Shown here: one piece after another, positions 1-36,217 of the stretch
How positions within the stretch are numbered: position 1 is the stretch's first letter
How the letters are laid out: each line of letters begins with the position of its first letter
Origin: Aeromicrobium sp.
GTDB lineage: Bacteria; Actinomycetota; Actinomycetes; Propionibacteriales; Nocardioidaceae
Direction of reading: 5' to 3'
Length of the DNA: 36,217 nucleotides
Assembly: GCA_025965175.1 (NCBI GenBank)
Contig: JAOPXL010000033.1
Span: 1-36,217, forward strand
The notes under the pieces: generated by a model
Databases searched by the model: none
Seen by the model: only the letters and a program-made list of their open reading frames with translations
What the model was told of the DNA's origin: nothing
Program-made: the position numbers and the translations under genes

Positions 1-2
1 AC

Positions 3-230
3 CGGCAGAACGAGCTGGCGCGCGAGCGCAACAAGTCCGTCCGCTCGGCGCTCAAGACCGCTGTGCGCCGCTTCACCGAGGCGGTTGACGCCGGCAACAC
101 CGACGAGGCCAAGCTCCTCGCCGCTGATGCGACCAAGAAGCTCGACAAGGCGGCCTCCAAGAAGGTCATCCACAAGAACCAGGCGGCGAACCGCAAGTCG
201 GCCATCGCCAAGAAGGCCGCGTCGCTCTGA
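3..230 (+). CDS. rpsT: 30S ribosomal protein S20, C-terminal part (5' end outside window)
   Basis: The frame beginning at base 3 reads 75 residues, [19 protein letters not shown]..., ending ...[11 protein letters not shown] and a TGA stop. This lysine/arginine/alanine-rich helical protein with the [10 protein letters not shown] and [10 protein letters not shown] segments is ribosomal protein S20, a primary 16S rRNA-binding protein of the small subunit. Only about the first dozen residues lie beyond the window edge. The ORF track missed it because no start codon is present. It converges on the broken acyltransferase gene, and beyond that on holA. rpsT next to holA is a common actinobacterial arrangement. 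A strong terminator follows 14 bp after the stop. Confidence 0.97.
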
Positions 231-244
231 CGTACGCCTGAACA

Positions 245-274
245 AACGCCCCGGCTCAGGCCGGGGCGTTTTTT
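245..274 (+). terminator. Rho-independent terminator of rpsT, probably bidirectional
   Basis: A perfect 8-bp GC stem (CGCCCCGG / CCGGGGCG, 247-254 and 261-268) with a 6-nt loop is extended by two A-T pairs and followed by a run of six T. On the minus strand the same stem is followed by TTTGTTC, so it may also stop transcription of the opposing pseudogene. That pseudogene's TGA stop (256-258) lies inside the loop. Confidence 0.95.
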
Positions 275-1396
275 CGTGCCCGGCCACGCCACGCCGTGAC
301 CGACAGCAACCGCACGACGGACTCGAGCGGTCCGCGTCCGACGTGGCGCTGCCAGATCATCGCGAACGCCGCCAGCACGACGGCCTGCAGCAGCCAGTGC
401 GAGAAGCTGCCCGGCGTGAGGGCGTCGGGCCGGTCGTACGACTCGGTGGTCGCCGCGCGCCAGAACCAGAGGACGTGCGCGGTGTAGAGCGTCAGCGTCA
501 TGGCGCCGGCGGCGCGCACCGGCAGCAGCGCTGCTCTCGCCCGGGGCGCCCGGACGAGCAGGGCGCCCACCCCGATGACGAGCAGGGCGCCCACCCCGAT
601 GACGAGCAGCGCCGAGCCGATCGCGCTGATGACGTTGAGGGGCGCCGAGGTGTGCTCACCGAGCAGCAGGAGATCGTTCCACGACGCCTCGGTGTAGGGG
701 TAGGACCGCGGGGCGACCAGCAGCTCCCAGCCGAGGCAGGAGCGGTCGTCCACGGCTCCCGCCGAGATCAGCCACCAGGCCAGGCCAACGCAGGTCGAGG
801 CGGCCGACGAGCAGGCCCATCAGGACGTACGCGAACCAGACGATCGCGGGGTAGGCGCCCCAGATGAGGAGCTCGGTCCCGAGGTCGACGGGGTGCCGCA
901 GCTCCGCCAGCTCGGACTGCATCGCGACGACCGGCTCGTGCAGCACCTGGGTCCCGATCAGCACGAAGGGCACGACGGCGATTCAGCCCAGCGTCACGAC
1001 GACCAGTGCCCTGGTCGGGAGCCGCCGGAAGGGCAGCGCCACGACGATCATGAGGCCGTACGACGCAAGGATGACGTAGACCGGCACGTCGTGCAGCGAT
1101 CCGAGGCCGAGCCCCAGCGCGACGAGCAGGGCGCCGCGCACGATGGTCGCCCGGACCGATCCCACGCCCCGCGGGTCACGGCGGTGCACCAGGGTCAGCG
1201 CAACGCCGGCCAGAACTGCGAACAGCGGAGCCGCCCGACCGCCCGCCAGAACCTGCCCGACCGGTGGGCTCCTGGACGGCTCGCCGTGGGGGCCCACGTG
1301 CACCAGCATCATCCCGAGCAGCGCGATGCCGCGAGCGGCATCCACCGCATCGACGCGCGACGGGGGCCGGGTCCCCGACCGCATCAGGCCGGACAT
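256..1396 (-). pseudogene. Broken DUF418/HGSNAT-type membrane acyltransferase gene
   Basis: Three ORF fragments read in order give one polytopic membrane protein. The first (983-1396) has the N-terminal VDAARGIALLGMMLVHV segment typical of HGSNAT/DUF1624 and DUF418 proteins. The second (from about 980 to 790) is in the same frame but cut off by a TGA at 983-985, where VTLG*IAVVPFV suggests a TGG-to-TGA change. The third (256 to about 790) carries WWLISAGAVDD...CLGWELLVAP and the C-terminal GAMTLTLYTAHVLWFW helix, but lies in another frame, so an indel near 787-795 is needed. The start ATG (1394-1396) is 2 nt past the holA stop, so the gene trails the comEA-comEC-holA operon. Family members are predicted to acetylate sugars or other small substrates at the membrane. 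Two sequencing errors could mimic this, but two independent lesions favour a genuine pseudogene. Confidence 0.8.
553..609. repeat. 24-bp tandem repeat, 2.4 copies, inside the acyltransferase pseudogene
   Basis: GACGAGCAGGGCGCCCACCC-CGAT occurs twice back to back (553-576 and 577-600) and begins a third time (601-609, GACGAGCAG). It keeps frame and encodes the repeated VIGVGALL in a predicted membrane helix, lengthening it to VIGVGALLVIGVGALLV. Confidence 0.9.
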
Positions 1397-1398
1397 GC

Positions 1399-2370
1399 TC
1401 AGCGCCGGCGCTGCGCCGCGACCTGGAGGACCATCCGCTCGACCGCGAAGGCGGGGTCGGCCGCGCCGCCCTTGACGTCGAGATCGGCCTGGGCGACCGC
1501 CGAGATGGCCTGTGCCAGTCCGGTCTGGTCCCAGCTCCGCAGCTGCTGGCGCATCGCCCGGATCTTGAACGGCGGTGCCCCGATCAGAGCGGCCAGGTCG
1601 TTGTCGCGGAGCCCCTCGGGCGCCCCGGAGAGCTTCGCGAGCGAGCGCAGGCCCGTCGCGAGCGCGCTCGTGATGAGAACTGGGGCGACCTTGGCGGCCT
1701 CAGCCCACCGGGCCTGCTCGAGGGCGACGCTGATGCGCCCGTCGATCGTCGCGTCCGCGATCTCGTAGCCGCGGACGTCGGCCCGGCCGCCGAAGTACTG
1801 CTGCACCAGGGACGCCGTGATCTCGGCACCCTTCTCCAGGTTGGCGACGAGCTGGTCGGCGGCTCCGGCGAGGGCTCGGAGGTCCTGTCCGACGGCGGCG
1901 ACGAGGAACGTCGCGGCCTGCTCGTCGATCCGGGCGCCGAGGTCGCGAACCTCCCCGAAGACCCACCGCGCGTAGTCCCGCTCGTACTTGGGCTGCTCGA
2001 GCTTGACCTCGCTGACGACCCCGGCCTTCCGCAGCTTGTCGAGCAGGCCTTTGCCCTTCTGGCCGCCGCCGTGGACCAGGATCACGGCGACGTCCGGGGA
2101 GGGCGACGCGACATAGGCCAGCAGCTCGGCCTGGGCGACGTCCGGCAGGTCCTGGAGCTCGGTCAGGACCAGGGCGCTGGCATCGCTGAACAGCGAGGGA
2201 CTCGTGAGGCCCGCGAGCTCGCCGGGCTGCAGTCCCGACGCGGTCGACGTCGCGACCTCGACCTCGGGCTGCTCGGCCGTCACTGCCTTGACCGCCTTGG
2301 CCCGGGTGCGGTCGGCCAGGAACTCGGCGTTGCCGGTGATGAGGAGGATCTTGCCGAATGCCGTGGCCAC
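1399..2370 (-). CDS. holA: DNA polymerase III subunit delta
   Basis: This 323-residue protein matches HolA in length and order: an N-terminal P-loop-like AAA+ region (GKILLITGNAEFLADR), a middle segment with LTELQDLPDVAQAELLAYV and the FVLIVHGGGQKGKGLLDKL-type stretch (here VAVILVHGGGQ), then a C-terminal helical domain (RSLAKLSGAPEGL...IGAPPFKIRAMRQQLRSW). Delta opens the sliding clamp as part of the clamp loader. The GTG start (2368-2370) is 9 nt beyond the comEC stop. No good Shine-Dalgarno is visible, but TAGGCT lies 6 nt upstream, so leaderless transcription from inside the comEC end is possible alongside operon read-through. comEA-comEC-holA is a standard actinobacterial order. Confidence 0.93.
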   Translation of the reverse strand: MATAFGKILLITGNAEFLADRTRAKAVKAVTAEQPEVEVATSTASGLQPGELAGLTSPSLFSDASALVLTELQDLPDVAQAELLAYVASPSPDVAVILVHGGGQKGKGLLDKLRKAGVVSEVKLEQPKYERDYARWVFGEVRDLGARIDEQAATFLVAAVGQDLRALAGAADQLVANLEKGAEITASLVQQYFGGRADVRGYEIADATIDGRISVALEQARWAEAAKVAPVLITSALATGLRSLAKLSGAPEGLRDNDLAALIGAPPFKIRAMRQQLRSWDQTGLAQAISAVAQADLDVKGGAADPAFAVERMVLQVAAQRRR

Positions 2371-2376
2371 GGAGCC

Positions 2377-2382
2377 AGCCTA
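2377..2382 (-). promoter_or_regulatory. Candidate leaderless -10 of holA, overlapping the comEC stop
   Basis: On the minus strand TAGGCT is followed by 6 nt (GGCTCC) and the holA GTG. The first three bases of the hexamer are the TAG stop codon of comEC. Confidence 0.45.
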
Positions 2383-4608
2383 GTGCTGCGTCACCACAGT
2401 CTGCTCCGCGTCGCGCCGGACGATCGCGATGTCACCGTCGGTGTCGGTGCGCCACCACGTCGCACCCTGCCGGCGCAGGAGGGACAGCGCCGCCGCGGCG
2501 GGATGCCCGTAGTCGTTGCCCTCCCCCGCGCTGATCGTCACGATCCGCGCCCCGACTGCGGCGAAGAGCGCCGGCAGCTGCCTGGCGCTGCCATGGTGGG
2601 GCATCTTCAGGACGTCTGCGGCCAGGTCGGGATGCTCCCGGAGCAGGACCCGTTGTGCGGGGGGCTCGATGTCCCCCGTCAGCAGGAGGCGGATGCCACC
2701 CGCCTGGACCCGCAGCACGACGCTGGCGTCGTTCATCGCCGAGCCCTCGCCGGTCGTCGAGGGCTGGTCCGGGAGCGGCCACAGGACCTCGGCGGTGACC
2801 TCCCCGACGGTGAACGTCTCGCCCGGCGACACGACGTGCACCGGGACCCCGCGTGCGGAGGGACCGCCGGTCGGTCCCACCGCGACCTGGTCCACCCGGC
2901 GCCCGTCCTGCACCCCCGGCCAACCGTCGACGTGGTCCGCGTGCGCGTGGGTGAAGACCATGAGCCGCACCCGGCTGACCCCCAGCCGGTCGAGGCATCG
3001 GTCGACCGCCGGCGGGTCCGGCCCCGCGTCGACGACCACGGCGCTGCCCGGCCCGGCCGCCAGCACCGTGGCGTCCCCCTGGCCGACGTCGCAGGCCACC
3101 ATGACCCAGCCCTCGGGCGGCCAGCCGGTCTGCGGCGGCCGCCACACCCCGATCAGCAGTCCCAGGGACAGCCCGAGGAACAGCGCCGGGCGCGTCGAGA
3201 CGACTGCGATCACGACGATGACGACCGGAACGACCAGGAGCAGCAGCTGCCAGGGGGCGTGCCACTCCAGCGAGGCGGACTCGAGCCCGGCCGCATGGTG
3301 CCCCACTGCCAGGATCCAGCTCGCGCCCGCACCGGCCACGACCCCGGCGACCTGCGCCAGCGGGACGGACACCAGGGCGACCAGGCCACCCAGGAGGCCG
3401 GCGATCGTCGCCGGCGCCACGGCAGGCCCGGCGAGGAGGTTGGCGAAGACCGCCACGAGCGACACCTCCCCCGACAGTGCCGCGATGGCCGGGGTGCACG
3501 CGAGCTGGGCCGCCAGCGGCACCGCGACGCTCAGGGCGCACCAGCGCGGCATCCACCGCTCCAGCCGACCCGCCAGGGCCGGCGCCAGCAGCAGGATCCC
3601 GGCCGTCGCCAGGGTCGACAGGATGAATCCGGCAGAGCGGGACAGCCAGGGGTCGAGGAACACCAGCCCGATCACCGCCCAGCAGAGGGCCCGCACCCCG
3701 CCCCGGGACCCCAGACCCAGGGCGGCGATCCCGACCGCGCCCATCGCCGCAGCGCGGACGACGCTCGGGTCGGGGCGGGCCAGCAGCACGAAGGCCACGA
3801 TCGAGCAGGATCCGACGACCCACAGCCCGCGTTGACGGAGGCCGGCCCCCCTGGCCAGGAGCATCACGACCGCAAGCACGATCGTGAGATTGGTCCCGGA
3901 GACTGCCATGAGGTGCGTCAGGCCCGCTCGTCGGAAGTCCTCGTCGACCCCGTCGGGGATCCGGGTGTCGTCCCCGTCGACCAGCGCCGGGACGAGCGCG
4001 CGGGGCTCGGCGGACAGATGGGTGACGGAGCCCCGTACGCCCTCACGCACGCGCTCGGAGGCCTCCCACCACCACGCCGCGCGGTCGGCGGGTCCACGAC
4101 GACTCACGTTGACGACGGCAACCTCCTCCGTGGCGTCGGACGGGGCCAGCCGTCCACTCATGACGAGGCGACGGCCCACGACCAGGTCGTCGGCCTTCCC
4201 GTCGAGGAACGCCGTCGCCCGGTCCCTGACCCGGACGTCCCGGTCGCGGGAGACCGCCCGACGGACCATGACCTCGACGACGACCGACTCGCGACCGTGG
4301 ACCGTGTATGTCCGGGCGTCCCGCAGCACCTCGATGTCGAGCACGACCCGCGCGTGCTCCGCGGCCAGCTCCCGGACCGGGGAGTGTTCGACCGTGGTGA
4401 GGCGCCACGCGCAGGACGCCGCGACGACGGCCACGCACACCGCCGCGAGGGCCACGACACGGGCCCGACCCAGCCGCAGCAGCACCGCCGCGAGAGCCAC
4501 GGCCATCACGGTCACGGCCAGCGCCACCAGCGACCGGGACGTCACGAGCACCGCAGCACCGGCCCAGCAGGCCAGCGCCGCCGGGGCCGTCCTCAGGTCG
4601 TGGCTCAC
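2380..4608 (-). CDS. comEC: ComEC/Rec2-family DNA uptake channel
   Basis: The 742-residue protein has several N-terminal hydrophobic helices, a soluble segment, the central Competence domain (DEDFRRAGLTHLMAVSGTN followed by many membrane helices), and a C-terminal metallo-beta-lactamase-like domain with FTHAHADHVDGW (HxHxDH) and MPHHGS. ComEC is the inner-membrane channel through which single-stranded DNA enters during transformation; the lactamase-fold domain is thought to degrade the non-transported strand. The SGTNL and HxHxDH motifs are intact, so the gene looks functional. The GTG start shares a GTGA overlap with the comEA stop (4605-4608), indicating translational coupling. I infer DNA uptake capacity or a vestige of it; no pilus genes are in the window. 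Confidence 0.93.
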   Translation of the reverse strand: MSHDLRTAPAALACWAGAAVLVTSRSLVALAVTVMAVALAAVLLRLGRARVVALAAVCVAVVAASCAWRLTTVEHSPVRELAAEHARVVLDIEVLRDARTYTVHGRESVVVEVMVRRAVSRDRDVRVRDRATAFLDGKADDLVVGRRLVMSGRLAPSDATEEVAVVNVSRRGPADRAAWWWEASERVREGVRGSVTHLSAEPRALVPALVDGDDTRIPDGVDEDFRRAGLTHLMAVSGTNLTIVLAVVMLLARGAGLRQRGLWVVGSCSIVAFVLLARPDPSVVRAAAMGAVGIAALGLGSRGGVRALCWAVIGLVFLDPWLSRSAGFILSTLATAGILLLAPALAGRLERWMPRWCALSVAVPLAAQLACTPAIAALSGEVSLVAVFANLLAGPAVAPATIAGLLGGLVALVSVPLAQVAGVVAGAGASWILAVGHHAAGLESASLEWHAPWQLLLLVVPVVIVVIAVVSTRPALFLGLSLGLLIGVWRPPQTGWPPEGWVMVACDVGQGDATVLAAGPGSAVVVDAGPDPPAVDRCLDRLGVSRVRLMVFTHAHADHVDGWPGVQDGRRVDQVAVGPTGGPSARGVPVHVVSPGETFTVGEVTAEVLWPLPDQPSTTGEGSAMNDASVVLRVQAGGIRLLLTGDIEPPAQRVLLREHPDLAADVLKMPHHGSARQLPALFAAVGARIVTISAGEGNDYGHPAAAALSLLRRQGATWWRTDTDGDIAIVRRDAEQTVVTQH

Positions 4609-5351
4609 ACCACGACGAGGTCCCGCAGCTCGGCCAGGGTCGCGTCGCCGATGCCCTTGACGTCGAGCAGGTCGTCGACCGAGGTGAACGGCCCGTCGCC
4701 CTCGCGCCAGGCCACGATCGCTCGCGCCGTGACGGGGCCGACGCCCGGCAGGGTGTCGAGCTGCTCGAGCGTCGCGGTGTTGAGGTTGACCTTGGCCCCG
4801 GCGGCGGGTGCCCCGCCGGGGGTCGCCGCCACGGGAGCGCCCGAGGCGTCGACTGGCGCGATGCCGACCAGCACCTGCTCCCCGTCGGCGAGCTCACGGG
4901 CCAGGTTGAGCGATGTCGTGTCGACCTTGCCGAGCAGGCCGCCCGCCGCCTCGATCGCCTCGTAGACGCGCGACCCCCGCGGTACCGTGACGATGCCGGG
5001 ACGTCGCACCTTGCCGATGACGTCGATGATGAGCTCCCCGGCCGGCTTGGCCGTCGCTGCCGCGGAGCCGGGACTCGGGGTCCCGGAGAACGCGAGCGGA
5101 GCCACCGGGTCGCTCTCCTGCGGGCGCCCCGACAGCAGCCACCACACCAGCAGGACCGACGCCGCCACGCCGATCGTCGCGACGGCCCGGACGTGCGGGA
5201 TCTCGACCCTGCGACGTACGGTCACCGGCTCGTCCTCGCGGGGTGGGAGCTCGGCGTCGAAGGATGCCGCGAGCTGGGCCAAACGGCGCCGGGCGATCTC
5301 GGCGCGGGTCTCGTCGGGTGGGTCGGGTGGATTCGCTCGCTTGTGCCTCAC
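4605..5351 (-). CDS. comEA: ComEA-family DNA-binding protein
   Basis: The 248-residue protein has a basic N-terminal cytoplasmic part, one membrane helix at about residues 56-74 (AVATIGVAASVLLVWWLLS), a Pro/Ala/Ser linker, a SLBB domain at about 106-162 (GELIIDVIGKVRRPGIVTV), a second Ala/Gly/Pro linker and a C-terminal helix-hairpin-helix domain at about 187-248 (VNLNTATLEQLDTLPGVGP). ComEA is the membrane-anchored receptor that binds incoming DNA and hands it to ComEC. The GTG start lies 7 nt after TACCGT with no Shine-Dalgarno, so this is a probable leaderless first gene of the comEA-comEC-holA operon. Confidence 0.94.
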   Translation of the reverse strand: MRHKRANPPDPPDETRAEIARRRLAQLAASFDAELPPREDEPVTVRRRVEIPHVRAVATIGVAASVLLVWWLLSGRPQESDPVAPLAFSGTPSPGSAAATAKPAGELIIDVIGKVRRPGIVTVPRGSRVYEAIEAAGGLLGKVDTTSLNLARELADGEQVLVGIAPVDASGAPVAATPGGAPAAGAKVNLNTATLEQLDTLPGVGPVTARAIVAWREGDGPFTSVDDLLDVKGIGDATLAELRDLVVV

Positions 5352-5358
5352 ACCGTCG

Positions 5359-5364
5359 ACGGTA
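5359..5364 (-). promoter_or_regulatory. Candidate leaderless -10 of the comEA operon
   Basis: TACCGT on the minus strand is followed by 7 nt (CGACGGT) and the comEA GTG, putting the expected transcription start at the start codon. Confidence 0.6.
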
Positions 5365-5441
5365 GGCGGGACCGGCCCGGTCCTGAACCGGTCGGCCGGG
5401 GCATGTGGACAACCCGCAGGCGTCGCCTGGCTGTGGAGGAC

Positions 5442-6287
5442 CTAGCGCGGGGTGATCGTCACCGAGATCATCCCGGGGCCGACATGGGCGCCGATCGCGG
5501 CGCCCACCTCGTCGACGGGGATGGTCTCGACCCCGAGCGTCGTGGCGAGGTGCCCCGCGACGCTCGTCGCGCTTGACAGCCCGGCGAGGTGCTGGACGCC
5601 GATGTCGAAGCCGTCGGCGCAGGCCGTCGCCGCCTCGACCGCGAGCGCCTCGACCCGGGCCAGCGCCTTGGCCTGCGTCCGGACCCGTTCGAGCGGGACG
5701 ACGAGTCCGTCGGTGATCGTGAGGATCGGCTTGACTGCGAGCGCCGATCCGATCAGGGCCGCCGCGGCACCCACCCGTCCGCCACGCTTGAGGTACTCGA
5801 GCGTGTCGACGTACAGCAGGACCGTCGAGGACTCCCCCGCCCGGCGGGCAGCCTCGGCGACATCGGCGGCGTCCGCACCGGCGTCACGCGCCTGCGCCGC
5901 CCGTCCCGCGGCGAAGCCGGTCGCCACGCCGACCTGGGTCGAGTCGATGCAGGTGACCGGCACGGGCGACTGCTTCGCGGCGAGAACGGCCGAGTCGAGC
6001 GTCCCGGACATCCGGCGGCTGAGGTGGACCGACACGATCGCGTCGGCTCCCTCGTCCGCGAGACGCCGGTAGACCGCGAGGAAGTCGTCGGGGGTCGGTC
6101 GGGACGTGCTGACCGGCACGAACGAGGCGAGCGCCTCGGCGAGCATGTCCGCCGTGACGTCGACGCCCTCGATGTGGACGTCGGCGCCGATGATGACCTG
6201 CAACGGCACCACCGCGATGCCCTCACGGACGGCGTCCTCCGGTGACAGCGAGGACGTCGAGTCCGTGACGATCGCGATGTGAGGCAT
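5442..6287 (-). CDS. DegV family fatty-acid-binding protein
   Basis: The 281-residue protein starts MPHIAIVTDSTSSLS, the DegV N-terminal signature, and has the HLSRRMSGTLDSA motif and the LKRGGRVGAAAALIGSALAVKPIL segment shared by the family. DegV (FakB-type) proteins bind a fatty acid; in firmicutes they present it to the kinase FakA for phosphorylation. No FakA-like DhaK/DhaL kinase gene lies in the window, so the partner is unknown. Length and domain order are normal. The ATG (6285-6287) lies 7 nt after TAGCAT without a Shine-Dalgarno sequence, so it is probably leaderless and transcribed separately from leuS. Confidence 0.93.
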   Translation of the reverse strand: MPHIAIVTDSTSSLSPEDAVREGIAVVPLQVIIGADVHIEGVDVTADMLAEALASFVPVSTSRPTPDDFLAVYRRLADEGADAIVSVHLSRRMSGTLDSAVLAAKQSPVPVTCIDSTQVGVATGFAAGRAAQARDAGADAADVAEAARRAGESSTVLLYVDTLEYLKRGGRVGAAAALIGSALAVKPILTITDGLVVPLERVRTQAKALARVEALAVEAATACADGFDIGVQHLAGLSSATSVAGHLATTLGVETIPVDEVGAAIGAHVGPGMISVTITPR

Positions 6288-6294
6288 GCCGGGA

Positions 6295-6300
6295 ATGCTA
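6295..6300 (-). promoter_or_regulatory. Candidate leaderless -10 of degV
   Basis: TAGCAT on the minus strand, then 7 nt (TCCCGGC), then the degV ATG. Confidence 0.6.
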
Positions 6301-6330
6301 CTTGCCCCCGCGTCTGGACCATTGGCCGAA

Positions 6331-6440
6331 CGAGCGCAGCGAGCGAACGCAGGCGCACCGGCGCAGCCGGCCGCTGTTGGGGTCCCTCCCGCGAGCGCAG
6401 CGAGGGGGCGGAACGAGCAGCGGGGCGGGCGAGGAACGAG
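6331..6440. repeat. GAGCGCAGCGAG-type repeat between leuS and degV
   Basis: The 13-mer CGAGCGCAGCGAG occurs at 6331-6343 and 6392-6404, followed by degenerate GGAACGAGC-type units (about 6410-6440). Around the second copy CCCTC (6384-6388) and GAGGG (6402-6406) can pair. The region fills most of the 162-bp gap downstream of leuS. It resembles short interspersed palindromic repeats of actinobacterial gene ends and may fold in RNA as a weak terminator or stabiliser. No ORF is apparent. Confidence 0.6.
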
Positions 6441-6449
6441 CCCGGCGCC

Positions 6450-9287
<2,838 letters not shown>

Positions 9288-9294
9288 TGCCCGA

Positions 9295-9300
9295 ATGTTA
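9295..9300 (-). promoter_or_regulatory. Candidate leaderless -10 of leuS
   Basis: TAACAT (close to consensus TATAAT) on the minus strand, then 7 nt (TCGGGCA), then the leuS GTG. It overlaps the end of the upstream 92-residue gene. Confidence 0.65.
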
Positions 9301-9576
9301 CCGGTGGTGCGGCTCGTCCTTCGCGTCCGGTGACGTCTGCTCGTCCGGAACGGCCAGCGGGCGGATCCGCGCCCACGCCACGAACGCCACGCCGACCAGG
9401 ATCAGCGCCAGCCCCGCCCACAGGTTGATGTTGAGCCCGTCACCCTTCGCGAGCTCCTCGTCGGAGTTGTTGAGCAGTCCCAGCAGCGTGAGGATCACGC
9501 CGTACACGCCGATCAGCCCGCCGATGATGATCCGGATGTCGAACACCCCGACGGTGCGCTTGCCATCTGCAGCCAT
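9298..9576 (-). CDS. Small two-helix membrane protein downstream of the symporter
   Basis: The 92-residue protein has two hydrophobic segments, at about residues 12-36 ([24 protein letters not shown]) and about 50-68 ([20 protein letters not shown]), and a charged C-terminal tail. A Shine-Dalgarno AGGAG lies 7 nt before the ATG. That site includes the symporter stop TAG, so the two genes are almost certainly co-translated (gap 9 bp). I do not recognise a named family. The fixed position behind a sodium:solute symporter suggests an accessory or stabilising subunit, which is inference only. Confidence 0.8.
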
Positions 9577-9585
9577 GTCGAACTC

Positions 9586-11283
9586 CTATCGGAAGATGAT
9601 GTTGAGGATGATGACCATCACCAGGCCGATGCCGGCGAGCTTGGGCGGGGACTGCCACCACGGCAGGTGCATCTCGTCCGGGTCGACCAGCGACTCCTTG
9701 GGCGTCAAGGAGTAGACGAGTCCTTCGAGGTCCTTCTCGTCCCGCGGCCCGGTGAACATCGTGACGATGACGCTGACCAGGATGTCGACGACGAACGCCG
9801 CACCGGCCGCGACGAAGCTCGCTCCCTGGCCCTTGAGGTTGAGCACCCCGAGGCTGGCCGAGCCCAGGGCGTCCTCGCTGAGCAGCGCGACGACGATCGC
9901 GGCGAGCGTGCCCGACACCAGCCCGGTCCAGCCGGCCGTCGCGCTCATCCGCTTCCACAGCATGCCGAGGATGAAGGTCGCGAACAGCGGCGCGTTGAAG
10001 AACCCGAACAGGGTCTGGAGGTAGTTCATCAGGTTGGAGTAGTTGGACGCGATACCCGCGGTGCCGATCGCGATGAAGGTCGCCGCGACGGTCGCGATCC
10101 GACCGATGCGCGTGTAGTAGGAGTCCTCACGCTCCTTGACGACGTACTGCTGCCAGATGTCGTAGGAGAAGACTGTGTTGAACGCCGAGATGTTGGCCGC
10201 CATGCCGGCCATGAACGACGCCAGCAGGCCCGCGATCGCGACGCCGAGCATGCCGTTGGGCAGCAGGTCACGCATCAGGAGCAGGATCGCGTCGTTGTAC
10301 TTGACGTCCCCCGCGCCCTCGCCGGCCTTGAGGGCCGCGAGCTCAGGGACGATGATCGCCGCGATGATACCGGGGATGATGACGATGAACGGGATGAACA
10401 TCTTCGGGAACGCGCCGATGATGGGCGCCCGCCGGGCCGACGAGAGCGAGTCCGAGGCCATCGCGCGCTGCACCTCGACGAAGTTCGTCGTCCAGTAGCC
10501 GAACGACAGCACGAAGCCCAGGCCGAACACGATGCCGATGACCGACAGGACGGGGTCGGCGATGCCGGTCAGCTCGGTGCCGGGCCACGACGACAGCTGA
10601 TCGTCACTGGGCTTGATCTTGTCCTGGATGCCCTCCCAGCCGCCGACCTTGTGCAGCGCGATGATTGTCAGGGGCAGCAGCGCCGCCACGATGACGAAGA
10701 ACTGCAGCACCTCGTTGTAGATCGCCGCGGACAGCCCGCCGAGCGCGGTGTACGACAGCACGATCGCCGCCGCGATGACGAGCGACACGAGCGTGGGCCA
10801 GCCGAGCAGTCGGTTGACGATCGTCGCGAGCAGGTAGAGGTTGATGCCGGCGATCAGCAGCTGGGCGACGGCGAAGCTGATGGCGTTGACGAGATGGGCG
10901 CCGGTGCCGAACCGCCGGCGCATGAACTCGGGAACGCTGCGCACACCGGATCCGTAGTAGAACGGCATCATCACGATGCCGAGGAACAACATCGCCGGCA
11001 CGGCGCCGATCCAGAAGTAGTGCACCGTCGCCATGCCGAACTCGGCACCGTTGGCGGACATGCCCATGATCTCGACGGCGCCGAGGTTGGCCGAGATGAA
11101 TGCCAGCCCCGTGACCCAGGCCGGCAGGGACCGACCGGACAGGAAGAAGTCGAGGCTCGTCGAGATCTGCCGGCGGGCGATCACGCCGATGCCGATCACC
11201 ACCGCGAAGTAGATCGCGATGATCGTGAAGTCGAAGAAGTCAGCATCGAGCCTGAACGTGTCATCGGTTGCCGCATGCAGCAC
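9586..11283 (-). CDS. Sodium:solute symporter family protein (SSS/SGLT type)
   Basis: The 565-residue protein has about 13-14 predicted membrane helices. Family signatures are the N-terminal YFAVVIGIGVIARR and SLDFFLSGRSLPAWVTGLAFISANLGAVE segments, the YFWIGAVPAMLFLG helix, FGLGFVLSFGYWTTNFVEVQRAMAS, and SFMAGMAANISAFNTVFSYDIWQ. The order resembles SGLT-type Na+/sugar symporters more than proline permeases, but the substrate cannot be read from the sequence. The likely role is Na+-driven uptake of a sugar or other small solute. The GTG start has GGGAG about 6 nt upstream. TAAGGT at 11335-11340 (minus) is a possible promoter giving a leader of about 45 nt. It is followed by the small membrane gene. 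Confidence 0.9.
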   Translation of the reverse strand: MLHAATDDTFRLDADFFDFTIIAIYFAVVIGIGVIARRQISTSLDFFLSGRSLPAWVTGLAFISANLGAVEIMGMSANGAEFGMATVHYFWIGAVPAMLFLGIVMMPFYYGSGVRSVPEFMRRRFGTGAHLVNAISFAVAQLLIAGINLYLLATIVNRLLGWPTLVSLVIAAAIVLSYTALGGLSAAIYNEVLQFFVIVAALLPLTIIALHKVGGWEGIQDKIKPSDDQLSSWPGTELTGIADPVLSVIGIVFGLGFVLSFGYWTTNFVEVQRAMASDSLSSARRAPIIGAFPKMFIPFIVIIPGIIAAIIVPELAALKAGEGAGDVKYNDAILLLMRDLLPNGMLGVAIAGLLASFMAGMAANISAFNTVFSYDIWQQYVVKEREDSYYTRIGRIATVAATFIAIGTAGIASNYSNLMNYLQTLFGFFNAPLFATFILGMLWKRMSATAGWTGLVSGTLAAIVVALLSEDALGSASLGVLNLKGQGASFVAAGAAFVVDILVSVIVTMFTGPRDEKDLEGLVYSLTPKESLVDPDEMHLPWWQSPPKLAGIGLVMVIILNIIFR

Positions 11284-11334
11284 GGAGTTCTCCCGTCCGA
11301 AAGAGACACGACCCCCCGGCCGGCTCCTCGAGGG

Positions 11335-11340
11335 ACCTTA
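11335..11340 (-). promoter_or_regulatory. Possible -10 for the symporter operon
   Basis: TAAGGT on the minus strand lies about 50 nt upstream of the symporter GTG, which has its own GGGAG ribosome-binding site. No convincing -35 is visible. Confidence 0.35.
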
Positions 11341-11405
11341 CTCCCGGCCGTTCGCGGGCGCATGGCGGCCCACGTCGAGATCTGGCAGGTGTCGCAGGTG
11401 GCCCC

Positions 11406-11411
11406 TACCGT
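11406..11411 (+). promoter_or_regulatory. Candidate leaderless -10 of the M4 protease gene
   Basis: TACCGT, then 7 nt (GGTCGGC), then the ATG at 11419. No Shine-Dalgarno is present. This spacing decides the start inside the much longer open frame 9667-12477. Confidence 0.6.
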
Positions 11412-11418
11412 GGTCGGC

Positions 11419-12477
11419 ATGCGCCACGGCATCGTTCCCCCTTATCTCCTGGTCCGCCTGTCCGAGCTCGATCGCGAGGACCTCCGGAAGGCCACCGAAG
11501 CGGCCCGCCGCGCGCTGGCCACCGACGTGCGCCCGCGCCCGGGAGGCCCCACCGTCATTCCGACCCGCCCACCTCAGCCGGTCGCGCCAACCGGTCCCGA
11601 CCGCACCGTCAGTGACGCCGCCGGCGCCGAGATCCTGCCCGGCACAGTGGTGCGACGTGAGGGCGAGGAGGCGACGGGGGACCCCGCGACGGACGAGGCG
11701 TACGACGGTCTGGGCGCGACCTACGCGATGTTCGCCGAGGCCTTCGGCCGCGCCTCGATCGACGGGGCGGGGCTGCCGCTGCTCGCGACGGTCCACTACG
11801 GCGAGGCCTACGACAACGCGTTCTGGGACGGCGGGCAGATGGTGTTCGGGGACGGGGACGGTCAGGTCTTCGGCCGGTTCACGGCGTCGCTGTCGGTCAT
11901 CGGCCACGAGCTCGCCCATGGCGTGACGCAGTACTCCGCCAACCTGACCTACCAAGGACAGTCCGGCGCGCTCAACGAGTCGGTTTCCGACGTCTTCGGG
12001 GCCCTCGTCGAGCAGCACGCCAAGGGGCAGGCCGCCCAGGACGCGGGCTGGCTGATCGGCGAGGGCCTGTTCACCGACCAGGTCGAGGGCAACGCCCTGC
12101 GCTCGATGCGCGCGCCCGGCACGGCGTACGACGACGACGTCCTGGGCCGCGACCCCCAGCCGGCGCACATGGACGACTACGTCCAGACCCGCGCCGACAA
12201 CGGCGGCGTGCACCTCAACTCCGGCATCCCCAACAAGGCGTTCTACCTCGTGGCGACGGCGATCGGCGGCAACGCGTGGGAGGCGCCGGGACGGATCTGG
12301 TACGACACGCTGCTCGACGGCGGACTCTCCGCCGGCGCGACGTTCGCCGAGTTCGCCGCGGCGACGGCCCTGACGGCATCGACGCTGTATGGCGACGCCT
12401 CGTCGCAGCACCGGGCGGTCGTCGACGGGTGGTCGACGGTGGGCGTGCCGATCGGCGACACTGGCCGGGACGGCTAG
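11419..12477 (+). CDS. Protealysin-like M4 family metallopeptidase
   Basis: From ATG 11419 the protein is 352 residues. It begins MRHGIVPPYLLVRLSE, a short propeptide with the PPxLL motif of protealysin-like M4 enzymes, and has no signal peptide, so it should be made in the cytoplasm. The zinc site is HELAH (residues 163-167) with the third ligand in NESVSDVFG, and the catalytic histidine lies in DNGGVHLNSGIPNKAF. All key residues are present. It cleaves proteins at hydrophobic residues after propeptide removal. The next gene, 28 bp downstream with a strong ribosome-binding site, is an emfourin-like inhibitor, as in protealysin operons. The ORF-track protein is over-extended by about 580 residues of antisense frame. 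Confidence 0.93.
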   Translation: MRHGIVPPYLLVRLSELDREDLRKATEAARRALATDVRPRPGGPTVIPTRPPQPVAPTGPDRTVSDAAGAEILPGTVVRREGEEATGDPATDEAYDGLGATYAMFAEAFGRASIDGAGLPLLATVHYGEAYDNAFWDGGQMVFGDGDGQVFGRFTASLSVIGHELAHGVTQYSANLTYQGQSGALNESVSDVFGALVEQHAKGQAAQDAGWLIGEGLFTDQVEGNALRSMRAPGTAYDDDVLGRDPQPAHMDDYVQTRADNGGVHLNSGIPNKAFYLVATAIGGNAWEAPGRIWYDTLLDGGLSAGATFAEFAAATALTASTLYGDASSQHRAVVDGWSTVGVPIGDTGRDG

Positions 12478-12494
12478 CGCCCCCGCTGCCGGTC

Positions 12495-12500
12495 AGGAGG
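12495..12500 (+). promoter_or_regulatory. Strong ribosome-binding site of the emfourin-like gene
   Basis: AGGAGG lies 7 nt before ATG 12508 and only 4 nt before GTG 12505, which favours the ATG as the start. Confidence 0.75.
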
Positions 12501-12507
12501 TGGCGTG

Positions 12508-12783
12508 ATGGACGATCTGCCGTTCGTCATCACGGTCGTGCGCAGCGGCGGCTTCGCGGGGTTGCGTCGCGAGTGGACGATCGAGGTCGTCGCCGCCGAC
12601 GAGGCCGAGCGATGGCGTCCCATCATCGAGGCATGCCCCTGGTCGGACGTCAGGGGTGACGGCTACCCCGACGGCTACGTCTACGACTTCCGGGTCGCCG
12701 ACCACGAGGCGGTCGTGCCCGAGCGCGAGCTCGACGGTCCCTGGCGCGAGCTCGCCGAGCAGGTCCGCCGGTACGCCGGCTGA
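12508..12783 (+). CDS. Emfourin-like protein inhibitor of the M4 protease
   Basis: The 91-residue soluble protein begins MDDLPFVITVVRSGGFAGLRREWTIEV and contains DGYVYDFRV and a C-terminal WRELAEQVRRYAG. The 'RSGGFAG...R.W' opening, the central 'Y.Y...V' strand and the 'L....V' helix, together with the position directly behind a protealysin-like M4 gene, match the emfourin family. Emfourin from Serratia is a slow-binding inhibitor that blocks protealysin and is encoded in the same operon. The start is ATG 12508, chosen over GTG 12505 by its spacing from AGGAGG. It presumably keeps the cytoplasmic protease silent until release. The assignment rests on remembered family pattern and synteny, not on a search. 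Confidence 0.8.
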   Translation: MDDLPFVITVVRSGGFAGLRREWTIEVVAADEAERWRPIIEACPWSDVRGDGYPDGYVYDFRVADHEAVVPERELDGPWRELAEQVRRYAG

Positions 12784-12818
12784 CCCACCCGACAGCGAAT
12801 CGTCCGTACGGGCGAGTG

Positions 12819-13493
12819 TCACGTCAGCGCGCAGAACGCCTCGACCTTGGTCGTCGGGCCGGACACGATGAGCTCGTCACCGGCATCGACGGGAGTCGTG
12901 GCCTGGGCGTAGGTGAAGTCCTGGCCCCGCGACTTGATCGCGACGATCGTGACGCCGTGGTCACGACGCAGCTGCGCCTCCTGCAGGGTCTTGCCGCTGG
13001 CCCGTGAGGGTGCCCGGGTGCGGGCGATCGCGAACCCCTCGTCGAACTCGATGAAGTCGGTCATGGTGCCGGTCACCATGTGCGCGACCCGCTTGCCCAT
13101 CTGCGACTCGGGGCGGATGACCTTGGTCGCGCCGACCCGCTCGAGGATCGCGGCGTGCTTGCCGCTGATTGCCTTGGCCCAGACCTCCTTGACGCCGAGG
13201 TCGAGCAGGCCCAGGACCGTCAGGACGCTGGCCTCGATGTCGGTGCCGATGCCAACCACCGCGACCTGGAACTGCTCGGCACCGATCTGGCGCAGCGCCT
13301 CGGTGTCGGTCGTGTCGGCGGCGACGACGTGGGTGAAGTCGCTGGCGTACTTCTGGACGATGTCGGCGCGCTCGTCGACCGCGAGGACCTCGTGCCCGAG
13401 GTGGACCAGCGAGCGTGCGACGGCCGTGCCGAACCGGCCCAGGCCGAGGACGATGACCGGCTGGGTCCTGGAGATGTTGCGATCTTTAGCCAA
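12819..13493 (-). CDS. TrkA/KtrA-type potassium uptake regulatory subunit
   Basis: The 224-residue protein has an N-terminal RCK Rossmann domain (VIVLGLGRFGTAVARSL, with an acidic residue at the end of the second strand in EVLAVDE) that binds nucleotide, and a C-terminal TrkA_C domain (about 150-224). It gates the TrkH/KtrB-type channel encoded just upstream. The start is TTG (13491-13493), overlapping the trkH-like stop by 8 nt. GAGGAG lies 10 nt before it, inside the upstream gene, so the pair is translationally coupled. Convergent with the emfourin-like gene across 35 bp. Confidence 0.93.
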   Translation of the reverse strand: MAKDRNISRTQPVIVLGLGRFGTAVARSLVHLGHEVLAVDERADIVQKYASDFTHVVAADTTDTEALRQIGAEQFQVAVVGIGTDIEASVLTVLGLLDLGVKEVWAKAISGKHAAILERVGATKVIRPESQMGKRVAHMVTGTMTDFIEFDEGFAIARTRAPSRASGKTLQEAQLRRDHGVTIVAIKSRGQDFTYAQATTPVDAGDELIVSGPTTKVEAFCALT

Positions 13494-14841
13494 TGATCGG
13501 TTGCTCCTCGGGAAGGTGGTACCGCGGCATCCTACGCCGCAGCACCAGGGCGCCCGCGGCCGCGATCGTTCCGACCCGGCCGAGGAACATCAGGACGATG
13601 ATGACGCCCTGGGCGTTGACCGGCAGGTCGGGGGTGATCCCGGTGCTCAGCCCGACGGTCGCGAACGCCGATGTGCACTCGAACAGCACGACGTCGAAGT
13701 CGTAGTCAGTCATCAGCATGACCAGGAATGTCGTGGTCGTCACCAGCATCACGGCGAGCAGCGCGATCGCGATCGCGGTGCGGGCAACGCGGGGCGCGAC
13801 CGACCGTGAGCCGATCGTGATGTCGGGGTCGCCGCGCAGCTCGGCCCAGATGACGTACGCGAGCAGCAGGAAGGTCGTGACCTTGATGCCGCCCGCGGTG
13901 CTGGCGCTGCCACCGCCGATGAACATCAAGATGATGCCGACGTTGAGGGTCTCGGGGCGGACCTCGCCCCAGTCGAAGCTTTGGAGACCGCCGGAGCGCG
14001 GCATGATGCCGCCCTCGATCCCCGTCACGACCTTGTGCCACACGTCCGTGCCGCCGAGGGTCGCGGGATTCGTCCACTCGAGCAGCATGAAGACCAGCGC
14101 GCCGATCACGAGGAGCCCGATCGAGCCCCAGACCGTCAGTCGGGTGTGGATCGTCCAGCGGGCCGGGGTCCGCCACTCGGTGAACAGCTCCGCGAGGACG
14201 GGGAAGCCGATCGCGCCGACGAACACCGCCAGCGCGATCGGAATGATGACCAGACCGTCGCCGGCGTAGCTGACGAGGCTGTCGGGGTTGAGGGAGAAGC
14301 CCGCGTTGTTGAAGGCCATGACGGAGTCGAAGACACCGTGCCACAGGGCCGTCGGCAGGTCGTCGAAGTAGTGCGTGCGATAGCGGATCGTCAGCACGAG
14401 GGCCGTGACGGTCTGGAAGAACAGCATCGTCATCGCGACCCGTCTGAACAGCGGGCGCACCTCACCGATGTTGACGACGTGCATGTCGGCCTGGGCCACC
14501 ATCCGCGTCCGCAGCCCGAGGCGGCCGCCGATGAACAGGCCCAGCACGGTGGCCATCGCGATGATGCCGAGGCCGCCGATCTCGACCAGCGCGAGCATGA
14601 TGCCCTGGCCGGCGGGAGTCCAGTACGTCGCGGTGTCGACCGTGGCCAGGCCCGTCACGGTGACGGCCGACGCCGACGTGAACAGCGCCGGCATGAACCC
14701 GGCCGAGCCGGCGCCCGAGCGGGCGAACGGAAGCAGGAGCAGCAGTGTGCCGACCAGGATCAGGGCGAGGAACGTCAGCGGGAGGAGGCGCACAGGATGC
14801 GCGATCGAGGCCGGGAGCCTGAGCCTCAGGGCGGGGAGCAC
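13486..14841 (-). CDS. TrkH/KtrB family potassium channel subunit
   Basis: The 451-residue membrane protein has the fourfold channel layout. Recognisable pieces are FTSASAVTVTGLATVDT (first pore loop), FDSVMAFNNAGFSLNPDSL (second), FMFIGGGSASTAGGIKVTTF-type third (here ILMFIGGGSASTAGGIK) and FECTSAFATVGLSTGITPDL (fourth), each with the conserved selectivity-filter glycine. It forms the K+ translocation pathway with the RCK subunit encoded downstream. The GTG start (14839-14841) follows TAACGT by 6 nt with no Shine-Dalgarno, so it is probably leaderless. It is divergent from the first glycosyltransferase gene. Confidence 0.94.
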   Translation of the reverse strand: MLPALRLRLPASIAHPVRLLPLTFLALILVGTLLLLLPFARSGAGSAGFMPALFTSASAVTVTGLATVDTATYWTPAGQGIMLALVEIGGLGIIAMATVLGLFIGGRLGLRTRMVAQADMHVVNIGEVRPLFRRVAMTMLFFQTVTALVLTIRYRTHYFDDLPTALWHGVFDSVMAFNNAGFSLNPDSLVSYAGDGLVIIPIALAVFVGAIGFPVLAELFTEWRTPARWTIHTRLTVWGSIGLLVIGALVFMLLEWTNPATLGGTDVWHKVVTGIEGGIMPRSGGLQSFDWGEVRPETLNVGIILMFIGGGSASTAGGIKVTTFLLLAYVIWAELRGDPDITIGSRSVAPRVARTAIAIALLAVMLVTTTTFLVMLMTDYDFDVVLFECTSAFATVGLSTGITPDLPVNAQGVIIVLMFLGRVGTIAAAGALVLRRRMPRYHLPEEQPIIG

Positions 14842-14847
14842 GCGATG

Positions 14848-14853
14848 ACGTTA
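14848..14853 (-). promoter_or_regulatory. Candidate leaderless -10 of the potassium uptake operon
   Basis: TAACGT on the minus strand, then 6 nt (CATCGC), then GTG. Confidence 0.6.
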
Positions 14854-14881
14854 CCGCAGCAGGCGTGTCGTGCCCGCGCGC

Positions 14882-14887
14882 TAGACT
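14882..14887 (+). promoter_or_regulatory. Candidate leaderless -10 of the first glycosyltransferase gene
   Basis: TAGACT, then 7 nt (TCGTCGG), then GTG 14895 (or 10 nt to ATG 14898). This supports a start later than the ORF-track start at 14865, which lies upstream of the hexamer. Confidence 0.55.
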
Positions 14888-14894
14888 TCGTCGG

Positions 14895-15788
14895 GTGATG
14901 GACGACCCGGTCGAGATCCAGCCCGACCCGATCGACGTCGGGGTCGTGGTGCTCACGCAGGGCCGTCGGCCCCTGGAGCTGCACCGCGCGCTCGCGTCGA
15001 TCCGTAGGCAGCAGGGTGTGCGCCTGGATGTCGTCGTGGTCGGCAACGGCTGGGAGCCGACGGGCCTGCCGGCGGGCGTGTCGACCGTCGCGCTGGCGAC
15101 CAACGTGGGGATCCCGGCCGGCCGGAACGCCGGCGTCGACCACGTCCACGGTGACCTGCTGTTGTTCGTCGACGATGACGCCGCGCTGGATGCGCCTGAC
15201 TTCCTGATCGACGTGGCCCGCATGTTCGACGACGACCCGCAGCTCGGCATCGTCCAGCCCCGGGTCGAGAGCCCCGGCGAGGACGCACCAACCCGGTGGA
15301 TCCCGCGCATGCGCAAGGGCGATCCCCGCCACTCCTCACCCGCGTTCTCGCTGTGGGAGGGGGTCCTGGTCGTCCGCCGTGAGGCGTTCGACGCCGCCGG
15401 CGGGTGGGGCGCGGCGTACTTCTACGCCCACGAGGGCATCGAGCTCGCGTGGCGGGTCTGGGACGCCGGGTACGAGGTGTGGTACCGCGGTGACGTGCAC
15501 TGCGTGCACCCCGCCATCGACCCCGCGCGGCACGCCACATACCTGCACAACAACGCACGCAACCGGGTCTGGCTGGCCCGTCGCAACCTACGGTGGCCGA
15601 TCAGCTGGATGTACGTCGCGTCGTGGACCGCAGTCCAGGTCGCCCGCTCCGTACGCTCACCGCTGTCCCTGCGACCGTGGTTCGGGGGCTGGTGGGCCGG
15701 GTGGCGCCAGCATCCCGGCGACCGCCGCGCCATGCGCTGGTCGACCGTGTGGCGCATGACCCGTCGTGGCCGCCCGCCCGTCATCTGA
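14895..15788 (+). CDS. Glycosyltransferase family 2
   Basis: From GTG 14895 the protein is 297 residues (ATG 14898 is the alternative). The GT-A fold is clear: DVGVVVLTQGRRPLELHRAL at the N-terminus, ATNVGIPAGRNAGVDHVHGD, then LLLFVDDDAALD carrying the DxD metal site. WGAAYFYAHEGIELAWRVWD supplies the acceptor/catalytic-base region, and the C-terminal part has HNNARNRVWLARRNLRWP and one hydrophobic segment (WPISWMYVASWTAVQVA) that may touch the membrane. It transfers a sugar from a nucleotide sugar to an acceptor on the cytoplasmic face. Its neighbour is another family 2 enzyme, and both abut the teichoic-acid-like genes, so a role in wall or surface glycan synthesis is inferred. Donor and acceptor are unknown. 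Confidence 0.9.
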   Translation: MMDDPVEIQPDPIDVGVVVLTQGRRPLELHRALASIRRQQGVRLDVVVVGNGWEPTGLPAGVSTVALATNVGIPAGRNAGVDHVHGDLLLFVDDDAALDAPDFLIDVARMFDDDPQLGIVQPRVESPGEDAPTRWIPRMRKGDPRHSSPAFSLWEGVLVVRREAFDAAGGWGAAYFYAHEGIELAWRVWDAGYEVWYRGDVHCVHPAIDPARHATYLHNNARNRVWLARRNLRWPISWMYVASWTAVQVARSVRSPLSLRPWFGGWWAGWRQHPGDRRAMRWSTVWRMTRRGRPPVI

Positions 15789-15817
15789 CCGCCGACCGCC
15801 GGCGCCGGACCCGCCGA

Positions 15818-15823
15818 TAGGAT
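15818..15823 (+). promoter_or_regulatory. Candidate leaderless -10 of the second glycosyltransferase gene
   Basis: TAGGAT, then 8 nt (GGCCAGCC), then ATG 15832. The same bases (AGGATGG) could be read as a distant, weak ribosome-binding site. Confidence 0.45.
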
Positions 15824-15831
15824 GGCCAGCC

Positions 15832-16806
15832 ATGAGCGCGCCCGGAATCTCGGTCTTCATGACCGTCCGCAACGAGGAGGACCACCTCGCGGACTGCGTG
15901 CACCACCTGCTGGCCCTCGACCACGAGGGCCCGCTCGAGCTGGTCGTCGCGATCGGCCCATCCCAGGACCGCACGGAGGCGATCGCCGCCGACCTGGCCG
16001 CCCGTCACCCCGAGCTGACGATCGTGGCCAACCCCACGGGGCTGACCCCGCACGGGCTCAACGCAGCGATCGCCGCGACGTCGCACGACTTCCTCGTCCG
16101 GGCCGACGGGCATGCCCTGCTGCCCCGTGACTACCTCACCCGGGTCGTGGCCGGCCTCCAGGACACAGGCGCTGCGAACGTCGGGGGCCGCATGGCACCG
16201 GAGGGCGTCAGCGCGTTCGGCCGCGCGGTCGCCCACGTCATGTCCTCACGGTTCGGGCTCGGCGGCGCGGCGTTCCACACCGGCGGTCGGCCCGGGCCCC
16301 AGCCGACGGTCTACCTCGGATCGTTCCGCCGCGAGCCGTTGGAGCGGGTGGGGGGCTACGACGAGTACTTCGTGCGAGCCCAGGACTGGGAGCTCAACCA
16401 CCGTCTGCGCACGGCCGGGGAGACGGTCTGGTTCGACCCGTCGATCGCTGTGACCTACCGCCCGCGGGACACCTGGCGGGAGCTGGCCCGGCAGCAGTAC
16501 CGCACCGGGGTGTGGCGGCGGCGAGTCATCGCGCGCTATCGCGAGACCGCGTCGGTCCGCTACCTCGCGCCCGGCGCCGTGGTGGTCGCCAGCGGCCTCG
16601 GCGTGGTCGTCGGCCTCGCCGGTGTCATCACCTCATCCTGGCTGTCGTGGGCCCTCGCGGTCCCGGCGACCTACGTCGTCGGGACGACGGTCGTGGCGCT
16701 GGTCGACGGTCGCCAGCTGGACGGTGCGGCCCGACGTCGACTGCCCCTGGCGATGATCACGACCCACCTGTCGTGGGGCTGGGGCTTCCTGCGGAACCGG
16801 GACTGA
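15832..16806 (+). CDS. Glycosyltransferase family 2, ExoA-like, with C-terminal membrane helices
   Basis: From ATG 15832 the protein is 324 residues. It begins MSAPGISVFMTVRNEEDHL and carries NAAIAATSHDFLVRADGHALLP, where DGH takes the DxD position as in ExoA-type enzymes. FVRAQDWELNHRLRTAG is the catalytic-base/acceptor region, followed by QYRTGVWRRRV. Two or three hydrophobic helices follow at about residues 246-305. It probably elongates a polyprenyl-linked glycan at the membrane. The gene starts 43 bp after the first glycosyltransferase. Its last 50 bp overlap, on the opposite strand, the end of a CDP-glycerol glycerophosphotransferase gene. Confidence 0.9.
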   Translation: MSAPGISVFMTVRNEEDHLADCVHHLLALDHEGPLELVVAIGPSQDRTEAIAADLAARHPELTIVANPTGLTPHGLNAAIAATSHDFLVRADGHALLPRDYLTRVVAGLQDTGAANVGGRMAPEGVSAFGRAVAHVMSSRFGLGGAAFHTGGRPGPQPTVYLGSFRREPLERVGGYDEYFVRAQDWELNHRLRTAGETVWFDPSIAVTYRPRDTWRELARQQYRTGVWRRRVIARYRETASVRYLAPGAVVVASGLGVVVGLAGVITSSWLSWALAVPATYVVGTTVVALVDGRQLDGAARRRLPLAMITTHLSWGWGFLRNRD

Positions 16807-17980
16807 CCCGCCGCCACGCGAGGGCGTCGTCGACCGCGTTGGCAAATCGGGCCAGTGAGGCTCCGTTCGAGGTGTCACCGAAGTAGTGGGCGGTCAGCGC
16901 GGCCGCCTGGGTGGTCGATCGCGTGGCCGACTCCAACGCTGCGACCACGTCGCCGGCCGCGGCGGCGGTGAGCCGCGGGACCGAGTCCAGCAGTCGCGAC
17001 GGGGTGATGACGGCGTCAGTCCCGGTGGGGACCGTGACGATGACGGGTTTGCCGGTGGCGACCCAGTCGTACGCGACTGACGAGACGTCCGTGATGCACA
17101 CGTCAGCGGCATCCCACTGCCACCCGTACGGCCCGTCATCGATGAGGTGACGTTGATCTGAGAGGAGCTCACGGATGTGGCGGTCGGCCGCCGCGGTCGC
17201 CGCATCGTTCAGGCCGGTCCGGGGATGCGGCCGGTAGATCACCCGGAACCGTCCATCGGCCACCAAGGCCGACACCATCGCGACCCCGTGGCTGAGGACG
17301 GAGCCGTACGCCATGCTAGGCCGGTCCCCCTCGTGGGTGGGCGCGTAGAACACCCGCGTCAGCCCGTCGTCAGGCCAGTCGGGCGCGCCGGGGCGCGGCA
17401 CGTCGAGCTGGGGCCGGCCGACCTGCCGGGTGCATGCCGGCACGTCGTAGCCACGCAATCGCGCCGCCAACCGATCCGCGGCGGCCGGACCCGAGATCCA
17501 CACCTGGTCGTACGCCTTGGACTGGTGGGAGGTGCTGTAGTCCTTGTCGCTCTCACCGTGGCCGATGAACACGTGCACCGGGTCGGCGAACCGGAGCATC
17601 CGGAAGTTGAGGTCCTTGTGGTTGACGTAGATGACCAGCTCGACGGCCTGGTCGGTCACGACCCGCTCGAGATCGGCGCTGCCCGGGGCGAACACGAGCG
17701 GCAGGTCGGTCCGCGCGGCGACAGCACGGCCCGTGTCGGGCCGGGTCACGAGCACCCCGACAGGGTGACGCAGCGTCGCGAGCACGTCGGTCCAGGCGAG
17801 CAGCTGGTAGAGGTTCTCGGGCCCGTCCGCGAAGTGCACGAGGATGCGTGCTGCGGCACCGCGCTCGTCGGCTCGGCAGCGGGCCGCGAAGGCGCGTGCG
17901 TCACGGCGGTTGCGCAACTTGACCGCGACGACCCGGGCCGCCCTGGCCGCCTCGGTCCACCGCCGCCTGATCGTCCTCAC
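16757..17980 (-). CDS. CDP-glycerol glycerophosphotransferase family protein (shorter, 407 aa)
   Basis: The start is GTG 17978-17980, which shares a GTGA overlap with the stop of the CDP-alcohol phosphatidyltransferase gene; the ORF-track start at 18937 is antisense extension. The 407-residue protein has the TagB/TagF-type transferase fold: a basic N-terminus (about 1-50) suited to membrane contact, HVFIGHGESDKDYS with the HG motif at residue 141, VFYAPTHEGDRPSM, RVIYRPHPRTGLND and DVCITDVSSVAYDWVATGKPVIV near residue 298. Such enzymes transfer a polyol phosphate (glycerol or ribitol) from its CDP derivative to a lipid-linked or growing polymer acceptor. With the larger paralogue at 19508-22099 it may act as primase/polymerase pair. 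Its 3' end overlaps the convergent glycosyltransferase gene by 50 bp. Confidence 0.87.
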   Translation of the reverse strand: MRTIRRRWTEAARAARVVAVKLRNRRDARAFAARCRADERGAAARILVHFADGPENLYQLLAWTDVLATLRHPVGVLVTRPDTGRAVAARTDLPLVFAPGSADLERVVTDQAVELVIYVNHKDLNFRMLRFADPVHVFIGHGESDKDYSTSHQSKAYDQVWISGPAAADRLAARLRGYDVPACTRQVGRPQLDVPRPGAPDWPDDGLTRVFYAPTHEGDRPSMAYGSVLSHGVAMVSALVADGRFRVIYRPHPRTGLNDAATAAADRHIRELLSDQRHLIDDGPYGWQWDAADVCITDVSSVAYDWVATGKPVIVTVPTGTDAVITPSRLLDSVPRLTAAAAGDVVAALESATRSTTQAAALTAHYFGDTSNGASLARFANAVDDALAWRRVSPGSAGSPSPTTGGS

Positions 17981-18783
17981 GCTCCGGCCCGCACGCGGGA
18001 CGACTTCATGATCGCGATGAAGTGACCCACGACCGCCAACGCAGCCAGCGGGACCAGGGCGACGAGGACGATCTCCGTGCCCCGGATGCCGGGCACGAAG
18101 AGGTCGACGATGGCAGCGGCAGCAGCGATCAGGGTCAGCTCGACCGAGTGGTAGAGCCGGTGGAAGGGCACGAAGCGGGCGAGCCGGCGCAGGTGGGCGG
18201 CGAGACCCGGCTGCGGGGTCACCGCCTCGCTGGTGTCGGCCAACCGGGGCATGCCGGCGAAGCTGCGGGCCACGTGCACCATGTCGTTGAGGGCCTTGTT
18301 GAGCAGGATCAGCACCGCCAGCAAGGCGCCCAGGGTCGTCCAGCCGAGGTGGTCCATGACACTCGCGGGGCCACCCGCGGCGCGGACCCCCAGGGCGAGG
18401 GGGATCAACGACTCGGTCGTGTAGTGACCGACCTTGTCCAGGAAGACACCGGCCGGCGAGCTGATGCCACGCCACCGCGCGACCTCGCCGTCCGCGCAGT
18501 CCAGGAGCATCTGCAGCTGACCGAAGAACACTGCCAGCACGACCCCCCAGATGCCCGGCAGGAGCAGGGAGCCAGCCGCGAGCCAGCCGGAGAAGATCAT
18601 CAGCCCGGTCACGGCGTTGGCGCTCAGTCCCCACCGGACCAACGGCAGGCTCACGAACGGCGAGAGGTCCCGCAGGTAGAGATCGGCGGTCCAGTGCTCG
18701 GCGCTGCGGCGAGCTCGGACCTCGGGCGGCTGGGCGACGGACCGGTACTCGGCCAACGACGTCGGATCGGGGCGAGGTGTCAC
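17977..18783 (-). CDS. CDP-alcohol phosphatidyltransferase family protein with D-to-H change
   Basis: The 268-residue integral membrane protein has about six hydrophobic helices and the CDP-OH_P signature DCADGEVAR(x)8GVFLDKVGH. The canonical motif is DxxDGxxAR...GxxxDxxxD; here the last aspartate, thought to be the catalytic base, is histidine. The family joins a CDP-activated alcohol to a second alcohol, releasing CMP. In this locus the donor could be one of the CDP-polyols made nearby, or CDP-diacylglycerol. The GTG start (18781-18783) follows TAGCAT by 8 nt without a Shine-Dalgarno. It is coupled by a GTGA overlap to the 407-residue transferase gene downstream. Confidence 0.87.
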   Translation of the reverse strand: MTPRPDPTSLAEYRSVAQPPEVRARRSAEHWTADLYLRDLSPFVSLPLVRWGLSANAVTGLMIFSGWLAAGSLLLPGIWGVVLAVFFGQLQMLLDCADGEVARWRGISSPAGVFLDKVGHYTTESLIPLALGVRAAGGPASVMDHLGWTTLGALLAVLILLNKALNDMVHVARSFAGMPRLADTSEAVTPQPGLAAHLRRLARFVPFHRLYHSVELTLIAAAAAIVDLFVPGIRGTEIVLVALVPLAALAVVGHFIAIMKSSRVRAGA

Positions 18784-18791
18784 GTCGAGTC

Positions 18792-18797
18792 ATGCTA
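18792..18797 (-). promoter_or_regulatory. Candidate leaderless -10 of the CDP-alcohol transferase gene
   Basis: TAGCAT on the minus strand, then 8 nt (GACTCGAC), then GTG. It lies in the 44-bp gap after the IspD/TarI-type gene, suggesting a second transcription unit inside the cluster. Confidence 0.5.
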
Positions 18798-18827
18798 CGC
18801 GGTCGGCGGGACGGATCGTCCCCTCGG

Positions 18828-19508
18828 CTACGACGCTGAGTCTGCGCCCAACAGGTGTCCCACGAGGACCAGATCGTGCTCGTGGGTGACCTTGTGCAGG
18901 CGCGGGTCCCCGGCCACGACGGCGACCCGGGCCCCACCGATCAGGCCCGACACACGGGACACGTCGTCGGTGAAGGCTCGCCCATCGTCGTCGACTGCGT
19001 GGGCCTGCTGCAGGATCGCTCGCCGGAATCCCTGCGGGGTCTGGTGGGCGAACACCGTGTCGCGGTCGGGGCTGGCCACGATCCGGCCGCCCTCCACGAG
19101 CACGATGGTGTCGTTGACGGGGACGACGGTCGCGACCGCGTCCGCCGATGCCAAGGCGTCCAGCACCCGGCCGATGACCATGGCCGGGACGGCTGGGCGT
19201 GCCGCGTCATGGACCAGGACGCGGTCCACGTCCGGACCCAGCTGCTCCACGGCAGCCGCGACGGACGCCGTCCGGCTGTCGCCGCCGTCGACCCAGCGGT
19301 CCACCAGCCCCGCCGTGGCGGCCCTCAGGCGGTCCCGCTGGTCGGGGGCGCCAACCAGCCAGATCAGGTCCACCGCGGGGTGGTCGTGGAAAGCCCGCAC
19401 CGCGTGCCAGACGACGGGGTGACCTGCCACGACCCGCAGCTGCTTGGGGATGTCGCCACCGACGCGGGTGCCCCGTCCGGCGGCGAGCACCACGGCCACG
19501 GTCGTCAT
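18828..19508 (-). CDS. IspD/TarI-type cytidylyltransferase
   Basis: The 226-residue protein has the nucleotidyltransferase opening VAVVLAAGRGTRVGGDIPKQL, then GGDSRTASV, VLVHDAARPAV and VFAHQTPQGFRRAIL, and ends with the DPRLHKVTHEHDL lysine motif. These are shared by IspD (4-diphosphocytidyl-methylerythritol synthesis, isoprenoid pathway) and TarI/Bcs1 (CDP-ribitol synthesis). The motifs alone do not separate them. The position between two polyol phosphotransferase genes argues for a CDP-polyol product, while the PKQL opening fits IspD equally well. The ATG shares a TGATG junction with the stop of the 863-residue transferase, so it is co-translated with it. Confidence 0.88.
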   Translation of the reverse strand: MTTVAVVLAAGRGTRVGGDIPKQLRVVAGHPVVWHAVRAFHDHPAVDLIWLVGAPDQRDRLRAATAGLVDRWVDGGDSRTASVAAAVEQLGPDVDRVLVHDAARPAVPAMVIGRVLDALASADAVATVVPVNDTIVLVEGGRIVASPDRDTVFAHQTPQGFRRAILQQAHAVDDDGRAFTDDVSRVSGLIGGARVAVVAGDPRLHKVTHEHDLVLVGHLLGADSAS

Positions 19509-22099
19509 CAGCCTGACGCGGTCGAGTCGTCGACCTCGTCGGTGTCGAGCCGGGCACCCTCGGACGGGGGCCCCTCCGTCTCACCGGCAACGATGTCGTC
19601 CATGTCCAGATCGGCGTCACTGACTCCCTCGTCGGAGGTCCCGTGATGCGCCTCGGGCATGTAGGCGAACAGCGCGTCCAGGGCCCTGGTCGTCGCCAGG
19701 CCGTCGTCGAGGTGGTTGTAGCGCTCCTGCCAGGCGGCGTAGCGGTCCTTCCACTCCGGGGGCCAGACCTGCAGCGTGCGCAGCAGCCGCACGACCTCGG
19801 CGGTCTCCCGCGTGACCGGTCCGGGCGCCCGCGACTCGAGGTCGAAGTACGCTCCGCGCACACGGGTGTCGGTGTAGTCGTCGATGTCGGGGGTGTAGAA
19901 GATCAGCGGCCGTCCCGTGGCACTGAAGTCGAACATCATCGAGGAGTAGTCGGTGATGAGGACGTCCGCGACGTGCTGCAGGTGGTTGATCTGCGGGTAC
20001 GTGCTGACGTCGATCACGTTCGAGGCCTGCGATGCGGTCATCGTGCGCAATGACCGCACGTGGCCACGACGCAGGAGCACGAAGTCCGGCCCCAGGACGG
20101 CGCCCAGCCGTTCGAGGTCCAGCAGGACCACGTCCTCCTGCACCGCCTCGCGCCAGGTGGGTGCGTACAGCACGACGGTCTTGCCCTCGGGGATGCCGAT
20201 CCTGGCGCGCAGCGCGGCCCGGATCTCCTCGGTGCTGCGGGTCAGCTCGTCGTTGCGGGGATACCCGGTCTCGATGACCTGATCGGTCAGGCCGTACGCG
20301 CGCCGGATGATCGGTGTCGTCTCGGCGGCCTGCGAGACGAACAGGTCCCACTGCGACCGCTCGCGCTCCACCACCTTGAGGTGCGCCTTGCCGCGGCCGA
20401 CCCGGTCGAGGCCGATCTGCTTGTACATCGAGCCGTGCCATGTCTGCAGGACGGTCTGGAACGGCCGCTTGACGTAGTTGCCGCGCAGCCACTCGTTGGT
20501 GACCAACCATCGGGCGCTGCCGCGGATGCGCCACCACTCGGCGGTGCCGCGCACCAGCGGGGTCGCGCCCTCGGGCACGACGACCGACAGGTCCTCGACC
20601 CCCCAGTAACGCGGCATGGCGGGGTCGCGGCGAGCCAGCTCGGCGTCCATCGCCGCCGGGTTGCAGGTCGCGTTGCGGCCGAAGAAGCTCTCGAAGTAGA
20701 CCGCGTCCAACGGCGCGACCTCGCTCGTCATGTAGCGCTCGCGCAGCTGAAGCTGTCGCCAGGCACCGAACTCGTCGTCGGTCCGCGGCGGGCCGAACGC
20801 GAGGCTGAGCTGTCCGCGGTCGACAGTGAGCAGCCGCAGCCTGTACTGCTCGGTCGGGTACGCCTGCGGCATCGTCGCGCCGAGCGACCGATCGACCTGG
20901 GTGGGGTGCACGTCGGCGCCGACCCGCGCCACCAGGGTGTAGCGGCCTCGCGGAGGAGGCAGGAGGGGGCCGCCCCATCGGCTGAGCGCCAGGGTCGCCA
21001 CGGCCTCGAACCGTCCATCGGGGTGGATCGTGAGATCCACCGGCAGGGTCACGAACCTGGACCGGAACTCCAGCTCGAACCTTCCGACACCCACCCAGGA
21101 TCCGGCGAGGCGCAGCGCACGCGGATCACCGGTGACGATCTCCGCGGAGTCGACGACGACCCGGACGGGCGTCACCACCAGCTCGACCTCGTGGCGACGC
21201 CCGACGCGCACGAACGCGCCCGCACCGGGAGCGCGCTCGACCACGGTGTCCTCGGTGAGGACGACCTGGTGGGTGCCGCCGTCCTGCGCCTCCACCTCCA
21301 GGCTCCAGCACTTCGGGTCACCGCCGGTGACCCAGTCCTCGGACGACCACACCGGCACCGGAAGAGTCAGCGACGTGACCCCGTCGGACGAGCTGACCGT
21401 GCCGGGCTGGGGCTGCTGCTCGACACCGACCCAACGTGCCGCCCGCACCGAGGAACCGGGCACCAGCTCGATCTCGATCTGCGAGGACGTCACCCGGACG
21501 GTCGAGGCGGTGGCTGCCACGGCCTGCTTGACGAACCACAGGCCGGACTCGCGGTCGAGGTCCGGCCCCAGCAGATGGCCCACACGGTCCAGCTCGAGGC
21601 CCATCACCGCGGCCGAGCCCGTGAGGCTGACCCTGCGCACGACGCCGCGAACCCGGTGCCCGTTGCCCCGGATCTCCACGACGAGTCGCCACCGGGAGTC
21701 GAGGGGAAGACCGTCGAGCACGGAGTCGTCGATCCGCACGCCGAAGGCGTCCTGCGCGTAGTCGAACTCGGCCGCCCGGGCCGCCGCGCGCGCCTCGAGG
21801 TCGTAGCGGACCTGCGCGGGCACCTCGATCCGTCGACCCCGGCGCTTCAACCAGGCGCGGAACTCGCGGTCCGGCCCGAAGTCGGTGCCACGGTGGTAGG
21901 CCCATCCCTCCACGGTCCAGCCGTCACCGTCACGGGTGATCCGTCGGACCGAGTCGACCCAGCCCAGTCCGAGGAACCACAGAGTCCGGCCGAGCACCCG
22001 GTAGACCGCCCGCACGCGGGCGTAGACCCAGCGGGGGAACGGGTGGCTCGAGAGCCGCGCGCGGCGCAGGAACTCCTTGAAGAACGGGATACGATCCAC
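19508..22099 (-). CDS. TagF-like CDP-glycerol glycerophosphotransferase family polymerase (863 aa)
   Basis: The protein has a basic N-terminus, then a long beta-rich region of about residues 40-440 (for example WTVEGWAYHRGTDFGPDREF) that I do not recognise. A C-terminal CDP-glycerol glycerophosphotransferase domain of about 470-810 follows. Within it are QTWHGSMYKQIG (H555), VIETGYPRNDEL, VVLYAPTWREAV, FVLLRRGHVRS and DVLITDYSSMMFDF (717-726), the substrate-binding and catalytic motifs of TagF-type poly(polyol phosphate) polymerases. The last 50 residues are acidic and probably disordered. The GTG start (22097-22099) is 2 bp after the stop of the TagD fusion gene. The presumed job is chain elongation of a teichoic-acid-like polymer at the membrane. 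Confidence 0.9.
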   Translation of the reverse strand: MDRIPFFKEFLRRARLSSHPFPRWVYARVRAVYRVLGRTLWFLGLGWVDSVRRITRDGDGWTVEGWAYHRGTDFGPDREFRAWLKRRGRRIEVPAQVRYDLEARAAARAAEFDYAQDAFGVRIDDSVLDGLPLDSRWRLVVEIRGNGHRVRGVVRRVSLTGSAAVMGLELDRVGHLLGPDLDRESGLWFVKQAVAATASTVRVTSSQIEIELVPGSSVRAARWVGVEQQPQPGTVSSSDGVTSLTLPVPVWSSEDWVTGGDPKCWSLEVEAQDGGTHQVVLTEDTVVERAPGAGAFVRVGRRHEVELVVTPVRVVVDSAEIVTGDPRALRLAGSWVGVGRFELEFRSRFVTLPVDLTIHPDGRFEAVATLALSRWGGPLLPPPRGRYTLVARVGADVHPTQVDRSLGATMPQAYPTEQYRLRLLTVDRGQLSLAFGPPRTDDEFGAWRQLQLRERYMTSEVAPLDAVYFESFFGRNATCNPAAMDAELARRDPAMPRYWGVEDLSVVVPEGATPLVRGTAEWWRIRGSARWLVTNEWLRGNYVKRPFQTVLQTWHGSMYKQIGLDRVGRGKAHLKVVERERSQWDLFVSQAAETTPIIRRAYGLTDQVIETGYPRNDELTRSTEEIRAALRARIGIPEGKTVVLYAPTWREAVQEDVVLLDLERLGAVLGPDFVLLRRGHVRSLRTMTASQASNVIDVSTYPQINHLQHVADVLITDYSSMMFDFSATGRPLIFYTPDIDDYTDTRVRGAYFDLESRAPGPVTRETAEVVRLLRTLQVWPPEWKDRYAAWQERYNHLDDGLATTRALDALFAYMPEAHHGTSDEGVSDADLDMDDIVAGETEGPPSEGARLDTDEVDDSTASG

Positions 22100-22101
22100 C
22101 G

Positions 22102-23442
22102 TCAGCCGACCCGGACGAACTCGGACCGGGCCGACTCGATGACGTCTGCCAGCCAGATGGACTCGTCCCGGCGCAGCTTGAAGGTGTCCAGCTCGGAGTC
22201 GCGGATCATGGCCCCGAACTCGGCGATCTCGTAGCGCAGCCCGTCACCGTCGAACTTGAAGTAGAAGCGCTTGTTGTTGCGCGCGTCCTCGAACCGGGTC
22301 TCGAAGTACTCGGTCTTCCACCACGGCGCGGGGACGTAGAGCTGTCCCCTGGTGCCGGCGACGACCAGGTCGCCCTCGGCCTTGACCCCGATGCCCGTGC
22401 GTGCCGACGCGATCGCGTGCGGGAAGCGCAGGTCGATCCGGGCGAACTCGTCGACACCCTTCTCGGTGACGAAGGCGTGGGTCGTGATGGCCTCGTGGTC
22501 GGTGCCGATGAGCTTCAGCACCGCGAGGAGCGGATAGCTGGCCAGCTCGGAGATGCTGCCGCCGCCCTGCTCCGGGTCGAACTCCCTCAGGCCGGGGTCG
22601 ACGAGCTTCGTGAAGGTCGCGTCGACCGAACGGATGTCACCGATCGAGCCGCTGCGCGCCACCGCGACCATGCGCTGGAAGCCAGGCGCGAACGCGGTCT
22701 TGAGCGCCTCGAGCAGGACCAGGCCCTTCGACTCGGCCAGAGCGAACAGCTCGCGCGCCTCGGTGCCACTGAGGCTCAGCGGCTTCTCGCACAGGACATG
22801 GCGACCGGCCTCGAGCGCCTGTCGGACGATGCTGGCGTGACTGGGGTGCGGGGTCGCGACGTAGACGGCAGCCACGTCGTCGAGCAGCTGCTGGTACGAG
22901 TCCGCGCAGTGCTCGAGCTCGTGCTTCGCGGCGAACGCCTCGCGGGCGGCGGGCGTACGGCTGTAGACGGAGGCGACCTCGACACCGCTGACGTAGCGGG
23001 ACTCGTCGACGAAGCGGTGGGCGATGCGGCCCGAGCCCACTGCCCCGATCCGCAGGATGCCCGAGCTCTCGTTGCGCAGCTCGGTGGAGGACACGCCCTT
23101 GGTGCGGTCGAGGTAGACGACCTTGCAGTAGTCGTTCAGGTAGTCGAACTTGCCCAGCCAGTCCGAGCCGATCGCGAAGATGTCGACCCCGTAGCGCTGG
23201 ATGTCGTGGATCTTCTGCCCCTCGTACTCCTCGATGATGACCTCATCGGCGAGGCCGGACTCCTGGACCGTCCGCAGGCGGTCCATGAGGCTCTCACGCA
23301 CGTTCAGCTTGCCGCGGGCGTCGTCGAACCCCTCGGTGGTCACCGCGACGATCAGGTAGTCACCCAGCTCGCGGGCGCGCCGCAACAGCCGTCGGTGGCC
23401 TTCGTGGAACAGGTCGAACGTGCCGTAGGTGATGACCTTCAT
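22102..23442 (-). CDS. TagD-type cytidylyltransferase fused to a Gfo/Idh/MocA oxidoreductase
   Basis: Residues 1-126 are a glycerol-3-phosphate cytidylyltransferase-like domain: TYGTFDLFHEGHRRLL with HxGH at 13-16, and RTKGVSSTEL at 113-122. Residues 130-446 are a Gfo/Idh/MocA domain: RIGAVGSGRIAHRF (NAD(P) loop), VLCEKPLSL (catalytic lysine, 220) and GGGSISELASYP, where the usual His/Asp site carries Tyr. The natural reading is one polypeptide that reduces a keto or aldose compound and makes a CDP-alditol, comparable in logic to fused reductase/cytidylyltransferase enzymes of capsule loci. The substrate is unknown. The ATG has AAGGAG 4 nt upstream. It is the first gene of a run with the 863-residue polymerase and the IspD/TarI-type gene. 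Confidence 0.92.
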   Translation of the reverse strand: MKVITYGTFDLFHEGHRRLLRRARELGDYLIVAVTTEGFDDARGKLNVRESLMDRLRTVQESGLADEVIIEEYEGQKIHDIQRYGVDIFAIGSDWLGKFDYLNDYCKVVYLDRTKGVSSTELRNESSGILRIGAVGSGRIAHRFVDESRYVSGVEVASVYSRTPAAREAFAAKHELEHCADSYQQLLDDVAAVYVATPHPSHASIVRQALEAGRHVLCEKPLSLSGTEARELFALAESKGLVLLEALKTAFAPGFQRMVAVARSGSIGDIRSVDATFTKLVDPGLREFDPEQGGGSISELASYPLLAVLKLIGTDHEAITTHAFVTEKGVDEFARIDLRFPHAIASARTGIGVKAEGDLVVAGTRGQLYVPAPWWKTEYFETRFEDARNNKRFYFKFDGDGLRYEIAEFGAMIRDSELDTFKLRRDESIWLADVIESARSEFVRVG

Positions 23443-23446
23443 GTAA

Positions 23447-23472
23447 CTCCTTGTGTGATCTCTGGCAGTCTA
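23447..23472 (-). promoter_or_regulatory. Promoter and ribosome-binding site of the TagD-fusion operon
   Basis: On the minus strand TAGACT (23472-23467) is a candidate -10, followed by a short leader and AAGGAG (23452-23447) 4 nt before the ATG. Unlike most transcription units here, this one is leadered. No convincing -35 is visible. Confidence 0.5.
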
Positions 23473-23533
23473 ATCGGCGCACGCGCCCTCGTTCGGTCGG
23501 CGGCCGGAGCGGGCGAGCCCCACGTCACACGGG

Positions 23534-24376
23534 TCAGGTCCCGGAGGGACGCATTCCGGCGTCCTGCTGGGCTGCCTTCCACTGCCGGAACCCCTCCTCG
23601 GTCGTCCCGCGACGCCAGTAGGCGGACACCGACAGGTCGGCCCGGGCGACGCCCCGGTCGTCCAGGACGTACGGCCGCACGCTCTTGAGCAACGCCGACT
23701 CCCCGTGGATGAACGCCTGCGCGCGACCCCCGCGCCACGGCCACGCCCGCACTGCGTCCTCCAGCAGGGTCGTCGTGCCGGCGACCCCGCCGCCGCGATG
23801 CAGCCAGTGGAGCTCCAGGTCAGCGGCCGTCAACAGCTCGATCTCGTCCTCGGGTCCGCCCACCTCGATGAACGCGACCGCCCGGTCCCCCTCCCCCAGC
23901 GCCGCCAGCGAGGCGGTGATCGCCGGCAACACCGCCTCGTCGCCCACGAACAGGTGCCAGTCGGCGGAGCGATCGGGGGCATAGCCACCGTTGGGACCAC
24001 GCAGGTGGATCACGTCGCCCGGCCGGGCGCGCGCGGCCCACGGGCCGGCAACCCCTTCGTCCCCGTGCACGACGAAATCGATGGCCAGCTGCCGCTCGGC
24101 GCGGTCGACCCAGCGGATCGTGTACGTCCGCAGGACCGGCCAGGACTCCTGCGGCATCGTCGCCTTGACAAGGCCCAGGTCGAGCGGCTCCGGGTAGCCG
24201 AATCCTTCTGCCAGGAACACGAGCTTGCCGTAGAGATCGGTGTAGGTCCGTGGCAGCGAGTCCAGGTTGCCGGCGAAGTCCCCGAACCCGTCTCCACCAA
24301 GCACGACCCGCACCATCGAGGGGGTCACCTCCTCGGTCCGGATCACGGTCAAACGGGCCGGAAGATTCTTGCTCAC
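23534..24376 (-). CDS. Siderophore-interacting FAD-dependent reductase (SIP family)
   Basis: The 280-residue protein has an N-terminal FAD-binding barrel with VLRTYTIRWVDR (the RxYTxR flavin motif) and FVVHGDEGVAGPWA, then LRGPNGGYAP. The C-terminal NAD(P)H domain has FVGDEAVLPAITASL and QAFIHGES, ending in VSAYWRRG. SIP enzymes (ViuB/YqjH type) reduce ferric siderophores in the cytoplasm to release iron. No siderophore synthesis or uptake genes are nearby. The GTG start (24374-24376) follows TAGGCT by 6 nt, a leaderless arrangement whose -10 overlaps that of the divergent peptidase gene. I see nothing that looks like an iron box. Confidence 0.93.
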   Translation of the reverse strand: MSKNLPARLTVIRTEEVTPSMVRVVLGGDGFGDFAGNLDSLPRTYTDLYGKLVFLAEGFGYPEPLDLGLVKATMPQESWPVLRTYTIRWVDRAERQLAIDFVVHGDEGVAGPWAARARPGDVIHLRGPNGGYAPDRSADWHLFVGDEAVLPAITASLAALGEGDRAVAFIEVGGPEDEIELLTAADLELHWLHRGGGVAGTTTLLEDAVRAWPWRGGRAQAFIHGESALLKSVRPYVLDDRGVARADLSVSAYWRRGTTEEGFRQWKAAQQDAGMRPSGT

Positions 24377-24381
24377 CTGTG

Positions 24382-24388
24382 TAGCCTA
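24382..24388. promoter_or_regulatory. Overlapping divergent -10 elements shared by two leaderless genes
   Basis: The 7 bp TAGCCTA reads TAGCCT on the plus strand (24382-24387) and TAGGCT on the minus strand (24388-24383). Each hexamer is exactly 6 nt from the start codon of its gene: GTG 24394 plus, GTG 24376 minus. The whole intergenic region is 17 bp and near-symmetric in layout. Confidence 0.6.
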
Positions 24389-24393
24389 ACGGC

Positions 24394-26337
24394 GTGACCC
24401 ACGGCATCGACATGACGCAGTTCGACCCCTCCGTCCGCGTCCAGGACGACCTCTTCCGGCACGTCAACGGGCCCTGGCTCGAGACCGCCGAGATCAAGCC
24501 GGACCGGGCCACCGCCGGCTCCTTCGTGACCCTGGTCGACGAGGCCGAGGCCAAGGTCCGCGAGATCATCGAGAGCTGCGCGGCAGACCCGCAGGACGAC
24601 GAACAGCGCAAGATCGGCGACCTCTACGCGAGTTTCATGGACGAGGAGCGCATCGAGGCCCTCGGCGCCCAGCCCCTCGAGGCCGAGCTCGCCCAGGTCG
24701 ACGCGATCACCGACATCGCCGGCTTCGTCGAGGCGCTCGGCGTGCTCGACCGTCAGGGCGTCGGCAGCGTCTTCGGGATGTACATCGCTCCTGACCGCGG
24801 CAACCCCGACCGCTACATCGCGCACCTCGGCCAGGGCGGCATCGGCCTGCCCGACGAGTCCTACTACCGCGAGGACGAGTCGGCCGCGATCCGCGAGGCG
24901 TACGTCGTCCACCTGACGACACTCCTCGGTCTGGCCGGTCTGGATGGCGCCGCCGACCGTGCCGCCCGCATCATGGACCTCGAGAGCCGCCTCGCGTCGT
25001 TCCACTGGGACCGGGTCGCCTGCCGGGACGCGCAGAAGACCTACAACTTGCTGCCCGCCGACGGGCTGCAGGCCCTGGCCCCGACGTTTGACTGGAGGAC
25101 CTGGTCCGCCGGCGCTCAGATCTCCCCGAGGGTCCTCGCCGAGGTCGTCGTCTCCCAGCCGTCGTTCCTCAAGGGCCTCGAGACCCTTCTGGTCGAGGAC
25201 GAGCTCGACACATGGAAGGACTGGCTGCGCTGGCAGGTCATCCACAGCGCCTCGGCCTATCTGTCGTCGGACTTCGTCGACGCCAACTTCGAGTTCTACG
25301 GCCGGACGCTCAGCGGCACCGACGAGCTCCGCCCCCGGTGGAAGCGCGGCGTCGGCTTCGTCGAGGGCGCGGTGGGCGAGGCAGTCGGCAAGATCTACGT
25401 CCGTACCGAGTTCCCGCCCGCATCGAAGGAGCGGATGACCGAGCTGATCGAGAACCTCCTCGAGGCCTACCGCCAGAGCATCACGGCCCTGCCGTGGATG
25501 AGCGACGAGACCAAGAAGCGCGCCCATGACAAGCTCGACTCGTTCAACCCCAAGATCGGGCACCCCGACGCGTTCAAGGACTACTCGGCCCTCGAGACGA
25601 CCCCCGACGACCTGCTCGGCAACATGCGCCGCGCGGTCGCCGTCGCGACGGACCGTGAGCTGGCCAAGATCGGCTCGCCGATCGACCGCGACGAGTGGTA
25701 CATGACGCCGCAGACCGTCAACGCGTACTACAACCCGACGATGAACGAGATCGTCTTCCCGGCCGCGATCCTGCAGCCGCCGTTCTTCCACGCCGACGCC
25801 GACGACGCGGTCAACTACGGCGCGATCGGCGCCGTCATCGGCCACGAGATCGGCCACGGCTTCGACGACCAGGGATCGCAGTACGACGGCACGGGCGCAC
25901 TCAACAACTGGTGGACCGAGGTGGACCGGGAGTCGTTCGAGAAGCTGACCTCGGCCCTGGTCTCCCAGTACGACGACCTGTCCCCCGTAGGGGCCGACGG
26001 ACGGACCGTCAACGGCTCCCTGACGATCGGGGAGAACATCGGCGACCTCGGCGGCCTCGGCATCGCGCACCAGGCGTTCCGGCTGACGCAGCCGTCTGCC
26101 GACCCGATCGACGGGCTGACCCCCGATCAGCGGTTCTTCATCTCGTGGGCGCAAGCCTGGCAGTCCAAGGTCCGCCCGGCCGAGACGGTCCGCCGCCTCA
26201 CGGTCGACCCGCACTCCCCGCCGGAGTTTCGCTGCAACCAGGTCGTCCGCAACATCGACGCGTTCTACGAGGCGTTCGGCGTCACGGCCGACGACGCCCT
26301 CTGGCTGGAGCCCGCCGACCGCGTCGCGATCTGGTGA
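24394..26337 (+). CDS. M13 family (neprilysin-like) metallopeptidase
   Basis: The 647-residue protein begins DLFRHVNGPWLETAEIKPDR, the M13 N-terminal signature. It has NAYYNPTMNEIVFPAAILQPPFF, the zinc site IGHEIGHGFDDQGSQYD, the third-ligand motif ENIGDLGG, and the C-terminal SPPEFRCNQVVRNIDAFYEAF region. It lacks the signal peptide or membrane anchor of animal neprilysins, so it is probably a cytoplasmic oligopeptidase, as in other actinobacteria. Length is normal. The GTG start sits 6 nt after TAGCCT. It converges with the DUF4333-like gene across a single base pair, with no terminator between. Confidence 0.96.
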   Translation: MTHGIDMTQFDPSVRVQDDLFRHVNGPWLETAEIKPDRATAGSFVTLVDEAEAKVREIIESCAADPQDDEQRKIGDLYASFMDEERIEALGAQPLEAELAQVDAITDIAGFVEALGVLDRQGVGSVFGMYIAPDRGNPDRYIAHLGQGGIGLPDESYYREDESAAIREAYVVHLTTLLGLAGLDGAADRAARIMDLESRLASFHWDRVACRDAQKTYNLLPADGLQALAPTFDWRTWSAGAQISPRVLAEVVVSQPSFLKGLETLLVEDELDTWKDWLRWQVIHSASAYLSSDFVDANFEFYGRTLSGTDELRPRWKRGVGFVEGAVGEAVGKIYVRTEFPPASKERMTELIENLLEAYRQSITALPWMSDETKKRAHDKLDSFNPKIGHPDAFKDYSALETTPDDLLGNMRRAVAVATDRELAKIGSPIDRDEWYMTPQTVNAYYNPTMNEIVFPAAILQPPFFHADADDAVNYGAIGAVIGHEIGHGFDDQGSQYDGTGALNNWWTEVDRESFEKLTSALVSQYDDLSPVGADGRTVNGSLTIGENIGDLGGLGIAHQAFRLTQPSADPIDGLTPDQRFFISWAQAWQSKVRPAETVRRLTVDPHSPPEFRCNQVVRNIDAFYEAFGVTADDALWLEPADRVAIW

Positions 26338-26338
26338 G

Positions 26339-26731
26339 TCAGGCCGGCGTCGGCGGCACCGTCGGCGTGGGCCTCGGCGCGGGCTTCGACGTCCACTTGT
26401 ACTGACCGCGGGGCCCGTTGATCGTGACCTCGGCGATCGCGAGCCGCCGGTCGTCACTCGTCCGGCTCACGTCGCAGCGGAACGTCGTGCCGATCTTGTC
26501 GCTGACCTCCTTGGGGCACTTCGCCACCAGTGGGACGCCGACCTTCGCCGTGAGGCGCCGCTCGATGCTGGCGACGGCGCCCTTCGTGGAGATGTAGACG
26601 ATCTTCGCCTTCGGCGGGCCGACAGCCTCGTTCGCGTCCTTCTCGGCGGCCCTGGTCGTGAAGAACAGGACGACGGCTGCCACGACGGCGATGGCGATGA
26701 GCCCCAGCAGGACATTGACGAGTGTCTTCAC
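26339..26731 (-). CDS. DUF4333-like membrane-anchored protein
   Basis: The 130-residue protein has one N-terminal helix (about residues 5-26, LVNVLLGLIAIAVVAAVVLFF). Its extracytoplasmic domain contains KVGVPLVAKCPKEVSDKIGTTFRCDVSR, the paired-cysteine pattern ('V.CP..v....G..F.C') of DUF4333 domains. A proline-rich tail ends it. Function is unknown; such domains occur widely as actinobacterial envelope proteins. The GTG start follows TAGGCT by 7 nt, suggesting its own leaderless transcript although it trails the HTTM gene by only 21 bp. Confidence 0.78.
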   Translation of the reverse strand: MKTLVNVLLGLIAIAVVAAVVLFFTTRAAEKDANEAVGPPKAKIVYISTKGAVASIERRLTAKVGVPLVAKCPKEVSDKIGTTFRCDVSRTSDDRRLAIAEVTINGPRGQYKWTSKPAPRPTPTVPPTPA

Positions 26732-26738
26732 CCGAGGG

Positions 26739-26744
26739 AGCCTA
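26739..26744 (-). promoter_or_regulatory. Candidate leaderless -10 of the DUF4333-like gene
   Basis: TAGGCT on the minus strand, then 7 nt (CCCTCGG), then GTG. Confidence 0.5.
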
Positions 26745-26752
26745 TCGGCCGC

Positions 26753-27862
26753 TCACCGTCGCGAGGCGCCGGCCCGGACCCGGTCGACGACGGCCCACAG
26801 CGTCCGGTCCAGCACGGCCGCCGACAGGTCCTGCATGTCGTACCAGCGCAGGACCAGCCAGTCACCGACCGGCGCGGCGGTGGCCCGCAGCCACTCGTCG
26901 AGGCGTTCGTAGGTCTCCCCCGAGACGAACAGACCGGTCAGGGCGATGAACGCCAGCGAGCTCCATGGCAGGGCGAGCAGCACGGCCAGCACGATGTTGA
27001 CCGCGATCGTCAGGAACAGCACGATCCTGCGGGTGATCGGGTTGAGCAGCAGCGGACCGAAGAACAGCTGGGTCAGCAGCACGACGTACGTCAGGAGCGC
27101 CAGCACGACCGAGCTGCTGGACACCGCGTCCGACAGCCCCGGATAGGGCCGGAACTCGGGCAGCTGCATCGTGGAGTAGAGCGCGGTCCCCCGCTGCCAG
27201 ACACCCTGCGAGACCTTGTCGAGGCCGCCGGCGGTGAACAGCAGGATGGTCTGCGTGATCAGGCCGATCAGTCCCACGTGGTGCAGTCCCGCCGACAGCC
27301 AGGGTGGGAAGACGCGCTCGCCGTCCCACGCCTGACGCATCGCGCTGACTGATCCGTCCGTGGCCGCAACCCGACGCTCACGGCGGCGCGCGTCGAGCGA
27401 CCAGAAGTCGGCCGTCTGCATCAGCAGCAGCCACAGCAGGGTGATGCGCAGCAGGTTGTCGCCTTCATCGCCGACGACGGGGTTCTGCGCGACGATCGCG
27501 ATGAAGCCGACCAGGGTCACGATGTTGGCGGCCTTGGTGTGCCAGCCGAGCGCCATGGCGAGCGCGGCCGCGATCGTGACGGCGTAGAAAGCCGTCAGGA
27601 TGTCGCCGCTGACGCCGTCGAGCAGGGCGAGCTCGGGGAACTGGCTCAGCTCGCGGACAGGCTGCGCCCAGATCGAGGCCTGCCCAACCCACACGTCGCG
27701 GCTGGAGAAGTTCGCGACGAGCAGCCCGAGCACCGACAACGCCGTGCCGATGCGGCACAGCGCGGCGCCGTGGATCGCGCGCGGCTCCGCCAGCAGCCAC
27801 TCCTCCGCCGCGACGACCCACCGCCGGGGCGCTTCGATCAGTCGATGTCCGAGCTCGATCAC
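26753..27862 (-). CDS. HTTM domain membrane protein, SdpB-like (copy 1)
   Basis: The 369-residue polytopic protein has about six to eight hydrophobic helices. It has HTTM features: ALCRIGTALSVLGLLVANF near the N-terminus, VGQASIWAQPVRELSQFP, GDEGDNLLRITLLWLLLMQTADFWSLDARRR, TAGGLDKVSQGVWQRGTALYSTMQLPEF, and late helices with TYVVLLTQLFFGPLLL. HTTM proteins are homologous to vitamin K-dependent gamma-carboxylase and include SdpB, required with SdpA for maturation of the Bacillus SdpC toxin. The GTG start is 4 bp after the stop of the DUF5819 gene, so the two are a coupled pair. A matching pair lies at 30185-31857. Confidence 0.85.
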   Translation of the reverse strand: MIELGHRLIEAPRRWVVAAEEWLLAEPRAIHGAALCRIGTALSVLGLLVANFSSRDVWVGQASIWAQPVRELSQFPELALLDGVSGDILTAFYAVTIAAALAMALGWHTKAANIVTLVGFIAIVAQNPVVGDEGDNLLRITLLWLLLMQTADFWSLDARRRERRVAATDGSVSAMRQAWDGERVFPPWLSAGLHHVGLIGLITQTILLFTAGGLDKVSQGVWQRGTALYSTMQLPEFRPYPGLSDAVSSSSVVLALLTYVVLLTQLFFGPLLLNPITRRIVLFLTIAVNIVLAVLLALPWSSLAFIALTGLFVSGETYERLDEWLRATAAPVGDWLVLRWYDMQDLSAAVLDRTLWAVVDRVRAGASRR

Positions 27863-27866
27863 TCGC

Positions 27867-28622
27867 TCAGTCCTTCACATAGTCGTCGAATGCGGACTGC
27901 GCCTCGAAGGACGCCCGGTAGCCGAGGCGGTAGCCGAAGGTGAACCATCGGAAGTCCTTGTCGCGCAGCGAGCTCGTCGCCACCTCGGAGACCGGGGGCA
28001 CGGTGCGCCGACCGACCCGGTACTGCACCGCGATGACACGCCCCTCGACGCGCGCCTGAGCGTACATCGAGGCGAACCTCGTCGCCATCAGGTCATACGT
28101 CATGTAGGTCTCGACCGCGGCACGCCGGTCCGCGCCCGCGGCGAGCAGCCGACCGCGCAGCAGCGTGGTCGGGTCCTTGGTGTAGGTCTCGCGCACCAGC
28201 GCGCGCTGCTTGGCGTTGAGCCCGAACATCGCGCCGTTGAGGTTGGTCGCGAGCTTGCGGGCCATCAGGTGCGTGCGGGCGGGATCAAGGTCGTGGCGGA
28301 GAGCATCGTTCTCGGCCGCCGTGATGTCGACCCACGCGGTCACCCGGTTCTTTCCCGCGTCGTCGTCCCTGACCTGCGCCCGGACGAGGAACGACTCGTC
28401 CACGAACTGCGCATTGGGGGCCAGTCCGCTCCACGACTGCTCGAAGTAGGGGTTGACGTAGGTCGCCAGGGCGCGACCACCGATGACCTGGCGCACCGGG
28501 CTCTGCGGCGACAGCCAGAACGCCAGGACCACCGAGTGTCCGACCGCGAGGACCGCGAGGGCCACGACGATGCGCCGCTGCCACGGCCGGGGAGCAGGCA
28601 TGTCCGTGCTCGTCACCGACAT
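27867..28622 (-). CDS. DUF5819 family protein, SdpA-like (copy 1)
   Basis: From ATG 28620-28622 the protein is 251 residues. It has one N-terminal membrane helix (about residues 15-37, RRIVVALAVLAVGHSVVLAFWLSP) and an extracytoplasmic domain with YVNPYFEQSWSGLAPNAQ, VTAWVDITAAENDALRHDLDP and VQYRVGRRTVPP. The 'Y..P.F.Q.W...AP' and 'T.W.D.T..E' patterns are shared with the second copy at 31111-31857 and fit DUF5819, the SdpA-like family found next to HTTM genes. The start was placed by TAGGAT-7 nt-ATG; the ORF-track start at 28691 would run through a terminator hairpin. It is coupled to the HTTM gene downstream. Confidence 0.83.
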   Translation of the reverse strand: MSVTSTDMPAPRPWQRRIVVALAVLAVGHSVVLAFWLSPQSPVRQVIGGRALATYVNPYFEQSWSGLAPNAQFVDESFLVRAQVRDDDAGKNRVTAWVDITAAENDALRHDLDPARTHLMARKLATNLNGAMFGLNAKQRALVRETYTKDPTTLLRGRLLAAGADRRAAVETYMTYDLMATRFASMYAQARVEGRVIAVQYRVGRRTVPPVSEVATSSLRDKDFRWFTFGYRLGYRASFEAQSAFDDYVKD

Positions 28623-28629
28623 GGCCTCC

Positions 28630-28635
28630 ATCCTA
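28630..28635 (-). promoter_or_regulatory. Candidate leaderless -10 of the DUF5819/HTTM pair, copy 1
   Basis: TAGGAT on the minus strand, then 7 nt (GGAGGCC), then ATG 28622. The GGAGG lies too close (2 nt) to the ATG to be a good ribosome-binding site. Confidence 0.5.
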
Positions 28636-28646
28636 GGTGTGTTCGT

Positions 28647-28702
28647 TTCCCGGGTCCGGGAACGCCGCTGCCGGTGACCTGGTCGGGTCACCGGCAGCGG
28701 CG
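28647..28702 (-). terminator. Two consecutive hairpins downstream of the LPXTG gene
   Basis: A perfect 17-bp stem (core CCGCTGCCGGTGACC / GGTCACCGGCAGCGG, 28663-28679 and 28686-28702) with a 6-nt loop begins 16 nt after the LPXTG stop. A second stem, TTCCCGG / CCGGGAA (28647-28653 and 28656-28662), follows immediately. There is no long T run, so this is a hairpin-only or tandem terminator separating the LPXTG unit from the next gene pair. Confidence 0.8.
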
Positions 28703-28718
28703 GTCGAGCTGGGGTCGA

Positions 28719-30029
28719 TCAGGATGCGAGCATCTGGCGACGCTTCTCGTTGAGGAGAACGCCTCCACCGAACAGCACCAGGGCCAGGCCCAGGAACAGG
28801 AACGGCAGCAGGTTGCTCGGCGCACCCGTGTCGGGCAGCGCCTGCGTCACGTCGGCGTCAGCCTGCGCGTCGGCGTCAGCAGCAGCGTCGGCGTTGGCAT
28901 CGGCGTCGGCCGCCGCGTCAGCGTTGGCATCCGCGTTCGTGTCGGTGTCCGCGTCGGCCGCCGCGTCGGCGTTGGCGTCGGCAGCAGCGTTGGCGTCGGC
29001 GTCGTCACTAGCGACCACACCGTTCGGGCCACACGCGGAACGTGCCAGTGCCAGGGTCGCGGTCTCGCCGACCACGTTGAGGTCCAGTGCGGTGACCTCG
29101 ACCGAACCATCGGCGTTGGTGACCTGCTTGTTGACCGTGCCGTCCAGGACAGGCACGAGCGCGTCGCCAACCTGGTCCAGGACCGGTCCGAGCTGCGCGA
29201 GAACGCCGTCGACCAGTGTCTGCTGCAGGGTGGGCACCAGGTCTGCGAGTCCGCCGAGGGCGCCGCCCAGGCTGTCGTTCAGCGTGTCCTCGACACCCGT
29301 CAGCAGACCGGTGACGATCTGCTTGGGAGCGACGGAGCCGACCAGCTTCGCGTTCGCGGAGGTGTTCAAGTTCACCGGGACGGTGATGACGTTGCCCGGC
29401 GCGAGCTCGACCAGGAGGTCGATAGCGCCAATCTTCGAGCTCATCGTGCCGTCGCTGTTGCACTCGCTGCTGACAGCACCGATCCGCGCCGAGACCGGCA
29501 CGGCGGCCTGGACCGCGGCGAGCAGCGGCGAGAGGGCCGCGTCCTGGATGCCCGACAGCAGCGGGGTCAGGAGTGCCTCGAAGGCGGGACGAAGAACCAG
29601 CGGCTCGAGCCCGGCGACCACCTTGTCGAGGATGGTGCCGGTGTTGATCGCGCTGATCTCGTCGCCGACGTTCGACACGTCGATCGTCGTGAGGGCCATG
29701 TTCGTGCTCTCAACGCTCGCGCTCGCCTCAGAGGTGCCCTTCGTGCCGTCCAGACCCGTCGACGCGGTCTGGTTGATCAGACCGACGGCCGGTCCGGAGA
29801 CGCTCAGGCCGGTGCCACACGTGCCCGAGCCCGGGGTGGCGGGACCTGTGGACTCGGCGCGGCACTCGTCACTGTCGACGATGCCGGTCAGTCCCGACGC
29901 CGTGACGGCGCTGGAGTTGGACTGCGCGACGATCGCGTCGGCACCGTTGGCGGAGAACGACAGGCCAGCAGTGACGATCAACGTCGCCATTCCTACCGCT
30001 AGTGAGTTTTTGGCAAGCTTGTTCTTCAC
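28719..30029 (-). CDS. Secreted LPXTG-anchored wall protein with Ala-X dipeptide linker
   Basis: The 436-residue precursor has a signal peptide (about 1-31, KNKLAKNSLAVGMATLIVTAG then SANGADA), an exported domain (about 32-341) rich in Ser, Thr, Val and Ala, and a 50-residue linker (344-393). The C-terminal sorting signal is LPDTG (398-402), a hydrophobic stretch and KRRQ. Four cysteines (DECRAES, GTCGTG, SECNSDG, SACGPNG) could form two disulfides. The exported domain contains repeated 'LDxVxxxLxPLL'-like amphipathic stretches but no family I recognise with certainty. Sortase would link it to peptidoglycan; no sortase gene is in the window. The GTG start has AGGAG 8 nt upstream. It stands alone between two DUF5819/HTTM pairs and has its own structured leader and terminator. 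Confidence 0.88.
   Translation of the reverse strand: MKNKLAKNSLAVGMATLIVTAGLSFSANGADAIVAQSNSSAVTASGLTGIVDSDECRAESTGPATPGSGTCGTGLSVSGPAVGLINQTASTGLDGTKGTSEASASVESTNMALTTIDVSNVGDEISAINTGTILDKVVAGLEPLVLRPAFEALLTPLLSGIQDAALSPLLAAVQAAVPVSARIGAVSSECNSDGTMSSKIGAIDLLVELAPGNVITVPVNLNTSANAKLVGSVAPKQIVTGLLTGVEDTLNDSLGGALGGLADLVPTLQQTLVDGVLAQLGPVLDQVGDALVPVLDGTVNKQVTNADGSVEVTALDLNVVGETATLALARSACGPNGVVASDDADANAAADANADAAADADTDTNADANADAAADADANADAAADADAQADADVTQALPDTGAPSNLLPFLFLGLALVLFGGGVLLNEKRRQMLAS
28851..29000 (-). repeat. Ala-[Asp/Asn/Ala/Gln] dipeptide repeat encoding region
   Basis: Twenty-five dipeptides in a row have Ala (twice Thr) first and Asp, Asn, Ala or Gln second. A longer unit ADANADAAADAD recurs. 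At DNA level this is GTC/GGC-rich imperfect repeat (GCGTCGGC...), prone to length change in multiples of 6 or 36 bp. Confidence 0.9.
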
Positions 30030-30084
30030 AGGGAGGGCTCCTGGTGTTGTTCGTGCATCGAAAGGTCTGGGAATCCAGCCGGGG

Positions 30085-30164
30085 AAGTTGCTGAAAAGTT
30101 ACTGAAGTCCCGGTGCGAACCGGGACAAAATGCCTATGGAATAGGTCACATCGCCCTACTGTAG
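30085..30164 (-). promoter_or_regulatory. Structured upstream region of the LPXTG gene
   Basis: The 155-bp gap holds four elements. A tandem direct repeat AAGTTGCTGAA / AAGTTACTGAA (30085-30106) directly abuts a perfect 8-bp hairpin GTCCCGGT-GCGA-ACCGGGAC (30107-30126). A palindrome CCTAT-GGA-ATAGG lies at 30133-30145 and CTAC-T-GTAG at 30156-30164. TACAGT (30163-30158, minus) is a candidate -10, giving a leader of about 120 nt. The hairpin could also terminate the preceding HTTM transcript. The region is less GC-rich than its surroundings. No known riboswitch was recognised. Confidence 0.5.
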
Positions 30165-30184
30165 CGGATTTTTGCGACCAAGAG

Positions 30185-31114
30185 TTACAGGGTGTCCACC
30201 GTCACGCGACGGCGCGATCTGACCCACGCTTCCGCGCGGAGCCAGGACCGATCGCTCACCAGGATCATGTCGACAGCGATCATGACGAGCGAGAAGTACA
30301 GGATCCCCATGAAGATCCCGATGCCCAGGTGCATCCCGGTGATCAGGATCAGGGCCACGAACCGGCTGGGCCGGTAGAGCAGCAGCAGCGGGAAGAACAG
30401 CTGCACGACGATCGCGGTGTAGGTCGCCCCCGAGATGACAGGACCGAAGGCGTACACGGGCTGCAGCAGGTCGTGCCACGGCGAGTACGCATCGGTCTGC
30501 AGCGGGTAGTAGACCGCCGTGCCGTCCTTCCAGACCGCGCTCTGCAGCTTCCAGAACGCGGAGCCGACGTAGACCATGACGACCTGGTGGATGATCAGGA
30601 CCGTGGCGAGGTTGTGCAGCGTCGACGAGGCCCACTCCGGCACGAGCGGGCGGATCTCGCCGCGCCGCTTCCCCAGACGCGCGTCAACGGACCAGCGGCG
30701 ACCCGAGTCGGTGAAGCACAGGTAGAGCAGCACCATGCGGAGCACCGCGTCGCCGCCCGAGCCGACGAACGGGCTCGAGACGTACAACGACATCCACAGG
30801 AACAGCGTGACCAGCGCCGAGCCACGTGTCCGGTAGCCGATCATCAGCAGCACGCCGAAGACGATCGTGCCGAGGTAGGCGAGATCGAACGCCACTCCCC
30901 CGAGCTGCTCGAACAACCCGAGGAACGACGGCCAGGACTTGGCGTCCCGGACCGGCTGGGTCCACACGGCCCCGTCGCCCCAGGTGTAGTGCCGGTCGAA
31001 CCAGTTGACCAGCAGCTGGCTGGCGACGATGAACCCGAGGATCATCCGCGTGACGGCCAGGCCGTACGTCGAGTGCTTCTCGCGGGTCAGCCAGCCCATC
31101 GCCAGGGCGATCAT
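30185..31114 (-). CDS. HTTM domain membrane protein, SdpB-like (copy 2)
   Basis: The 309-residue polytopic protein shares the plan of copy 1: GLAVTRMILGFIVASQLLVNWF, WGDGAVWTQPVRDAKSWPSF (compare GQASIWAQPVRE in copy 1), GSGGDAVLRMVLLYLCFTDSGRRWSVDAR (compare GDEGDNLLRITLLWLLLMQT), YVGSAFWKLQSAVWKDGTAVYYPLQTD (compare TAGGLDKVSQGVWQRGTALYSTMQL), and VVQLFFPLLLLY. It is about 60 residues shorter, mainly at the ends. The ATG shares an ATGA overlap (31111-31114) with the DUF5819 stop, so the two proteins are made together. Confidence 0.86.
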   Translation of the reverse strand: MIALAMGWLTREKHSTYGLAVTRMILGFIVASQLLVNWFDRHYTWGDGAVWTQPVRDAKSWPSFLGLFEQLGGVAFDLAYLGTIVFGVLLMIGYRTRGSALVTLFLWMSLYVSSPFVGSGGDAVLRMVLLYLCFTDSGRRWSVDARLGKRRGEIRPLVPEWASSTLHNLATVLIIHQVVMVYVGSAFWKLQSAVWKDGTAVYYPLQTDAYSPWHDLLQPVYAFGPVISGATYTAIVVQLFFPLLLLYRPSRFVALILITGMHLGIGIFMGILYFSLVMIAVDMILVSDRSWLRAEAWVRSRRRVTVDTL

Positions 31115-31857
31115 CGGTGCCTCCGGTCGAACGAGGCGACCGTCCGGCGTTCCGCCGCGGTGCCCGGAGTAGGACGGCGCCAGCCGCTGTCGCGCTCGGT
31201 CGCCTCCGGTCGCGAGGCAGCACGCTCGGCGGCGGTCCCCGACCGTGACTCGTACGGCACGACGGGGGCGCTGCGGAGGCGGTAGCGGACGGCAGTGAGC
31301 TCACGGTCGGGCCAGCGGGACAGCAGGACGTCGGTCGCGAGCCGCGCAGTCGCCTGCTCGTAGAGCAGGAACGTGCTGACGCGGCCCGGGCTCGCGCCGC
31401 CGGCCAGCAGGTCGGCCCGCAGCTGCGCCCACCTGGGCGGGCTGTCCTGCGGCGTCTCATCGGCGGTCTCGCGCTCGGCGGTGCCCAGGCCGCGGTACGC
31501 CTGGCCGAGCGGGCCGTACAGCTTGCTGGTCACGTAGCCGGCCCGGCCACCCACCAGACGGTGCTGGACCAGGTCGAGCTCGACCGCGGTCCAGTCGACC
31601 CACGCCGTCGTCTTCACCGAGCCGTCCGCGGCGGTGTAGGTCCCCTGGAACCAAACCTCGCGGTCCTCGGCGACCGGGGACGGCGCGAACAGACGCCAGT
31701 TCTGGGTGAAGTACGGCGCGAGGTAGCTCGTGCGGGGCGCAGCGGCGTCGCTGTAGCGGTTGGGCGGCAGCGCTGCCAGGGTGACTGCGACGAGCTGGAA
31801 ACCGGCCATGATGACGGCCACGGCGATGAACAGCGATCGCAGCGAGACCCGGGGCAC
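31111..31857 (-). CDS. DUF5819 family protein, SdpA-like (copy 2)
   Basis: The 248-residue protein has one N-terminal membrane helix (about residues 8-30, SLFIAVAVIMAGFQLVAVTLA) and an outer domain with SYLAPYFTQNWRLFAPSPVAEDREVWFQG and KTTAWVDWTAVELDLVQH. These align by eye with YVNPYFEQSWSGLAPNAQ and VTAWVDITAAENDALRHD of copy 1. The C-terminal 45 residues are Arg/Glu/Ala-rich and look disordered. The GTG start (31855-31857) follows TACGGT by 6 nt. It is the first gene of the pair and lies downstream of the tRNA-Ala terminator. Confidence 0.83.
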   Translation of the reverse strand: MPRVSLRSLFIAVAVIMAGFQLVAVTLAALPPNRYSDAAAPRTSYLAPYFTQNWRLFAPSPVAEDREVWFQGTYTAADGSVKTTAWVDWTAVELDLVQHRLVGGRAGYVTSKLYGPLGQAYRGLGTAERETADETPQDSPPRWAQLRADLLAGGASPGRVSTFLLYEQATARLATDVLLSRWPDRELTAVRYRLRSAPVVPYESRSGTAAERAASRPEATERDSGWRRPTPGTAAERRTVASFDRRHR

Positions 31858-31863
31858 GCGGAC

Positions 31864-31869
31864 ACCGTA
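31864..31869 (-). promoter_or_regulatory. Candidate leaderless -10 of the DUF5819/HTTM pair, copy 2
   Basis: TACGGT on the minus strand, then 6 nt (GTCCGC), then GTG. Confidence 0.5.
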
Positions 31870-31900
31870 CCAACCGCCGCGGCACCGCCCGACGCAACGC

Positions 31901-31934
31901 AGAACGCCCCTCCCGAACCCGGGAGGGGCGTTCT
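31901..31934 (-). terminator. Terminator downstream of tRNA-Ala
   Basis: A perfect 14-bp inverted repeat AGAACGCCCCTCCC / GGGAGGGGCGTTCT, extendable by one pair, with a loop of 4-6 nt, starts 17 nt past the tRNA 3' end. The A/T pairs at the stem base give TTCT after the GC stem on both strands, so it may work in both directions. Confidence 0.88.
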
Positions 31935-31951
31935 GTCCTGCTACCTACCGG

Positions 31952-32024
31952 TGGAGCATAGGAGATTCGAACTCCTGACCTCTTCCATGCCATGGAAGCG
32001 CGCTACCAACTGCGCCAATGCCCC
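31952..32024 (-). tRNA. tRNA-Ala (anticodon GGC)
   Basis: The minus strand folds as a full 73-nt cloverleaf. It has acceptor GGGGCAT/ATGCTCC (one G-U), D arm GCGC-AGTTGGTA-GCGC and anticodon arm CTTCC-ATGGCAT-GGAAG with anticodon GGC. A 5-nt variable loop AGGTC and T arm AGGAG-TTCGAAT-CTCCT complete it, with discriminator A. The genome continues CCG, so the 3' CCA is not fully encoded. It reads GCC/GCU alanine codons; GCC is very common in this window. Confidence 0.97.
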
Positions 32025-32053
32025 TCGGTGAGCCCCTCAGCAGGGCCTTGCCA

Positions 32054-32059
32054 ATCCTA
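32054..32059 (-). promoter_or_regulatory. Candidate -10 of tRNA-Ala
   Basis: TAGGAT on the minus strand lies 29 nt upstream of the mature tRNA 5' end, in the 65-bp gap after the phosphatase gene stop. Confidence 0.45.
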
Positions 32060-32089
32060 GCCGCTGCCCACCCGCATCCCCAAACCGGG

Positions 32090-32734
32090 TCACTCCTCGT
32101 CCGACATGACGGGCACCGGGAGGGTGCCGGCGTTCCACTCCGTCAGCCGCCAGCGGGTGTCCGGACGCCACGGAGTCTCTTCCAGGACCGACCACGCACA
32201 GTTGTTGAGCGCGCCGAACGTGCCCCAGTGCGCCCGCGGGATGCCCAGGAACGAGCAGATGCCGGTCCGCAGTACGGCGCCGTGCGCGACGACGACCAGG
32301 ACGGCGTCGGCGGGCAGCGACGGGAGCGCAGCCTCGAGCCCTGCGGCGAACCGCTCCCCCGCCTCGACGTGCGTCTCGCTGCCGGGGATCTGCGTCTCGT
32401 CCCCGTCGACCCACGCCTGCATGCCCTCGGGCATCTGGTCCCACGCTTCGCGCCACGTGAGCCCCTCACGCGCGCCGAAGTTGAGCTCGCGGAATCTCTC
32501 GTCGACCTCGACCTCGACCCCGCTCAGGGCACCGAGGTAGGACGCGGTGTCGTGAGCGCGCTGCAGGTCCGAGCTGAGGATCCGGTACGGCTTGAGGGTC
32601 GCCAGTCGTGCGGCGGCCTCACGCGCCTGCTGGTGCCCGACCTCGTCGAGGGGAGTGTCGCTCTGCCCCTGGACCCGGCCGGCGACATTCCACTCCGTGC
32701 GACCGTGGCGCCACAAGATGACCTGGCGGCTCAT
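32090..32734 (-). CDS. Histidine phosphatase (phosphoglycerate mutase-like) family protein
   Basis: From ATG 32732-32734 the protein is 214 residues. It begins [15 protein letters not shown] with the RHG catalytic motif, then SDLQRAHDTASYLG, FRELNFGAREGLTW (with the catalytic-acid glutamate) and VVVAHGAVLRTGICSFLG with the second histidine. It is a broad histidine acid phosphatase; the position behind nadD-rsfS is common in actinobacteria, where it is often labelled GpmB-like, but the substrate is not known. The ATG overlaps the rsfS stop as ATGA. The ORF-track start at 32845 is a false extension. Confidence 0.93.
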   Translation of the reverse strand: MSRQVILWRHGRTEWNVAGRVQGQSDTPLDEVGHQQAREAAARLATLKPYRILSSDLQRAHDTASYLGALSGVEVEVDERFRELNFGAREGLTWREAWDQMPEGMQAWVDGDETQIPGSETHVEAGERFAAGLEAALPSLPADAVLVVVAHGAVLRTGICSFLGIPRAHWGTFGALNNCAWSVLEETPWRPDTRWRLTEWNAGTLPVPVMSDEE

Positions 32735-33084
32735 GACAGCGGGAGGGTCGGGCAGTCGCTCCAGAGGCGCTCGAGTGCGTAGAACGCCCGCTCCTCCTGG
32801 TGCTGGACGTGGACGACGATGTCCTGGAAGTCGAGCAGGATCCAACGACCCTCCCGCTCGCCCTCACGTCGTACGGCCTTGGCGCCGAGGCTGATCATGC
32901 GCTCCTCGATGGCGTCCTGGATCGCCCGGACCTGTCGGGCGCTGGACGCCGAGCACAGCAGAAAGACGTCCGTGATCGCCAGGAGCTCGGAGACGTCGAA
33001 GGCGACGAGGTCCTGCGCGAGCTTGTCCTCCGCAGCCGCAGCGGCCGCCCGGGTCAGCTCGATGGCGCGTTCGGTGGCGGTCAT
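32731..33084 (-). CDS. rsfS: Ribosome silencing factor
   Basis: From ATG 33082-33084 the protein is 117 residues. It begins [20 protein letters not shown] and contains [34 protein letters not shown] and [30 protein letters not shown], the conserved RsfS/Iojap sequence. RsfS binds ribosomal protein L14 and blocks subunit joining when nutrients are scarce. Both ends overlap their neighbours as ATGA (nadD before, phosphatase after), so the three genes form one coupled unit. The ORF-track start at 33348 runs in an antisense-like frame of nadD and is rejected. Confidence 0.96.
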
Positions 33085-33704
33085 TCGACTCTTTCCAGTG
33101 GCTGGGGGACGTACAGCTCGTGCTTGCCGATGTACTGCACGACCCCGTCCGGCACGAGGTACCAGACGGGCTCGCCGCGCTCGACGCGATCGCGACAGTC
33201 CGTCGACGAGATCGCCAGGGCGGGGATCTCGACGAGGGTGATGCGGTCCTTGGGGAGCCCGGTCAGGGTGGACTCGTCCATCTCGTGACCGGGCCGGGTG
33301 CAGCCGACGAAGTGGGCGAGCTCGAACAGCTCCTCGTGGTCGCGCCACGTCAGGAGCGCGGCCATCGCGTCAGCGCCGGTGATGAAGTAGAGGTCGGCGT
33401 CGGGACGCAGCGCCGAGAGGTCGCGCAACGTGTCGATCGTGTAGGTCGGACCGACGCGATCGATGTCGACCCGGCTGACCTCGAACCGCGGGTTGGCGGC
33501 GGTCGCGATGACCGTCATCAGGTAGCGGTGCTCCGCCGGCGACACATCCCGGTCGGCCTTCTGCCACGGCTGACCCGTCGGCACGAAGATGACCTCGTCG
33601 AGGTCGAACCATGACTGCACCTCGCTCGCCGCCACGAGGTGCCCGTGGTGGATCGGGTCGAAGGTGCCACCCATGACGCCGACGCGTCGACGCCCGGTGC
33701 TCAT
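33081..33704 (-). CDS. nadD: Nicotinate-nucleotide adenylyltransferase
   Basis: The 207-residue protein has [20 protein letters not shown] with the GxFDPxHxGH nucleotidyltransferase motif, [29 protein letters not shown], and the C-terminal [14 protein letters not shown] (SxTxxR). It makes deamido-NAD from nicotinate mononucleotide and ATP in NAD synthesis. Length is typical. The ATG lies 5 bp after the stop of the small membrane gene, without a good Shine-Dalgarno, so coupling is likely. The nadD-rsfS order is conserved in many bacteria. Confidence 0.96.
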
Positions 33705-33709
33705 GCGGG

Positions 33710-33859
33710 TCAGGAGTGCTCGCGGCCCTTGCCGAAGGCCAGCAGCGCGAGCATCAGGATCGTCAGGATCCCCAGTGCGATGCCGCCGACTGCGTAGGGG
33801 TCGATACCGATGTCACGGAGGTGCTCGGCCTCTTCGGCCGCAGCAAGGTACGAGTACAT
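33710..33859 (-). CDS. Small single-helix membrane protein upstream of nadD
   Basis: From ATG 33857-33859 the product is 49 residues, [20 protein letters not shown] followed by a transmembrane helix (about 21-43, [21 protein letters not shown]) and a short basic tail GKGREHS. The start is set by TAGATT-7 nt-ATG; the longer ORF-track form (60 residues, start 33892) would begin inside proA. It is the first gene before nadD-rsfS-phosphatase and 13 bp past proA. Function unknown. The position and layout resemble the small hypothetical membrane proteins seen between proA and nadD in other actinobacteria, as far as I recall. Confidence 0.75.
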
Positions 33860-33866
33860 GGCAGCC

Positions 33867-33872
33867 AATCTA
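33867..33872 (-). promoter_or_regulatory. Candidate leaderless -10 of the nadD operon, abutting the proA stop
   Basis: TAGATT on the minus strand, then 7 nt (GGCTGCC), then ATG 33859. The hexamer begins directly after the proA TGA stop. Confidence 0.6.
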
Positions 33873-35120
33873 TCAGCGGGTGTGACCGTCACCGGTCACG
33901 ACGTAGGTCGTCGTCGTCATCTCGGTCAGCCCCATGGGGCCACGGGCGTGCAGCTTCTGCGTCGAGATGCCGATCTCGGCGCCGAAACCGAGCTCGCCCC
34001 CGTCGGTGAACCGCGTCGACGCGTTGATCATGACGGCAGCGGAGTCGACCCCCGTCGTGAAGCGGGTCGACGCCGCCAGGGACGACGTCACGATGGCCTC
34101 GGTGTGCCCCGAGGAGTACGTACGGATATGGGCGATCGCCTCGTCGATCGACTCGACCACCCGGGCCGAGATGTCCAGCGAGAGGTACTCCGCGGCGTGG
34201 TCCTGCTCCGTCGCGGGCGTGACGTCGGCGTTGACGGCGCAGAAGGCGGGGTCGCCGTGGACCGTGACCCCGAGGTCCTGCAGGGCCGTCACGACGCGAG
34301 GCACGAACGAGTCGGCCACGGACTTGTGGACCAGCAGCGACTCGGCAGCGTTGCACACGCTGGTGCGGTGGGTCTTGGCGTTGAGGACGATCGCGAGCGC
34401 CATGTCGAGGTCCGCGTCGGCGTCGACGTAGACGTGGCAGTTGCCGACGCCGGTCTCGATGACCGGGACGGTCGACTCCTCGACCACCGCCTTGATCAGG
34501 CCCGCTCCCCCACGCGGGATCACCAGGTCGACCAGACCACGTGCCTGCATCAGGTGGGTCGCAGACGAGCGGTCGTCGGCGGGAATCTGCTGGATCGCAT
34601 CCTTGGGGAGCCCGGACTCCGCGAGCGCGGCACGCATGATGTCGATGATCGCTGTGTTGGACGCCGACGCCGATGACGATCCGCGCAACAGCACCGCGCT
34701 GCCGGCCTTGAGGCAGATCGCCGCCGCATCGGCGGTGACATTGGGGCGGCCCTCGTAGATCATGCCGATGACGCCCATCGGCACGCGGATCTGCTGGAGC
34801 TGCAAGCCGTTGGGGAGGGTCGAGCCGCGTACGACCTCGCCGACCGGATCGGGCAAGGCGGCAATGTCACGCAGCCCGTCGGCGCATGCACGTATGCGCT
34901 GCTCATCGAGGGACAACCGGTCGATGACGTCCTCGCTCGTGCCATCGCCGCAGGCCCGGTCGACATCGATGGCATTGGCCGCGAGAATCTCCGCGGAGCC
35001 GGCCTCGAGAGCGTCAGCCATCGCCTGGAGAGCCGAGTCCTTGATCGCTCGGGTGGTCAGGGCGAGGGTCGCGGCGGCAACCCGGGCACGGCGAGCGGCG
35101 TCGTGGACCAGCTCTTTCAT
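33873..35120 (-). CDS. proA: Gamma-glutamyl phosphate reductase
   Basis: The 415-residue aldehyde-dehydrogenase-fold enzyme reduces gamma-glutamyl phosphate to glutamate semialdehyde in proline synthesis. Visible motifs are [70 protein letters not shown] with the catalytic cysteine, and [28 protein letters not shown] near the C-terminus. The sequence is complete. The ATG (35118-35120) has AAGG about 8 nt upstream in a short leader, with TAGAAT as -10, so it is leadered. proB is not in the window; the gene upstream is the regulator, so the usual proB-obg-proA order may be broken or lie elsewhere. Confidence 0.97.
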
Positions 35121-35141
35121 GACGAAGCCTTCATAATGTCG

Positions 35142-35147
35142 ATTCTA
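35142..35147 (-). promoter_or_regulatory. Candidate -10 of proA
   Basis: TAGAAT on the minus strand, 21 nt before the ATG, leaving a leader of about 14 nt that contains GAAGG. It lies between the proA start and the stop of the regulator gene. Confidence 0.5.
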
Positions 35148-35161
35148 GGATCTCGCCGGAA

Positions 35162-36217
35162 TCAGCTGTCGCTCGACGCGGGCACTCCGCGTACGCACGC
35201 GGCCAACGCCGAGCGGGTCCGCACCTCGAGGCGGTCGAACAGGTCGGCCACATGCTTCTCGACCGTCTTCTCACTGATCGAGAGCGATCGTGAGATCGCA
35301 CTGTTGGAGAGTCCTTGGGCAACGAGGACAGCCACCTCACGTTGGCGAGGTGTGACCTTGGAACCGAACACCGGATCAACCTCATCGCCACCCAGCTCAC
35401 GACCGATGCCGACCCGATTGGTCGTGCCCAGCGCTCCGAGCACAGCGGCGACGTGACTCTCGACGGTCTTTTCCGACACGAACAGGGCGGCGGCGATCTC
35501 ACGATTGCGCAGCCCGGAGGCTGCAAGCCGGGCGATGACCTTCTGGGTCGGGGTCAGCGCATCCCAGCCGTGACCCGGCACATTGCGCAGCCGGCGGCCG
35601 TGAGCCGCGAGCTCACGCTCGGCCCAGTCCCGCACCGCCGAGGCGCCGCCGGAATTGGCACGCCGGGCCGCCTCCTCGAGCTCTTCGATGCCGCGAATCC
35701 GGTCACCTGACCCCGCACGAGCGGATGCCTCGATTATGCGCGCCCGGGTGACCTCGAGATCGCCACCGACCAGGGCGGCCAGGGTGCCGGAATCGGAGGA
35801 TTCGCGTATGCCGGCCGCGTTGTCGCTCTGCGACACCGCGACCCTGGCCCGGATGCGACCCAGAGCGGCCGAGGCCATGTGATGGCGTTCGACCGGCAGG
35901 GATGCCGCTCGTTCGGCCCAGAGCAGCGCCGCCGCACCGTCGCCCCGGGCCAGCGCGTCCTCGACCAGAAGCTCGTAGCCGTAGACCCGGTCGACCAGCT
36001 GGAGGCGCGGCAGATGGTCACCGCCGCCCCCGTGCACGATCAGTTCCGCCGCCTCCGAGAGCCGCCCGATCGCATTCGCACCGAAGGCTGCCAGGACGTA
36101 CGAACCGGCGTAGACGTAGTTGTGCTCGACCGTCTCGGGCACGACCTTGCGGAGGTCGACGAGCCCGCGGGCCACAGCCTCCTCGTCGCCCAGATTGCCG
36201 TCGACGAAGATGCGGGT
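35162..36217 (-). CDS. Transcriptional regulator with two tandem LuxR-type DNA-binding domains (5' end outside window)
   Basis: The frame is open to the window edge (TRIFVDGNLGDEEAV before the first internal GTG), so at least 352 residues are present and the N-terminus is missing. The upstream part is alpha-helical with repeated AAxLLWAERAASL- and ARIIEASARAGSGD-like helices, typical of the TPR-like region of large ATPase (LAL/MalT-type) or response regulators. Two LuxR helix-turn-helix domains follow back to back: LTPTQKVIARLAASGLRNRE with SEKTVESHVAAVL (about 35400-35560), and VTPRQREVAVLVAQGLSNSA with SEKTVEKHVADLF (about 35200-35365). Both keep the LTxxExxVxxxxxxGxxNxxIA-like core and the SxxTVxxHV recognition helix. 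The regulon is unknown. Confidence 0.9.
   Translation of the reverse strand, partial: TRIFVDGNLGDEEAVARGLVDLRKVVPETVEHNYVYAGSYVLAAFGANAIGRLSEAAELIVHGGGGDHLPRLQLVDRVYGYELLVEDALARGDGAAALLWAERAASLPVERHHMASAALGRIRARVAVSQSDNAAGIRESSDSGTLAALVGGDLEVTRARIIEASARAGSGDRIRGIEELEEAARRANSGGASAVRDWAERELAAHGRRLRNVPGHGWDALTPTQKVIARLAASGLRNREIAAALFVSEKTVESHVAAVLGALGTTNRVGIGRELGGDEVDPVFGSKVTPRQREVAVLVAQGLSNSAISRSLSISEKTVEKHVADLFDRLEVRTRSALAACVRGVPASSDS

Follow-up and report, generated by a model that had tools for sequence, protein, structure and literature searches.

The protein encoded at the end of the window (the whole stretch of DNA analysed, 36217 bases, which is the entire contig G000:C173) is best explained, as a whole and with a probability of about 0.5, as a TPR-arm, ATPase-free, LAL-derived regulator that carries a built-in asymmetric pair of HTHs. 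Proteins of the LuxR/GerE type count among the most common regulators of bacteria, and they are treated as having one HTH per chain and as having to dimerise or oligomerise. The tandem-LuxR family to which this protein belongs is real, conserved and apparently undescribed in the open literature searched, which yielded no paper on LuxR/GerE proteins with HTHs in tandem.

The regulator gene is cut by the contig end: its open reading frame (35162-36217, minus strand) remains open up to the last base of the window, with the 5' end lying beyond it, and comprises 351 C-terminal codons and the stop. The source assembly is incomplete (241 contigs, 87.7% complete) and the 5' part of the gene is absent from all its other contigs. 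The fragment consists of the C-terminal part of an all-helical TPR-like putative sensor arm (amino acids 1-205 of the fragment, 35603-36217, supported by the AlphaFold model and an arm profile), a first GerE/LuxR domain, D1 (amino acids 220-275, 35393-35560), a linker of 11 residues of low model confidence (276-286, 35360-35392) and a second GerE/LuxR domain, D2 (287-342, 35192-35359), all on the minus strand. The recognition helices, helical in the AlphaFold model, occupy amino acids 249-263 of D1 (35429-35473, minus strand) and 316-330 of D2 (35228-35272, minus strand). Pfam GerE (PF00196), the profile of the tetrahelical LuxR-type HTH, matches the fragment in two stretches (6.7e-29 and 99.7 bits for the whole protein, against a gathering cut-off of 23.5), and the family-specific profile scores D1 with 85.5 and D2 with 87.4 bits. 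The first-pass annotation of two complete LuxR/GerE domains with a short linker between them has thus been confirmed, and the motifs SEKTVESHV and SEKTVEKHV are present as it had described them. Judged from both domain scores and from the constant spacing in 31 homologues, the tandem pair cannot be due to chance.

AlphaFold models built from a three-sequence alignment (mean pLDDT 71 and 68, pTM 0.45-0.52) have both HTHs formed and the arm all helical; they give no confident arrangement of D1 relative to D2, and the linker in the model of the window's protein has a pLDDT below 50. Foldseek searches with the HTHs returned GerE domains, and those with the full-length relative L047 returned MalT domain III (1hz4; a weak structural match, E 0.013), TPR subunits of APC/C and Rap proteins, all with E 0.01 or worse. 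No chain matching over both domains was found by sequence search of the PDB.

The double-domain architecture is no one-off, since the search for it recovered more than 30 proteins from independent genomes. Relatives in Aeromicrobium and Nocardioides share 75, 71, 67, 51, 42-45 and 33-38% identity with the window's protein, and the intact ones, of about 500-570 residues, carry two GerE domains behind a MalT-like helical-repeat (TPR) arm. Both domains were matched by a profile of the tandem region in at least 28 of the 397 genomes of the order, with one further partial match, these counts being lower bounds from the best 10-15 candidates scored per genome. All but one of the matched genomes belong to Nocardioidaceae, the family of the window's own organism, and a gap in E from 1e-27 to 1e-19 precedes the single-domain matches. 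The same profile at E <= 1e-17, with the same number of candidates scored per genome, matched nothing outside the own genome among 397 phylum-wide genomes, and the plasmid search gave single-domain matches only. The distance between the starts of D1 and D2 is 66-74 residues in 31 of 31 proteins (67-69 in 24 of them); the linker is conserved in length and its sequence diverges fast.

The fixity of the pair has been assessed with the 205-residue arm profile, searched alone across 200 genomes of the family Nocardioidaceae. The strong matches (E 1e-76 to 1e-28) are followed by LAL-sized proteins at 1e-12 to 1e-16, and both GerE domains are found in 29 of the 30 readable strong matches, the exception being L185, whose second domain is interrupted by a frameshift; no single-HTH intermediate occurs among these 30. 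The next matches after the family are single-HTH LAL proteins of 986-1049 amino acids, such as L192 (1049 amino acids, one HTH). Frameshifts are located in the N-terminal part of L038 (about 5440-5600) and inside D2 of L185/L093 (G230), and represent either sequencing errors or real inactivation. In another family of the order, a 327-amino-acid response-regulator-like protein (L158 1395-2375, minus strand, G037) has two GerE domains, one weak and one strong, at a distance of 84 residues, and is perhaps an independent double-HTH protein.

The tandem proteins resemble LAL/MalT regulators in that a TPR-like arm leads directly into a LuxR HTH, whose place is held by D1. The C-terminal half of the arm together with D1 (amino acids 47-278) aligns with a LAL-sized protein of 986 amino acids (G000:C135) at 35% identity; this alignment and the arm profile indicate that the arm is homologous to the LAL arm. 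The family differs from LAL/MalT proteins in having no ATPase domain, about half the LAL length and an extra HTH behind the first: no Pfam ATPase family was matched in the full-length relatives (the N-terminus of the window's protein is missing), and instead of a single C-terminal LuxR HTH all intact relatives have two. Because the first HTH starts about 12-18 residues past the arm in the tandem family and in the LAL-sized group alike, D1 appears to correspond to the LAL HTH and D2 to have been added. With the response regulators of the NarL/FixJ type (NarL, DegU, VraR, LiaR, DosR) the proteins share the GerE fold (roughly 30-42% identity over 51-63 columns in structure searches), but they carry two HTHs and have no receiver domain; neither a receiver domain nor the autoinducer-binding domain of quorum-sensing LuxR proteins gave a Pfam match in the fragment or in the full-length relatives. 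A survey from 2012, covering 991 LuxR proteins of actinobacteria (PMC3466318), includes a TPR+LuxR architecture, which is similar in joining a helical-repeat sensor to LuxR; its architecture list as read has no LuxR+LuxR class, although the method of the survey may have collapsed repeats. The family is best read from its sequences as a group of ATPase-free, LAL-derived regulators with a built-in HTH pair, distinct within Nocardioidaceae.

The near-identical SEKTVE cores had been taken by the first-pass annotation as a sign of internal duplication. The idea that the pair is a recent internal duplication or an assembly artefact with no functional meaning draws on this core being common to both domains of the window's protein, and is very improbable given that the same architecture occurs in more than 30 proteins from independent genomes. 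D1 and D2 of the window's protein are identical at 39% of residues and at 46% of DNA positions, and 16 of the 22 identical residues are encoded by differing codons (a common codon at 6 of 22). Across the family the identity between D1 and D2 is 35.1% within a protein and 35.4% between proteins, against 49% for D1-D1 and 54% for D2-D2. The equal identity within and between proteins, the low DNA identity and the differing codons exclude a recent duplication, and the core itself is restricted to a subclade, so that the claim is unsupported as a recent event. An ancient duplication is compatible with the topology tests, in which D1 and D2 as one clade gave p-AU 0.354 and D2 as one clade was not rejected (p 0.397). 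In the maximum-likelihood tree of 128 domains D1 and D2 fall in separate, mostly coherent groups, its 56 columns being too few to separate an ancient duplication from a fusion.

The core reads EKTVE in both domains of the window's protein, L009, L010 and L038, and ERTVE in L047 and L076. Both domains of three more relatives read VK here, and in the other 22 proteins D1 mostly reads PxTVR and D2 VKxVE. SPxTVR, not SEKTVE, is the D1 core in most of the family. EKTVE is found in none of 51 single-domain controls, a count that leaves out the Chloroflexi controls, which are biased for the frequency of EKTVEKHV because the motif served as a search pattern. At the level of sequence, the common SEKTVE core of the subclade is a real, unexplained resemblance; it may be an old relic or the product of convergence towards a shared half-site. 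In the proBA group residue 30 changes jointly in both domains, being E/E in one subclade and V/V in three relatives. Such a joint change of residue 30 and the core could mean that both domains of the subclade read similar half-sites.

The two domains differ at the residues expected to contact DNA. Positions were taken from DegU and RcsB (PMC9263151, PMC5829831) and transferred to the domain numbering by motif, in a mapping of our own: position 5 corresponds to DegU R168 and RcsB K154, 31 to K194/K180, 34 to K197/S183, 35 to N198/S184, 43 to RcsB K192 and 49 to DegU R212. At positions 5, 31, 34, 35, 43 and 49 the window's D2 has R, K, E, K, R and R, and is thus basic at 5, 31, 35, 43 and 49; R5, K31, K35, R43 and R49 are almost invariant in D2 across the family. 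D1 has T, K, E, S, A and R. The earlier description of both recognition helices as intact therefore holds for D2, which keeps its basic contacts, and has to be qualified for D1, in which T and A replace two of them. Position 43 is K or R in 47 of 50 single-domain controls, where A43 is rare, and R in 30 of 31 D2 domains; it is basic in none of the 31 D1 domains (A in 26). In the proBA subclade A43 is found in 6 of 6 and T5 in 4 of 6 D1 domains, T5 occurring also in 12 of 33 LAL controls, and the D1 recognition helix has a mean net charge of -1.5, where the single-domain controls average +1.1 and +1.9. Because of T5, A43 and the net-negative helix, D1 of this subclade may not bind DNA at all.

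It is rather unlikely, but would agree with these features, that D2 is the sole DNA-binding domain and D1 a structural or dimerisation/regulatory module holding the arm or a second chain. The absence of a basic residue at position 43 from every D1, together with the change of R5 to T and the negative helix in this subclade, points in that direction, as does the finding that R168 of DegU (position 5) gave the strongest loss of DNA binding among three single mutations tested and that K192 of RcsB (position 43) makes an electrostatic contribution (PMC9263151, PMC5829831). However, D1 keeps G16, K31, T32, V33, H36 and R49, its recognition helix is basic (+1.9) elsewhere in the family, and its dimer helix alpha10 has in the window's protein two glycines and R54, which is unlike a better dimer interface. 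D1 is also better conserved than any other segment of the chain: identity with the three closest orthologues is 89, 84 and 79% for D1, 82, 75 and 68% for D2 and 70, 66 and 63% for the arm, and dN/dS of D1 against them is 0.05-0.18 (a rough estimate, dS being large). Both domains are under purifying selection. This conservation and strong selection rule out D1 as a degenerate remnant, a possibility that had been raised at the outset and was not borne out. As the best-conserved segment with a low dN/dS, D1 is maintained, yet its role need not match that of D2.

In the asymmetric pair that we favour, the arm would sense a ligand or a partner protein and control the exposure of the HTHs, and the two domains of a chain, covalently joined and unequal, would cooperate on DNA: the canonical base contacts would come from D2, and the neighbouring half-site would be occupied or clamped, more weakly, by D1. 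The first-pass annotation had suggested that one chain might read two half-sites alone or share out DNA binding and dimerisation between its domains, and either may apply. DNA would then be bound with neither dimerisation nor ATP-driven oligomerisation, and the regulator would act on nearby genes. The stricter proposal is that a single chain binds two half-sites: an obligate, asymmetric pair of HTHs within the molecule would have taken the place of dimerisation and of the ATP-driven oligomerisation of its LAL ancestors, and would have become fixed in one Nocardioidaceae family. It is put forward tentatively, with the balance somewhat against it. The chains might instead form an ordinary dimer that places four HTHs on an extended operator with two D1 and two D2 sites. 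Dimerisation through alpha10 is the rule for canonical GerE domains (PMC9263151) and both domains are under selection, which speaks for such a dimer, but no operator has been found and we regard this arrangement as distinctly unlikely.

The regulator gene lies upstream of proA (gamma-glutamyl phosphate reductase, assigned by sequence, gene order and Pfam Aldedh) on the same strand in seven Aeromicrobium genomes (the window, G025, G008, G198, G004, G033 and G031), and the order obgE-proB-[2xLuxR]-proA-nadD is present in all five Aeromicrobium genomes whose upstream side could be checked. In the window proA (33873-35120, minus strand) begins 41 bp after the regulator stop. A WhiB-like gene stands between the regulator and proA in G004, G033 and G031 (L057 8528-9121; L058 9013-9396; L064 about 3900-4277) and is absent there in the window. 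In 17 congeners proB and proA are adjacent with no regulator gene, and a second syntenic group in Nocardioides (L149-L151, L155, L157) has the gene between M13-peptidase-like and RecQ-helicase-like genes, as identified by eye. The link to proBA is thus lineage-specific, and its position alone is only a hint of proline regulation. 'LuxR2' matches inside proB were discarded as out-of-frame 5' extensions of the stop-to-stop ORF queries. In the Nocardioides group, two tandem-LuxR genes stand side by side in G254, G297 and G215. Elsewhere in the window, a protein predicted to be secreted (28719-30029, minus strand), which has Ala/Asp-rich repeats and, at its C-terminus, an LPDTG-type sorting signal with a membrane helix behind it, is flanked by gene pairs at 26753-28691 and 30185-31857 (both minus strand); the genes at 26753 and 30185, and those at 27867 and 31111, look like paralogues, related loci giving cross-matches at 29-35% identity.

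Whether dimerisation can be built into a chain, and how an HTH changes once no partner is needed, could be put to a natural test in a stable family whose chains each carry two HTHs. The single-HTH LAL proteins that share the arm would provide a clean evolutionary comparison.
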